A DNA stretch of 64,000 nt from Burkholderia seminalis DSM 23518 (GTDB taxonomy: Bacteria; Pseudomonadota; Gammaproteobacteria; Burkholderiales; Burkholderiaceae), in contig NZ_CADFDK010000019.1 in assembly GCF_902832885.1 (NCBI RefSeq), forward strand, positions 42,453-106,452. The letters run 5' to 3'. Under the pieces are notes generated by a model that was given only the letters and a program-made list of their open reading frames with translations, was not told the DNA's origin and did not search any database. This document shows positions 1 through 64,000 of this stretch, piece by piece. Made by a program: the position numbers and the translations under genes. Numbering within the stretch: position 1 is the stretch's first letter; each line of letters starts with the position of its first letter.

Positions 1-300
1 CCCGTACGCGACGTTGTCGTACACGGTGAGGTTCGGGAACAGCGCGTACGACTGGAACACGATGCCGTAGTCGCGCAGTTGCGGCGGCAGCCGCGAGATG
101 TCGCGGCCGTCCTGCATGATCTGGCCGGCGTTCTGCGTCTCGAGCCCCGCGATGATCCGCAGCAGCGTGGTCTTTCCGCAGCCCGACGGCCCCAGGAAGC
201 AGATCATCTCGCCCTTCATCACGCTCAGGTCGATGTCGGTGAGGACCTGCGTGTCGTTGTACCGCTTCTCGATGCGTTCTACGCTCAGATAAGGTGCCAT
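1..300 (-). CDS. phnT: AEP ABC transporter ATP-binding protein PhnT (partial, N-terminal 100 residues)
   Basis: This is the ATPase subunit of an ABC importer, very probably for 2-aminoethylphosphonate. The ATG is at 300 and the frame runs off the left edge of the window. Visible parts are the Walker A motif GPSGCGKTT (residues 37-45) and the Q-loop [10 protein letters not shown] (about 84-93). The signature and Walker B motifs lie outside the window. It follows the periplasmic binding protein gene after a 106-bp gap on the same strand. The phosphonate assignment rests on the neighbouring phnS, phnA and phnY. From this fragment alone it could equally be a spermidine/iron-type ATPase. Confidence 0.85.
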
Positions 301-406
301 GCGCGCCTCCATGCTGGGGCGGCCCGGGGGCCGGATTCGACGAGGGGAAGGGGCACGGGGCGGCGCGTTGCGCGGCCCCGCTGCCGGTCGCGGCGTGCTG
401 GCCGCG

Positions 407-2910
<2,504 letters not shown>

Positions 2911-2939
2911 TGCACCTGCATCCGCAAGGGGACATACTC

Positions 2940-4394
2940 ATGAACGCCATTGCAGCATCGACGGCCGTCCGCGGGATTCGTCGCGAAGCACTGCGAATCG
3001 ACGGCGAGCGGATTCATCGGGACGCGGTGATCGACGTGCGCAACCCGTACGACGGCTCGCTGGTCGGCACCGTGCCGAAGGCGACGCTGGACGACGTGCG
3101 CCGCGCGTTCGCGGTCGCGCGTGCATACCGGCCGGCGCTCACGCGTCACGATCGAGCGGCGATCCTGCGCCGCGCGGCCGACATCGTGCGTGCGCGCACG
3201 GCGGAGATCGCGGCGCTGATCACGGCCGAGGCCGGGTTGTGCCTCAAGGATTCGACGTACGAGGCGGGCCGCGTGGCCGACGTGCTGACGTTCGGCGCGG
3301 GCGAAGTGCTGAAGGATGACGGGCAGATCTTCTCGTGCGATCTGACGCCGCACGGCAAGAAACGCCGCGTGTACACGCAGCGCGACCCGCTGCTCGGCGT
3401 GATCTCCGCGATCACGCCGTTCAACCATCCGATGAACCAGGTCGCGCACAAGATCGTGCCGTCGATCGCGACCAACAACCGGATCGTCGTGAAGCCGTCG
3501 GAAAAGGTGCCGCTGTCGTGTTATCTCTTTGCGGACATCCTGTACGAAGCCGGCTTGCCGCCGCAGATGCTGCAGGTGATCACCGGCGACCCGAAGGAGA
3601 TCGCCGACGAGCTGATCACGAACCCGGCGATCGACCTCATCACGTTCACGGGCGGCGTGTCGATCGGCAAGTCGATCGCGGCGCGGATGGGCTACCGGCG
3701 CGCCGTGCTCGAACTCGGCGGCAACGATCCGATCATCGTGATGGAAGACGCCGATCTCGACGAAGCGAGCACGCTCGCGGTGTCGGGCTCGTACAAGAAC
3801 TCGGGGCAGCGCTGCACGGCGATCAAGCGGATGCTGGTGCACGAATCGGTGGCCGATCGCTTCACCGAACTCGTCGTCGAGAAGACGCGGGCCTGGTCGT
3901 ACGGCAATCCGTCCGATCCGGCGGTGGACATGGGCACCGTGATCGACGAGGCGGCCGCGAAGTTCTGCGAGCAGCAGGTGAACGACGCGATCGCGCGTGG
4001 GGCGCGGCTGCTGGTCGGCAACGTGCGCGACGGCGCGCTGTATTCGCCGACGGTGATCGACCGCGTGACGCCCGACATGCCGATCGTGAAGTACGAGACG
4101 TTCGGCCCGGTGTCGCCGATCCTGCGCTTTCGCGACATCGACGACGCGATCCGGATGTCGAACAGCACCGACTATGCGCTGTCGTCGTCGGTGTGCACGA
4201 ACCGCTTCGACCACATCACGCGCTTCATCACCGAGCTGGAAGTCGGCAGCGTGAACGTGCGCGAAGTGCCGGGTTACCGGCTCGAACTGACGCCGTTCGG
4301 CGGCGTGAAGGATTCGGGGCTCGGATACAAGGAAGGCGTGCAGGAAGCGATGAAGAGCTTCACGAATACGAAGACCTATTCGCTGCCGTGGTAA
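2940..4394 (+). CDS. phnY: Phosphonoacetaldehyde dehydrogenase PhnY
   Basis: An NAD-dependent aldehyde dehydrogenase of 484 residues. It would oxidise phosphonoacetaldehyde (made from AEP by a transaminase such as PhnW, not in this window) to phosphonoacetate, the substrate of PhnA. The ALDH hallmarks are present: Glu258 in ELGGND and the catalytic Cys292 in SGQRCTAIK, with the standard 34-residue spacing. It starts 29 bp after phnA and is probably co-transcribed. PhnY is favoured over a generic ALDH by its partnership with phnA and the AEP importer genes. Confidence 0.9.
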   Translation: MNAIAASTAVRGIRREALRIDGERIHRDAVIDVRNPYDGSLVGTVPKATLDDVRRAFAVARAYRPALTRHDRAAILRRAADIVRARTAEIAALITAEAGLCLKDSTYEAGRVADVLTFGAGEVLKDDGQIFSCDLTPHGKKRRVYTQRDPLLGVISAITPFNHPMNQVAHKIVPSIATNNRIVVKPSEKVPLSCYLFADILYEAGLPPQMLQVITGDPKEIADELITNPAIDLITFTGGVSIGKSIAARMGYRRAVLELGGNDPIIVMEDADLDEASTLAVSGSYKNSGQRCTAIKRMLVHESVADRFTELVVEKTRAWSYGNPSDPAVDMGTVIDEAAAKFCEQQVNDAIARGARLLVGNVRDGALYSPTVIDRVTPDMPIVKYETFGPVSPILRFRDIDDAIRMSNSTDYALSSSVCTNRFDHITRFITELEVGSVNVREVPGYRLELTPFGGVKDSGLGYKEGVQEAMKSFTNTKTYSLPW

Positions 4395-4407
4395 GCGGCG
4401 TGTAAGG

Positions 4408-4439
4408 CGCCCGCGCCAGTTGCGCGGCCGGTGCGGGCG
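4408..4439 (+). terminator. GC-rich hairpin after phnY
   Basis: CGCCCGC (4408-4414) pairs with GCGGGCG (4433-4439), with further G/C pairing possible inside the loop, followed by a weak T stretch. It is a plausible end for the phnA-phnY transcript. Confidence 0.45.
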
Positions 4440-4574
4440 TTATTCGATCGGCTCATATCGTTAGCGGATTTGCGTGTTTGTCGCGCTCCGGCGCATCGGT
4501 AGAATTCGCGGACCTCTCGAACGGCGCATGCGTGCCGGCGGGATGATTTCCTCTAATCATTCGGGGTCCGCACC

Positions 4575-5357
4575 ATGAAATTCCTCCGCTCCATCCTGAT
4601 CGTCGCGCTGCTGCAGGCCACCACGGCCACCAGCGCGCTGGCCGCCGACGACCTGTCGCAGATCAAGTCGTCCGGCGTGTTCCGGGTCGGCACCGAAGGC
4701 ACCTATGCGCCGTTCACGTACCACGACGAAACGGGCAAGCTGACCGGTTTCGACGTCGACATCGCAACGGCGATCGCGCAGCGCCTCGGCGTGAAGCCGC
4801 AGTTCGTCGAAGGCAAGTGGGACGGCCTGATCGCGGGCCTCGACGTGAACCGCTACGATGCGGTCGTCAATGAAGTGTCGATCACCGACGCGCGCAAGGC
4901 GAAATACGATTTCTCGACCCCGTACATCACGTCGCACGCGGTGCTGATCGTGCGCTCGGACAACACGACGATCCGCTCGTTCGACGACCTGAAAGGCAAG
5001 AAGTCCGCGAACACGCTGACGAGCAATTTCGGCAAGCTCGCGGCCGCCCATGGCGCCGACGTGGTGCCGGTACAGGGCTTCAACGAATCGATCGATCTGC
5101 TGACGTCGGGGCGCGTCGATGCGACGATCAACGATTCGCTGTCGTACCTCGATTTCCGCAAGCACAAGCCCGACGCGAAACTGAAGATCGCGGCGACCGA
5201 CAAGACCGGCGCCGGCGACGCATCCGGCGTGCTGCTGCGCAAGGGCAGCCCCGCGCTGGTGGCCGCGATCGACAAGGCACTGGCCGACATCAAGGCGGAC
5301 GGCACCTACGCGAAGATCTCGCAGAAGTACTTCGGCCGCGACGTGTCGCAGCCGTGA
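4575..5357 (+). CDS. Cystine-type amino acid ABC transporter, periplasmic binding protein
   Basis: A 260-residue SBP family 3 protein. Residues 1-24 are a signal peptide ending ALAAD. The mature start (VFRVGTEGTYAPFTY, then GFDVDIATAIAQRLGVK and KWDGLIAGLD) is close to the FliY/TcyJ cystine-binding group. It is the first gene of a three-gene unit with a permease (gap 14 bp) and an ATPase. It should bind cystine or a related amino acid in the periplasm; the exact ligand cannot be read from sequence alone. No obvious operator was seen in the 180 bp upstream. Confidence 0.85.
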   Translation: MKFLRSILIVALLQATTATSALAADDLSQIKSSGVFRVGTEGTYAPFTYHDETGKLTGFDVDIATAIAQRLGVKPQFVEGKWDGLIAGLDVNRYDAVVNEVSITDARKAKYDFSTPYITSHAVLIVRSDNTTIRSFDDLKGKKSANTLTSNFGKLAAAHGADVVPVQGFNESIDLLTSGRVDATINDSLSYLDFRKHKPDAKLKIAATDKTGAGDASGVLLRKGSPALVAAIDKALADIKADGTYAKISQKYFGRDVSQP

Positions 5358-5371
5358 CGCGAGGCTGAACG

Positions 5372-6052
5372 ATGCCGGCCTGGCTGCACCTGATGGCGGA
5401 ATCGCTGCGGCCCCTGCTATACGCGGGGCTCGTGTTCACGGTTCCGCTCACGCTCGCGTCGTTCGCGATCGGACTACTGCTCGCGTTCGGCGCGGCGCTC
5501 GCGCGGCTGTTCGGGCCGCGCTGGGCGCAGGCCGTCGTGCGTTTCTATATCTGGCTGTTCCGCGGTTCGCCGTTGCTCGTGCAGCTGTTCGTGATCTTCT
5601 ACGGATTGCCGAACGTCGGCATCGTGCTCGATCCGTTGACGGCGGCCGTGATCGGTTTCTCGCTGAACGTCGGCGCGTACAACGCCGAGGTGATCCGCGG
5701 CGTGATCGAATCGATGCCGAAGGGGCAGTGGGAAGCCGCTTATTCGATGGCGATGACGCGCGCGCAGGCGTTGCGCCGCGCGATCCTGCCGCAGGCCGCG
5801 CGCGTGGCGCTGCCCGCGCTGTCGAACTCGTTCATCTCGCTCGTGAAGGACACGTCGCTCGCGGCCGTGCTGACCGTGCCCGAGATTTTCCAGGCTGCGC
5901 AGCGGATTGCGGCAGTGACCTACGAGCCGCTGATTCTCTATACCGAAGCCGCGCTGATCTACCTGCTGTTCAGCTCGGTGCTGTCCACGTTGCAACGTCG
6001 CCTCGAAGCCCGCTTCGGCCGCCACGCGCTGTTCCAGGCGGAGTTGCGATGA
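5372..6052 (+). CDS. Cystine-type amino acid ABC transporter, permease
   Basis: A 226-residue HisM/TcyL-type inner-membrane permease. Several hydrophobic segments are evident (about 13-40, 60-85, 90-110, 185-208). The cytoplasmic EAA loop, which docks to the ATPase, reads EAAYSMAMTRAQALRRAILPQA. Its stop codon overlaps the start of the ATPase gene (ATGA at 6049-6052), which indicates translational coupling. It works with the flanking binding protein and ATPase. Confidence 0.88.
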   Translation: MPAWLHLMAESLRPLLYAGLVFTVPLTLASFAIGLLLAFGAALARLFGPRWAQAVVRFYIWLFRGSPLLVQLFVIFYGLPNVGIVLDPLTAAVIGFSLNVGAYNAEVIRGVIESMPKGQWEAAYSMAMTRAQALRRAILPQAARVALPALSNSFISLVKDTSLAAVLTVPEIFQAAQRIAAVTYEPLILYTEAALIYLLFSSVLSTLQRRLEARFGRHALFQAELR

Positions 6053-6807
6053 TCCGTCTCGAACGCATCGACAAGTCGTTCGGCGCGCAGCGCGTGCTGA
6101 GCGGAATCGACCTGGCATTGCAGCCGGGCAGCGTGACTGCGCTGATCGGGCCGTCCGGCAGCGGCAAGAGCACGCTGCTGCGCTGCGTGAACCTGCTCGA
6201 AGTGCCGGAAGCGGGCACGCTCGCGGTCGGCGACGCGCGCATCGAGTTCGCGCCGGGGCGGCGGCCGTCGCGCGACGCGGTGTTCGCGGTGCGCCGGCAG
6301 ACCGGCATGGTGTTCCAGAACTTCCAGCTGTTTCCGCACCTGAGCGTCGTGCAGAACGTGATGGAGGGGCTCGTCACCGTGCAACGCTGGCCGCGCGAGC
6401 GGGCGCGCCAGCGGGCACTCGCGTTGCTCGACAAGGTCGGCATCGCGGACAAGGCCGACGCATGGCCGGCCACGTTGTCGGGCGGGCAGCAGCAGCGCGT
6501 CGCGATCGCACGTGCGCTCGCACCGTCTCCGCAGGTATTGTTGTGCGACGAGCCAACGTCGGCGCTCGATCCGGAGCTGTCCGTCGAAGTGGTCGAGGTG
6601 CTGCGCCAGCTCGCACGCGAAGGCACGACGATGCTGATGGCCACGCACGACCTGCGCCTGGCCGCGTCGATCGCACACGACGCGGTGTTCCTCGCCGACG
6701 GCCGCATCGTCGAGGCCGGTGCGTCGCGCGACCTGTTCGGCCGGCCGCGCGACCCGCGCACCGCGAAGTTCGTCGCGACGCTCGCGCAGGGCGTGCCGGC
6801 GTTCTGA
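6049..6807 (+). CDS. Cystine-type amino acid ABC transporter, ATP-binding protein
   Basis: A 252-residue polar amino acid ABC ATPase. Motifs in order are Walker A GPSGSGKST, Q-loop MVFQNFQLFPHL, signature LSGGQQQRV, Walker B VLLCDEPTSALDPE and the His switch MATHDL. The sequence is intact and of normal length. It is the last gene of the transporter unit, overlapping the permease by 4 bp. It ends only 24 bp from the convergent hydrolase gene. Confidence 0.92.
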   Translation: MIRLERIDKSFGAQRVLSGIDLALQPGSVTALIGPSGSGKSTLLRCVNLLEVPEAGTLAVGDARIEFAPGRRPSRDAVFAVRRQTGMVFQNFQLFPHLSVVQNVMEGLVTVQRWPRERARQRALALLDKVGIADKADAWPATLSGGQQQRVAIARALAPSPQVLLCDEPTSALDPELSVEVVEVLRQLAREGTTMLMATHDLRLAASIAHDAVFLADGRIVEAGASRDLFGRPRDPRTAKFVATLAQGVPAF

Positions 6808-6831
6808 CGCGCGGCGCGATGCCGGCGGTGG

Positions 6832-7647
6832 TCAGCCGGTCACGTGCCCGTCCAGTACCGCGGCGACGATGGCCTCCGGCGCATCTTCCTGGACCAGGTG
6901 CCCGGCCCGCGGCACCCTGATCAGCCTGCCGTTCGCGATGCGATCGGCAAGCGCCTGCCCCTGTTCGAGCGGAATCCACGCGTCGTCCTCGCCCCACACG
7001 ATGCGCACCGGGAAATCCGGCGGCGCGTAGCGCGCCTCGGCTTCCTCGATGTAGCACTGGCGCATCTGCGCGATCTGCCGATAGAACGCGGCCTGGCCGG
7101 CCGGCGTGAGCCACGGCGCACGGTAGATCGACAGCGCGTCGTCGCTCAGCGGCCGCGCCACCGCATGGCCGAGATAGGCCGTGAGGAGCGCGTGATGGGC
7201 ATACGCGGGCAAGCCGGTGAACGCGGCTTCGTGCTGCGCGACGTGCCGCACGAACGGCGACCCTTGCGGCGCGATCGCGACCGGATTCACGAGCGTGAGA
7301 TCCGCGTACGCGACGCCGTCGAGAAAGTGCGCGCGCAGCACGGTGGCGCCGCCGTAGTCGTGCGCGAGGACACGTGGCCGCGAAAGGCCCCACGCATTCA
7401 GCATCGCGCCGAACAGCGCGTTCTGGCGGCCGAGCGACACATCCGCGTCCGGCATGTCGGACTGGCCGTAGCCGAGCAGGTCGTAGCAATACACGCGATG
7501 ACGCCGCGCGAGCCACGGCGCGATCCGGCGCCACACCTGCGATGAAAACGGCGTGCCGTGCACGAGCACCAGCGGCGGCCCTTCGCCGAACGCGCCCCAG
7601 GCAATCCGGTGGCCGTCGACATTGAAGCGATTCGGGAGTTCGAGCAT
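6832..7647 (-). CDS. Alpha/beta hydrolase with Asp nucleophile (dehalogenase/epoxide hydrolase-like)
   Basis: A 271-residue alpha/beta-hydrolase. The oxyanion motif is HGTPFSS (residues 30-36). The nucleophile elbow reads AHDYGG, so the nucleophile is Asp97 rather than Ser. Asp222 in WGEDD and His250 in RAGHLVQED complete the triad. An Asp nucleophile is typical of haloalkane/fluoroacetate dehalogenases and epoxide hydrolases, not esterases. No signal peptide is seen, so it is probably cytoplasmic. It diverges from a CGNR regulator gene across an 81-bp gap holding a perfect palindrome. The substrate is unknown. Confidence 0.8.
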   Translation of the reverse strand: MLELPNRFNVDGHRIAWGAFGEGPPLVLVHGTPFSSQVWRRIAPWLARRHRVYCYDLLGYGQSDMPDADVSLGRQNALFGAMLNAWGLSRPRVLAHDYGGATVLRAHFLDGVAYADLTLVNPVAIAPQGSPFVRHVAQHEAAFTGLPAYAHHALLTAYLGHAVARPLSDDALSIYRAPWLTPAGQAAFYRQIAQMRQCYIEEAEARYAPPDFPVRIVWGEDDAWIPLEQGQALADRIANGRLIRVPRAGHLVQEDAPEAIVAAVLDGHVTG

Positions 7648-7661
7648 CGGCTTCTCCGTGA

Positions 7662-7688
7662 TAACCTGTTTTGGTTGTTAACAGGTTA
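7662..7688. promoter_or_regulatory. Perfect 9-bp inverted repeat between hydrolase and CGNR genes
   Basis: TAACCTGTT (7662-7670) and AACAGGTTA (7680-7688) are exact reverse complements with a 9-bp spacer. They lie in the 81-bp divergent intergenic gap, 15 bp from the hydrolase start codon and about 40 bp from the CGNR start. This is a strong candidate operator for the adjacent regulator; binding is inferred. Confidence 0.6.
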
Positions 7689-7728
7689 CGCCGGATCGTC
7701 CGGATGTGAAACTGATAGGTGAAAATAA

Positions 7729-8343
7729 ATGGTTACTCGAACCGAGCCGGCGCGACACGCGCATGAATGGCGCGCGGCGGATTTCGTCGGCGGCCATCCG
7801 GCGCTCGATTTCCTCAATACGGTGGCCGACACGGGCAAGACTCGCGACGAGGACAAGCTCGTCGACTGGCCGGCCGTGCGCGCGTGGGCGGAGCAGGCCG
7901 GATTGCTGGCGCCGGACGATCTGGCGCGGCTGCTGCGTCATCCGCGGCAGGACGGGCCTGACGAACTGGCGGCGCTGCGCCGCTTTCGTGACGATGCGTA
8001 TGCCGCGATCGCGCACCTGACGGCGGATGGGGGCGGCAGCGCCGGTGCGCGCGCGGCGGGCCGGCTCGCGGTGGCGATCCGCGAAGCGATCGGGCGCAGC
8101 GCATTCGATGCGATCGACGGCCGCTTCGCGTGGCGGCCCGACGCGCGCGCCGCGTCGCGCTGGATCGATGCGGCCGCGCTCGGCTTCGAGCAGTTGCTGC
8201 GCAGCGACGATTTCGCGCGTGTGCGTCAGTGCGGCCGGTGTACGTGGTTCTTCGTCGATCGCGGCCGTGGTGTCGGGCGCCGCTGGTGCGACATGCGCAC
8301 GTGCGGGAACCGCGCGAAGGTGGAGGCGTTCAGGGAACGATGA
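7729..8343 (+). CDS. ABATE/CGNR zinc-finger putative transcriptional regulator
   Basis: A 204-residue protein of the ABATE-CGNR (former DUF1470) family. The N-terminal part has the family pattern GGHPALDFLNTVADTG. The C-terminal zinc finger has CGRCTWFFVDRG, then CDMRTCGNRAKV, with the CGNR signature at about residues 191-194. Such proteins are thought to be DNA-binding regulators, often of stress or catabolic genes. It diverges from the Asp-nucleophile hydrolase with a palindrome between them, so control of that hydrolase is likely but unproven. It converges on the DUF3592 gene with a 36-bp gap. Confidence 0.8.
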   Translation: MVTRTEPARHAHEWRAADFVGGHPALDFLNTVADTGKTRDEDKLVDWPAVRAWAEQAGLLAPDDLARLLRHPRQDGPDELAALRRFRDDAYAAIAHLTADGGGSAGARAAGRLAVAIREAIGRSAFDAIDGRFAWRPDARAASRWIDAAALGFEQLLRSDDFARVRQCGRCTWFFVDRGRGVGRRWCDMRTCGNRAKVEAFRER

Positions 8344-8379
8344 AGCGCACGGCGTGACGGGGCGCGCGCCGTGCGTGCG

Positions 8380-9285
8380 TCATTGGGCGGCTTCGCGCGG
8401 CCGGTGTTCGGGCCACAGCGTCGCGGCGATGAACAGCCCGGCGGCGAGGAACGGCGCACCGATCGCGAACAGGATGGCCGTGAGGCCCCAGCGATCCCAG
8501 AAGCGGTCGACGATCGCGCGTTCGGGGGTGACGGGGTCGTACAGCACGTTGACCGTGTCGCCCTCGTGCAGGCCCGGATGCGACGCCGCCGAGCCTTGCG
8601 CGAACGTGATCAGCCGCCCGCTGTCGGTCGTGAACGCGACGATGGCCGAATAGAGCGACGTGCGCGAGCGCGACGACCGTCCGTTTTTCGCGATCTCGAC
8701 GACGTGGCCGGTCGAGCGCGCGTAGTGGTGGACGATCTGCCACTGATGCAGCGCGGTCGCGCCGGCGCCGGCGAAAAAGCCCGTGCCGATCGCGATCGGA
8801 ATCAGCACGATCGCGACATCCCAGCGGCGCCGCGCCCGTTTGAGCGCGGCGCGGGTCGGCGGCGGCTCGGCCGGCCGGCGCCGCCGCTCGGCGGCAATCA
8901 GCAGGCCGCCGATCGCGAACGACGCGACGGCGAGCAGCGCCGGCACGAGCACCGGAAACCAGCGTTGCGCGAAATCGTCGATCAGGGCGGGGCGGTCGGG
9001 GTGGGCGGGGTCGAGCAGCACGTCGACGTTCTCGCCGATGTCGTACGCCGGGACGGTCGAGGCGGTATTGCCGGCAATTTCGCGGCGCTGGCCGTCGTTC
9101 GCGAGGTACGCGACGATCGGCCGGTACGCGCGCATCGCGTCGCTGTCCTGCACGATGCGCACGACCGTGCCCGGCGCGCGGATCAAGTGGCCGGTTGCGC
9201 GGCCGGCCGTGACGGCGAGCACGCCCGCGAGCACGAGCAGCGCGACGCCGAGTGCCAGCGCGACGAGCGCGTCCTTACCCGGCAT
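8380..9285 (-). CDS. DUF3592 membrane protein with two tandem domains
   Basis: A 301-residue predicted inner-membrane protein of unknown function. It holds two copies of a DUF3592-like unit. Each has a transmembrane helix, a beta-rich stretch ending VDVLLDPAHPD or VNVLYDPVTPE, and a second helix (about 5-28, 110-131, 156-178, 272-292). I chose the ATG at 9285 because the peptide from there starts with a membrane helix; an upstream ATG at 9429 would add 48 low-quality residues. No operon partner is evident. Confidence 0.7.
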   Translation of the reverse strand: MPGKDALVALALGVALLVLAGVLAVTAGRATGHLIRAPGTVVRIVQDSDAMRAYRPIVAYLANDGQRREIAGNTASTVPAYDIGENVDVLLDPAHPDRPALIDDFAQRWFPVLVPALLAVASFAIGGLLIAAERRRRPAEPPPTRAALKRARRRWDVAIVLIPIAIGTGFFAGAGATALHQWQIVHHYARSTGHVVEIAKNGRSSRSRTSLYSAIVAFTTDSGRLITFAQGSAASHPGLHEGDTVNVLYDPVTPERAIVDRFWDRWGLTAILFAIGAPFLAAGLFIAATLWPEHRPREAAQ

Positions 9286-9571
9286 GGTCCGATCCGGTTC
9301 GTGCGTCGCGCGGCGGATTCGGACGGGCTCGGGTGCGCGGCTCGACCCGACGGACAAGCCGATATCGGCGCAACCAGGCCCTCTGAATGGTCGCGTCTCG
9401 TTCACATGCTTCCATGTATGACGTCCCATGTTCTCTCAGTGCCGGCAGGCAAACGCCTGGGCCGGTCGTGTGATATTTGTCGGACGATTCTAGCGGAAAC
9501 GTTGCGCGAGAGGCGCGCGGGTTGCATGCCGAGAAAGGTGTACAACCGTGAAATTCGGCGGCGGAAAAGGA

Positions 9572-9603
9572 AAAGGCCGGTCAGCTTGCGCTGACCGGCC
9601 TTT
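9572..9603 (-). terminator. Terminator of tRNA-Lys
   Basis: AAAGGCCGGTCAGC (9572-9585) and GCTGACCGGCCTTT (9590-9603) form a perfect 14-bp stem with loop TTGC. A U-rich 3' side follows when read on the minus strand. It lies just after the tRNA-Lys gene. Confidence 0.85.
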
Positions 9604-9611
9604 GAAATTCC

Positions 9612-9687
9612 TGGTGGGGCGTGAGTGACTCGAACACTCGACCTACGGATTAAGAGTCCGCTGCTCTACCAACTGAGCTAACGCCCC
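9612..9687 (-). tRNA. tRNA-Lys (anticodon CTT)
   Basis: A 76-nt cloverleaf with the CCA end encoded. The acceptor arm is GGGGCGT paired with ACGCCCC. The anticodon arm is CGGA-CTCTTAA-TCCG, giving anticodon CTT, which reads the Lys codon AAG. The T arm holds GTTCGAGTC. All stems pair well. It stands alone between a membrane protein gene and a thioesterase gene. Confidence 0.97.
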
Positions 9688-9700
9688 CAACAGAAGAAAG

Positions 9701-9729
9701 ATTATGCCGGGGTTTTCAGGGCATGGCAA
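9701..9729 (-). promoter_or_regulatory. Promoter of tRNA-Lys
   Basis: Read on the minus strand, TTGCCA (9724-9729) is followed after 17 bp by CATAAT (9701-9706). It lies 14 bp before the tRNA 5' end, a convincing sigma70 promoter. Confidence 0.7.
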
Positions 9730-9877
9730 GCCCTTTGTGCAAATTTCCTGAAAATATTTCGTCACGCCGGCGGCCGGCGGCGGCGCGGTAACGAGCGATC
9801 GCAGTTTGCGCGCTCCCGGTATGATGACGCCATACGTGTTGCGCGGCGGTCGCGCAACGCTTTCTGGACAGTCGAAG

Positions 9878-10282
9878 ATGGACGAAAACGCAGTCCGCGA
9901 ATTGCTGGATCGCCTGCTGGCCCCGTGGGTCCGCTCGCTGGGTCTGGTCCCCGTGTCGATCGGCGACGACAGCGTCACGCTGCGCCTGCCGTTTTCCGGC
10001 GAATTCCGCCATTCGGGTGGCATCATCTGCGGCCAGGTGTTCACGGCGGCCGCCGACACCGCGATGGTGGTCGCGATCTCGTCCGCGCTCGGCGAGTTCC
10101 GGCCGATGACGACGGTATCGCTGAACACCAACTTCATGCGTCCCGTGCGCAAGGGCGACGTGCTTGTCACCGCGCGCGTGCTGCGGATGGGCCGCAACCT
10201 CGTGTTCGGCGAAGTCGAGCTGTTCGACGAGGACGGCAAGATGGCCGTCCATGCGACGTCGACCTACGCCCTCGTCAGCTGA
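9878..10282 (+). CDS. PaaI-family acyl-CoA thioesterase
   Basis: A 134-residue hotdog-fold protein. The PaaI/YdiI-type active-site segment is visible as HSGGIICGQVFTAAADTAM, followed by TVSLNTNFMRPV and the C-terminal strand ATSTYAL. Proteins like this hydrolyse aryl- or acyl-CoA thioesters as cytoplasmic multimers. I took the ATG at 9878; an earlier in-frame ATG at 9806 adds 24 residues with no family similarity. It is followed after 8 bp by a patatin gene, so the two may be co-transcribed. The substrate is unknown. Confidence 0.8.
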   Translation: MDENAVRELLDRLLAPWVRSLGLVPVSIGDDSVTLRLPFSGEFRHSGGIICGQVFTAAADTAMVVAISSALGEFRPMTTVSLNTNFMRPVRKGDVLVTARVLRMGRNLVFGEVELFDEDGKMAVHATSTYALVS

Positions 10283-10290
10283 GCGGCGCG

Positions 10291-11157
10291 ATGTTCGACC
10301 AGATCGTTTTTGCGGGCGGCGGCAATCGCTGCTGGTGGCAGGCCGGCTTCTGGGACGTCGCGCAGCCGGCGCTCGGCCTGCGCCCGCGCGTGATCACCGG
10401 CATCTCGGCCGGCGCCGCGACCGCGTGCATGCTGTATACACGCGACGCCGCATGGGTGATGCGCTATTACGAAGAGGCGCTGCGCGACAACCGGAAGAAC
10501 GCGTACTGGGGCAACCTGTTCGGGCGCGAGCCCGTGTTTCCGCATTACCGCATCTATCGCCAGGCGTTGCTCGACATCTACGGCGAGCCGTTCGCGAAGC
10601 TGGCCGACGCGCCGGAGATCCGCATCGGCGTGTCGCACGTGCCGCGCTGGCTCGGCGCGCGCAGCGCGGTCGCCGCCGGGCTCGTCGCGTACAACATCGA
10701 GAAATACGTGCGCAAGACGCTGCACCCGACGCTCGGGCGCACGCTCGGCTTTCGGCCCGAATTCGTGCGGGCGCAGGCCTGCACGCGCGTCGACGAACTC
10801 GCCGACCTGATCCTGCAGTCGTCCTGCACGCCGCCGTTCACGCCGGTATTGCGCCGCGGCGGCCGGCCCGTGCTCGACGGCGGGATGGTCGACAACGTGC
10901 CCGTCGACGCGCTCGACCCGTCGCCCGGCGACGTGCTGGTGCTCGTCACGCGGCTGTATCCGCGTCCGCAGATGTTCACGGTCGCGCACGGCGATCAGCG
11001 GCGGCTGTACGTGCAGCCGTCGAGCAAGGTACCGATTTCGAGCTGGGATTACACGAGCCCGTCGCAGATGCGGCACGCGTACGATCTCGGGCGGCGCGAC
11101 GGCGAGCATTTCCTCACGCGCGTCGGCGCGATGACGGGCGGCCGCGCGGCCGCCTGA
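10291..11157 (+). CDS. Patatin-like phospholipase
   Basis: A 288-residue patatin-domain acyl hydrolase. The oxyanion loop GGGNRCWW is at residues 9-16, the nucleophile motif GISAG has Ser39, and the Asp partner is Asp196 in DGGMVDN. This is a complete Ser-Asp dyad. There is no signal peptide or clear transmembrane segment, so the enzyme is probably cytoplasmic or peripheral. It lies 8 bp after a thioesterase gene, which suggests a shared role in lipid or acyl-CoA turnover. It converges on the dehydrogenase gene. Confidence 0.85.
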   Translation: MFDQIVFAGGGNRCWWQAGFWDVAQPALGLRPRVITGISAGAATACMLYTRDAAWVMRYYEEALRDNRKNAYWGNLFGREPVFPHYRIYRQALLDIYGEPFAKLADAPEIRIGVSHVPRWLGARSAVAAGLVAYNIEKYVRKTLHPTLGRTLGFRPEFVRAQACTRVDELADLILQSSCTPPFTPVLRRGGRPVLDGGMVDNVPVDALDPSPGDVLVLVTRLYPRPQMFTVAHGDQRRLYVQPSSKVPISSWDYTSPSQMRHAYDLGRRDGEHFLTRVGAMTGGRAAA

Positions 11158-11209
11158 CGATCGGGAAGGGAGAAGCGGGGGCCGCGCGGCGCGCGCGCAG
11201 CCCGTGCGA

Positions 11210-12223
11210 TCAGCGCTTGCGGATCGGCGTCAGCGCTTCCGGGTTGGCGACGCTCGACATGTCGCCGTCGTCGAACGCGAGGATGTTGCGGAACGCCGCG
11301 CTGAAGTAAAGCTCGTAGCTTTCGCGCTCGACGTAGCCGATGTGCGGCGTGCAGATCACGTTTTCCATCCGCAGCAGGCTGTAGCCCTGCAGGATCGGCT
11401 CGCTCTCGAACACGTCGATCGCGACCATCCCCGGACGGTTGTGCGACAGCGCGTTGACGAGCGCGTTTTCCTCCAGCAGCTCGGCGCGGCTCGTGTTGAC
11501 GAGCAGCGACGTCGGTTTCATTCGCATCAGGTCTTCCTGCTTCACGATCCCGCGCGTGTCGTCGTGCAGGCGCAGGTGCAGCGACAGCACGTCGCTCTGC
11601 TCGAACAGCGCTTCGCGGCTCTCGGCCGCCGTGTAGCCGTCGGCGCGCGCGGCTTCGAGCGAATGCTCACGGCCCCAGATCAGCACGTTCATCCCGAAGG
11701 CCTTGCCGTAGCCGGCGACGAGCCGGCCGATCTTGCCGTAGCCCCAGATCCCGAGCGTCTGGCCGCGCAGCACCTGGCCGAGGCCGAAGTTCGGCGGCAG
11801 CGCCGACGTCTTCAGGCCCGACTGCTGCCAGGCGCCCTGCTTCAGGTTCGCGACGTATTGCGGAATGCGGCGCTGGGCGGCCATCACGAGCGCCCACGTC
11901 AGTTCGGCGGGCGCGATCGGCGAACCGGTGCCTTCGAGCACCGCGATGCCGCGGTCGGTACAGGCTTCCAGATCGATGTGGCTCGACACGCGGCCGGTCT
12001 GGCTGATCATGCGCAGGTTCGGCAGCTTGGCGAGCAGTTGCGACGTAATCGGGGTCCGTTCACGAATCAGCACGAGCGCCTCGACTTCCGCCAGGCGGCT
12101 TGCGAGCTGTCCCAGGCCGCGCACCGTATTGTTGAAGACCTTCACGTCGTGGCCGGCGAGCATCTCGAAGCAGTTCAGCTTGCGGACGGCGTCCTGGTAG
12201 TCGTCGAGGATGGCAATTTTCAT
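11210..12223 (-). CDS. D-2-hydroxyacid dehydrogenase (SerA/GyaR-like)
   Basis: A 337-residue NAD-dependent D-isomer 2-hydroxyacid dehydrogenase. The Rossmann motif is GIWGYGKIGR. Catalytic Arg (NTSRAEL), Glu (DVFESEP) and His (TPHIGY) are all present. The start at 12223 gives the family opening MKIAILDDYQD; an upstream ATG at 12427 would add an implausible Arg-rich leader. It lacks the ACT domain of long SerA proteins, so its substrate need not be phosphoglycerate. A LysR regulator gene diverges from it 426 bp away. Confidence 0.88.
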   Translation of the reverse strand: MKIAILDDYQDAVRKLNCFEMLAGHDVKVFNNTVRGLGQLASRLAEVEALVLIRERTPITSQLLAKLPNLRMISQTGRVSSHIDLEACTDRGIAVLEGTGSPIAPAELTWALVMAAQRRIPQYVANLKQGAWQQSGLKTSALPPNFGLGQVLRGQTLGIWGYGKIGRLVAGYGKAFGMNVLIWGREHSLEAARADGYTAAESREALFEQSDVLSLHLRLHDDTRGIVKQEDLMRMKPTSLLVNTSRAELLEENALVNALSHNRPGMVAIDVFESEPILQGYSLLRMENVICTPHIGYVERESYELYFSAAFRNILAFDDGDMSSVANPEALTPIRKR

Positions 12224-12649
12224 GGTGAACGGGTGTCGCGCGTTGAAAGCGGCCGTGGCGGCGGCGCACGTTGCGCGCCCGTCCCGCCCGGCCGGGGCCG
12301 ACATGATGCTACGTCGGCCGCCTTCATGGTGTCTTTTTAACAGGTTGTTACGCTCCGCCGCAATTGGCGGGAGCCTGACCCGGCGCCGCTCGCGCGCAGT
12401 GTGGAAGGGTGCGCTGTTGTGTCGCATCAGACACGTCCTTCCTGATTCGGCTGCTTACTCGACGAGGTTCACCCAATTGTTGCTCCAATCAGAATAATTG
12501 GATCATCCATCCGCGTAAGGCGAGGATTTTTGACTATTTTTATCGTCAACCGGTGCCTTGTTGAGCAACTCTGCATCATTTCCGCTGTCGTAGGAGAATT
12601 ACGCATTTGCTTCATCTTTTTGAAGTTGTACTAGCGGCAGGAGTCGTTT
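12224..12649. promoter_or_regulatory. Divergent intergenic region with two inverted repeats
   Basis: This 426-bp gap without genes separates the dehydrogenase from the LysR gene. It holds TCCAAT (12484-12489)/ATTGGA (12497-12502) and TTGAC (12530-12534)/GTCAA (12545-12549). Both have the spacing expected of LysR-type operators and lie 100-170 bp upstream of the lysR start. The rest shows no further clear signal. Confidence 0.45.
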
Positions 12650-13699
12650 ATGGATCATTTGCAGTCGATGCGCGTGTTCGTCAAGGTTGCAGATCTCGGC
12701 AGTTTCGCGCGGGCCGCGAGCGCAATGGATATCTCCAACGCGGTCGCGACGCGCCATGTCGCCGACCTGGAAGGCCGGCTTGGCACACGTTTGCTCAATC
12801 GCACCACGCGCAGCCTCTCCCTGACGGAGTCGGGTCAGGTCTATCTGGAGCGTGCCCGCCAGATCCTCGATGAGCTCGAGGACGTCGAGCAGATGGTCGT
12901 CGCGCGCAATCACGAGCCGGTCGGCACGCTGCGCATCGTCGCGCCGGTCGTGTTCGGCCTGCACAACCTCGCGCCCGTGCTGCAGTCGTACACGGAGAAT
13001 TTCCCGAAAGTGGTGCCGGATCTCACGCTGGTCGACCGGCAGGTCGATCTCGTCGAGGAGGGCTTCGATGTCGGTATCGTCGTCACGCGCCAGATGCGCA
13101 GCGCGAGCATCGTCACGCGGCGCCTGACCACCGGCTGCATGACCGTGTGCGCGACGCCGAGCTACCTGGAGAAGCACGGTGTGCCGACGCATCCGGAGCA
13201 GCTCGCCGAGCACCCGAGCCTGAGCCTGCCGACCGAATACTGGGGCGACGAGCGCGTGTTCACGGGGCCGGACGGCGAAGTGCGCGTGCGCCCGACCAAC
13301 GTGATCGTCGCGAACAACACCGCGATGCTGCGCCAGTTCGCGCTGCTCGGCATGGGCGTCGCGATCCTGCCGAGCTACCTGATCGGCAGCGACATCGCGC
13401 GCGGCGCGCTGGTGCGGCTGCTGCCGGATTTCCGGCTGCCGCAGGTCGAGATCAACATCGCGTACCCGAGCCGGCGCCATCTGCCTGCGAAGGTTCGGAC
13501 CTTCATCGACCACCTCGTCGAGCATTTCAGCCACTCGACCGACGCGATGATGGGGGAACAGTGGGCCGCGCAGAGTTCGGCGCTCGCGCCGATCGGCGTC
13601 GAGACGCGTGCCGAGCAGCCGGAAGCGGCCGACCCGAACCTGTCGCCGCGCTTGCCGCGTTCGCCGCGCACGCGCGTCGCGGCGCCGTCGCCGCTGTAA
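12650..13699 (+). CDS. LysR-family transcriptional regulator
   Basis: A 349-residue LysR regulator. The N-terminal winged HTH covers about residues 1-60 (MRVFVKVADLGSFARAAS, then RHVADLEGRLGTRLLNRTTR). The effector-binding domain runs from about 92 to 295. The last 45 residues are Pro/Ala/Arg-rich and extend past the usual 300-310 length, probably a lineage-specific tail. Divergence from the 2-hydroxyacid dehydrogenase makes that gene a candidate target. The co-inducer is unknown. Confidence 0.9.
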   Translation: MDHLQSMRVFVKVADLGSFARAASAMDISNAVATRHVADLEGRLGTRLLNRTTRSLSLTESGQVYLERARQILDELEDVEQMVVARNHEPVGTLRIVAPVVFGLHNLAPVLQSYTENFPKVVPDLTLVDRQVDLVEEGFDVGIVVTRQMRSASIVTRRLTTGCMTVCATPSYLEKHGVPTHPEQLAEHPSLSLPTEYWGDERVFTGPDGEVRVRPTNVIVANNTAMLRQFALLGMGVAILPSYLIGSDIARGALVRLLPDFRLPQVEINIAYPSRRHLPAKVRTFIDHLVEHFSHSTDAMMGEQWAAQSSALAPIGVETRAEQPEAADPNLSPRLPRSPRTRVAAPSPL

Positions 13700-13740
13700 C
13701 GGCGCGACGGCCGGGCGGCGGTTGCCGCCGGCACAAAAGA

Positions 13741-13775
13741 AAAACGCGGATCGAGCGATCGATCCGCGTTTTTTT
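13741..13775. terminator. Bidirectional terminator between lysR and topB
   Basis: AAAACGCGGATCGA (13741-13754) and TCGATCCGCGTTTT (13759-13772) form a perfect 14-bp stem with loop GCGA. It has an A run before and a T run after, and it lies between two convergent genes. Confidence 0.85.
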
Positions 13776-13830
13776 CATGGCTGCCTGGCGCAGCCCGATA
13801 CGCCGGGGAAGGCTCCCGGCGGCCGGGCCG

Positions 13831-16455
13831 TTACGACCCCGTCTTGCGCGTCGTCGTCTTGCGGGCGGCGGTCTTGGTCGCCGTGGTCTTGGCGGCCGTC
13901 TTGCGGGCCGGTGCCGCTTTCTCTTCGGCGCCTTCCGTCACGGTTTCGGCCTCCTTCGTTGCCGATTTTGCCGTCTTCTTCGCGGCGGCGGCCTTCGGTT
14001 CCTTCTTCTCGAACTCGAAACCGATCTTGCCGTCCGGCTGCTTCACGAGGAACGCCTTGAAGTTGCGGCCGGTACGCGACGACTTGAAGTTCGGCAGCAG
14101 ATCCGTGCGGCCGTCGGCCAGCAGCTTGCCCATCTGCTCGCGCGTGATTTCCTGTTGCAGGATCACCTTGCCCGAGCGGAAGTCGCAGGTCTTCGGGTTC
14201 GCCACCGAGTGCTCGCACACGTAGCTCATCCCGTGCTCGAACACGCGGCCCTTGCACTTCGGGCACGCGCCGACCGGTTCCTGCGCGGAGAAGTCGGGCG
14301 CTTCGCCTTCCTCGCCGCCCTGGTCCTGGCCGAAATCGAACTCGAGCTTGTAGTTCTTCGTCTCGTCGTCGAAGGACAGCTTGAGGATCGCCGAGAACGG
14401 GCGGCCCATCTTGCTGCGGAAGCCGGACAGCGGCCCGATTTCCTTCTTCTGCAGCAATTCCTCGACTTCCGGGATCTCGAACTGCCGGCTGCCCGGGATC
14501 TTCGAGATCGAGAACTCGCACTTCGTGCACGCGAAGCGGCGGTAGTTTTCCTTCACCTGGCCGCCGCAGTTCGGGCATGGCGTCTCGAGCGTCGCGTAAT
14601 CGCCGGGGATCGTGTCGGAATCGTATTCCTTCGCGCGCTTGACGATCTGCTGCGTCATGCGGGCGATTTCCTGCATGAACGCGTCCCGCCCGAGATTGCC
14701 GCGCTCCATCTGCGACAGCTTGTATTCCCATTCGCCGGTCAGCTCGGGCGCGGTCAGTTCCTTCACGCCGAGCCCGCGCAGCAGCGTCATCAGCTGGAAT
14801 GCCTTCGCGGTCGGGATCAGCTCGCGGCCTTCGCGCAGCAGGTATTTCTCGCCGAGCAGGCCTTCGATGATCGCCGCACGCGTTGCCGGCGTGCCGAGAC
14901 CCTTCGCGGCCATCGCCTCGCGCAGCTCGTCGTCCTCGACGAGCTTGCCCGCGCCTTCCATCGCCGACAGCAGCGTCGCTTCCGAATAGCGTGCGGGCGG
15001 CTTCGTCACGAGCGCGACGGCGGCGATTTCGTCCGTCTTCACCTTCTCGTCCTTCTGCACCGGCACGAGGTTCGCGTCCGCGCCTTCGGCGTCGCGGCCG
15101 TACACCTGCAGCCAGCCCGGCTCGACGAGCACCTTGCCTTCGGTCTTGAAGTGATGGCCGGCGACTTCGGTGATCCGCGTCGTGACGCGGAATTCGGCCG
15201 CCGGGAAGAACACGGCGAGGAAGCGCTTCACGACCATGTCGTAGAGCTTCTGCTCCGGCTCGGACAGCGACTTCGGCGCCTGCAGCGTCGGGATGATTGC
15301 AAAGTGGTCACTGATCTTCGAGTTGTCGAAGATCCGCTTGTTCGGCTTGACCCAGCCCTTGTCGAGCACCTGCTTCGCGTGCGGCAGGTAGTTGTTGCTC
15401 TCCTTGAGCATCTCGAGCGTGGACTCGACCGTCGACAGGTAGTCTTCCGGCAGCGCGCGCGCGTCGGTACGCGGGTAGGTCAGCACCTTGTGCTTTTCAT
15501 ACAGCGCCTGCGCGAGACCGAGCGTGTTCTTCGCGGAGAAGCCGAAGCGGCTGTTCGCCTCGCGCTGCAGGCTCGTCAGGTCGAACAGCAGCGGCGACAG
15601 TTGCGTTGACGGCTTCGATTCCTCGGAGACCGTGCCGATCTGGTCGCGGCACGCGGCGACGATCGTTTCGGCGGCCGGCAGGCTCCACAGGCGGGAGTCG
15701 CGCTTCTCCGGATCGAATTCGTCGCGCTTGAATTTCGGGTCGAACCACTTGCCTTCGTAGAAGCCGCCGGCGCACGCAAACTCGGCCTTCACTTCCCAGT
15801 AGTCGCGCGGAATGAAACGGCGGATTTTCTCTTCACGTTCGACGACGATCGACAGCGTTGGCGTCTGAACGCGGCCGACGGTGGTCAGGAAGAAGCCGCC
15901 GCCCTTGCTGTTGAACGCGGTCATCGCGCGGGTGCCGTTGATCCCGACGAGCCAGTCGGCTTCCGAGCGGCAGCGCGCCGCGTCGGCGAGCGGCTGCATG
16001 TCGGTGTCGCTGCGCAGGTTCGCGAAACCGTCGCGGATCGCCTGCGGCGTCATCGACTGCAGCCACAGGCGCTGGACCGGCTGCTTCGCCTTCGCGTGCT
16101 GCGCGATCAGGCGGAAAATCAGTTCGCCCTCGCGCCCCGCGTCACATGCGTTGATCAGGCGGTCGACGTCCTTGCGCTTCATCAGCTTCGTGAGCACCTT
16201 GAGGCGCGACTCGCTTTTTGCGATCGGGTTCAGGTCGAAATGCGGGGGGATGACGGGCAGATGCGCGAAGCTCCATTTCCCGCGCTTGACCTCGTACTCT
16301 TCCGGGGCGGCGATTTCCAGCAGGTGGCCGACAGCGGACGAAAGGACGAAATCGTCGCTCTCGTAATACTCGTCATGCTTGGTAAAGCCGCCCAAAGCGC
16401 GTGCGATGTCGTTCGCGACAGAAGGCTTTTCCGCAATGATCAGTGCTTTGGACAT
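13831..16455 (-). CDS. topB: DNA topoisomerase III
   Basis: An 874-residue type IA topoisomerase that would unlink recombination and replication intermediates. The TOPRIM domain is N-terminal (IAEKPSVAND; NACDAGREGELI). The active-site Tyr327 is in LTYPRTDA. Two Cys-rich zinc-ribbon-like elements lie in the C-terminal part (CPNCGGQ, CPKCKGR), followed by topoisomerase C-terminal repeats. The last 60 residues are a Lys/Ala/Thr-rich tail resembling histone H1. It is larger than E. coli TopB (about 650). It is downstream of dprA and a thioredoxin-like gene on the same strand. Confidence 0.93.
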   Translation of the reverse strand: MSKALIIAEKPSVANDIARALGGFTKHDEYYESDDFVLSSAVGHLLEIAAPEEYEVKRGKWSFAHLPVIPPHFDLNPIAKSESRLKVLTKLMKRKDVDRLINACDAGREGELIFRLIAQHAKAKQPVQRLWLQSMTPQAIRDGFANLRSDTDMQPLADAARCRSEADWLVGINGTRAMTAFNSKGGGFFLTTVGRVQTPTLSIVVEREEKIRRFIPRDYWEVKAEFACAGGFYEGKWFDPKFKRDEFDPEKRDSRLWSLPAAETIVAACRDQIGTVSEESKPSTQLSPLLFDLTSLQREANSRFGFSAKNTLGLAQALYEKHKVLTYPRTDARALPEDYLSTVESTLEMLKESNNYLPHAKQVLDKGWVKPNKRIFDNSKISDHFAIIPTLQAPKSLSEPEQKLYDMVVKRFLAVFFPAAEFRVTTRITEVAGHHFKTEGKVLVEPGWLQVYGRDAEGADANLVPVQKDEKVKTDEIAAVALVTKPPARYSEATLLSAMEGAGKLVEDDELREAMAAKGLGTPATRAAIIEGLLGEKYLLREGRELIPTAKAFQLMTLLRGLGVKELTAPELTGEWEYKLSQMERGNLGRDAFMQEIARMTQQIVKRAKEYDSDTIPGDYATLETPCPNCGGQVKENYRRFACTKCEFSISKIPGSRQFEIPEVEELLQKKEIGPLSGFRSKMGRPFSAILKLSFDDETKNYKLEFDFGQDQGGEEGEAPDFSAQEPVGACPKCKGRVFEHGMSYVCEHSVANPKTCDFRSGKVILQQEITREQMGKLLADGRTDLLPNFKSSRTGRNFKAFLVKQPDGKIGFEFEKKEPKAAAAKKTAKSATKEAETVTEGAEEKAAPARKTAAKTTATKTAARKTTTRKTGS

Positions 16456-16649
16456 GACAGGTGTGTGTTGGTAGACCGGGTTCGCCGGTTGTGGGTCGCT
16501 TTTACGACCGCTTTATAGCACACGCCGCAGCGACGGCGGCTCGGCGTGTAAAAAGCGGCCCATCATAGAGGGGGGCTGCAACGGCGGCAAGCGCCCCGCC
16601 GCGGCGAGGCGCGCAAACACGCGCCCAACCGCTGCGCCGGCCGGCGAAT

Positions 16650-17030
16650 TCAGGCTTCGACGATCAGGACGTTGCGCAATTTCGGTGCGTGCGGCGCGCC
16701 GGGTACCGCGCTCAGGTCGGACAGCATCCGCTCGACGATCGCCGCGTGTGGCAGCACCGTGCCGAAGAAACGTGCGGTGTTGGCATCCTCGATCAGGATC
16801 GTCGGGAAGTTCTCGACGTCGAGATCGTCGAGCCGGTCGGCATGCGTTTCGATGTCGATCCAGGCGAAACAGGCGTTTGGATGCGCATCGGCGAGTTGGT
16901 CGAAGGCCGTCCGGTAGTCACGGCACGTGCCGCACCACTCGGCGCACAGGCAGGCGACGAGCAACGTGCCGGGATCGGCGAGGCGCTCGGCGATCCGATC
17001 CGCATCGGTGTCGAGGTTCAGCGCGGGCAT
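16650..17030 (-). CDS. Thioredoxin-family protein
   Basis: A 126-residue thioredoxin-fold protein without a signal peptide. The active site is CLCAEWCGTC, a CGTC redox pair in place of CGPC. The fold continues with ACFAWIDIETHAD and the cis-Pro region NFPTILI. It probably acts as a cytoplasmic thiol oxidoreductase. It sits between dprA and topB on the same strand, with gaps of 36 bp to dprA and about 195 bp to topB. No specific partner can be named. Confidence 0.8.
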   Translation of the reverse strand: MPALNLDTDADRIAERLADPGTLLVACLCAEWCGTCRDYRTAFDQLADAHPNACFAWIDIETHADRLDDLDVENFPTILIEDANTARFFGTVLPHAAIVERMLSDLSAVPGAPHAPKLRNVLIVEA

Positions 17031-17066
17031 GGAATTCCTTGGATATCGTCGGCGGCTTGGCCGCCT

Positions 17067-18335
17067 CTATGCCGGGGAATGTAGCACGCCGCGCGCGGCC
17101 GGGGTGGGCGCGGCGTCAAGCCGCGCGAAGCGTCCGCCGGGGAGGCTGGCGACGCGGCCGGCCAGCTCCAGCGCCAGCAGCGCGCCGTGCAGCACGTCGT
17201 CGGGCAGGCCGCTGTGTTCGGCGAGCCACTCGTAGGTAACGGGGCCGTATCCCAAGGCGGCAAGCACGGCTCGGTCCGGCGGGGAGCAGGGTGGCGGGCC
17301 GTCGATCCGGGCCGGCGCGATGGCCGCTGCGGCGGAATCCGCTGGTGCGATGGAGGCGGATTCGGAGGCGCGAATTTCGCCGTCTGTCGGGTCACGGCTG
17401 TCGGCGCGCGCGGCACCACCCGTCGCGCGCGCTGCCGGTTCGCCCAACCCGTATTCCTCCAGCACGTCGAGCGGCGATGCGGTGAGCTTCGCGCCGTCGC
17501 GGATCAGCGCGTGGCAGCCCTGGGCAAGCGGTGCGTGGATCGAGCCCGGCACCGCGAACACGTCGCGCCCCAGTTCGTTCGCGAGCCGCGCGGTGATCAG
17601 CGAGCCGGAGCGCGGGGCGGCCTCGACGACGAGCGTGCCGATCGCCAGCGCGGCAATCAGCCGGTTGCGCCGCGGGAAATGCGCGGCACGGGCCGGCGTG
17701 CCGAGCGGCCATTCGGACACGATCGCGCCGCGTGCGGCGATCTCGTGCGCGAGTGCGCGATGCCGCGCCGGATAGACGAGATCGGCGCCCGTCGCGATGA
17801 CGGCGACCGTGCCCGAGCGGCCGTCGAGCCCGCCGCGATGCGCGGCACCGTCGATCCCGAGCGCGAGGCCCGAGACGATCGAGAGCCCTGCGTCGGACAA
17901 CGCGCGAGCGAAGCCCGTTGCGTCGGCGAGCCCCTGCGGCGTCGCGTGCCGGCTGCCGACCACGGCGAGGCCGCGTGCATGCAGCAGGTCGAGCCGGCCC
18001 TTTACATATAGCAGGGGCGGCGGATCGTGCAGGTCGCGCAGCCGCGGCGGGTAGGCCGGATCGTTGAGCGTGACCAGCACATTGCCCGGCGCGTCGAGCC
18101 ACGCGAGCGCGGCGTCGGTGCACACGTCGAGATCGCCGCGCTCGCTCGCGCGGACGGCTTGCGCGGCGGCGGCGCTGCTCACCGCGGCAATGGCCGGGTC
18201 GGATGCGCGCAACAGCGCGGCCGGCGAACCGAAGGTATCGAGCAGGATCTGCAGCACGGCCGGCGCGAGGCCGGGCGCATGCGCGAGCTGCAGCCACGCG
18301 CGCAGCGCGGACGGCGTCAGCGCTTGCGGCGACAT
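17067..18335 (-). CDS. dprA: DNA-processing protein DprA (Smf)
   Basis: A 422-residue protein that loads RecA onto incoming single-stranded DNA during transformation. The Rossmann-like core shows VVGSRHATPQG, SGLALGIDGAAHRGGL and AAPRSGSLITARLA. A C-terminal winged-helix segment is present (about 350-410, YEWLAEHSGLPDDVLHGALL). I prefer the ATG at 18335, preceded by a GAGG ribosome-binding site; ATGs at 18380 and 18494 are also in frame. A low-complexity Ala-rich linker joins core and tail. It diverges from def. Confidence 0.9.
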   Translation of the reverse strand: MSPQALTPSALRAWLQLAHAPGLAPAVLQILLDTFGSPAALLRASDPAIAAVSSAAAAQAVRASERGDLDVCTDAALAWLDAPGNVLVTLNDPAYPPRLRDLHDPPPLLYVKGRLDLLHARGLAVVGSRHATPQGLADATGFARALSDAGLSIVSGLALGIDGAAHRGGLDGRSGTVAVIATGADLVYPARHRALAHEIAARGAIVSEWPLGTPARAAHFPRRNRLIAALAIGTLVVEAAPRSGSLITARLANELGRDVFAVPGSIHAPLAQGCHALIRDGAKLTASPLDVLEEYGLGEPAARATGGAARADSRDPTDGEIRASESASIAPADSAAAAIAPARIDGPPPCSPPDRAVLAALGYGPVTYEWLAEHSGLPDDVLHGALLALELAGRVASLPGGRFARLDAAPTPAARGVLHSPA

Positions 18336-18565
18336 GAGGCTGCCCTCGAATGCGGCGGCCAGCGAACCGCGTGGCGCCATGATAAAATTTTCATCATCCG
18401 AAATACTCGACAGGGCCGCGCGCACAAGCGTCCGGCCGATTGCAGGAGGCGCGATCCGCGGCGTTGATTCGCCACGCATCCGCCCCATCTTCATTGCATC
18501 CCGGCGGCGGCACCAGTCGGCCGGACGGCCGATGCGGCACGTCGCTCCACCGAATACCGAACACC

Positions 18566-19069
18566 ATGGCTTTGCTCAATATTCTTCATTACCCCGACAA
18601 GCGGCTGCACAAGGTCGCCAAGCCCGTCGACAAGGTCGACGACCGGATCCGCAAGCTCGTCGCCGACATGGCCGAAACCATGTACGCGGCGCCCGGCATC
18701 GGCCTGGCGGCCACGCAGGTCGACGTGCACGAGCGCGTGATCGTGATCGACGTCTCCGAGGAGAAGAACGAGTTGCGCGCGTTCATCAACCCCGAGATCG
18801 TGTGGTCGAGCGACGCGAAGCAGATCTATGAAGAGGGCTGCCTGTCGGTGCCGGGCATCTACGACGAAGTCGAGCGGCCCGATCACGTGCGCGTGCGCGC
18901 GCTCAACGAGCAGGGCGAGACCTTCGAGCTCGACTGCGAAGGCCTGCTCGCCGTGTGCGTCCAGCACGAGATGGATCACCTGATGGGGCGCGTGTTCGTC
19001 GAATACCTGTCGCCGCTCAAGCAGACGCGCATCAAGACGAAGATGAAGAAACTCGAACGCGCGATGTAA
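18566..19069 (+). CDS. def: Peptide deformylase
   Basis: A 167-residue metallo-hydrolase that removes the formyl group from nascent N-terminal methionine. All three family motifs are intact: [15 protein letters not shown] (Cys metal ligand) and QHEMDHLMG (two His ligands and Glu base). It is followed 33 bp downstream by fmt, the enzyme that adds the formyl group, in the classic def-fmt order. The ATG at 18566 gives the usual [11 protein letters not shown] start. Confidence 0.97.
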
Positions 19070-19102
19070 CGCGCGTTCCCCCTGCCCGACCCGAACGCTT
19101 TC

Positions 19103-20086
19103 ATGACCCATACGTTGCGCGTGATTTTTGCCGGCACGCCGGAATTCGCCGCGGCTGCCCTTGCCGCGATCCACGAGGCCGGTTTCCCGGTGCCGCTCGT
19201 GCTCACCCAGCCCGATCGCCCTGCGGGGCGCGGGATGAAGCTGCAGGCGAGCGCCGTGAAGCGTTACGCCGTCGAGCACGGGATGCCGGTCGCGCAGCCG
19301 CCGTCGCTGCGCCGCGCGGGCAAGTACCCGGCCGAGGCGGCCGACGCGATCGAGCTGCTGCGCACGACGCCGCACGACGTGATGGTGGTGGCCGCGTACG
19401 GCCTGCTGCTGCCGCAGGAAGTGCTCGACATCCCGCGTGCCGGCTGCATCAACATCCATGCGTCGCTGCTGCCGCGCTGGCGCGGCGCCGCGCCGATCCA
19501 TCGTGCGATCGAGGCCGGCGACGCCGAGACGGGCGTCACGCTGATGCAGATGGACGTCGGCCTCGACACCGGCGCGATGATCGAGGAAGCCCGCGTCGCG
19601 ATCGCGGCCGACGATACGACCGCGACGCTGCACGACCGTCTGGCCGCCGACGGCGCGCGGCTGATCGTCGACGCGCTCGTGCGGCTCGAGCGCGACGGCA
19701 CGCTGCCGGCGACGCCGCAGCCGGCCGACGGCGTGACCTATGCGGAAAAGATCGACAAGCACGAAGCGGCGCTCGACTGGCGCAAGCCTGCCGACGTGCT
19801 CGCGCGCCAGGTGCGTGCGTTCGATCCGTTTCCGGGCGGCGTCGCGACGCTCGACGGCGCGGCGATCAAGCTGTGGGCGGCCGAGCCCGTGGCGGCGCGC
19901 GGCGACGCGGCGCCCGGCACGATCGTCGAAGCCGCGCCGGAAGGCGTGGTCGTCGCGTGCGGCAGCGGCGCGCTGCGCGTCACGCAGTTGCAGAAGCCGG
20001 GCGGCAAGCGGTTGCCCGCGCGCGAATTCCTGGCCGGCTCGCCGCTCGCCGCGGGCCAGCGTTTCGCGTTGCCCGACGCGGCCTGA
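19103..20086 (+). CDS. fmt: Methionyl-tRNA formyltransferase
   Basis: A 327-residue enzyme that formylates initiator Met-tRNA using 10-formyl-tetrahydrofolate. The catalytic segment [19 protein letters not shown] and the downstream Asp in [10 protein letters not shown] are present, as is the C-terminal OB-like domain. Length is normal. It is the partner of the upstream def gene. Confidence 0.97.
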
Positions 20087-20196
20087 GCGCCATTCGATCC
20101 GACCTGCCCGCCCTGCGCAATCGGCCGAACGGCCGAGTCGCGCGGCGCGGCAGGCGCGCGTAGAATTTCCCTGCGCTCTCCGGTTTCGAGGTTTTC

Positions 20197-20838
20197 ATGT
20201 TCGGCATCACCCATTTCGGTTTCTTCGTGCTGGCGGTTTTCTTGCTGAACGTCACGCCCGGCCCCGATACGGCCTACATCGTCGGCCGCAGCGTCGCGCA
20301 GGGCCGCGGCGCGGGGCTGATGTCGGCGTTCGGCATTTCGGCCGGCTGCTGCGTGCACGCGCTCGCGTGCGCATTCGGCCTGACCGCGCTGCTCGCGGCG
20401 TCGGCCACCGCGTTCACGGTGATCAAGCTGGTTGGCGCGGCCTACCTGATCTACCTCGGCGTGCGGATGATCGTCACGAAGCAGGCCGCCGCGCCGTCGG
20501 GCGCCGAAGTCGCGCAGGCCGCGGCCGTCAAGCCGCTGCGCCAGCTGTTCATGCAGGGCTTCTGGACCAACGTGCTGAACCCGAAGGTCGTGCTGTTCTT
20601 CGTGTCGTTCTTTCCGCAGTTCGTGTCGGCCGACAGCCCGCACAAGGCATGGGCGTTCCTGACCCTCGGCGCGGTGTTCGTCGCGATGAGCACGGTCTGG
20701 ACCAGCCTCGTCGCATGGGTGGCGGGCAGCGTCACGCAGCGTTTTTCCGGCAAGCCGGGCGTCAGGAAGTGGCTCGACCGCACGGTCGGCAGCGCGTTCG
20801 TCGGCCTCGGGCTGCGTCTTGCGGCATCGCAACGCTGA
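20197..20838 (+). CDS. LysE/RhtB-family amino acid exporter
   Basis: A 213-residue inner-membrane protein with about six hydrophobic segments. The family signature PGPDTAYIVGRSVAQGRGAG is at residues 23-42, with GAAYLIYLG in the middle. It is predicted to export an amino acid such as threonine, homoserine or lysine; the substrate cannot be told from sequence. It stands as a single gene 110 bp after fmt. Confidence 0.87.
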   Translation: MFGITHFGFFVLAVFLLNVTPGPDTAYIVGRSVAQGRGAGLMSAFGISAGCCVHALACAFGLTALLAASATAFTVIKLVGAAYLIYLGVRMIVTKQAAAPSGAEVAQAAAVKPLRQLFMQGFWTNVLNPKVVLFFVSFFPQFVSADSPHKAWAFLTLGAVFVAMSTVWTSLVAWVAGSVTQRFSGKPGVRKWLDRTVGSAFVGLGLRLAASQR

Positions 20839-20938
20839 GATTGAATTTTTCCGGCAAGACCTTATCTAACAAATCGCTTACAATTTTCCGCCGTGCGCTG
20901 TGATGCGCGGCGGGTCCCCTGACGGATAAGGAGTGGGT

Positions 20939-21796
20939 ATGTTCAATTGGGTCAAAACGGCGATGCTGATGGCCGCGATCACGGCCCTGTTCATCGTGAT
21001 CGGCGGGATGATCGGCGGCTCGCGGGGCATGACGATCGCGCTGCTGTTCGCGCTCGCCATGAATTTCTTCTCGTACTGGTTCTCGGACAAGATGGTGCTG
21101 CGCATGTACAACGCGCAGGAAGTCGACGAGAACACGGCGCCGCAGTTCTACCGGATGGTGCGCGAGCTGGCCACGCGCGCGAACCTGCCGATGCCGCGCG
21201 TCTACCTGATCAACGAGGATGCGCCGAACGCGTTCGCGACGGGCCGCAACCCCGAGCATGCGGCGGTCGCCGCGACGACGGGCATCCTGCGCGTGCTGTC
21301 GGAGCGCGAGATGCGCGGCGTGATGGCGCACGAGCTCGCGCACGTGAAGCACCGCGACATCCTGATCTCGACGATCACCGCGACGATGGCGGGCGCGATC
21401 TCCGCGCTCGCGAACTTCGCGATGTTCTTCGGCGGGCGCGACGAGAACGGCCGGCCGGCCAACCCGATCGCGGGTATCGCGGTCGCGCTGCTCGCGCCGA
21501 TCGCCGGCGCGCTGATCCAGATGGCGATTTCGCGGGCCCGCGAGTTCGAGGCCGACCGCGGCGGCGCGCAGATTTCCGGCGATCCGCAGTCGCTCGCGAC
21601 CGCGCTCGACAAGATCCATCGCTATGCGGCGGGTATCCCGTTCCAGGCGGCCGAGGCCCATCCGGCCACCGCGCAGATGATGATCATGAACCCGCTGCAC
21701 GGCGGCGGCCTGCAGAACCTGTTCTCGACGCACCCGGCCACCGAGGAGCGCATCGCGCGCCTGATGGAGATGGCGCGTACCGGCCGCTTCGACTGA
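20939..21796 (+). CDS. htpX: Membrane zinc metalloprotease HtpX
   Basis: A 285-residue M48B protease for inner-membrane protein quality control. Two N-terminal membrane helices (about 5-25, 35-52) precede the zinc motif HELAHVKH and the third ligand in [10 protein letters not shown], so the active site is intact. The ATG at 20939 is chosen over a GTG two codons earlier because AAGGAG lies 5 bp before it. A weak sigma70-like match is at TTGAAT (20841) and TATCTA (20863). Contrast it with the M48-like protein near 46 kb that lacks the catalytic Glu. Confidence 0.95.
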
Positions 21797-21841
21797 ACCC
21801 CGGCGTACCGCGCGGCCGTTGCCGCGCGGGGGCCGTCACGC

Positions 21842-21872
21842 CACCCCGCACGCTTCGCGCTGCGGGGTGTTT
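21842..21872 (+). terminator. Terminator after htpX
   Basis: CACCCCGCA (21842-21850) pairs with TGCGGGGTG (21861-21869), followed by TTTCATTT, placed 45 bp after the htpX stop. Confidence 0.7.
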
Positions 21873-22025
21873 CATTTGCGCGCGCCTTAAAGAGGTCAAA
21901 GGGGCCAAAGGGGCCGCGTGGTCGCACGCTACAATGCGCGGTTGGGGATCGCGGGGCCTCGCGGCCGCCGCGATCCTGCCGTTAGCCGTATTTGTTTGCC
22001 GCGCCTGATTGCCGATTCCGTACCG

Positions 22026-23417
22026 ATGACACGAACCCGTTCTTCCGCTCCGTCTTCTTCCGGCCGCCCGGCGCGTCTGGCCGCGCTGCATCTGGCGCCC
22101 GATTCGCTCGGCTTCGCGCTCGACGCGGCCGCGCAGGCGGTCGATGCGGTACGGCGCGGCACCGCGCTGCCGGCAGCGTTGTCGGCGGTATTCGCGCAGA
22201 TGGCGTCCGGCGCACAGGCGCTCGCGCGCGGTGCGACACAGGACGTCGCCTACCGGACGATGCGTCGCCTCGGCAGCGCGGACTGGCTGATCGGCAAACT
22301 CGTCAGCAAGGCGCCGCCCGCGCACGTGCATGCGGTGCTCGCCGGCGCGCTCGCGCTGCTGCTCGACCCGGCGGACGAGGCCGCGTATCCGGCGTTCACG
22401 GTGGTCGACCAGGCCGTCACCGTCATCGGCGCGCGGCGCGAATGCGCGTTCGCGAAGGGCATGGTCAACGCGGTGCTGCGCCGTTTCCTGCGCGAACGCG
22501 ATGCGCTCGTCGCGGCAATGCAGGACGATCCGGTCGCACGCTGGAATTACCGCGCATGGTGGGTCGATGCGGTGAAGCGTGCAGCGCCCGATGCGTGGCC
22601 GGCGATCCTCGCGGCCGGCGAACGACAGGGGCCGCTGACGCTGCGCGTGAATGCGCGCCGCGCGAGCGTCGACGCGTATCTCGAGACGCTGCGTGCGAGC
22701 GGGATCGAAGCGACCGCAATCGGCCGGCACGCGGTGCGGCTTGCGTCGGCGCTGCCGGTCGAACGCATTCCGGGGTTCGCCGACGGCGTCGTGTCGGTGC
22801 AGGACGCCGGCGCGCAGCTCGCGGCCGAATGGCTCGACGCGCGCGACGGCATGCGCGTGCTCGATGCATGCGCGGCGCCCGGCGGCAAGACCGGCCATAT
22901 TCTCGAACTCGCTGACGCGGAAGTCGTTGCGCTCGAAAGCGATGCAACGCGCGCGGCGCGCATCGGCGAGAATCTCGTGCGCCTGTCGCTCGAGGCGGAC
23001 GTGCGCGTCGGCGATGCCGGCGCACCCGACGCGTGGTACGACGGGCGCCCGTTCGACCGGATCCTCGCCGACGTGCCGTGCTCGGCGTCCGGCATCGTGC
23101 GGCGGCACCCCGACATCCGCTGGCTGCGCCGCGAGGCCGACATTCCGGCGCTCGTCGCGGAGCAGCGCCGCATCCTGTCGGCGCTGTGGCCGCTCGTGAA
23201 GCCGGGCGGCGAACTGCTTTACGTGACCTGCTCGATCTTCCCGGAAGAAGGCGAAATGCAGGCCCGCTGGTTTGAAGCGGCCTGTGAAGATGCGGTACGA
23301 TTGGACGCCCCCGGCCAGCTGCTGCCGGGCGGCGTGCAGGGACGGGCGGCCGCCGGCGCACTCGACCAGAACACCGATCACGACGGATTTTTCTACGCGC
23401 GGTTCCAGAAACGGTGA
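22026..23417 (+). CDS. rsmB: 16S rRNA (cytosine-967-C5)-methyltransferase RsmB
   Basis: A 463-residue enzyme with an N-terminal NusB-like domain (about 20-160) and a C-terminal SAM-dependent methyltransferase domain. Motifs include ACAAPGGKTGHILEL, the catalytic pair DVPCSASG and LYVTCSIFPEEGE. The ATG at 22026 is preferred; an in-frame start at 21918 adds 36 unlike residues. It overlaps the next gene by GTGA and heads a four-gene unit ending in the NtrYX-like regulators. Confidence 0.93.
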   Translation: MTRTRSSAPSSSGRPARLAALHLAPDSLGFALDAAAQAVDAVRRGTALPAALSAVFAQMASGAQALARGATQDVAYRTMRRLGSADWLIGKLVSKAPPAHVHAVLAGALALLLDPADEAAYPAFTVVDQAVTVIGARRECAFAKGMVNAVLRRFLRERDALVAAMQDDPVARWNYRAWWVDAVKRAAPDAWPAILAAGERQGPLTLRVNARRASVDAYLETLRASGIEATAIGRHAVRLASALPVERIPGFADGVVSVQDAGAQLAAEWLDARDGMRVLDACAAPGGKTGHILELADAEVVALESDATRAARIGENLVRLSLEADVRVGDAGAPDAWYDGRPFDRILADVPCSASGIVRRHPDIRWLRREADIPALVAEQRRILSALWPLVKPGGELLYVTCSIFPEEGEMQARWFEAACEDAVRLDAPGQLLPGGVQGRAAAGALDQNTDHDGFFYARFQKR

Positions 23418-24004
23418 CGATCAAACACCTTTTTCCCTTTCGGCTCGCGGCCGTCCTGCTGGTCGCGTTGATGCTGTGCCTGGCCGTCGTCCGGCCGGCG
23501 CATGCCGAATCGATCGCCGTGCAGCGCGCGTCGCTCCAGGCCGACGGAAGCGGCTGGAGCCTCGACGCGCGTTTCGACTTCGAGCTGAATCCGAACCTCG
23601 AGGATGCCGTCAACAAGGGCATCCCGCTTTACTTCACGACCGACTTCGAGCTGAGCCGCGCGCGCTGGTACTGGTTCGACGAGCAGCCGGTGGCGGTGAC
23701 GCAGACGATCCGTCTGTCGTTCCAGCCGCTCACGCGCGAGTACCGCGTGTCGACGGGCGGCCTGCAGCTCGGCTTCCCGTCGCTGAAGGACGCGCTCGCC
23801 GTGATCCGGCACATCACGTCGTGGCACGTGATCGACCGCAACCAGGTGCGCGCGGGCGAGACCTACACGGCGTCGGTGCGGATGCAGCTCGACACGGCGC
23901 TGATGCCGAAGCCGTTCCAGGTCGATGCCGTGAACAACCGCGACTGGACGCTCGGGTCCGACTGGAAGCGCTTCAACTTCACGGTGACCGAACGTGCTAA
24001 ATAA
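23414..24004 (+). CDS. DUF4390 exported protein
   Basis: A 196-residue protein of unknown function starting with GTG. It has an N-terminal signal sequence (hydrophobic about 9-27, ending RPAHA) and a DUF4390 body with FELNPNLEDAVNKGIPLYF. It is probably periplasmic. Its start overlaps the rsmB stop (GTGA at 23414-23417) and its end overlaps the sensor kinase gene by 11 bp, so the three are translationally coupled. That placement between rsmB and the NtrY-like kinase hints at a link to sensing, but no function is known to me. Confidence 0.85.
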   Translation: MTIKHLFPFRLAAVLLVALMLCLAVVRPAHAESIAVQRASLQADGSGWSLDARFDFELNPNLEDAVNKGIPLYFTTDFELSRARWYWFDEQPVAVTQTIRLSFQPLTREYRVSTGGLQLGFPSLKDALAVIRHITSWHVIDRNQVRAGETYTASVRMQLDTALMPKPFQVDAVNNRDWTLGSDWKRFNFTVTERAK

Positions 24005-26408
24005 AGTGCGCCGCGCGGCCAGCGGGAAGAGCTTCCTCATTCGCGTGATCGTCTCGACCGTCGCGCTGACCGCGTTGCTGCTGCTCGTGCTGCTCGCCGC
24101 CGCGAGCGCGAACACCGAGTTCTTCGATCGCTACTACTCGTGGCTGTACGCGACGAACATCGTCGTCGCGCTCGTGTTCCTGCTCGTGGTGCTCGGGCTG
24201 ATCGGGATGATCGTCGTGCGCCTGAGGAAGGGCAAGTTCGGCACGCGGCTGCTCGCGAAACTCGCGGTGTTCTTCGCGCTCGTCGGCGTGGTGCCGGGCG
24301 GGATCATCTACATCGTGTCGTACCAGTTCGTGTCGCGCAGTATCGAGTCGTGGTTCGACGTGAACGTCGAGACGGCGCTGACGGCCGGCCTGAACCTCGG
24401 CCGCGGGATGCTCGATGCATCGCTGTCCGATCTGCAGACGAAGGCGCGGCTGATGTCCGACCAGCTCGCGAGCGTCGACGCGAACACGAACGGCACGACG
24501 CTCACGCTGCTGCGGCTGCGCGACCAGTTCGGCGTGCAGGACGCGACGATCGTCGAGCCGAGCCGCGGCGGCTCGGGCGCGGCGCCCGACCTGCACATCG
24601 TCGCGCAGGCGTCGGGCAATTTCGCGGCGCTGATTCCGGACGACCTGCCGACACCGCTGATGCTGAGCCAGGCGCGCGAACACGGCGCGTACGCGGCGAT
24701 CGAGGGCGAGGTCGACGGCGACCCGCGCGCGCATGGCGCGAAGGGCGCGCTGCGGCTGCGCGTGGTGCGGCCGATTCCCGATGCGACGACGTCGCTGCTG
24801 CAGCCGGCGGAGCGCTTCCTGCAGCTCACGCAGCCGGTGCCGCCGACGCTCGCGCACAACGCGGACGCCGTGCAGCGCGCCTACCGCGAGTACCAGGAAA
24901 AGTCGCTCGGCCGCACGGGGCTGCGCAAGATGTATATCGGCACGCTGACGCTCGCGCTGTTCCTCGCGACCTTCATCGCGATGATGCTCGCGCTCGCGCT
25001 CGGCCAGCAGCTCGCGCGGCCGCTGTTCCTGCTCGCGCAGGGCACGAAGGAAATCACGGAAGGCGATTACACGCCGAAGCGCGAGATCAAGACGCGCGAC
25101 GAGCTCGGCTTTCTCACGCAGTCGTTCAACGCGATGACACGGCAGTTGTCCGAGGCACGGCTCGCGGTCGAGAAGAACCGCATCGCGCTCGAGCATTCGA
25201 AGACGTATCTCGAGAGCATCCTCGCGAACCTGACGGCCGGCGTGTTCGTGCTCGACCGCCAGTTCCGGCTGACGACGGCCAATCGCGGCGCCGAGCGGAT
25301 CTTCCGGCAGCCGTTCAACTCGATGATCGGCACGACGCTCGACCGGATCGGCGTGGCCGCGGGGTTCGGCGCGATGGTGCGCAAGGCGTTCGCCGATCGC
25401 GAGGCGGCGTCCGACGGCGGCAGCGGCGACCGCGGCCACTGGCAGCAGCAGTTCGCGATCGAGGTGCCGGGCGAAAGCGATCCGCTGACGCTGCTCGTGC
25501 GCGGCACGCGCCTCGTGTCGACGGTCGAAGGGCAGGCCGACGATCCGCAGACGTCCGGTTACGTCGTCGTGTTCGACGACATTTCCGACGTGATTTCCGC
25601 GCAGCGGTCGGTCGCGTGGGGCGAGGTCGCACGCCGGCTCGCGCACGAGATCAAGAATCCGCTGACGCCGATCCAGCTGTCGGCCGAGCGGCTGCAGATG
25701 AAGCTGTCCGACAAGCTCGCGCCGTCCGATGCGGACGTACTCAAGCGCGGCGCGACGATGATCGTGAACCAGGTCGCGGCGATGAAGCGGATGGTCGACG
25801 ATTTCCGCGAATACGCGCGCACGCCGCCGGCGGTGCTCGCGAACCTGCAGTTGAACGAACTGGCGAGCGAGGTGCTCGGGCTGTATGGTGTCGGCGAAGG
25901 CAAGAGCCCGATCGTCGCCGAGCTCGCGCCGTCGCTGCCGGTGATACGCGGAGACGCGACGCAACTGCGCCAGGTGATTCACAACCTGCTGCAGAATGCG
26001 CAGGATTCGGTCGCGGAGTCCGCGCATCCGCGTGTGTTGATCGAAACCAAGACAGTAGAATATGGCGATCCCGACGCCGAGGGTAAAACGCGCGTCGCGG
26101 TACGTCTTACCGTGTCCGACAACGGGCCCGGTTTTCCGGCACGCATCTTGACCCGCGCGTTCGAGCCTTATGTGACGACGAAGGCGAAGGGCACGGGGCT
26201 CGGGTTGGCCACGGTCAAGAAAATCGTCGACGAGCATGGCGCGCGGATCGATCTGCGCAATCGCATGCACGGCGAGACCGTCGAGGGTGCGCAGGTGTCG
26301 ATCCTGTTCCTGCAGATGGCAAGCGATACGCCAGGCGCCGAACATCGCGCACAGGACGGGGCGACCCCCGCTAAGACAAAAGCAAGTGAGCAGACAAAGG
26401 CAGCGTAA
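23994..26408 (+). CDS. ntrY: NtrY-like membrane sensor histidine kinase
   Basis: An 804-residue sensor kinase starting at GTG 23994. Three N-terminal membrane segments (about 18-37, 46-70, 88-108), an extracytoplasmic part, and a further helix near 315-340 are followed by HAMP (about 340-390), PAS (about 405-520) and the kinase core. The phospho-acceptor His551 is in LAHEIKNPLTPIQ, and the ATPase has DNGPGFP and KGTGLGLATVKKI. It resembles the NtrY nitrogen/redox sensors and is followed directly (0 bp) by its response regulator. The signal is unknown. Confidence 0.88.
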   Translation: MLNKVRRAASGKSFLIRVIVSTVALTALLLLVLLAAASANTEFFDRYYSWLYATNIVVALVFLLVVLGLIGMIVVRLRKGKFGTRLLAKLAVFFALVGVVPGGIIYIVSYQFVSRSIESWFDVNVETALTAGLNLGRGMLDASLSDLQTKARLMSDQLASVDANTNGTTLTLLRLRDQFGVQDATIVEPSRGGSGAAPDLHIVAQASGNFAALIPDDLPTPLMLSQAREHGAYAAIEGEVDGDPRAHGAKGALRLRVVRPIPDATTSLLQPAERFLQLTQPVPPTLAHNADAVQRAYREYQEKSLGRTGLRKMYIGTLTLALFLATFIAMMLALALGQQLARPLFLLAQGTKEITEGDYTPKREIKTRDELGFLTQSFNAMTRQLSEARLAVEKNRIALEHSKTYLESILANLTAGVFVLDRQFRLTTANRGAERIFRQPFNSMIGTTLDRIGVAAGFGAMVRKAFADREAASDGGSGDRGHWQQQFAIEVPGESDPLTLLVRGTRLVSTVEGQADDPQTSGYVVVFDDISDVISAQRSVAWGEVARRLAHEIKNPLTPIQLSAERLQMKLSDKLAPSDADVLKRGATMIVNQVAAMKRMVDDFREYARTPPAVLANLQLNELASEVLGLYGVGEGKSPIVAELAPSLPVIRGDATQLRQVIHNLLQNAQDSVAESAHPRVLIETKTVEYGDPDAEGKTRVAVRLTVSDNGPGFPARILTRAFEPYVTTKAKGTGLGLATVKKIVDEHGARIDLRNRMHGETVEGAQVSILFLQMASDTPGAEHRAQDGATPAKTKASEQTKAA

Positions 26409-27110
26409 ATGGCAACCATCCTGGTGGTAGATGATGAAATGGGCATCCGGGAATTGCTCTCGGAGATCCTCAGCGATGAAGGACATGTCGTCGAGGCGGC
26501 GGAGAACGCGCAGGCCGCGCGGGAATACCGGCTGAATCAGGCGCCCGATCTCGTGCTGCTCGATATCTGGATGCCCGATACCGACGGCGTGACCTTGCTC
26601 AAGGAGTGGGCGGCGCAAGGGCTGCTGACGATGCCCGTGATCATGATGTCCGGGCACGCGACGATCGATACGGCCGTCGAGGCGACGAAGATCGGCGCGC
26701 TCGATTTCCTCGAGAAGCCGATCGCGCTGCAGAAGCTGCTGAAGTCCGTCGAGCACGGCCTCGCCCGCGGCGCGGCGCCGGTGTCGGCGAACGCGGCGGC
26801 GAAGGCCGGCGCCGGACAGGCCGCAGGGCCCGCGGCGGTTGCGTCCGCGGCCGCGCTGCCGACGCTCGGCGACGACATGGCATCGGCACTCGGCCTGGCG
26901 GGCCAGACGGCCGCGATCCCGTTCGACATCCCGTTGCGCGAAGCGCGCGACGCGTTCGAGCGCGCGTACTTCGAATATCACCTCGCGCGAGAGAACGGCA
27001 GCATGACGCGCGTCGCGGAGAAGACGGGCCTCGAGCGCACGCACCTGTACCGCAAGCTCAAGCAGCTCGGCGTCGAGCTCGGCAAGAAGCCGACCGAAGG
27101 CGCCGTATAA
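26409..27110 (+). CDS. NtrX-like response regulator lacking the AAA+ domain
   Basis: A 233-residue regulator. The receiver domain (1-120) has the phospho-acceptor Asp52 in LLDIWMPDTDG and Lys in LEKPIALQKL. A Gly/Ala-rich linker (about 125-175) leads to a Fis-type HTH (about 185-228, NGSMTRVAEKTGLERTHLYR). Canonical NtrX is about 450 residues with a central sigma54-activating AAA+ domain, which is absent here with no trace of its Walker motifs. It therefore probably acts as a sigma54-independent regulator. It abuts the kinase gene and ends about 60 bp before tRNA-Phe. Confidence 0.85.
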   Translation: MATILVVDDEMGIRELLSEILSDEGHVVEAAENAQAAREYRLNQAPDLVLLDIWMPDTDGVTLLKEWAAQGLLTMPVIMMSGHATIDTAVEATKIGALDFLEKPIALQKLLKSVEHGLARGAAPVSANAAAKAGAGQAAGPAAVASAAALPTLGDDMASALGLAGQTAAIPFDIPLREARDAFERAYFEYHLARENGSMTRVAEKTGLERTHLYRKLKQLGVELGKKPTEGAV

Positions 27111-27129
27111 AAATATTTTGTGAAAGCAC

Positions 27130-27158
27130 TTGCTCAGGTACGAATAGCTCGATATACT
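27130..27158 (+). promoter_or_regulatory. Promoter of tRNA-Phe
   Basis: TTGCTC (27130-27135) and TATACT (27153-27158) with a 17-bp spacer end 13 bp before the tRNA 5' end, a good sigma70 promoter. Confidence 0.75.
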
Positions 27159-27171
27159 TTCATTCTTCGTT

Positions 27172-27247
27172 GGCCCGGTAGCTCAGTTGGTAGAGCAGCG
27201 GATTGAAAATCCGCGTGTCGATGGTTCGATTCCGTCCCAGGCCACCA
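27172..27247 (+). tRNA. tRNA-Phe (anticodon GAA)
   Basis: A 76-nt cloverleaf with encoded CCA. The anticodon arm is GCGGA-TTGAAAA-TCCGC, giving anticodon GAA. The T arm is GATGG-TTCGATT-CCGTC. The acceptor stem GGCCCGG/CCAGGCC has one C-A mismatch at pair 5-68; all other stems pair. A terminator follows directly. Confidence 0.96.
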
Positions 27248-27253
27248 GCATTT

Positions 27254-27288
27254 AAAACCCCAAGAATCGGAAGGTTCTTGGGGTTTTT
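27254..27288 (+). terminator. Terminator of tRNA-Phe
   Basis: AAAACCCCAAGAA (27254-27266) pairs with TTCTTGGGGTTTT (27275-27287), a perfect 13-bp stem with an 8-nt loop and a T tract. Confidence 0.9.
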
Positions 27289-27597
27289 CGTTTGTGGTGG
27301 GTATCGCGTGTCGTGGGCGGCGTGGCCGGCAGCATTCGCAGGGGCATGATAAAATCCGTGCCCGCTCAATGACTTAGCGCATCGCTTCACGCGCACGGCA
27401 GGCTGCGAAGCGCACGCCGCCGCGGCATGCGGCAATGATGCTGCGCGATGGACGGTATAAGCGCGCCGCCGCGTTCGCGGCCGACCGCGCTGCCTATACT
27501 GGTCGAGCCGGCGCGGGCCGGCCGCGTCGGGCCGCCCGGCGGCAGCCGGCCCAGGGTCGGAGCGCGACGCGAGCCTACACATTCACGGAGTATCACG
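27288..27597. other. Intergenic region before queC
   Basis: These 310 bp hold no gene I can support. TATACT at 27495-27500 could be a -10 element for the queC operon, but no good -35 box precedes it. I saw no preQ1 riboswitch pattern. An open frame continues upstream of queC but looks non-coding. Confidence 0.5.
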
Positions 27598-28332
27598 GTG
27601 ACTCGGACAGACGCTAAAGACGGCGCGCTCGTGTTGTTTTCCGGCGGGCAGGACTCGGCCACGTGCGTGGCATGGGCCCTCGAACGCTACCAGACGGTCG
27701 AGACGCTCGGCTTCGATTACGGCCAGCGCCATATCGTCGAGCTCGAATGTCGCGAAGGCGTGCGCGAAGCGCTGAAGCGCGATTTTCCCGCATGGTCGGA
27801 CCGGCTCGGCGACGATCACATGATCGACCTGTCGGTGCTCGGCGCGATCAGCGATACCGCGATGACGCGCACGATCGAGATCGAGACGACGGCGAACGGC
27901 CTGCCGAACACGTTCGTGCCGGGCCGCAACCTGATGTTCATGACGATCGCCGCGGCGATCGCCTATCGCCGCGGGCTGCGCGTACTGGTCGGCGGGATGT
28001 GCGAGACCGATTTCTCGGGCTATCCCGACTGCCGCGACGACACGATGAAGGCGCTGCAGGTTGCGCTGAATCTCGGGATGGATACGCGCATGGTGCTCGA
28101 GACGCCGCTGATGTGGCTCGACAAGGCGCAGACCTGGCAACTGGCCGAGCAGCTCGGCGGCGAAGCGCTCGTCGAACTGATCCGCGTCGAGACGCACACG
28201 TGCTACGTGGGCGAGCGCGCGGAACTGCACGACTGGGGCTTCGGCTGCGGCGAGTGCCCGGCCTGCAAGCTGCGCAAGCGCGGCTACGAGGCTTACCTGA
28301 AGGGCGAGCGGGTGACCGAAGCGCCGCTGTGA
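27598..28332 (+). CDS. queC: 7-cyano-7-deazaguanine synthase QueC
   Basis: A 244-residue ATP-dependent ligase that makes preQ0 from 7-carboxy-7-deazaguanine and ammonia in queuosine synthesis. The PP-loop [11 protein letters not shown] is near the N-terminus, and the zinc site is [15 protein letters not shown] at the C-terminus. Start GTG 27598 is preceded by GGAG at 27587-27590 and gives the usual length. It is the first gene of the queC-queE-queD run. Confidence 0.95.
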
Positions 28333-28407
28333 CGCGGATGCGCCGGCAGCGCCGCATGAATAACGGATTCTGATCGACAACGAGCGGCGCGAGCCGGACG
28401 AAGCACG

Positions 28408-29040
28408 ATGACTTACGCGGTCAAGGAAATTTTCTACACGTTGCAGGGCGAGGGCGCGAATGCGGGCCGGCCGGCCGTGTTCTGCCGGTTCGCCGGCTGC
28501 AACCTGTGGTCGGGCCGCGAAGAGGATCGTGCGGAGGCCGTGTGCCGCTTCTGCGATACCGACTTCGTCGGCACCGACGGCGAGAACGGCGGCAAGTTCA
28601 AGGACGCCGATGCGCTCGTCGCGACGATCGCCGGCCTGTGGCCGGAGGGCGAGGCGCACCGCTTCGTCGTCTGCACGGGCGGCGAGCCGATGCTGCAGCT
28701 CGACCAGCCGCTCGTCGACGCGCTGCACGCGGCCGGCTTCGAGATCGCGATCGAGACCAACGGCTCGCTGCCGGTGCTCGAATCGATCGACTGGATCTGC
28801 GTGAGCCCGAAGGCCGACGCGCCGCTCGTCGTCACGAAGGGCAACGAGCTGAAGGTCGTGATCCCCCAGGACAACCAGCGGCTGGCCGACTATGCGAAGC
28901 TCGACTTCGAGTACTTCCTGGTCCAGCCGATGGACGGCCCGTCGCGCGACCTCAATACGAAACTCGCGATCGACTGGTGCAAGCGTCATCCGCAGTGGCG
29001 GCTGTCGATGCAGACCCACAAATATCTGAACATTCCCTGA
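28408..29040 (+). CDS. queE: 7-carboxy-7-deazaguanine synthase QueE
   Basis: A 210-residue radical SAM enzyme that converts 6-carboxy-tetrahydropterin to 7-carboxy-7-deazaguanine. The iron-sulfur ligands are Cys31, Cys46 and Cys49, spaced C-x14-C-x2-C. This is an expanded cluster loop, unlike the usual CxxxCxxC of radical SAM enzymes, as known for some QueE groups. The SAM-binding CTGGEPMLQ motif follows. It lies 75 bp after queC and 18 bp before queD. Confidence 0.93.
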   Translation: MTYAVKEIFYTLQGEGANAGRPAVFCRFAGCNLWSGREEDRAEAVCRFCDTDFVGTDGENGGKFKDADALVATIAGLWPEGEAHRFVVCTGGEPMLQLDQPLVDALHAAGFEIAIETNGSLPVLESIDWICVSPKADAPLVVTKGNELKVVIPQDNQRLADYAKLDFEYFLVQPMDGPSRDLNTKLAIDWCKRHPQWRLSMQTHKYLNIP

Positions 29041-29058
29041 GCCCCGGCTTTTGACATC

Positions 29059-29511
29059 GTGCTGATTACCCGAAAACTCGAATTCGACGCGGGCCACCGC
29101 ATCCCCGATCACCGCAGCCAGTGCAGGAACCTGCACGGCCATCGCTACGTGCTCGAAATCACGCTGCGCGGCGATCTCGTCGATACCGAGGGGGCGCCCG
29201 ACCGCGGCATGGTGATGGATTTCGCCGACGTGAAGGCGCTCGCGATGGAGCACCTCGTCAGCAAGTGGGATCACGCGTTCCTGGTCTATGCGCGCGACGA
29301 GGTCGTGCGCTCGTTCCTCGAGCAGATGGCCGACCACAAGACCGTCGTGATCGACCGGATCCCGACCGTCGAGAACCTCGCCGCGATCGCGTTCGACCTC
29401 CTCGCGAACGTGTACGACGCGCACTACGGCGTGAACCTGCGCCTCGAGCGCGTGCGGCTGTACGAAACGCCGAACTGCTGGGCCGACGTCGAGCGCCAGC
29501 CCGGCCGCTGA
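29059..29511 (+). CDS. queD: 6-carboxy-5,6,7,8-tetrahydropterin synthase QueD
   Basis: A 150-residue T-fold enzyme (GTG start) that turns dihydroneopterin triphosphate into 6-carboxy-tetrahydropterin, the step before QueE. Zinc ligands His13 (FDAGHR) and His26/His28 (CRNLHGH) and catalytic Cys22 are present. At 150 residues it is somewhat longer than the roughly 120-residue E. coli enzyme. It completes the local preQ0 pathway apart from GTP cyclohydrolase I. Confidence 0.93.
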   Translation: MLITRKLEFDAGHRIPDHRSQCRNLHGHRYVLEITLRGDLVDTEGAPDRGMVMDFADVKALAMEHLVSKWDHAFLVYARDEVVRSFLEQMADHKTVVIDRIPTVENLAAIAFDLLANVYDAHYGVNLRLERVRLYETPNCWADVERQPGR

Positions 29512-29828
29512 TTTTCCTTCCCGGCAGCCCGCGCCGGCCGGTGCGGGCTGCCCGTCACCGTGCCGTGCGGCTTCGACCCGCGCCGGCGCCGCATCCCGCC
29601 TGTTCCCACATTCCGCGTAACCGCGCGCTATGATCGTCGAGTGGCACCGGACACGATGCCCGTGCGCCGTCGTACGGCATGCGCTGTCAGATCGGCTGCC
29701 TGTCGCCGACTAACGATTCCAGGGGCGATCCTGGTGCCGCCGCCGTGCCGCACTGCACGACGGGTTGCGTCCCGCCTCGCCTGTTGCTTGTCCCGTTCGA
29801 TTGCCGTTCCGTCCAGGAGGCCGTATCG
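29512..29828. other. Intergenic region with hairpin after queD
   Basis: This 317-bp gap opens with GGCAGCCCGC (29523-29532) paired with GCGGGCTGCC (29543-29552), a probable terminator of the que genes though it lacks a T run. TATGAT at 29629-29634 is a weak -10 candidate for the aldolase gene. Nothing else is recognisable. Confidence 0.5.
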
Positions 29829-30614
29829 ATGAGCACGCTCACCAATTCCCTCAAACAACGCCTGCGTGATGGCGACGATCCGCTGTACGGCCTGTGGCTG
29901 TCGCTCGGCAGCGAGTCGGCCGCGGAAGCGCTTGCGCATGCCGGCTACGACTGGCTCTGCATCGACATGGAGCATGCGCCGAACGACAGCCGCGACGTGG
30001 CCTCGCAGCTGCGCGCGATCGCGGCCGCCCACCTGCCGAGCGAGCCCGTCGTGCGGGTGCCGGCGCGCGAGCCGTGGCTCGTGAAGCGCGCGCTCGACGC
30101 CGGCGCGCGCACGCTGATGTTCCCCGGCATCGAGACGCCCGACGAAGCCGCGCACGCGGTGCGGCTCACGCGCTATCCGTCGCCCGATTCGCCCGACGGG
30201 CTGCGCGGCGTCGCGGGCATGGTGCGCGCGGCGGCATTCGGCATGCGCCGCGATTACGTGCAGACGGCGAACGCGCAGGTCGCGGTGATCGTGCAGATCG
30301 AATCGGCGCGCGGTGTCGACGAAGTCGAGCGGATCGCGGCGACGCCGGGCATCGACTGCCTGTTCGTCGGCCCGGCCGATCTCGCGGCGAGCCTCGGGCA
30401 TCTCGGCGACATCCGCCACCCGGACGTCGAAACCGCGATGGCGCGCGTGCTGGCGGCCGGCCGGCAGGCCGGCGTCGCGGTCGGCATCTTCGCCGGCGAC
30501 ACGGCGGCCGCGCGCCAGTACCGCGAGGCCGGCTACCGGATGATCACGGTGTCGGCCGACGTGAGCTGGCTGTTGCGCGCGACGCGGCAGGCATTGCAGG
30601 AGGTACGGTCATGA
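29829..30614 (+). CDS. HpcH/HpaI-family aldolase
   Basis: A 261-residue class II (metal-dependent) aldolase of the HpaI type, which splits 2-keto-acid substrates such as 4-hydroxy-2-ketoheptanedioate. The pattern is clear: YGLWLSLGS, YDWLCIDMEHAPND, ARTLMFPGIETPDEA, VIVQIESARGVD (metal-ligand Glu) and CLFVGPADLAASLG. The stop codon overlaps the next gene's ATG (ATGA at 30611). Homoprotocatechuate or sugar-acid pathway genes are not nearby, so the true substrate is unknown. Confidence 0.87.
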   Translation: MSTLTNSLKQRLRDGDDPLYGLWLSLGSESAAEALAHAGYDWLCIDMEHAPNDSRDVASQLRAIAAAHLPSEPVVRVPAREPWLVKRALDAGARTLMFPGIETPDEAAHAVRLTRYPSPDSPDGLRGVAGMVRAAAFGMRRDYVQTANAQVAVIVQIESARGVDEVERIAATPGIDCLFVGPADLAASLGHLGDIRHPDVETAMARVLAAGRQAGVAVGIFAGDTAAARQYREAGYRMITVSADVSWLLRATRQALQEVRS

Positions 30615-31363
30615 ACGGCGGCAGCGGTGAATGCGGCGTGCGCGCGCGGATCGGCGTGATGGTCGGCCTGTGGGCCCTGTGTATCGCGGCGGCCGCGCAG
30701 GGCACGCCGCAAGCGAAGCCCGATCCGTCGCGCGAGACGCAGTCGGCGGTCGCGGACTACAACGCCGGCGACTATCGCGCGGCGCTGGTGCAGTTCCACG
30801 ACGCGGCCGAGCGCGGCGATCGTCTCGCGCAATTCAACTACGCGATGATGCTGCTGACGGGCGAGGGCGTGACCGCGAACGTCGACGAAGGGTTGCGCTG
30901 GCTGAAGCGCGCGGCCGACGCGAACATGTCGCATGCGCAATACGTGTACGGCCGGATGTTCGACGACGGCGAGTTCGTCGCGCGCGACCCGGCCGAAGCG
31001 CATCGCTGGTTCCTGCGGGCGGCGAAGCAGGGGCGCGTGCAGGCCGAGCTGTCGCTCGCGAACCAGTTCCTCGACGGGCGCGGCACGCCGCGCGACAACC
31101 GGCAGGCGTTCGGGTGGTACAAGCAGGCCGCCGACGCCGGCGAGCCGACCGCGCAGTACGTGACCGCGTCGTTCTACGAGCGCGGCGGCGACGGCGTCGC
31201 GCAGAACCTGAACATCGCGCGGGCGTATTACGCGGCGGCGGCCGCGCAGGGCGACGAGACGGCCGGGCTGAAATTCAAGGAGCTGAGCGCGCGGCTGAAG
31301 TCGCAGGGGCCGGCACCGGGCGGCGCGGCGGAGCCGGGCGGGCCGCACGCGCCGCCGCCATGA
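30611..31363 (+). CDS. Sel1-repeat (TPR-like) exported protein
   Basis: A 250-residue protein with an N-terminal hydrophobic segment (about 14-29) likely to act as a signal peptide. About five Sel1-like helical repeats follow (for example GDRLAQFNYAMMLLTGEGV, then SHAQYVYGRMFDDG). The C-terminus is Pro/Gly-rich. Such proteins are adaptor scaffolds, usually periplasmic. It overlaps the aldolase gene by 4 bp, although a shared function is not obvious. Confidence 0.82.
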   Translation: MNGGSGECGVRARIGVMVGLWALCIAAAAQGTPQAKPDPSRETQSAVADYNAGDYRAALVQFHDAAERGDRLAQFNYAMMLLTGEGVTANVDEGLRWLKRAADANMSHAQYVYGRMFDDGEFVARDPAEAHRWFLRAAKQGRVQAELSLANQFLDGRGTPRDNRQAFGWYKQAADAGEPTAQYVTASFYERGGDGVAQNLNIARAYYAAAAAQGDETAGLKFKELSARLKSQGPAPGGAAEPGGPHAPPP

Positions 31364-31393
31364 GCGCACGCGGCGTTGTGGTCCGTTCCATGA

Positions 31394-31419
31394 AAAACGG
31401 CGCCCCGGAGCGCCGTTTT
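31394..31419. terminator. Bidirectional terminator between the Sel1 gene and rodA
   Basis: AAAACGGCGC (31394-31403) pairs with GCGCCGTTTT (31410-31419), a perfect 10-bp stem with a 6-nt loop between convergent genes. Confidence 0.8.
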
Positions 31420-31445
31420 CCTCGACCGCGGGGCAGGCCGCGCGG

Positions 31446-32594
31446 TCAGCTCTTCATCAGGCGCCGCTGCCGCCCGACGCTCATGATCATCCCGATCGCG
31501 ATGCCGAGCGTCGTGAGCGCCGTGCCGCCGTAACTCATGAACGGCAGCGGCACGCCGACGACCGGCAGCACGCCGCTCACCATCCCGATGTTGACGAACG
31601 CGTAGACGAAGAACGCGAGCGTGAGCGAGCCTGCGAGCAGGCGGCCGAACAGCGTCGCGCCTTGCGCGGCGATGTAGAGCCCGCGCGCGATCAGCGCCAT
31701 GTACAGCGTCAGCAGCACGAGCCCGCCGACGAGCCCCCATTCCTCCGAGAACACCGCGAAGATGAAGTCGGTGTGCTTTTCCGGAATGAATTCGAGGTGC
31801 GCCTGCGTGCCTTTCAGATAGCCCTTGCCGAGCACGCCGCCCGAGCCGATCGCGATCACGGCCTGGATCGTGTGGAAGCCCTTGCCCAGCGGGTCGGAGG
31901 TCGGGTCGAGCAGCGTGCACACGCGGTGCTTCTGGTAATCGTGCATCAGCGGCCACTGCACGTCCGGCTGGCAGATGCGCTCCTCGAACACGGCGATCGA
32001 GCCGACCGCGATCACGCCCGCGACGAGCACCGGCACGATCAGCTTGAACGACAGGCCGGCGAGGTAGATCACGAAGAAGCCTGCCGCGAACACGAGCAGG
32101 CCCGTGCCGAGGTCGGGCTGCTTCGCGATCAGCCCGACCGGCACCATCAGGATCCCGAACGCGGCGACGAAGTCGTACCAGCGCAGCCCGCCCTCGCGGC
32201 GCTGGTAGTACCACGCGAGCATCAGCGGTGTCGCGATCTTGAGGATTTCGGACGGCTGGATCACGACGCCGACGTTCAGCCAGCGCTTCGCGCCCTTCTT
32301 GGTCATCCCGAACAGCGCGACCGCAACCAGTAGCGCGACCCCGAACGTATAGAGCGGGACCGCGAAGCGCATCAGCGTGGTCGGCGGAATGTTGGCGATC
32401 ACCCACATCAGCACGAAGGTCAGCAGGATGTTGCGCAGCTGATCCTCGACGCGGCCCGGCATGTCGATCGATGCGCTGTACAGCGTGACGATGCCGACGC
32501 ACAGCAGCAGGAACACGATGAGGGCGAGCGGGCGGTCGAAGCCCGCGAACATCTGCTTGATCTTGTCGAGCCAGGCGCGCTTGTCGAATTGCAT
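31446..32594 (-). CDS. rodA: Rod-shape SEDS glycosyltransferase RodA (MrdB)
   Basis: A 382-residue polytopic membrane protein of the SEDS family that polymerises peptidoglycan during side-wall elongation with PBP2. About ten membrane helices are visible. The family segments KQPDLGTGLLVFAAG and GSGGVLGKGYLKGTQAHLEFIP (split here across two loops) and the C-terminal GVPLPFMSYGGTA are present. It starts 11 bp after mrdA and ends the mre operon at a terminator. Confidence 0.94.
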   Translation of the reverse strand: MQFDKRAWLDKIKQMFAGFDRPLALIVFLLLCVGIVTLYSASIDMPGRVEDQLRNILLTFVLMWVIANIPPTTLMRFAVPLYTFGVALLVAVALFGMTKKGAKRWLNVGVVIQPSEILKIATPLMLAWYYQRREGGLRWYDFVAAFGILMVPVGLIAKQPDLGTGLLVFAAGFFVIYLAGLSFKLIVPVLVAGVIAVGSIAVFEERICQPDVQWPLMHDYQKHRVCTLLDPTSDPLGKGFHTIQAVIAIGSGGVLGKGYLKGTQAHLEFIPEKHTDFIFAVFSEEWGLVGGLVLLTLYMALIARGLYIAAQGATLFGRLLAGSLTLAFFVYAFVNIGMVSGVLPVVGVPLPFMSYGGTALTTLGIAIGMIMSVGRQRRLMKS

Positions 32595-32605
32595 GCCTTT
32601 CTCCG

Positions 32606-34888
32606 TTAATGAGCGGTGCCGGCGTCCGCCGCTTTCGCGGGGGCCGTCGCACGGTGGTTGTCGTCCCGCGGCGCGGCGGCAAGCGGCTGCGCATCGCTGG
32701 CGGGCCGGCGCGGCCGGTGCGGGCGCCGGATCGGCGGCAGGCTCGCGGCCCTCGGCGCCGCGGCGCTCGCGTCGGCCGGCTGGGCCGCGCTGGCGGCTGC
32801 GTCCGATGCGGCGGCGGCCGAGGCAGCCGATGCCGCATCCGCCGCGCTGGCCGCGGTCGGCACGACCGGCTGCGGCAGCGCCTTGAAGCCGGCCGCGACG
32901 GCGGCGGGCTTGGTCGCATCGCCGATCACCGGTGCGCTGATGGGTTCGGTCGCCGACGCGGCGGCCGCCACGGCCGCCGCCTCGTTCTTCGGGTTCTGGC
33001 GCTCGACCAGGTAGTAGTCGAGCACGCGGCGCGCGATCGGGCCGGCGGCCTGCGCGCCCCAGCCGCCGTTCTCGACGACCAGCGCGATGGCGATCTGCGG
33101 GTGGTCGACCGGCGCGTACGCGATGAACAGCGCGTGGTCGCGCAGGTGCTCGGCGAGCAGGTGGCCCTTGTAGTTCGAGCCCTGCAGCGAGAACACCTGC
33201 GCGGTACCGGTCTTGCCGGCCGCGAGGTACGGCGCGCCGCGGAATACCTTGTACGCGGTGCCGGACGGGTTCTCGATCACGTTCTCCATCCCGCGCTTCA
33301 CGACGTCGATGTCGGCCGCCTTGAGCGGGATCACCTCGCTTTCCTTCGGCACGGTCAGGTGGCGCGCGCGCGTGATCGGATCCTCGACTTCCTTCACGAG
33401 GTGAGGCTTCATCACGACGCCGTTGTTCGCGAGCGTCGCGGTCGCGTGAGCCAGCTGCAGGATCGTGAACGAGTTGTAGCCCTGGCCGATCCCGAGGCTG
33501 ATCGTTTCGCCGTCGAACCACTTCTGCTGCGCGGCCTTCTTGAACGCCTTCTTCTTCCAGTCGGTCGACGGCAGGATCCCGCGCGCCTCGCCCTGGATGT
33601 CGATCCCGGTGATCTGGCCGAAGCCGAACGGCTTCATGAAGTTCGCGATCGCGTTCACGCCGAGGTCGCGCGCGAGCATGTAGAAGTAGGTGTCGTTCGA
33701 CACCATGATCGCCTTGTTCATGTCGACCCAGCCCTGGCCCGAACGCACGTCGTTGCGGAACGTATGGCCGCCGAACGTGAAGTAGCCGGGATCCTGGAAG
33801 CCCCAGCCCGGCGTGCGCTTGCCGAGCGTCAGGCCCGCGAGCGCCATGAACGGCTTGTAGGTCGAGCCGGGCGGGTAGGTGCCGTGCAGCGGGCGGTTCA
33901 GCAGCGGCTTGTCCGGCGAGTTGTTCAGCTCGTCCCAGGTCTGCTGGTCGATGCCGTCGACGAACGAGTTCGGGTCGAAGCTCGGCGACGACACGAACGC
34001 GAGCACGTCGCCCGTTTTCGGCTCGATCGCGACGAGCGCGCCGCGCTTGCCGGCGAACGCCTGCTCGGCGACCTGCTGCAGCCCGATGTCGAGGGACAGC
34101 ACGAGGTTGTTGCCGGGCGTCGCCTGCGTGCGCGACAGCGTGCGCACCGGCCGGCCGCCGGCCGTCACCTCGACTTCCTCGAAGCCCGTCAGCCCGTGCA
34201 GCTCGGTCTCGTAGCTCTGCTCGACGCCGATCTTGCCGATGTAGTCGGTGCCCTTGTAGTTGTTCGCGTCGCGGCGCGGATCGTAGTTTTCCTGGTCGCT
34301 GTCGTTGTCGTCGCTCATCGCGTCGATGCGATCCTGGTCGCGCTTCGAGATCCGGCCGATGTAGCCGATCACGTGCGCGGCCGTCATGCCGAGCGGATAT
34401 TGCCGGAACAGCCGCGCGCGCACGTCGACGCCGGGGAAGCGGAAGCGCTGCGCGGTGAAACGCGCGACTTCCGCGTCGGTGAGCCGCGTGCGGATCGGCA
34501 GGCTCTCGAAGTTCTTCGAGTCTTCCTGCAGCTTCTTGAAGCGGCGGCGGTCGCGCGCGTCGATCGGGACGATCTCGGACAGCTTGTCGATCGTGTTGTC
34601 GAGCGTGTCGTCGAGCTTCGACGGCGTGATCTCGAGCGTGTACGCCGAATAGTTCTTCGCGAGGATCACGCCGTTGCGGTCGGTGATGATCCCGCGGTTC
34701 GGCACGATCGGCGCGACCGAGATGCGGTTCTCCTCGGCCTGCAGCGCGTATTTGCCGTGCTGCATCAGCTGCAGGTAGAAGAAGCGGCTCGCGAGCAGCC
34801 CGAAGCAGACGAACACGAACACGCCCGCCGCCGCGACGCGCAGGCGGAACTTCGAGAGCTGCTGTTGGGTGTCGTTGAATTCGGTCAT
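32606..34888 (-). CDS. mrdA: Penicillin-binding protein 2 (MrdA)
   Basis: A 760-residue elongasome transpeptidase. One membrane helix (about 18-38) precedes the dimerisation domain and the transpeptidase domain with PGSTYKPF (catalytic Ser, STYK), SND and AGKTGTAQ (KTG). Residues from about 633 to 760 form a long Ala/Pro-rich low-complexity tail that most PBP2 proteins of about 630 residues lack. It lies between mreD (gap 94 bp) and rodA (gap 11 bp). Confidence 0.93.
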   Translation of the reverse strand: MTEFNDTQQQLSKFRLRVAAAGVFVFVCFGLLASRFFYLQLMQHGKYALQAEENRISVAPIVPNRGIITDRNGVILAKNYSAYTLEITPSKLDDTLDNTIDKLSEIVPIDARDRRRFKKLQEDSKNFESLPIRTRLTDAEVARFTAQRFRFPGVDVRARLFRQYPLGMTAAHVIGYIGRISKRDQDRIDAMSDDNDSDQENYDPRRDANNYKGTDYIGKIGVEQSYETELHGLTGFEEVEVTAGGRPVRTLSRTQATPGNNLVLSLDIGLQQVAEQAFAGKRGALVAIEPKTGDVLAFVSSPSFDPNSFVDGIDQQTWDELNNSPDKPLLNRPLHGTYPPGSTYKPFMALAGLTLGKRTPGWGFQDPGYFTFGGHTFRNDVRSGQGWVDMNKAIMVSNDTYFYMLARDLGVNAIANFMKPFGFGQITGIDIQGEARGILPSTDWKKKAFKKAAQQKWFDGETISLGIGQGYNSFTILQLAHATATLANNGVVMKPHLVKEVEDPITRARHLTVPKESEVIPLKAADIDVVKRGMENVIENPSGTAYKVFRGAPYLAAGKTGTAQVFSLQGSNYKGHLLAEHLRDHALFIAYAPVDHPQIAIALVVENGGWGAQAAGPIARRVLDYYLVERQNPKNEAAAVAAAASATEPISAPVIGDATKPAAVAAGFKALPQPVVPTAASAADAASAASAAAASDAAASAAQPADASAAAPRAASLPPIRRPHRPRRPASDAQPLAAAPRDDNHRATAPAKAADAGTAH

Positions 34889-34982
34889 GCGGTTAGGGGC
34901 GGTCTGGCCCGCGCGGGCGGGCGAGGTGCCGCCCCTGGGCGCAACGGGCGTGGGGGCGGCGGGTATTCAAGGTCGGTCCGGC

Positions 34983-35495
34983 TCAGATGGGGCGCGTGTC
35001 GTCCGGATCGACCGGGCGGCGTTGCGGCATCAGCAGCAGGTGGCTCGCGATCGGCCACAGCGCGGCTTCGACGAAGCCGTCGACGAGGTAGCGCCAGCCC
35101 GGGAACGCCGCGCCCATCAGCAGACGGATCACGAACGGCACGAGCTGCGCGACGACGAGCAGCGGCGTGACATACAGCACCTGCACGCCGATCGGCATCC
35201 ACAGCACGCGGCGGTGGATCGTGATCGCGCCGTACGACAGCAGCGTATAGGCGAGCGCGTGCTCGCCGAGCAGCCCCGCGTCGTGCACGTCCATCAGGAT
35301 GCCGAGCGCGAACGCGACGCCCATCCCGACCTTGCGCGGCTGATGGATGTTCCAGAACAGCAGCACGAGCGCGACGAAGTCGGGCACGCCGGGCAGGCGG
35401 CCCCACGGCATCAGGTTCAGCAGGAACGCGGCGGCGAGGCTGAAGACGATGAAGTACGGATTGACCGGCTGCAGGATGTATTGCGGGCGGTTCAT
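34983..35495 (-). CDS. mreD: Rod shape-determining protein MreD
   Basis: A 170-residue hydrophobic inner-membrane protein with about five helices. It shows the family's LPGVPDFVALVLLFWNIHQP, GILMDVHDAG and the C-terminal GWRYLVDGFVEAAL region. It belongs to the MreBCD complex that guides lateral wall growth. It overlaps mreC by 4 bp (ATGA). Confidence 0.9.
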   Translation of the reverse strand: MNRPQYILQPVNPYFIVFSLAAAFLLNLMPWGRLPGVPDFVALVLLFWNIHQPRKVGMGVAFALGILMDVHDAGLLGEHALAYTLLSYGAITIHRRVLWMPIGVQVLYVTPLLVVAQLVPFVIRLLMGAAFPGWRYLVDGFVEAALWPIASHLLLMPQRRPVDPDDTRPI

Positions 35496-36595
35496 CGCTG
35501 GGCTCCTGGTTGCCCGGCCGCGGGCTTCGCGGGCGCGGCGGCCGGCCTGGCCGGAGCGGCGGGCGCCGCCGGTGCAGGCTTCGCGGCCGGCGGGGGCGCG
35601 GCGGCCGGCTTCGCGTTCGCGTCGGCCTTCTCGCCCTTCTCGCCCTTCTCGCCCTTCTCGCCCTTCTCGCCCTTCTCGCCCTTCGCGGCGGCTTTCGCGC
35701 CCTTCTTGCCCTTCGCGTTCTTGTCGGCGGCCGGATCGGGCTCGGCCGGGCGCGGCGGGATGTCGTTCTGGTAATGCAGCACGAGCATCTGGCGCGCGCC
35801 GCGCACGGCGGCGATCGGCGCGCAGGTCACGCGTGCGAATGCGGTATCGGCGAGCTTGTCGACGCGCGCGACCTTCGCGACCGGCAGGCCGGGCGGATAG
35901 ACGCCGTCGAGGCCGCTCGTGACGAGTTCGTCGCCGGCGACGAGATCGGCGCTCGTCGGCACGAAGCGCAGGTCGAGCGAATCGCCCTTCGGCGTGCCGT
36001 AGATCACGCTGCGCAGGCCGGTGCGCAGCACCTGCACGGGAATCGCGAGATCGCGGTCGGTGACCAGCGTGACTTCGGCCTGCAGCGGGAACACGCGCGT
36101 GACCTGGCCGATCACGCCGTCCTCGCTGACGACGGGCGAGCCGTTCTGGATGCCCTGTTGCGAGCCTTGCCCGATCACGATCTTCTGCGTGAACGGATCG
36201 CTCGTGTCGTACTGGATCTCGACCGGCGTCGATTGCGTCGCGATGTGCTGGCGCAGCTCGAGCACCGCGCGCAGGTGCGCGTTTTCCTGCGTGAGCACGG
36301 CGGCCTGGTTGGCCTGCGTGGACAACTGCAGGTTGCGTTTGCGCAGATCGTCGTTCTCGTGGCGCAGCGACGCGCCGGTGACGGCGATGTCGGCCGCGCC
36401 CATGAACAGGTCGCGCGGCACGAGCGCCGCGCGCTGCAGCGGATAGAGCACGGTGCCGAGCACGCCGCGCACGATTTCGAGCGTGCTGAAGCGCGCGTCC
36501 GACACGAGGAGCGCGATGGCGAGGGCAACGAAGAAGATGAGCCGCGCGAGCGCGGGCGGACCTTGCTTGAAGAGGGGCGGCGGACTGTATTCCAT
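35492..36595 (-). CDS. mreC: Rod shape-determining protein MreC
   Basis: A 367-residue periplasmic scaffold of the elongasome. A membrane anchor (about 16-36) and coiled coil (about 65-112) lead to the two beta-barrel domains (about 115-275, with GQGSQQGIQNGSPVV). After residue 285 comes a low-complexity tail: six tandem Gly-Glu-Lys units, then a Pro/Ala-rich stretch. The tail is absent from short MreC proteins such as that of E. coli. The gene follows mreB and overlaps mreD. Confidence 0.92.
   Translation of the reverse strand: MEYSPPPLFKQGPPALARLIFFVALAIALLVSDARFSTLEIVRGVLGTVLYPLQRAALVPRDLFMGAADIAVTGASLRHENDDLRKRNLQLSTQANQAAVLTQENAHLRAVLELRQHIATQSTPVEIQYDTSDPFTQKIVIGQGSQQGIQNGSPVVSEDGVIGQVTRVFPLQAEVTLVTDRDLAIPVQVLRTGLRSVIYGTPKGDSLDLRFVPTSADLVAGDELVTSGLDGVYPPGLPVAKVARVDKLADTAFARVTCAPIAAVRGARQMLVLHYQNDIPPRPAEPDPAADKNAKGKKGAKAAAKGEKGEKGEKGEKGEKGEKADANAKPAAAPPPAAKPAPAAPAAPARPAAAPAKPAAGQPGAQR
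35628..35681 (+). repeat. Six perfect 9-bp tandem repeats inside mreC
   Basis: TTCTCGCCC is repeated six times without change (54 bp). On the coding (minus) strand it gives six Gly-Glu-Lys units. A 9-bp period keeps the frame, so unit number can vary by slippage without breaking mreC. Confidence 0.95.
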
Positions 36596-36720
36596 GGTCG
36601 GCGCCGGGCGCGTGTGATCGGTTAAATGATGCTCAGACGCGCAAACGGCGCGGCGGTTCGTTCTGAACGAGCGATCCGGCCACGCCGCGGGTGCGTCATG
36701 TCAGGGAACTGCCTAGACGA

Positions 36721-37764
<1,044 letters not shown>

Positions 37765-38131
37765 TCAGAATCCTGTTTCGCTCTGGGCCGGCCCTGCTTA
37801 GCGGACGCTGAGGGCGGCAGCGGAAAAAATAACAGCCTCGGGAAGCGTGGCGGAAGCGGCCGCCGCGGCGCACGAAGCTGCGAGTGATGTCTACCGGGGA
37901 TCGCACGAAGCACGCACGGCTTGCCGAAGCGGGGCGAAACGGTGCGGGAAAAGGCTGCCGGGTTTGGGTCGAACGCGTAATGATACCTTATAATTTCACG
38001 GTATTTGAATCGAAACGGGCGGTATTTTTGCCGCTTCGGCCCCGATTTTTGAGGGTGGGATCGCACCCTCCAACCCCCCGCCGCAGCGCTGCTTTCGATG
38101 CGCTGCGCAGCCTTGTTTTTCCGGTGATCGC
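37765..38131. promoter_or_regulatory. Divergent mreB/gatC control region with structured gatC leader
   Basis: This 367-bp gap has a perfect TATAAT at 37989-37994 pointing towards gatC, with TTGGGT about 19 bp before it. The implied leader of about 130 nt carries GAGGGTG (38051-38057)/CACCCTC (38064-38070) and GCAGCGC (38083-38089)/GCGCTGC (38100-38106), the latter followed by TTGTTTTT at 38113-38120. The second hairpin could be an attenuator just before gatC. No clear mreB promoter was found. Confidence 0.45.
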
Positions 38132-38431
38132 ATGGCCCTGACCCTGACCGATGTGAAACGCATCGCGCACCTCGCGCGACTCGAAATGGCCGACGCCGAC
38201 GCCGAGCACATGCTCGGCCAGCTCAATGAATTCTTCGGGCTCGTCGAGCAGATGCAGGCGGTCGATACCGCCGGCATCGCGCCGCTCGCCCACCCGATCG
38301 AACAGATCCAGCAAGTCGCGCAGCGCCTGCGCGACGACGCCGTGACGGAAGTCGTCAATCGCGACGACAACCAGCGTCCGGCGCCGGCCGTCCAGGACGG
38401 CCTCTACCTCGTGCCGAAGGTGATCGAGTAA
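38132..38431 (+). CDS. gatC: Asp/Glu-tRNA amidotransferase subunit C
   Basis: A 99-residue subunit that wraps around GatA and GatB in the amidotransferase converting Asp-tRNA(Asn) and Glu-tRNA(Gln) to the amidated forms. The family opening, [21 protein letters not shown], is cut here only by its helix break, and the C-terminal [11 protein letters not shown] is present. It is first in gatC-gatA-gatB. Confidence 0.95.
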
Positions 38432-38500
38432 GCATTCGATGACAAGCGCGCCGGCCGCCCTGCGCCGCGCGCCACCCAGAATTCCCAGGAAAACCACTCA

Positions 38501-39991
38501 ATGCACGCAAAAAGCCTCACCGAACTGCGCGCCGCGCTCGCCGCCAAGGAGTGCTCGGCCGTCGAGCTCGCGCAGCTCTACCTGAAGCGGATCGACGCCG
38601 CACGCGACCTGAACGCGTTCGTCCAGGTCGACGCCGACCTGACCCTCGCGCAGGCGAAAGCCGCCGACGCGGAACTCGCGCGCGGCGCGGGCGGCGCGCT
38701 CACCGGCCTGCCGATCGCGCACAAGGACGTCTTCGTCACGCGCGGCTGGCGCTCGACCGCCGGCTCGAAGATGCTCGCGAACTACGAGAGCCCGTTCGAC
38801 GCGACCGTCGTCGCCCGCCTGCAGGCGGCCGGCATGGTCACGCTCGGCAAGACCAACATGGACGAGTTCGCGATGGGCTCGTCGAACGAGAATTCCGCGT
38901 TCGGCGCGGTGAAGAACCCGTGGGACACGAACGCCGTGCCGGGCGGCAGCTCGGGCGGCAGCTCGGCCGCCGTCGCCGCGCGCCTCGCGCCGGCGGCAAC
39001 CGGCACCGACACCGGCGGCTCGATCCGCCAGCCCGCGTCGTTCGCGGGCGTGACGGGCATCAAGCCGACCTACGGCCGCGTGTCGCGCTACGGGATGATC
39101 GCGTTCGCGTCGTCGCTCGACCAGGGCGGCCCGATGGCGCAGAGCGCGTCCGACTGCGCGCTGCTGCTGAACGGGATGGCCGGCTTCGACGAGCGCGACT
39201 CGACGAGCCTCGAGCGCGACGACGAGGATTTCACGCGCCACCTCGGCCAGCCGTGGGCGGCCGGCAACGATGCGGGCAAGCCGCTCGCGGGCCTGCGTAT
39301 CGGCCTGCCGAACGAGTATTTCGGCGACGGCCTCGCCGACGACGTGCGCGCGGCGATCGACGCGGCGCTGAAGCAGTATGAGGCGCTCGGCGCGACGCTC
39401 GTGCCGGTGTCGCTGCCGAAGACGGAACTGTCGATCCCCGTGTACTACGTGATCGCGCCGGCGGAAGCGTCGTCGAACCTGTCGCGTTTCGACGGCGTGC
39501 GTTTCGGCCATCGTGCCGCGCAGTACGGCGACCTGCTCGACATGTACAAGAAGTCGCGCGCCGAAGGCTTCGGCCCCGAGGTGAAGCGCCGCATCCTGGT
39601 CGGCACGTACGTGCTGTCGCACGGCTACTACGACGCGTACTACCTGCAGGCGCAGAAGATCCGCCGCATCATCGCGAACGATTTCCAGGAAGCGTTCAAG
39701 ACCTGCGACGTGATCATGGGCCCGGCGTCGCCGACGGTCGCATGGGATCTCGGCGCGAAGGGCGACGATCCGGTGCAGATGTATCTCGCGGACATCTACA
39801 CGCTGTCGGTGAGCCTCGCCGGTCTTCCCGGCATGAGCGTGCCGTGCGGCTTCGGCGCGGGCGCGAACGCGAAGCGCCCGGTCGGCCTGCAGATCATCGG
39901 CAACTATTTCAACGAAGCCCGGATGCTGCAGGTCGCCGACGCGTTCCAGCGCGCGACCGACTGGCACAAGCAAGTTCCGGCAGGGGTGTAA
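38501..39991 (+). CDS. gatA: Asp/Glu-tRNA amidotransferase subunit A
   Basis: A 496-residue amidase-signature enzyme that releases ammonia from glutamine. The Ser-cisSer-Lys triad is visible: Lys in IAHKDVF, the Gly/Ser-rich loop [11 protein letters not shown] and the nucleophile region [13 protein letters not shown]. Length is normal. gatB starts 3 bp after its stop, so the two are translationally linked. Confidence 0.96.
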
Positions 39992-39994
39992 GCA

Positions 39995-41470
39995 ATGGCT
40001 ACTCAATGGGAAGTCGTCATCGGTCTCGAGACGCACGCGCAACTGTCGACCGTCTCGAAGATTTTCTCGGGCGCGTCGACGCAGTTCGGCGCCGAGCCGA
40101 ACACGCAGGCCTGCCCGGTCGACCTGGCGCTGCCGGGCGTGCTGCCGGTGCTGAACCGCGGTGCGGTCGAGCGGGCGATCCGCTTCGGCCTCGCGATCGG
40201 CTCGACCATCGCGCCGCGCAGCATCTTCGCGCGCAAGAATTATTTCTACCCCGATCTGCCGAAGGGTTATCAGATCAGCCAGTACGAGATTCCGGTCGTG
40301 CAGGGCGGCCGGATCACGATCCAGGTGCCCGCCAACGAGAAGGCCGGCAAGCCGGCCTACGAGAAGACGGTCAACCTGACCCGTGCGCATCTCGAGGAAG
40401 ATGCGGGCAAGTCGCTGCATGAGGACTTCGCCGGGATGACGGGGATCGACCTGAACCGCGCGGGCACGCCGCTGCTCGAGATCGTCACCGAGCCGGAAAT
40501 GCGCAGCGCGGCCGAGGCCGTCGCGTACGCGAAGGCGCTGCACGGGCTCGTCGTGTGGCTCGGCATCTGCGACGGCAACATGCAGGAAGGCTCGTTCCGC
40601 TGCGATGCGAACGTGTCGGTACGCCCGGTCGGCCAGGAGAAGTTCGGCACGCGCGCGGAAATCAAGAACCTGAACTCGTTCCGGTTCCTCGAGGAAGCGA
40701 TCAACTATGAAGTGCGTCGCCAGATCGAGCTGATCGAGGACGGCGGCGAGGTCGTGCAGGAAACGCGCCTCTACGATCCGGACAAGCGCGAGACGCGTTC
40801 GATGCGCAGCAAGGAAGACGCGCACGACTACCGCTACTTCCCCGACCCCGACCTGATGCCGCTCGTGATCGGCCAGGACTGGATCGAGCGCGTGCAGTCC
40901 GGGATGCCCGAACTGCCGGCCGCGATGCAGCAGCGCTTCGCCGACGAGTACGGCGTGTCCGCGTACGACGCGGGCGTGCTGACGTCGAGCAAGGCGATGG
41001 CCGCGTATTTCGAGTCGGTGGTCGCGAAGGCCGGCGCGGCGAACGCGAAGACCGTCGCGAACTGGCTGATGGGCGACGTGTCGTCGCAGCTGAACCGCGA
41101 CGGCATCGAGATCGACGCGATCCCCGTGTCGGCCGCGCAGCTCGCGCTGTTGCTGCAGCGCATCGCCGACGGCACGATCTCGAACAAGATCGCGAAGGAA
41201 ATCTTCGCGACGATCTGGGACGAGAAGGCGACCGACGAAGGCGCGGCCGACCGCATCATCGACGCGAAGGGGCTCAAGCAGATCTCCGACACCGGCGCGC
41301 TGGAAGCGATCATCGACGACGTGCTCGCGGCGAACGCGAAGTCGGTCGAGGAATTCCGCGCGGGCAAGGAAAAGGCGTTCAACGCGCTGATCGGCCAGGC
41401 GATGAAGGCGACCAAGGGCAAGGCCAATCCGCAGCAGGTCAACGAACTGCTGAAGAAGAAGCTCGGCTGA
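39995..41470 (+). CDS. gatB: Asp/Glu-tRNA amidotransferase subunit B
   Basis: A 491-residue kinase/amidase partner that activates the tRNA-bound Asp or Glu with ATP. It has the family start [13 protein letters not shown], the metal/ATP-binding [19 protein letters not shown] region and a C-terminal YqeY-like tRNA-binding tail ending [15 protein letters not shown] GatCAB in a Burkholderia fits the indirect route to Asn-tRNA and Gln-tRNA. Confidence 0.96.
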
Positions 41471-41501
41471 GCATGACCGCGCGCCTGAACCGCGCTTGAC
41501 G

Positions 41502-41542
41502 ACGGGCCGCCTCGAACCAGTTCGGGGCGGCCCGTTGCGTTT
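41502..41542 (+). terminator. Terminator-like hairpin after gatB
   Basis: ACGGGCCGCC (41502-41511) pairs with GGCGGCCCGT (41526-41535), extended inward by a G-T pair and four more pairs. TGCGTTT follows. It probably ends the gatCAB transcript. Confidence 0.6.
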
Positions 41543-41588
41543 GGCGGATGCGTTATCGTATGCGCCACACCGTCCAACGGAGGAACGA

Positions 41589-42428
41589 ATGGCGAAACAA
41601 CCGTCTCTCGACGATTTCCGCGTGCCTGAATTCACGCGCGAGAAGGAAGCCGCCGCATTCAAGCTCGATGCGTTCGACCCGGCCGCGAAGCCGTTTTCGT
41701 CCGGCTCGAAGGACGCCGACCGCGAACGGCTGTCGGCCGTGTCGACCGAGCTCGACGTCCAGCAGGAGCGCCTGCACACGCAGCAGAAGAAGCGCGTGCT
41801 GCTCGTGCTGCAGGGGATGGACACCAGCGGCAAGGACGGCACCGTGCGCGCGGTGTTCCGCGAGGTCGACCCGCTCGGCCTGCGCGTCGTGTCGTTCAAG
41901 GCGCCCACGCCGATCGAGGCCGCGCACGATTTCCTGTGGCGCGTGCACGCGCAGGTGCCGGCCGCGGGCGAGCTCGCGATCTTCAACCGCAGCCACTACG
42001 AAGACGTGCTGGTGCCGCGCGTGCTCGACGCGATCGACGCGAAGGAGTGCGAGCGCCGCTACCGGCAGATCCGCGATTTCGAGACGATGCTGCACGAAAA
42101 CGGCACGACGATCGTCAAGTGCTTCCTGCACATCTCGAAGGACGAGCAGCGCGCGCGGCTGCAGGCGCGCATCGACGATCCGACCAAGCACTGGAAGTTC
42201 GACATCGCCGATCTCGATGCGCGCAAGCATTGGGACGCCTACCAGTCCGCGTACCGCGACGCGCTCGCCGCGACGTCGGTCGAGCATGCGCCGTGGTACG
42301 TGATCCCCGCGAACTCGAAGACGCACCGCAACGTGATGATCGCCGAGCTGCTGCTGCGCACGATGACCGACATGAAGCTGGAATTCCCGCCGCCGAAGCC
42401 CGAGCTCGAAGGCGTGAAGATCCGTTAA
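41589..42428 (+). CDS. PPK2-family polyphosphate kinase
   Basis: A 279-residue PPK2 enzyme that transfers phosphate between polyphosphate and nucleotides. The Walker A-like motif GMDTSGKDGTVRAV, the lid region and Walker B segment FNRSHYEDVLVPRV are present. The single-domain length and motif set best fit class III (phosphorylating AMP and ADP), but that subclass call is inference. It is monocistronic, between gatB and xthA. Confidence 0.88.
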   Translation: MAKQPSLDDFRVPEFTREKEAAAFKLDAFDPAAKPFSSGSKDADRERLSAVSTELDVQQERLHTQQKKRVLLVLQGMDTSGKDGTVRAVFREVDPLGLRVVSFKAPTPIEAAHDFLWRVHAQVPAAGELAIFNRSHYEDVLVPRVLDAIDAKECERRYRQIRDFETMLHENGTTIVKCFLHISKDEQRARLQARIDDPTKHWKFDIADLDARKHWDAYQSAYRDALAATSVEHAPWYVIPANSKTHRNVMIAELLLRTMTDMKLEFPPPKPELEGVKIR

Positions 42429-42469
42429 GCTGCCACCCTGTAAAAACATCGAACTGAACGGAACCCGAC

Positions 42470-43243
42470 ATGATGCGAGTGATTACCGCCAACCTGAACG
42501 GCATCCGCTCCGCCGCGAAGAAGGGCTTCTTCGACTGGCTCGGCGAACAGAACGCCGATTGCGTGTGCGTGCAGGAAATCAAGGTATCGGCCGACGACCT
42601 GCCGGCCGAATTCGTCGAGCCGCACGGCTTCAAGAGCTATTTCCACCACGCCGAGAAGAAGGGCTACAGCGGCGCGGGCGTGTACAGCCGCCGCGAACCC
42701 GATGACGTGATCATCGGCTTCGGCAGCAGCGAATTCGATGCCGAAGGGCGCTACGTCGAGGCGCGCTACGGCAAGCTGTCGGTCGTGTCGGTGTACGTGC
42801 CGTCCGGTTCGAGCGGCGAGGAGCGCCAGCAGGCGAAGTACCGCTTCATGGACGAATTCATGCCGCACCTCGCGCAGCTCAAGAAGAAGCGCGAGGTGAT
42901 CCTGTGCGGCGACGTGAACATCGTCCACAAGGAAATCGACATCAAGAACTGGAAGAGCAACCAGAAGAACTCGGGCTGCCTGCCGGAAGAGCGTGAATGG
43001 CTCACGAAGCTGTTCGACGACGTCGGTTATGTCGACGTGTTCCGCACGCTCGACCCGCGTCCCGAGCAGTACACGTGGTGGAGCAATCGCGGCCAGGCGT
43101 ACGCGAAGAACGTCGGGTGGCGGATCGACTACCAGATCGCGACGCCGGGCGTGGCCGGTACCGCGAAACGCACGTCGATCTTCAAGGACATCAAGTTCAG
43201 CGATCACGCGCCGCTGACGATCGACTACGACTACGCGAAGTGA
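42470..43243 (+). CDS. xthA: Exodeoxyribonuclease III
   Basis: A 257-residue AP endonuclease/3'-5' exonuclease of base-excision repair. Catalytic motifs are ANLNGIRSA, CVQEIKV (metal Glu), GDVNIVHKEIDI, GWRIDYQIAT and SDHAPLTIDYD (His base). It uses the EEP fold and has normal length. A strong terminator follows. Confidence 0.94.
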   Translation: MMRVITANLNGIRSAAKKGFFDWLGEQNADCVCVQEIKVSADDLPAEFVEPHGFKSYFHHAEKKGYSGAGVYSRREPDDVIIGFGSSEFDAEGRYVEARYGKLSVVSVYVPSGSSGEERQQAKYRFMDEFMPHLAQLKKKREVILCGDVNIVHKEIDIKNWKSNQKNSGCLPEEREWLTKLFDDVGYVDVFRTLDPRPEQYTWWSNRGQAYAKNVGWRIDYQIATPGVAGTAKRTSIFKDIKFSDHAPLTIDYDYAK

Positions 43244-43279
43244 TTGCCGGCGCTGCGCCGCGTGCGCAGTCGCCGAATG

Positions 43280-43316
43280 CGAAACGGGCCGCATGTCGAA
43301 CATGCGGCCCGTTTCG
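43280..43316. terminator. Bidirectional terminator between xthA and the alcohol dehydrogenase gene
   Basis: CGAAACGGGCCGCATG (43280-43295) and CATGCGGCCCGTTTCG (43301-43316) form a perfect 16-bp stem with loop TCGAA between convergent genes. Confidence 0.85.
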
Positions 43317-43329
43317 TTTGAGGCGGGGT

Positions 43330-44382
43330 TTACTGCTTGATCGACGCCATGTCGATCACGAAGCGGTACTTCACGTCGCTCTTCAGCATCCGCTCGTAAG
43401 CGGCATTGATCTGCTGCATCGGAATCGTCTCGACATCCGACGTGATCCCGTGCTGCGCGCAGAAGTCGAGCATTTCCTGCGTTTCCGCGATCCCGCCGAT
43501 CAGCGAGCCTGCGAGGCGGCGGCGCTTGAAGATCAGGTTGAACACCTGCGGCGACGGGTGATCGTGTTCCGGCGCGCCGACGAGCGTCATCGTGCCGTCG
43601 CGCTTCAGCAGGTGCAGGAACGGGTTCAGGTCGTGCTGCGCGGCGACCGTGTTCAGGATGAAGTCGAAGCTGTTCAGGTGCGCGTTCATCTGCGCTTCGT
43701 CCTTCGAGATCACGACTTCGTGCGCGCCGACGCGCTTGCCGTCCTCGATCTTCGACGGCGACGTCGTGAACAGCACGACGTGCGCGCCCATCGCGCGCGC
43801 CAGCTTCACGCCCATGTGGCCGAGGCCGCCGAGCCCGACGATGCCGACCTTCTTGCCGGGGCCGACGTTCCACTGCCGCAGCGGCGAGTAGGTCGTGATC
43901 CCCGCGCACAGGAGCGGCGCGGCGCCGGCCGGGTCGAGCGTGTCCGGCACGCGCAGCACGAACGCCTCGTCGACGACGAGTTGCGTCGAATAGCCGCCGT
44001 ACGTGACGTCGCCCGTCACGCGATCCTGGCCGTTGTAGGTGCCGACGAAGCCGTTCTCGCAATACTGCTCGAGCCCTTCGGCGCAGCTCGGGCAGGTGCG
44101 GCACGAATCGACGAGGCAGCCGACGCCGACCAGCTCGCCGACCTTGAAGCGCGAGACCTGCGGGCCGGTCGCCGTCACGCGGCCGACGATCTCATGACCC
44201 GGCACGACCGGGTAGATCGTGTTGCGCCATTCGTTGCGCGCCTGGTGCAGGTCCGAGTGGCAGACGCCGCAGTAGAGGACGTCGATCTGGACGTCGAGGT
44301 CGCGCAGCGCGCGACGCTGGAATTCGAACGGGGCGAGCGGCGACTGCGAATCGGTCGCCGCGTAGGCATAGGTAGTGCTCAT
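43330..44382 (-). CDS. Zinc-dependent NAD(P) alcohol dehydrogenase (YahK/AdhC type)
   Basis: A 350-residue medium-chain dehydrogenase. The catalytic zinc site has YCGVCHSDLH and GHEIVGRV. The structural zinc site has four Cys in CRTCPSCAEGLEQYC. The cofactor loop is GLGGLGHMGVKLA. It is close to the cinnamyl-alcohol-dehydrogenase-like aldehyde reductases, which reduce a broad range of aldehydes with NADPH. It diverges from an AraC regulator 227 bp away, a likely controller. Confidence 0.9.
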   Translation of the reverse strand: MSTTYAYAATDSQSPLAPFEFQRRALRDLDVQIDVLYCGVCHSDLHQARNEWRNTIYPVVPGHEIVGRVTATGPQVSRFKVGELVGVGCLVDSCRTCPSCAEGLEQYCENGFVGTYNGQDRVTGDVTYGGYSTQLVVDEAFVLRVPDTLDPAGAAPLLCAGITTYSPLRQWNVGPGKKVGIVGLGGLGHMGVKLARAMGAHVVLFTTSPSKIEDGKRVGAHEVVISKDEAQMNAHLNSFDFILNTVAAQHDLNPFLHLLKRDGTMTLVGAPEHDHPSPQVFNLIFKRRRLAGSLIGGIAETQEMLDFCAQHGITSDVETIPMQQINAAYERMLKSDVKYRFVIDMASIKQ

Positions 44383-44609
44383 GCGATGGGCTCCTTGTCC
44401 GGAACGGATCCGGCGAAACAGACTGCCGTCGCATCATGTGGCGATGCGGCGAGGCAGGACGTCATCGTAAGGATCGCGGCGCGCCGGCGAAATACACGAA
44501 GGTCTCGAAGATTTGCCTATTCCTCTTGAACTGCACGCGAACAGCCGTCAAAACGCGTGCAGGCTGCTACATTGCAAGCCAGATTCTCTTGCCGCGCAGG
44601 ACCACGCCG

Positions 44610-45554
44610 ATGAGCTTCCAACCCCTTTTGGCCGACGCGGGCGACCGCGTGCAGCGCCGCATGATCGAGCTGCACACGCATCTCGCGCCGAACGAGGGCG
44701 ATACGCTCGCGGCGCTCGACGGCGTGCGCCTGATCCGCGTGAGCCGTCCCGTGCCGCGCCTGCCCGTGCTGTACGAACCGAGCATCATCGTCGTGTGCCA
44801 GGGGCGCAAGCTCGGCTATCTCGGCGACCGATCGTTCGTCTACGACGCGCAGCAGTACCTGGTGCTGTCGGTGCCGCTGCCGTTCGAATGCGAGACCTTC
44901 GCGAGCATGGACGAGCCGTTTCTCGCGATCTCGATCCGCGTCGACCTCGCGGTGATCGCCGAGCTCGCGATCCTGCTCGACGAGACGCTCGGCGCGGCCG
45001 TCAGCGAACCGCTCGGCGTCTATTCGACGCCGCTCGACGCGCCGCTGGCCGACGCGGTCGTGCGGCTGCTCGAAGCGCTTGCATCGCCGCACGACACGCG
45101 CGTGCTGGGGCCCGCGATCATGCGCGAGATCGCCTATCGCGTGCTGACGGGCGAGCAGGGCGACGCGATGCGCGCGGCGCTCGTGCAGCAGCATCACTTC
45201 GGCCGTATCGCGAAGGCGCTGCGGCGCATCCATGCGGAACTGAACGCCGACCTCGACGTCGAGACGCTCGCGCGCGAGGCCGGAATGAGCCTCGCGGTGT
45301 TCCACGCGCAGTTCAAGCACGTGACGGCGACGTCGCCGATGCAGTACGTGAAGGCCGCGCGGCTGCACCAGGCGCGGCTGATGATGGTGCAGGACGGGAT
45401 GGGCGCCGGCACGGCGGCCGCGCGCGTCGGTTATGCGAGCGCGTCGCAGTTCAGCCGCGAGTTCAAGCGGCTGTTCGGCCGCAGCCCCGGTGACGAGGTG
45501 CGCTGGATGCGTGAAAGCGGGGTCCGCCCGGTCGCGACCGGGGTGGACGCGTAG
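44610..45554 (+). CDS. AraC-family transcriptional regulator
   Basis: A 314-residue regulator with an AraC N-terminal cupin-type (AraC_N) domain (about 15-185, LYEPSIIVVCQGRKLGYLG) and two C-terminal HTH motifs (about 215-300, LDVETLAREAGMSLAVFHAQ and AAARVGYASASQFSREFKR). The ATG at 44610 gives the family opening; upstream in-frame starts are not credible. By position it may activate the diverging alcohol dehydrogenase gene in response to an aldehyde, which is inference. Confidence 0.88.
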   Translation: MSFQPLLADAGDRVQRRMIELHTHLAPNEGDTLAALDGVRLIRVSRPVPRLPVLYEPSIIVVCQGRKLGYLGDRSFVYDAQQYLVLSVPLPFECETFASMDEPFLAISIRVDLAVIAELAILLDETLGAAVSEPLGVYSTPLDAPLADAVVRLLEALASPHDTRVLGPAIMREIAYRVLTGEQGDAMRAALVQQHHFGRIAKALRRIHAELNADLDVETLAREAGMSLAVFHAQFKHVTATSPMQYVKAARLHQARLMMVQDGMGAGTAAARVGYASASQFSREFKRLFGRSPGDEVRWMRESGVRPVATGVDA

Positions 45555-45563
45555 CGTCCGGCG

Positions 45564-46616
45564 TTACCCGGCGGCGCGCCGGACGACCTTGCGCCGTTGC
45601 GCGCTGATGCCCGCATAGTCGGGCAGCGCGTCGACTCGCTTGCCGATCGCCTTCGCATAGAGCGGAATCAGGTCGGGCAGCCGGTTCAGCAGGTCCTGGC
45701 GTCGCGCGGTGCTGTACGGGTGCGTGTAGATGAAGCCCGTCGCCTTGTTCGCGCGCGTCGCGACCGCGAGCTTGTCCCACAGCGTGATCGCGGCGCGCGG
45801 ATCGAAGCCCGCGCGTGCGGCGATGTCGCCGCCGATCACGTCGGCTTCGGTCTCGTCGGTCGGCTCGTAGTGAAGCGACTGCAGGCGCTCGCCGAGATTC
45901 AGCGCCTGCGGCAGCGGATCGCCGACGCCGAACAGCGGCGGCAGCGCGGCCGCCCGCAGCGACGTCTGCGACGTCGCGCTGAAGTTGCTGCGCGCGTGTT
46001 CGCGCAGCGCGTGCGCGATGCCGTGCGCGAGCAGCACGCCGAGCTCGTCGTCGTTCAGGCGGATGCGGTCGAGCATGCCGCCGTACACGAGCACCTTGCC
46101 GCCCGGCAGGCAGGTCAGGCGGATGTCGCGCGAGCGGATCGCGTTGACGTCCCAGGCCCAGCTCTTCACGCGGTCGTTCCACTTCACCGAATACGGCGCG
46201 AGCTTCGCGACGATCGCGCGCAGGCGTTTCACGCGCGGCTGGTTCGCGGGCAGCAGCCGGTTGCTGTCGGCGGCCGTCTGCACGATCTGCGCATATTCGT
46301 TCGCGGTGAGCTGTTCGAGCAGCGGCGACGGGATCAGCGTGCGGAACGCGATCGCGTTGCCGTAGCGGACCTGCTGCTGAGGCGTTTGCGCATACGCCTT
46401 CGCTGGCGCGGCGGCGCCGGTCGGCTGCGCGGCTTCGGCGGCGGACGGTGCCGCGGGCGCGGCGGAAGTCGCCGGCGCGGGCGGTGCGGTGGGCCCGGAG
46501 CCCGCCGCGGTCGCGGCGGCGTCGGATGCGTGCGCGAACGACGCCGCAAGTGCCGCGGCGCCGATGCTCAGCGAGGCCGCCGCGCGCGCGACGCGGTGCA
46601 GGCGGTCACTGCGCAC
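45564..46616 (-). CDS. M48-like protein with altered zinc motif (HGIAH)
   Basis: A 350-residue exported protein. Residues 1-31 are a signal peptide, then an Ala/Pro-rich stretch to about 78, then an M48-like domain. The helix that should hold HExxH reads LLAHGIAHALREH, with His198 and His202 kept but Gly199 in the catalytic Glu position (codon GGC at 46020-46022). The third ligand region, ETEADVIGG (Glu255), is kept. It could bind zinc but probably cannot cleave peptides by the usual mechanism. It overlaps the end of ampG by 11 bp on the same strand. Function is unknown. Confidence 0.82.
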   Translation of the reverse strand: MRSDRLHRVARAAASLSIGAAALAASFAHASDAAATAAGSGPTAPPAPATSAAPAAPSAAEAAQPTGAAAPAKAYAQTPQQQVRYGNAIAFRTLIPSPLLEQLTANEYAQIVQTAADSNRLLPANQPRVKRLRAIVAKLAPYSVKWNDRVKSWAWDVNAIRSRDIRLTCLPGGKVLVYGGMLDRIRLNDDELGVLLAHGIAHALREHARSNFSATSQTSLRAAALPPLFGVGDPLPQALNLGERLQSLHYEPTDETEADVIGGDIAARAGFDPRAAITLWDKLAVATRANKATGFIYTHPYSTARRQDLLNRLPDLIPLYAKAIGKRVDALPDYAGISAQRRKVVRRAAG

Positions 46617-48027
46617 GGCTGGCCTCGCCGTTGCGGGCGGTACCGTTCCACGGCGCGATCTTGAACAGCAGCAGCATGCCGGGAATCGCGAGCGCGGTAC
46701 ACACGATGAAGTAGTCGAACCAGCCGATCTTCGCGACGATGAAGCCGCTCGCGGCCGACGCGAGCGTGCGCGGCACCGACGCGAGGCTCGTGAACAGCGC
46801 GAACTGCGTGGCCGTGTAGCGCGGGTCGGTCGTGCTCGCGATATAGGCGACGAACGCGGCCATCGTCAGGCCCGTCGTGAAGGTTTCGAACCCGTAGACG
46901 ATCGCGAGCGCGACCGTCATCGGGCTGAATTGCGGCGCGACGGCGATGCCGAACACCGACAGCGCCGATGCGATCGCATGGCTCGTCGAGACGGTGAAGT
47001 CGTACAGCATCGCGAGTACCGGTGAGCCGGGGCCGAGCTGCGCGAGCCACGCGAAGCCGAGCGTCGACACCATCTGCAGCGCGCCGAAGATCCACAGCCC
47101 GCGACCGATGCCGATCTTCACGAGCCAGATGCCGCCGATGATGCCGCCGGCGACGCTCGCGACGAGCGCGGTGGTCTTCGCGACGATGCCGATCTCGGTG
47201 CGCGAGAAGCCGATGTCGAGGAAGAACGACGTCGACAGCGTGGTGGCCATCGTGTCGCCGATCTTGAACAGGAAGATGAACGCGATGACGAGCAGCGCGC
47301 CGGCCCAGCCGTCGCGCTGGATGAATTCGCGGAACGGCAGCACGATCGCGTCGCGCAGGTTGCGCGGCGGCGTGCCGACCACTTCGGGCTCGCGCACGAG
47401 CAGCGTCATCAGGATGCCCGGCAGCATGAACGCGCCGGTGAGCGCGAATACCGCGTCCCACGGCATGTGGTCGGACAGGATCAGCGCCAGCGAGCCGGGG
47501 ATCAGCGCGGCGAGCTTGTACGCGTTCACGTGCACCGCGTTGCCGAGGCCCTGCTCGGTGTCGCGCAGCAGCTCGCGGCGGTACGCGTCGATCACGATGT
47601 CGGAGCTCGCGCCGAAGAACGCGACGAGCGTCGTGAGCGCGGCGACCGTCCAGATCGAGTCGCGCGGCGACACGAAGCCGAGCGCGGCGATCGCGCCGGC
47701 GACCAGCACCTGCGTGAGCAGCATCCAGCCGCGCCGGCGGCCCGGCCGCCAGCCGGGCAGGCGCGGGATGTAGCGGTCCATCAGCGGCGCCCACAGGAAC
47801 TTCCACGTATACGGGAACTGGATCAGCGCGAACAGGCCGATTTCCTTCAGGTTCACGCCCTCGGAGCGCAGCCATGCCTGCACCAGGTAGACGAGCGTGA
47901 AGAGGGGCAGGCCTGACGTGAAGCCGAGGAACACGCAGATCAGCATGTGCGTGTTCAGATAGGCTCGCCAGCCGGGGTGATCCTCGTGAGCGGTGAGTGC
48001 GGGCGCCTCGTGTGGCGTTTTCGACAT
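46606..48027 (-). CDS. ampG: AmpG-like muropeptide MFS permease
   Basis: A 473-residue transporter of the major facilitator superfamily with about 12-14 hydrophobic segments. The N-terminal half has the AmpG pattern GFTSGLPLFTLVYLVQAWLR and FKFLW-like YTWKFLWAPLMDRYIPR. AmpG imports cell-wall fragments (GlcNAc-anhMurNAc peptides) for recycling and, in many species, beta-lactamase induction. The ATG at 48027 is preferred over an upstream frame start. The M48-like gene follows with an 11-bp overlap. Confidence 0.85.
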   Translation of the reverse strand: MSKTPHEAPALTAHEDHPGWRAYLNTHMLICVFLGFTSGLPLFTLVYLVQAWLRSEGVNLKEIGLFALIQFPYTWKFLWAPLMDRYIPRLPGWRPGRRRGWMLLTQVLVAGAIAALGFVSPRDSIWTVAALTTLVAFFGASSDIVIDAYRRELLRDTEQGLGNAVHVNAYKLAALIPGSLALILSDHMPWDAVFALTGAFMLPGILMTLLVREPEVVGTPPRNLRDAIVLPFREFIQRDGWAGALLVIAFIFLFKIGDTMATTLSTSFFLDIGFSRTEIGIVAKTTALVASVAGGIIGGIWLVKIGIGRGLWIFGALQMVSTLGFAWLAQLGPGSPVLAMLYDFTVSTSHAIASALSVFGIAVAPQFSPMTVALAIVYGFETFTTGLTMAAFVAYIASTTDPRYTATQFALFTSLASVPRTLASAASGFIVAKIGWFDYFIVCTALAIPGMLLLFKIAPWNGTARNGEASRAQ

Positions 48028-48120
48028 GGACTGGAACTGGGTAGCGTTGACTGATTGCGGCGGCAGCGCGCGGCGGGGGCGGCGCGGGCCGGGCCCGGCG
48101 TCCGTCAACGGCCCCCCGGC

Positions 48121-48729
48121 TCAGCTGCGCTTGACGCGGTAGACAGCAAGACTACCACGCCAGTTCGCTCCCCATCGAATCGGCTGGCCCTCGTGCAGCA
48201 CGACGCGGTCGAGGATCGTGACGCCGACTTCGGGCGCGAGCGCCTCGAAATCCTTGATCGTCAGCACCCGCACGTTCGGCGTGTTGTGCCACTGGTACGG
48301 CAGCGATTTCGACACGGGCATGCGGCCGTGCAGCACCGACAGCCGGTGCGGCCAGTAGCCGAAGTTCGGGAACGACACGATGCACTCGCGGCCGACGCGC
48401 GCCGTTTCGCGCAGGATCGCGGCCGTCTGGTGGATCGTCTGCAGCGTTTGCGACAGGATCGCGATGTCGAAGCTGTGGTCCTCGAACAGCCGCAGGCCGT
48501 CCTCGAGATTCTGCTGGATCACGTTGATGCCGTTCTTCGCGCTCGCGAGCACGCCCGCGTCGTTCAGCTCGATGCCGTAGCCGGTGACGTCCAGTTCCTC
48601 CATCAGCAGCGCCAGCAGCGAGCCGTCGCCGCAGCCGAGGTCGAGGACGGTCGAGCGCGGCTCGACCCAGCGCGCGATCGTGCGGAAATCCGCGCGCGCG
48701 GACAGGGAATTCAGCGCTTGCTGGTTCAT
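48121..48729 (-). CDS. metW: Methionine biosynthesis protein MetW
   Basis: A 202-residue class I SAM-dependent methyltransferase-like protein. The SAM motif is [15 protein letters not shown], followed by [14 protein letters not shown]. MetW is found paired with MetX and is needed for homoserine acylation in several bacteria. Here its ATG overlaps the metX stop (ATGA at 48726-48729), so translation is coupled and the metX leader should control both. Confidence 0.93.
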
Positions 48730-49871
48730 GCACCCACCTCGTTGGCGATTCGTTCGTAATACGCGCGGATCAGGTTGTGATAGCGCGCGTCGTCGAGCAG
48801 GAACGCGTCGTGACCGTGCGGCGCATCGATTTCCGCGTAGCTGACCGTGCGCTTGTTGTCGAGCAGCGCCTTCACGATCTCGCGCGAGCGCGCGGGCGCG
48901 AAGCGCCAGTCGGTCGAGAAGCTCGCGATCAGGTACTTCGCCTGCGTGTGCGCGAGCGCGGCCGTCAGGTTGCCGTCGAACGCCTTCGCCGGGTCGAAGT
49001 AGTCGAGCGCGCGCGTGATCAGCAGGTACGTGTTCGCGTCGAAGTAGTCGGCGAACTTGTCGCCCTGGTAGCGCAGGTACGATTCGACCTCGAATTCGAC
49101 GTCGAAGCTGAAGTTGTACGCGTCGAGCGCGCCGTCGGCGCGGCGCAGCGCGCGGCCGAATTTCTCGGCCATGTCGTCGTCGGACAGGTACGTGATGTGG
49201 CCGATCATCCGCGCGACGCGCAGGCCGCGCTTCGGTTTCACGCCGTGCGCGTAGTAGTCGCCGCCGTGGAAGTCGGGATCGGACAGGATCGCCGAGCGCG
49301 CGACCTCGTTGAACGCGATGTTCTGCGCGGACAGCTTCGGCGTCGACGCGACGTCGATGCAGTGCGCGACGCGCTCCGGATACATCAGGCTCCACGCGAG
49401 CGCCTGCATGCCGCCGAGGCTGCCGCCCATCACCGCGGCGAAGCGCTCGATGCCGAACGCGTCGGCGACGCGCGCCTGCGCATGCACCCAGTCCTCGACG
49501 GTCACCACCGGGAACTTTGCACCGTACGGCTTGCCGGTCGACGGATCGATGCTCATCGGGCCGGTCGAGCCGAAACACGAGCCGAGGTTGTTCACGCCGA
49601 TCACGAAGAAGCGGTTGGTGTCGAGCGGCTTGCCGGGGCCGACCATGTTGTCCCACCAGCCGGTGCTGCGCGGATCGTCCGCGTAGACGCCGGCGACGTG
49701 GTGCGACGCGTTGAGCGCGTGGCAGACGAGCACCGCGTTCGAGCGCGCGGCGTTGAGCTCGCCGTACGTCTCGACGACGAGCTGATAGTTGCCGATCACG
49801 CTGCCGCTTTGCAAGCGCAGCGGTTCGGCGAAGTGCATGGTCTGTGGAGCGACGATGCCGATCGATTCCAT
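48726..49871 (-). CDS. metX: Homoserine O-acyltransferase MetX (probably succinyltransferase)
   Basis: A 381-residue alpha/beta-hydrolase-fold enzyme that acylates homoserine, the first committed step to methionine. The nucleophile is Ser151 in MGGSLGGMQ. The C-terminal Asp and His are in STDWRFAP and PHGHDAF. MetX of this group in Burkholderia is generally assigned succinyl-CoA as donor; I cannot settle acetyl versus succinyl from motifs. The start at 49871 has AAGGCGG 5 bp upstream. A SAM-II riboswitch lies in the leader. Confidence 0.93.
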
Positions 49872-49876
49872 TCGTT

Positions 49877-49904
49877 CCGCCTTATGACTGGGCGGCTAAA
49901 TGGT
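49877..49904 (-). promoter_or_regulatory. metX ribosome-binding site with anti-SD segment
   Basis: On the minus strand AAGGCGG (49877-49883) precedes the metX ATG by 5 nt. TTTAGCCGCC (49891-49900) just upstream contains CCGCC, which can pair with the GGCGG of the ribosome-binding site (9-nt loop). Its TTTAGCCGC part is also the exact complement of GCGGCTAAA in the riboswitch 3' strand (49947-49955). The two pairings exclude each other. Confidence 0.6.
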
Positions 49905-49942
49905 GTCGGCGAGGCGCGGAGTCGGAGATGCGCGGCTGACGA

Positions 49943-50039
49943 CCTCTTTAGCCGCATTTGTAGTGAACCGCCGGGACGGAGACATCGTCAACGCCCGGCC
50001 GGTTCGCGCGCCCGCAATCGAGTCAGCAAATCGGCGCGC
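49943..50039 (-). ncRNA. SAM-II riboswitch upstream of metX
   Basis: Read on the minus strand, P1 is GCGCGCC (50033-50039) with GGCGCGC (50006-50012). The 20-nt loop between them starts GATTTG and ends ATTGCG, matching the SAM-II GAUUU and AUUGC elements. The conserved 3' part AAATGCGGCTAAAGAGG (49943-49959) forms the pseudoknot and carries the SD-like AAAGAGG. Between them sits an extra hairpin, AACCGGCCGGG (49994-50004) with CCCGGCGGTT (49966-49975), one G bulged. It should switch metX-metW off when SAM is plentiful. Confidence 0.85.
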
Positions 50040-50767
50040 TCCGACCTGCCGCCCGAGGAGCGACAGTCGGCAAAGTATAGCGGAAATTGCGCGGCGCGGA
50101 TTCCGGCACGCATGGCGCGGCGTGCCGCCGGGCGCCGGTCACTGCAGGATCAGCCGCAGATGCGCATCGGCCTGCTCGCCCGGCGGCTTGTGGAATCCGC
50201 CTTTCGCGAAGCGGTGCCAGCGGCCGATCACGTAGCTGACGAGCAGGCTCGCGCGGGCGGCGGGATCGTAGTCGGCCGGCAGCACGAAGGGCGTCGCGCC
50301 GTCGGGCGCCTGCGCCTCGGTGCGCGCGACGCGCAGGCATTGCTTGACGGTCGCCTCGATGCGGTCGAGCAGCTGGTTCACGCGCTCGGTCAGCCGCTCG
50401 TCCTCGCCGACCAGCGCCTCGCCGGTCAGCACGCGCGTCATCCCGGGGTTCTTCGCGGCGAAATTGAGCATCGTCAGCGCGATCGTTCGGGCCTGCAGCA
50501 CGCCGTTCGGTTCCTTCGCGACGATCTGGTTGACGAGCCCGAACAGCGCCTGCTCGATGAATTCGATCAGCCCTTCGTACATCTTCGCCTTGCTGGCGAA
50601 GTGCCGGTACAGCGCGGCTTCCGACACGTCGAGCCGGGCCGCGAGCGCGGCGGTCGTGATCTTCTCGGGTTTCGGCGCCTCGAGCATCGTCGCGAGCATC
50701 TGCAGGATCATGACGCGGCGCTCGCCCGGCTTGGGGCGCGGGCGCGAGGGGGTAGCCTGGCTTTCGG

Positions 50768-54485
<3,718 letters not shown>

Positions 54486-54498
54486 ACGGAGAAACCAC

Positions 54499-55041
54499 AT
54501 GAGCGAGAACAATTTCCTGGTGATCGACGACAACGAGGTGTTCGCGGGCACGCTCGCGCGCGGCCTCGAGCGGCGCGGTTACGCGGTCCAGCAGGCGCAC
54601 GACAAGGAGGCGGCGCTGCGGCTCGCCGCCGGCGGCAAGTTCCAGTTCATCACCGTCGACCTGCACCTGGGCGAGGATTCGGGCCTGAGCCTGATCGCGC
54701 CGCTGTGCGACCTGCAGCCCGACGCGCGGATCCTGGTGCTGACCGGCTACGCGAGCATCGCGACGGCCGTGCAGGCCGTGAAGGAAGGCGCCGACAACTA
54801 CCTCGCGAAGCCGGCGAACGTCGAGTCGATCCTGGCCGCGCTGCAGACCAACGCGACCGAGGTGCAGGCCGACGAGGCGCTCGAGAACCCGGTCGTGCTG
54901 TCGGTCGACCGGCTCGAATGGGAGCACATCCAGCGCGTGCTGGCCGAGAACAACAACAACATCTCGGCGACCGCACGCGCGCTGAACATGCACCGCCGAA
55001 CGCTGCAGCGCAAGCTCGCGAAAAAGCCGGTGCGCCAGTAA
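54499..55041 (+). CDS. regA: Response regulator RegA/PrrA-like
   Basis: A 180-residue receiver plus Fis-type HTH protein. The phospho-acceptor is Asp54 in TVDLHLGEDSG. The C-terminal helix NISATARALNMHRRTLQRKL is nearly the invariant RegA/PrrA/ActR recognition helix. It is the output for RegB, usually controlling respiration, carbon fixation or redox balance. A strong terminator follows 16 bp after its stop. Confidence 0.95.
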   Translation: MSENNFLVIDDNEVFAGTLARGLERRGYAVQQAHDKEAALRLAAGGKFQFITVDLHLGEDSGLSLIAPLCDLQPDARILVLTGYASIATAVQAVKEGADNYLAKPANVESILAALQTNATEVQADEALENPVVLSVDRLEWEHIQRVLAENNNNISATARALNMHRRTLQRKLAKKPVRQ

Positions 55042-55057
55042 GCGGGCGCACCAACGA

Positions 55058-55086
55058 AAACGGGCGGCCCGCCGGGCCGCCCGTTT
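55058..55086. terminator. Bidirectional terminator between regA and hslU
   Basis: AAACGGGCGGCCC (55058-55070) pairs with GGGCCGCCCGTTT (55074-55086), a 13-bp stem with a 3-nt loop between convergent genes. Confidence 0.8.
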
Positions 55087-55106
55087 CGTATCCGGTGCCG
55101 CGCGCG

Positions 55107-56450
55107 TTACAACACGTAGCGCGACAGGTCCTCGTCCTGCGACACTTCGCCGAGTGCGCGATCGACATACTTCGCGTCGATCGTCACGCGCTCGCCGGCG
55201 TGGTTGCCGGCCGAGAACGACACTTCCTCGAGCAGCTTCTCGATCACCGTGTACAGCCGGCGCGCGCCGATGTTCTCGGTCTTCTCGTTGACCGCGAACG
55301 CGATCTCCGCGAGGCGGCGAATGCCGTCTTCGGCGAATTCGAGCTGCACGTCCTCGGTCGCGAGCAGCGCCTGATACTGCTTGACGAGGCTCGCGTCGGT
55401 GGCGACGAGGATCGCTTCGAAGTCGTTCACCGACAGCGAGTCGAGCTCGACGCGGATCGGGAAGCGGCCTTGCAGTTCGGGGATCAGGTCGCTCGGCTTC
55501 GCGAGGTGGAACGCGCCGCTCGCGATGAACAGGATGTGATCGGTCTTCACCATCCCGTACTTCGTGTTGACCGTCGTGCCTTCGACGAGCGGCAGCAGGT
55601 CGCGCTGCACGCCCTGGCGCGACACTTCGCCGCCGCTGCCTTCGTTGTTGCGCGACGTGATCTTGTCGATCTCGTCGAGGAACACGATGCCGTTCTGCTC
55701 GACGTTCTGCACGGCCTTCGTCTTCACTTCCTCTTCGTTCAGCATCTTCGCCGCTTCCTCGTCGGTCAGCAGCTTCAGCGCTTCCTTGATCTTCACCTTG
55801 CGGCGCTGCTTCTTGCCGCTGCCGAGGTTGGAGAACATCGAGCGGATCTGCTCGGTCATCTCTTCCATGCCCGGCGGCGCCATGATGTCCATGCCGGCCG
55901 ACGGCTGCTCGAGGTCGAGCTCGACTTCCTTGTCGTCGAGCTGGCCTTCGCGCAGGCGCTTGCGGAAGGTCTGGCGCGTCGCGTTGTTGTCGTCGTTCGC
56001 GTGTTCGGCATTGCCGCCGAAGCCCACCGCGCGCGGCTGCGGCAGCAGGATGTCGAGGATGCGGTCTTCCGCCTGGTCGGTCGCCTTGCTGCGCACCTTG
56101 CGCATCTCGGTCTCACGCGTCTGCTTGACGGAGATCTCGATCAGGTCGCGCACGATGCTGTCGACGTCGCGGCCGACGTAGCCGACTTCGGTGAACTTGG
56201 TCGCTTCGATCTTGATGAACGGCGCATCGGCGAGCTTCGCGAGGCGGCGCGCGATTTCGGTCTTGCCGACGCCCGTCGGCCCGATCATCAGGATGTTCTT
56301 CGGCGTGATTTCCTGGCGCAGCGGATCGGCCACCTGCTGGCGGCGCCAGCGGTTGCGCAGCGCAACCGCGACGGCCTTCTTCGCCTTCGCCTGGCCGATG
56401 ATGTGCTTGTCGAGTTCCGAGACGATCTCGGCAGGGGTCATGGTGCTCAT
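55107..56450 (-). CDS. hslU: ATPase subunit HslU of the HslUV protease
   Basis: A 447-residue AAA+ unfoldase. Walker A is GPTGVGKTE, Walker B is [11 protein letters not shown], and the sensor region [12 protein letters not shown] and C-terminal YVL tail (which docks into HslV) are present. The family I domain lies at about 110-240. It starts 10 bp after hslV in the usual operon. Confidence 0.96.
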
Positions 56451-56460
56451 GGTGCGGTCC

Positions 56461-56997
56461 TTACTCGATCGTTTCGATGATGCGGTTGTGGTTCGTGTAG
56501 ATGCACATGTCGCCGGCGATCCCGAGCGACTTCTCGACGATCTCGCGCGGCGACAGCTCGGTGTTCTCGACGAGCGCACGGGCCGCGGCCTGCGCGTAGG
56601 CACCGCCCGAGCCGATCGCGCAGATGCCGCCTTCGGGGTCGAGCACGTCGCCGTTGCCGGTGATCACGAGCGTGGTGGTGGCGTCGGCCGTGATCAGCAT
56701 CGCCTCGAGGCGGCGCAGCATCCGGTCGGTGCGCCAGTCCTTCGCGAGTTCGACGGCCGCACGGGTCAGGTTGCCCTGGTGCTTCTCGAGCTTCGCCTCG
56801 AAGCGGTCGAGCAGCGAGAACGCATCGGCGGTGCCGCCCGCGAATCCGACCAGAACCTGGTTGTTGTAGATCCGCCGCACTTTCCGCGCGCCACCCTTCA
56901 TGACGATGTTGCCGAGGGTTACCTGGCCGTCGCCGCCGAGCGCGACCTTGTCGCCGCGCCGGACCGAAACGATGGTCGTGCCGTGAAATTGCTCCAT
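56461..56997 (-). CDS. hslV: Peptidase subunit HslV
   Basis: A 178-residue proteasome-like threonine protease. The sequence begins MEQFHG before [18 protein letters not shown], so the N-terminal Thr nucleophile must be exposed by removing six residues, not just Met as in E. coli. [14 protein letters not shown] is conserved. It forms the inner ring of HslUV with the next gene. Confidence 0.95.
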
Positions 56998-57171
56998 CTG
57001 CGTTCCTTGAGAAAAACGGGGAAGAGTCGGGCGGCGCGACGCGCCGCCGCGTGAATCCGCAGTGCGCCGGGGAGCGGCCCGGCGCGCGTCCGTTTCATTT
57101 TAGGGCGGGCACCGGGATATCAAGAGGCGGGGGGCAAATCGGCACACCGGGAAGCGGTGCCGGAAAAACAA

Positions 57172-57197
57172 AAAGCGCGCGGCAGGCCGCGCGCTTT
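57172..57197. terminator. Terminator of dksA
   Basis: AAAGCGCGCGG (57172-57182) pairs with CCGCGCGCTTT (57187-57197), an 11-bp stem with loop CAGG. It has an A run on the plus-strand 5' side that becomes a U run for the minus-strand dksA transcript. Confidence 0.8.
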
Positions 57198-57232
57198 CGG
57201 GAAGCAGCGTGTCTGAGCGGAACGCCGCTCGA

Positions 57233-57649
57233 TCAGTCGCCGAACAGCTTCTGGCGCAACTCGCGGCGCTCCTGCGCCTCGAGCGACAGCGTGGCGGTCG
57301 GACGGGCGAGCAGCCGCGGAATGCCGATCGGCTCGCCGGTCTCCTCGCACCAGCCGTAATCGCCGGAATCGATGCGGGCGAGCGACTGCTGAACCTTCTT
57401 GAGGAGCTTGCGTTCGCGATCGCGCGTACGCAGCTCGAGCGCGTGCTCTTCCTCGATCGTCGCGCGATCGGCGGGATCGGGGACGATCACCGTTTCGCGC
57501 AGGTTCTCGGTCGTCTGGCCTGCATTCTTGAGGATGTCCGCCTGCAACTGTTCGAGCCGATTTTTGAAGAAGGCGAGCTGATCCTCATTCATGTAATCCT
57601 TGTCGCTCATCTTCAGGATTTCGGCTTCGGTCAAGAGTTTCTTCGTCAT
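57233..57649 (-). CDS. dksA: RNA polymerase-binding factor DksA (zinc-finger residues lost)
   Basis: A 138-residue DksA with the coiled-coil tip DPADRA (Asp58, Asp61) needed to act in the RNA polymerase secondary channel with ppGpp. The C4 zinc finger is degenerate: positions that are normally four Cys read Cys101, Thr104, Ser122 and Ala125, with the spacing x2-x17-x2 kept. It therefore should fold without zinc, like the zinc-independent DksA2 proteins. The rest of the fold (GIPRLLARPTA) is well conserved. Confidence 0.93.
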   Translation of the reverse strand: MTKKLLTEAEILKMSDKDYMNEDQLAFFKNRLEQLQADILKNAGQTTENLRETVIVPDPADRATIEEEHALELRTRDRERKLLKKVQQSLARIDSGDYGWCEETGEPIGIPRLLARPTATLSLEAQERRELRQKLFGD

Positions 57650-58145
57650 CTGCTTGCTTCTTCAATGTGCGGCAAATCAAGAGATATTGCCTGCACTTTG
57701 GGATTACCCGCAACCGCGTTTGCATTCATTTGCGATTTGCCGCCGCGGGGCCGAAAGCCTCTGGAAAACCGGTTCTCAAATACCAGGATAGGCCTGGCGC
57801 GGAGTTGCGCGCGCTGCGAACCGGTGTGCTGCGCGGCACATCGCATCGGCCGCGGCCGGGAGGCGGATTGGCGATCCGGCGCGGTTGCGATGCCCGGAAA
57901 ACTGGTTCAGCAAGAACCGGGCCTGTTTGTTGCCGTACTCCAGCGGGCACGTATTGTAACTGAATCGCAAGCGGGCGCCGTATCGGGTCGATCCCCGTCG
58001 GCTGCGCCAATATCTAGAAAATATAACGCGCAAATCGCGAAAAAGCGATGACGGCGAAACCCTGCCCGGAAAGTGCGCCGCGCGGGCGCCTCGGCCGCCG
58101 GGAAAGGCGGCCGGGCGACACCGTGCGCGGCGGTGCCCGCGCGTG
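57650..58145. other. Intergenic region between dksA and the COG0523 gene
   Basis: These 496 bp hold no gene I can support. The end next to dksA must carry its promoter; TTGCGG with CAATAT about 18 bp later (minus strand, near 57685-57715) is a weak match. At the other end CGGCCGCC (58092-58099)/GGCGGCCG (58106-58113) is a hairpin that may end the COG0523 transcript, though it lacks a T run. No Zur-like box was seen. Confidence 0.45.
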
Positions 58146-59225
<1,080 letters not shown>

Positions 59226-59422
59226 GTCGGTCGCCTGTGGTTCGTGAATCGGGGTCAAAACCAGGATGTGCGTCGCGCCCTCGCGCTGCGAGCCGGGGCG
59301 CACAACCATCCATTGAAACATACCTGTCAAGCCCGCGCCCGTCGTCCGGACGACAGGGGCGAGCGCTGGTCCGCCAGGCGCGGAGGGCCGGCGGACGCGG
59401 GTGTGCGTCTAGATCGGGGCGA

Positions 59423-60637
59423 TCAGACGATTTGCAACAGCAGGCCCTTCAGATATTCGCCTTCCGGGAACGCGGCGAGCAGCGGGTGGTCGACGCCCGC
59501 GCCGAGCCGCTTCAGGATGCGCGCGTCGACCTTCGCGTCGGCGGCCGCGCCCGCGACGATCTTCTGGAACAGGTCCATGTCGATCGCGCCCGAGCACGAG
59601 TACGTGAACAGCAGGCCGCCCGGACGCAGCAGCTTGAAGCCGCTCAGGTTGATGTCCTTGTACGCGCGCGCCGCGCGATCGACGCTGTCGCGGGTCGGCG
59701 CGAACTTCGGCGGATCGAGCACGATCAGGTCGAAACGCTCGCCTTCGTCGACGAGGCGGCGCAACGTCTTGAACGCGTCGGCGTCGAGCCAGGTCGCGCG
59801 TTCGGCGTCGAAGCCGTTGGCGACGACGTTCTGCTGCGCGAGCGCGAGCGCATCGCCCGACGAGTCGATCGACACGACGCGCGTCGCGCCGCCCTTGAGC
59901 GCCGCGAGCGAGAAGCCGCCCGTGTAGCAGAAGCAGTTCAGCACGTCGCGGCCGGCCGCGTACTGCGCGACGAGCGCGCGGTTGTCGCGCTGGTCGACGT
60001 AGAAGCCCGTCTTGTGGCCGTTCGGCACGTCGACGTGATAGCGCACGCCGTTTTCGTTCGAGATCAGCGTCGCGGGCGGCGCATCGCCGGCCAGCACGCC
60101 GGTCGTCTGCTCGAGCCCTTCCTTGTCGCGGATCGACACGTCCGAGCGCTCGTACACGTTCGGGCAACCCGTCGCGCCGGTGAGCGCCGCGACGATCGCG
60201 TCCTTCCACGCTTCGACGCCGGCCGCCATGAACTGGCAGACGAGCTGGCCGCGCGGCGCGGCGCCGGCTTCGGCGGTGTCCGCGACGTAGTAGTCGACGA
60301 TCAGCCCCGGCAGCCCGTCGGCCTCGCCGAACACGAGCCGCACCGCGCCGGTGCCCGACACCATCGTCGTGCGGTGCGCGACCGCGCGCTGCACGCGGCG
60401 CTTGAAGAAGGCGTGGTCGATCGGCTCGTGCTCGTCGAAGCTCCACACGCGCACGCGGATCTGCGACTGCGGGCTGTACGCGCCGCGCGCGAGGAAGCGG
60501 CCGTCGTGCGCGCGCACGAGCACGGTCGCGCCGGGCGCGGGCTTGCCGTCGACGCGGTCGATCGCATTCGCATAGATCCACGGATGGCGGCGCAGCAGCG
60601 ATTTTTCCTTGGACGGCTTGAGGGTGACGGTTTGCAT
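59423..60637 (-). CDS. rlmI: 23S rRNA (cytosine-1962-C5)-methyltransferase RlmI-like
   Basis: A 404-residue methyltransferase with an N-terminal PUA domain (about 1-75, HPWIYANAIDRVDGKPAPG), an EEHUD-like middle part and a C-terminal Rossmann domain. Motifs are LNCFCYTGGFSLAAL (SAM), LDPPKFAP and FTYSCSGAI. The gene follows xerC on the same strand with a 76-bp gap. RlmI is the best match, but other COG1092 members have different targets. Confidence 0.85.
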   Translation of the reverse strand: MQTVTLKPSKEKSLLRRHPWIYANAIDRVDGKPAPGATVLVRAHDGRFLARGAYSPQSQIRVRVWSFDEHEPIDHAFFKRRVQRAVAHRTTMVSGTGAVRLVFGEADGLPGLIVDYYVADTAEAGAAPRGQLVCQFMAAGVEAWKDAIVAALTGATGCPNVYERSDVSIRDKEGLEQTTGVLAGDAPPATLISNENGVRYHVDVPNGHKTGFYVDQRDNRALVAQYAAGRDVLNCFCYTGGFSLAALKGGATRVVSIDSSGDALALAQQNVVANGFDAERATWLDADAFKTLRRLVDEGERFDLIVLDPPKFAPTRDSVDRAARAYKDINLSGFKLLRPGGLLFTYSCSGAIDMDLFQKIVAGAAADAKVDARILKRLGAGVDHPLLAAFPEGEYLKGLLLQIV

Positions 60638-60713
60638 GATGAGATCGAAATGGGCCGCGACGGAAGCCGACCGTTATCGGTCGCCGTGCGCGGCGGGTAG
60701 CACGGGAAGGGCG

Positions 60714-61634
60714 TCAGTCGCGCTTCTTCGCGCGCGGATGCGCGCTGTCGTAAATCTTCGCGAGATGCTGGAAGTCGAGCGACGTATAGACCTGCGTCGC
60801 GGCAACGCTCGCGTGGCCGAGCAGTTCCTGCACCGCGCGCAGGTCGCCGCTCGACTGCAGCACGTGCGTCGCGAACGAGTGGCGCAGCACGTGCGGATGG
60901 ACGTTGGCCGGGATGCCCGCGGCGAGCGCCGCGCGCTTCACGCGCTCGCGCACGACGCCCGGCGACATCCGGTTGCCGCGCACGGACACGAACAGCGGAT
61001 GCGGGTCGTGCCTGACGAATTCGCCGCGCACCGCGAGCCACGCGTTCAGCGCGTCGATCGCCTTGCGGCCGACCGGCACCTTGCGTTCCTTGTTGCCCTT
61101 GCCGCGCACGGTGACTTCGGCTTCGGCGAGATCGAGCCAGCCGGTCGAACGGTAGCCGTCGGCCTGTGTATACATCACGTCGAGCCCGATCAGTTCGGCG
61201 AGGCGCAGCCCCGACGAATAGAACAGTTCGAGGATCGCGTGATCGCGGATGCCTTCGGTCGTGCCGGCGAGCGGCGCGTCCATCAGCGCGGACGCGTCGT
61301 CGACCGACAGCGCCTTCGGCAAGGTCTTCGGGCGTTTCGGCGCGCGTACCGCGGCAACCGGATTCGCGGGCATCTCGACGCGCTGCGCGAGCCAGCGGTA
61401 GAACGCGCGCCAGGCGGACAGCCGGTGCGAGATCGACCGCGCGGACAGCCCGCCCGCATGCGCGCGCGCGACCGCGCCGCGCATGTCGGCGGCCGTCAGC
61501 GCGTCGAGCGGCCGGCCGGCCGCGAGCTTCTTCAGTTCGTCGAGTTCGTGCGTGTACGCGCGCAGCGTGTGTTCCGACAGCTGCCTGACGTGTTTCAGGT
61601 TCGACAGGTAGGCGGCGATCGGGTCGTCGGTCAT
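60714..61634 (-). CDS. xerC: Tyrosine recombinase XerC
   Basis: A 306-residue site-specific recombinase that resolves chromosome dimers at dif with XerD. The catalytic residues are Arg144 (SGLRLAEL), Lys179 (RGKGNKER), His248 and Arg251 (HPHVLRHSF), His274 (LLGHASV) and Tyr283 (QVYTSL). A short insert (about 153-166) follows the Arg helix. Its place after dapF and DUF484 is the classic chromosomal xerC context, so it is not a mobile-element integrase. Confidence 0.93.
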   Translation of the reverse strand: MTDDPIAAYLSNLKHVRQLSEHTLRAYTHELDELKKLAAGRPLDALTAADMRGAVARAHAGGLSARSISHRLSAWRAFYRWLAQRVEMPANPVAAVRAPKRPKTLPKALSVDDASALMDAPLAGTTEGIRDHAILELFYSSGLRLAELIGLDVMYTQADGYRSTGWLDLAEAEVTVRGKGNKERKVPVGRKAIDALNAWLAVRGEFVRHDPHPLFVSVRGNRMSPGVVRERVKRAALAAGIPANVHPHVLRHSFATHVLQSSGDLRAVQELLGHASVAATQVYTSLDFQHLAKIYDSAHPRAKKRD

Positions 61635-61647
61635 CGCGGGCGGCGGA

Positions 61648-62373
61648 TCAGTGCGGCAGCAGGCGCGTGAGCGCGGCGCTCGCGAGCGTCGCGATCTGCG
61701 CGAGGAAGTCGGTGGCCATCCCGTCGTGGAAGCGGCGCGGATCGGGCGAGCCGAGCACGAGCAGGCCGAACGCGGGCGCATCGGTGCCGGCGAGCGGCGT
61801 GCGCAGCGCGAGCAGCGCGACCGAGGTGGCCGCGCCGTCGCCGGCCGGCGCGGCTTCGGCGCCTTCCGCTGCATGCGCGGCCGGCGCGGCGACCGCGGGC
61901 GCGAGCCACTGCGCCGCTTCGAAGCCCGTGTTCGCGCCGCAGTACGGCGTCGACAGCCCGTTCGTGAACAGGCGCACTTCCTCGCCGACCTGGCGGGCGA
62001 AGTCGGCCTGCGCGTAGGTGTCGGCGACGTCCCACACGCGCAGCGCCGTCTGCGGCACGTCGAACACGTCGGCGATGCCGTCGGCGATCGTGCGCGGCAG
62101 CGCGTACGGATCGCGTTCCGCGATCACGCGCGCGGTCCAGCGGCTGAACTTCGCGGACAGGCTGTCGTTCTCGTGGCCGTAGCGCACGAGTTCGGCCAGC
62201 CGGCGCTCGAGATGCTTGTTCTTGTCGCGCAGCATCTCCATCTGCCGCTCCTGCAGCGAGATCGCGGCCTTGCCGTGCGGGTTCGCGAGACGGATCGTCG
62301 CGAGCAGTTCGGCGTGCTGCGCGAAGAATTCGGGATTGGCGAGCAGGTAGTCGGCGACTTCGCGATCGTTCAT
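61648..62373 (-). CDS. DUF484 family protein
   Basis: A 241-residue cytoplasmic protein with a short N-terminal coiled coil (about 40-75, KAAISLQERQMEMLRDKNK) and a GAF-like domain (about 85-235). An Ala-rich loop interrupts it near 165-190. DUF484 genes sit between dapF and xerC in many proteobacteria, as here (13 bp before xerC, 37 bp after dapF). The biochemical function is unknown. The ATG at 62373 gives the family start MNDREVADYLL. Confidence 0.85.
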   Translation of the reverse strand: MNDREVADYLLANPEFFAQHAELLATIRLANPHGKAAISLQERQMEMLRDKNKHLERRLAELVRYGHENDSLSAKFSRWTARVIAERDPYALPRTIADGIADVFDVPQTALRVWDVADTYAQADFARQVGEEVRLFTNGLSTPYCGANTGFEAAQWLAPAVAAPAAHAAEGAEAAPAGDGAATSVALLALRTPLAGTDAPAFGLLVLGSPDPRRFHDGMATDFLAQIATLASAALTRLLPH

Positions 62374-62410
62374 GTGGCTGGCGCGTTCAGTTATCAAGGA
62401 CGTTGCAGGG

Positions 62411-63280
62411 TCAGGCGTTCAGGTCGATTTCGCCTTCGAACACGGTCGCGGCGGGGCCGGCCATCATCAGCGCGGCGGCTTCGTCGCGCGCGCCGTCCCA
62501 GCCGATCGTCAGCGTGCCGCCGTGCGTGTGCACGGTCACGGGCGAATCGAGCAGGCCGCGCCGGATGCCGGCCGCGACCGCCGCGCACGCACCGGTGCCG
62601 CACGCGAGCGTCTCGCCCGCGCCGCGTTCGTACACGCGCAGCTTCACTTCGTTGCGCGACACGATCTGCATGAAGCCGGCGTTCACGCGCTGCGGGAAAC
62701 GGGCATGGCGTTCGATCAGCGGGCCTTCTTCCAGCACCGGATACGCGTCGGTATCGTCGACGACCTGCACCGCGTGCGGATTGCCCATCGACACCGTCGA
62801 GATCCAGCGCGTCGCACCGCCGACGTCGAGCGGCCACAGCGTGTCGCGGCCTTCGCGGCGGCCGTCGAGGCCCGCTGCATCGAACGGCACCTGCGCCGGC
62901 GCGAACACGGGCGCACCCATGTCGACGACGACTTCGCCGTTGTCCTGCAGCGTCAGCGTGATCAGGCCCTTCATGACCTGCACGCGCACGCTGCGCTTGT
63001 CGGTCAGGCCGCGGTCGCTGACGAACTTCACGAAGCAGCGCGCGCCGTTGCCGCAGTGTTCGACTTCGCCGCCGTCGCAATTGAAGATCCGGTACTTGAA
63101 ATCCGCGCCGTCGGCGGTCGGTTTCTCGACCAGCAGCAACTGGTCGGCGCCGATGCCGAAATGACGGTTGGCGAGTGCGCGCACCTGCGCGTCGGTGAGC
63201 GGCGGCAACGCGCGCGAATAGCCGTCGAGCACGACGAAGTCGTTGCCCGCGCCGTGCATCTTGGTGAACGAGAGTTTCAC
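62411..63280 (-). CDS. dapF: Diaminopimelate epimerase
   Basis: A 289-residue cofactor-free racemase converting LL- to meso-diaminopimelate for lysine and peptidoglycan. The catalytic pair is Cys76 in EHCGNGARC and Cys228 in LACGTGACA. It starts with GTG at 63280, giving [15 protein letters not shown] loop insert at about 140-158 is longer than in E. coli. It heads dapF-DUF484-xerC-rlmI. Confidence 0.95.
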
Positions 63281-63582
63281 TGGGTCCGGAATTCCATGAC
63301 GAACAAGGCGGTCGGCACGGCATGAACGGCCGGCGGCCAGGCCGGGCGGTGTCGTTCGTCGTGCAGATCTCAACCGCAAATGATACATGCAGCCGACTGG
63401 GGCGTCCCGCGCGGGGGCGGCGCTTCGCGTCGCGCCGGCGGGCGGTATCGGTCGATCGGTCGACTGGTCGGGCAGGTGACGGGCCGGCAAATTGTCGGGA
63501 TACGGCGGGCGCCGTCGCGGCGAAAGCGGCGCTGGCGATGCGTGCCCGCCGCGCGGCGAAGGTACGGCGCGATCAGGACGCG
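63281..63582. other. Intergenic region upstream of dapF
   Basis: About 300 bp without a convincing gene. Open frames here have no recognisable domain. It must contain the dapF promoter, but I could not pick one. The right end merges into the higB remnant. Confidence 0.4.
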
Positions 63583-63699
63583 CGTTTTCGTACCGGTCAA
63601 ATCGGATATTCGGCGGTCAGCGTCAACGGCAGCTGGCGGCTGACGTTCCGGTTCGAAGGCGCCGATGCCGTGCTGGTCAACGACCAGGACCATCACTGA
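63583..63699 (+). pseudogene. HigB/RelE-type toxin remnant (C-terminal part only)
   Basis: The frame ending at 63699 reads [19 protein letters not shown] then ADAVLVNDQDHH, the C-terminal third of a HigB-type toxin (usual ending like NWRLTFRF...DYH). Upstream in the same frame the sequence does not resemble the N-terminal half, so the gene appears truncated. It sits 13 bp before a higA-like antitoxin frame, the normal higBA order. Confidence 0.7.
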
Positions 63700-63712
63700 G
63701 GTGATTCAAGCC

Positions 63713-63912
63713 ATGACCCGCATCTTCAATCCGCCCCATCCGGGCGAAACGCTGCGTGACGACGTGCTGCCGGCGCTGGGCCTGAGCGTCACCGAGGCCG
63801 CGTCGCAGCTGGGTGTGACGCGAGCCGCACTGTCGCGCATCCTGCACGGCCATGCGGGCATCTCGCCGAGCCACGCTGCGTCTCGAAGCGTGGCTCGGCG
63901 AGGACGGCGGGG
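63713..63912 (+). pseudogene. HigA-type antitoxin gene, frameshifted and cut by an insertion
   Basis: From ATG 63713 the frame gives RIFNPPHPGETLRDDVLPAL and an XRE-type HTH, ASQLGVTRAALSRILHGHAG, then ISPS. At about 63868 the family continuation LRLEAWLGEDGG is found in another frame, so a small indel has broken the gene. About 10-20 bp later similarity stops where an insertion sequence end begins. The antitoxin is unlikely to be functional. Confidence 0.75.
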
Positions 63913-63931
63913 GGTGCCCCTATGTGTTTCG

Positions 63932-64000
63932 TCAAGCGTTAGGGGCTGACTTGGGTTGGTAAATGGTGCCGTCGCGCAGCATGGCGAACAGGACGTCGCA
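63932..64000 (-). mobile_element. C-terminus of an insertion-sequence transposase (partial)
   Basis: On the minus strand the frame entering from the right edge reads CDVLFAMLRDGTIYQPKSA and ends PNA, stop at 63932-63934. This resembles the last residues of IS110/IS116-like transposases as I recall them; the family is not certain. The element would lie mainly outside the window, with its end between about 63905 and 63931, inside the higA remnant. Confidence 0.55.

Follow-up and report, generated by a model that had tools for sequence, protein, structure and literature searches.

The metX locus

The window analysed here is a 64-kb stretch (64,000 nucleotides) of the Burkholderia seminalis DSM 23518 genome, and coordinates refer to the window, with the elements of interest on its (-) strand. 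The metX gene (48726..49871, -) encodes homoserine O-succinyltransferase (NCBIfam NF047916, MetX_succinyl; 692.4 bits, cut-off 560) and is followed on the same strand by metW (48121..48732, -; TIGR02081, 266.5 bits, cut-off 189.5). The AUG of metX, read from the sequence, is at 49871-49869 (-), and a Shine-Dalgarno-like GGCGG precedes it at 49877..49881 (-). This element is kept among relatives, standing 4-6 nt ahead of the AUG in 104 of 107 leaders compared; two of the 107 (L121 and L164) have no GGCGG at the usual place. Upstream of metX an open reading frame (50139-51053, -) matches the nucleoid occlusion factor SlmA (NF007015, 290.2 bits, residues 104-304); as listed it is longer at the N-terminus by about 100 residues, and its start is probably wrong.

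Scanned against Rfam at curated thresholds, the 64-kb window yields two tRNAs and no other match, and a search for terminator-like sites on the metX strand between 49700 and 50250 found none. A TATACT box at 50074-50079 (-), within TTTCCGCTATACTTTG, lies 35 nt upstream of the P1 stem described below; we take it to be a -10-like box, and boxes like it are also found upstream of most Burkholderia-type leaders among those listed. A promoter scan gave no sigma-70-type match. Directly upstream of P1 there is a GC-rich hairpin, CCGACUGUCGC...GGCAGGUCGG (50041-50070, -), which is perhaps a stabilising 5′ stem and which has counterparts in some other Burkholderia leaders.

An aptamer of the SAM-II type in the metX leader

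The metX leader contains a set of elements that correspond to those of a SAM-II aptamer. The P1 stem (50007..50038, -), recognized from the sequence and the alignment, pairs CGCGCC (50038-50033) with GGCGCG (50012-50007) around a loop L1 that reads GAUUUG...CGAUUGC. The 3′ core strand AAAUGCGGCUAAAGAGGUCG (49940..49959, -), identified in the alignment and by model R2 described below, includes the 3′ side of the P2 pseudoknot, in which GGUC (49944-49941, -) pairs with GACU (50024-50021, -); a possible further U-G pair, between 50025 and 49940, was left out of the P2 count.

A search with MetX gave 80 loci, with Burkholderia loci at 99% identity among them, of which 53 have an aptamer core upstream of metX as judged by pattern and 27 have none. 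P1 and the core are 10-13 nt apart in 12 of these 53 loci (the compact form) and at least 23 nt apart in the other 41 (the expanded form); L026, whose parsed value of 115 nt is wrong owing to a second GCTAAA, has a linker of about 40 nt. Going by record titles, the compact form is found in Bordetella, Achromobacter, Advenella, Lautropia and Variovorax, and the expanded form in Burkholderia, Paraburkholderia, Caballeronia, Trinickia, Pandoraea, Cupriavidus, Ralstonia, Collimonas, Herbaspirillum and Undibacterium.

Thirty-four beta-proteobacterial aptamers (alignment A3, hand-chosen from the 53 pattern-positive loci plus the window) share 30 invariant columns, with compact and expanded forms taken together. 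Five of the P1 pairs are invariant and P1 is paired in 98.0% of cells, the variation being confined to a closing pair that occurs in CG, GC, AU, UA and UG forms and is unpaired in four of the 34. Three of the four P2 pairs have changes on both sides, with 88.8% of cells paired, and across the whole aptamer structure 92.8% of cells are paired. None of 500 shuffles match the observed paired cells, double-changed cells, pair types or covariation score; on the last of the five measures, the number of double-changed pairs (nine), 26 of the 500 reach the observed value. Slid versions of the alignment score lower on every measure, and because kin sequences can beat shuffles without any structure, we give more weight to these slid controls and to the many distinct inserts considered in the next section.

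The sequence-only reading that preceded this analysis had described a clear SAM-II aptamer, a description that has to be qualified in view of Rfam's own model. When the metX leader (49840-50145) is scanned permissively, with E up to 10, the Rfam SAM-II model RF00521 (SAM_alpha) gives it 14.1 bits, below its cut-off of 36; P1 and L1 are aligned in register and core positions are deleted beside an inserted hairpin, since the model has no room for 41 nt of hairpin between P1 and the 3′ core. The lack of a SAM-II model hit was among the outcomes that the sequence-only reading had named as refuting it; we do not take this one as decisive. SAM_alpha exceeds its Rfam threshold in seven of 20 scanned loci, all of them compact, and two further compact loci (L055 and L078) fall under it. 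Model R2 consists of 16 compact aptamers only (alignment A4; 12 compact metX loci and four from the order search) and excludes the window; of the 13 members scanned with RF00521, eleven are above its cut-off and two, L055 and L078, are below it, the remaining three members being L070, L077 and L080. On the 64-kb window R2 matches the metX leader from end to end with 36.1 bits (E 9.2e-9), the next match having 11.3 bits. Applied to 20 further loci it picks up each of the 17 with an aptamer at E ≤ 3e-4, although in L012 and L079 the 5′ half alone reaches that level, and in the three without the motif it gives E > 0.4 or no match. A second model, R1, built from the 34 aptamers including the window, gives the metX leader 79.2 bits in a search of its own genome, a score that is partly circular because the window is in the training set.

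The leader thus shares with RF00521 the P1 stem, the GAUUUG of L1, the UUGC, the GCUAAAGAGG core, the P2 pseudoknot and a methionine gene downstream, and differs from it in the 41-nt hairpin, in its score and in the apparent control of a distant Shine-Dalgarno (SD) sequence through a separate switch strand. Given the R2 match, we read the RF00521 shortfall as a limit of the Rfam model and file the RNA as a SAM-II variant. These comparisons support a SAM-II riboswitch variant with an inserted hairpin, for which SAM would be the ligand.

The inserted hairpin

The insert (GAACCG...CGGUUC; 49965..50005, -) is 41 nt long, lies between P1 and the 3′ core, and is absent from compact SAM-II; its arms are GAACCG(g)CCGGG and CCCGG-CGGUUC. 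An extra hairpin at this position had been proposed from the sequence alone, and both covariation and a fold test of distinct inserts bear it out. All five closing pairs tested change on both sides among the 34 aptamers. For the fold test the inserts, 15-48 nt as parsed, were merged to 118 distinct sequences, with L093 (which has no insert) left out; 106 of the 118 close with at least five consecutive pairs, where shuffles predict 6.5, and the mean fold z-score is -3.47. The inserted hairpin is real. SAM-II is described as having no P3 helix between P1 and the 3′ core (PMC6061858); here a covarying 41-nt hairpin occupies that stretch.

On the MetX tree the expanded form requires two changes as compared to 11.1 for shuffled labels; on this tree the form may have a single origin but need not. 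In Collimonas, Herbaspirillum and a lichen MAG (L043, L046, L053, L059, L069) the metX leader has an additional insert within loop L1, in places self-complementary (GGU..ACC, UCGU..ACGA).

A proposed switch strand complementary to both the aptamer core and the start region

All of the pairing elements quoted in the sequence-only reading are present where it placed them on the (-) strand: GCGGCUAAA (49955-49947), UUUAGCCGC (49900-49892), AGCCGC (49937-49932), CCGCC (49895-49891) and GGCGG (49881-49877). The central element is a switch strand, GCCGACACCAUUUAGCCGCC (49891..49910, -), recognized by conservation and folding, which is complementary to two partners, the core strand of the aptamer and the region spanning SD and AUG. 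Two mutually related structures are predicted from it. In the SAM-free anti-aptamer hairpin (49892..49955, -), which emerges from pairing and from the RNAalifold consensus of 26 leaders, GCGGCUAAA pairs with UUUAGCCGC and the helix continues through GGU/ACC, GUC/GAC and GC/GC to a top stem of GCGC/GCGC. In the SAM-bound sequestering hairpin (49868..49903, -), predicted from pairing and folding, CCAUUU/GAAUGG and CCGCC/GGCGG together cover the SD and the AUG. The scheme as first proposed can be extended on this model, with GGU/ACC, GUC/GAC and GC/GC added to the anti-aptamer helix and the start codon covered in addition to the SD. A local alternative hairpin in the sequence, GCGGCU/AGCCGC (49932..49955, -), could trap the core strand early in transcription.

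For the wider comparison the parser accepted only leaders with GCGGCUAAAGAGGU, so that GCUAAAGCGAG-type cores are excluded; 144 of 220 records passed, reducing to 130 distinct ones. Of these, 107 of the 130 were used for complementarity, 106 (L025 out) for identity, and 104 of the 106 (L121 and L164 skipped) for folding. The two parts of the switch strand have mean identities of 0.96 and 0.97 over the 106 leaders, as against 0.64 and 0.55 in neighbouring stretches. Complementarity to GCGGCUAAA extends over nine of nine positions in 86 of the 107 leaders, eight of nine in 20 and seven of nine in one, and 18 of the 107 contain UCUAGCCGC, which places an A-C mismatch in the anti-aptamer helix. 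The switch strand can pair with the SD at five of five positions in every one of the 104 leaders analysed, and the sequestering hairpin reaches the start codon by pairing of CCRUUU with GAAUGG.

Covariation does not support the switch pairings. In the 26 Burkholderia-type leaders of alignment A2 the anti-aptamer hairpin is paired in 98.4% of cells, versus 22.9 to 47.2% for versions shifted by 1-3 columns; shuffling tells nothing here, as all 500 shuffles reach the observed values. No pair between 49891-49900 and 49947-49955 is changed on both sides in these 26 leaders, an outcome that the sequence-only reading had likewise named as refuting it; we do not regard this as decisive because the aptamer strand is invariant and cannot vary. 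The CCGCC/GGCGG sequestering pairs are paired in 97.7% of cells in the same leaders, likewise with no double changes, and two of the five measures are reached by 78 and 77 of 500 shuffles.

Leaders were folded from the core strand onward, which presupposes that P1 and the insert have already formed as the RNA is transcribed, and a locked state was imposed as a pairing ban on 19 core positions; this is a stand-in for SAM binding and models neither the pseudoknot nor SAM itself. Locking the core lowers the openness of the SD in 104 of 104 leaders and that of the AUG in 103, with mean openness falling from 0.35 to 0.004 for the SD and from 0.66 to 0.04 for the AUG. The mean probability of the sequestering pairs rises from 0.09 to 0.97 on locking, and that of the anti-aptamer helix is 0.84 without locking. 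Accessibility falls by 0.48 on average, compared with 0.04 in 1040 shuffled-spacer controls, 0.4% of which reach the natural median; both the SD and the AUG are less than 0.1 open when locked in 87 of the 104 leaders and in 8.1% of controls.

The pattern is not without exceptions. Six of the 104 leaders stay sequestered in the free state, and in a smaller folding trial with 26 leaders five (L008, L012, L016, L017 and L023) favour the sequestered form when free, and L009 forms no CCGCC/GGCGG pairs when locked. A clear switch is seen in folding only if the fold starts at the core with P1 taken as formed, and even so the free SD is on average no more than 0.35 open. When the whole leader is folded unconstrained, most of the SD is already engaged in pairing without locking (mean unpaired 0.11, 26 leaders), because the 5′ end pairs with the coding region. 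In a separate test with RNAduplex of the core strand against downstream sequence, p ≤ 0.05 was obtained in 23 of 55 leaders, including 21 of the 26 Burkholderia-type leaders, the other five having p > 0.05 relative to shuffles. The order of switching put forward in the sequence-only reading is thus favoured by conservation and by the folding of 104 leaders against shuffled controls, and finds no backing in covariation.

Distribution and variation of the downstream elements

R1 has a match in 271 of 399 genomes sampled across the window's order, and a sampling of the family gave 242 of 299; on 399 genomes of the order RF00521 has a match at E ≤ 0.001 in 177 and above its cut-off in 69. Thirteen genomes of the window's family fall within the order sample, and R1 matches six of these and RF00521 none. 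A search of the window's own genome with RF00521 gave no match, but the control genomes were silent as well, and we do not read this as absence. Of the 41 genomes of the window's genus that are listed with an R1 match, 40 have at least two. From the family-wide R1 matches 80 regions were fetched, together with 28 new loci. One locus, L067, is titled as an Alistipes senegalensis MAG; its metX groups with Oxalobacteraceae and it has a beta-type aptamer, and the record is probably mislabelled or contaminated.

The sequences downstream of the aptamer differ among relatives. Two Pandoraea leaders have a different switch strand with CGACC, CUUU and CCGC blocks that pairs with the same core strand (RNAduplex p 0.003 in L025 and 0.007 in L027). 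In Cupriavidus and Ralstonia the insert is present and is followed by a U-tract of the terminator type, which is preceded by UUGGCUGC or a close variant that is complementary to GCGGCUAA; judged from these sequences, such leaders may form an antiterminator. In five Cupriavidus and Ralstonia leaders the core duplex is not significant relative to shuffles (p 0.076 to 0.435), and in L035 the best RNAduplex differs from the terminator arm. RNAduplex is likewise not significant for Oxalobacteraceae, for compact leaders and for the metZ leader of the window's own genome, and because of these non-significant results we claim no anti-aptamer strand in any of these four groups.

A second aptamer at metZ and Rfam family RF02424

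The second R1 match in the own genome lies upstream of metZ, which encodes O-succinylhomoserine sulfhydrylase. This is a second SAM-II aptamer with a small insert (L082 1501-1570, equivalent to C13:172136-172205 of the own genome, -), identified with R1 and scoring 14.2 bits with SAM_alpha, and it is followed by a hairpin and U-tract resembling a terminator. A location upstream of methionine or SAM genes, one of the marks of SAM-II, is common to the metX and metZ copies.

The metZ leader also matches Rfam family RF02424 (Bp2_287, 'Burkholderia sRNA') with 202.8 bits (L082 1429-1602), but on the strand opposite metZ, so that the Bp2_287 sRNA covers the metZ SAM-II locus in the reverse orientation. 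RF02424 exceeds its threshold in all 41 genomes examined from the window's genus; the strand was compared in seven loci (L082 and L220-L225), and in all seven R1 lies on the metZ strand and RF02424 on the other. The family thus appears to have been modelled on the antisense strand, and a strand error in RF02424 is probable. The Bp2_287 candidate was described using oligo(dT)-primed RT-PCR (PMC3521395), a procedure that, as set out there, does not clearly settle which strand is transcribed. Searching paper texts for 'RF02424' turned up nothing.

Interpretation of the metX leader

We favour an interpretation of the metX leader as a SAM-II riboswitch that has an insert at the position of the SAM-V P3 and acts as a translational OFF switch, and put its probability at roughly 0.8. 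When SAM is scarce the 3′ core strand GCGGCUAAAGAGGU would pair with the switch strand ACC-UUUAGCCGC in a long hairpin, leaving the ribosome-binding site more open. When SAM is bound the pseudoknot would hold the core strand and set the switch strand free to pair with the SD and start codon (CCGCC/GGCGG and CCRUUU/GAAUGG); with both sequestered, translation of metXW would fall. The identity of the ligand, the direction and order of switching, and translation as the controlled step are all inferred.

Some of this has precedents in published work. SAM-II in beta-proteobacteria, mostly with terminators, was already included by Barrick and Breaker in 2007 (PMC2258182). Leyn et al. (2014) describe a new 'metXZ' element upstream of metXW and metZ in beta-proteobacteria, for which a pseudoknot is proposed and no ligand is named; their table places it in eight of eight Burkholderia and six of six Ralstonia genomes, in a single copy per genome and with terminators downstream throughout, and they report a terminator mechanism, and SAM_alpha in Rhizobiales and Rhodobacterales only (PMC4239095). 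The metX leader resembles metXZ in lying ahead of metXW, in its beta-proteobacterial host and in having a pseudoknot, but differs in that no intrinsic terminator precedes metX and that there is a second copy at metZ. Our reading is that the orphan metXZ element is SAM-II, the two being equated by position and by the published description (PMC4239095). Within the open-licence literature (subscription papers lie outside this search) we found no paper that names metXZ as SAM-II or that describes a hairpin insert in SAM-II. A 2022 paper uses the B. thailandensis metX 5′UTR as an OFF-repressed control construct with 0.05 mM methionine, reports that it is repressed far less strongly than a fluoride riboswitch (a 117-fold difference), and states that regulatory elements in the metK, metX and metZ 5′UTRs are confirmed by unpublished data (PMC8814607).

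A first alternative accepts the SAM-II aptamer and places control elsewhere, in Rho-dependent termination or in mRNA decay set by the pseudoknot, the downstream hairpin then being mainly an mRNA-stability or anti-Rho structure. The switch helix has no covariation support, the Cupriavidus and Ralstonia leaders have terminator-type U-tracts, Leyn et al. place terminators downstream of metXZ throughout (PMC4239095), and an S. meliloti SAM-II riboswitch also affects mRNA stability (PMC9373788). The S. meliloti metA riboswitch acts on translation that begins at a start codon 74 nt beyond the SD, and its SD lies inside the aptamer (PMC9373788), whereas in the metX leader the proposed switch strand would sequester a separate SD and AUG. 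Against this alternative are the complementarity of one strand to the aptamer core as well as to the SD-AUG region, a folding response far above that of shuffled controls and the absence of an intrinsic terminator from the metX strand at 49700-50250, and we consider it unlikely.

It is also conceivable that the aptamer, in its expanded form, has come to recognize another ligand or a second one, such as SAH or another SAM derivative. The insert is large, and aptamer variants with changed ligands are known (PMC10853860), but compact and expanded forms have 30 invariant columns in common, metX is a known SAM-II target and Leyn et al. report the SAH riboswitches of Burkholderia as elements of their own (PMC4239095); this makes drift of the ligand very unlikely.

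The P3-like hairpin raises the question as to whether the leader is SAM-V and not SAM-II. SAM-V is described as having a P3 stem-loop that directly follows P1, an element stated to be missing from SAM-II (PMC6061858). The metX leader has the same pseudoknot kind of fold, a P3-like hairpin directly 3′ of P1, and translational OFF control as proposed here; SAM-V however hides the SD at the end of the aptamer (PMC6061858) and the metX SD is some 60 nt downstream. Among the matches of the permissive Rfam scan (49840-50145, E up to 10) SAM_alpha is present and SAM-V is not, and the compact SAM-II model R2 matches from end to end, leaving this assignment hardly tenable. That the resemblance is due to chance, or to a conserved DNA element and not an RNA switch, is suggested by the high GC content and by an Rfam score under the cut-off but is next to untenable in view of the covariation of the insert and P2 and the E-value of 9.2e-9 with the independent model R2.

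Returning to the SAM-II interpretation, we entertain, with appreciably less confidence than an even chance would imply, that a P3-bearing SAM-II form, present in Burkholderia, its relatives and the Oxalobacteraceae, unites SAM-II with SAM-V in one structural family, and that one anti-aptamer principle has been refitted from one sister genus to another, as a terminator arm in Cupriavidus and Ralstonia, as a joint sequestrator of SD and AUG in Burkholderia, Paraburkholderia, Caballeronia and Trinickia, and as a third strand in Pandoraea. More generally, a ligand is proposed for the orphan regulatory RNA metXZ, and a widespread form of SAM-II that the standard Rfam model misses is described, in which the P3-like insert blurs the structural line between SAM-II and SAM-V. 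A simple two-state switch is offered for the control of metX, and a probable strand error in an Rfam family is indicated.
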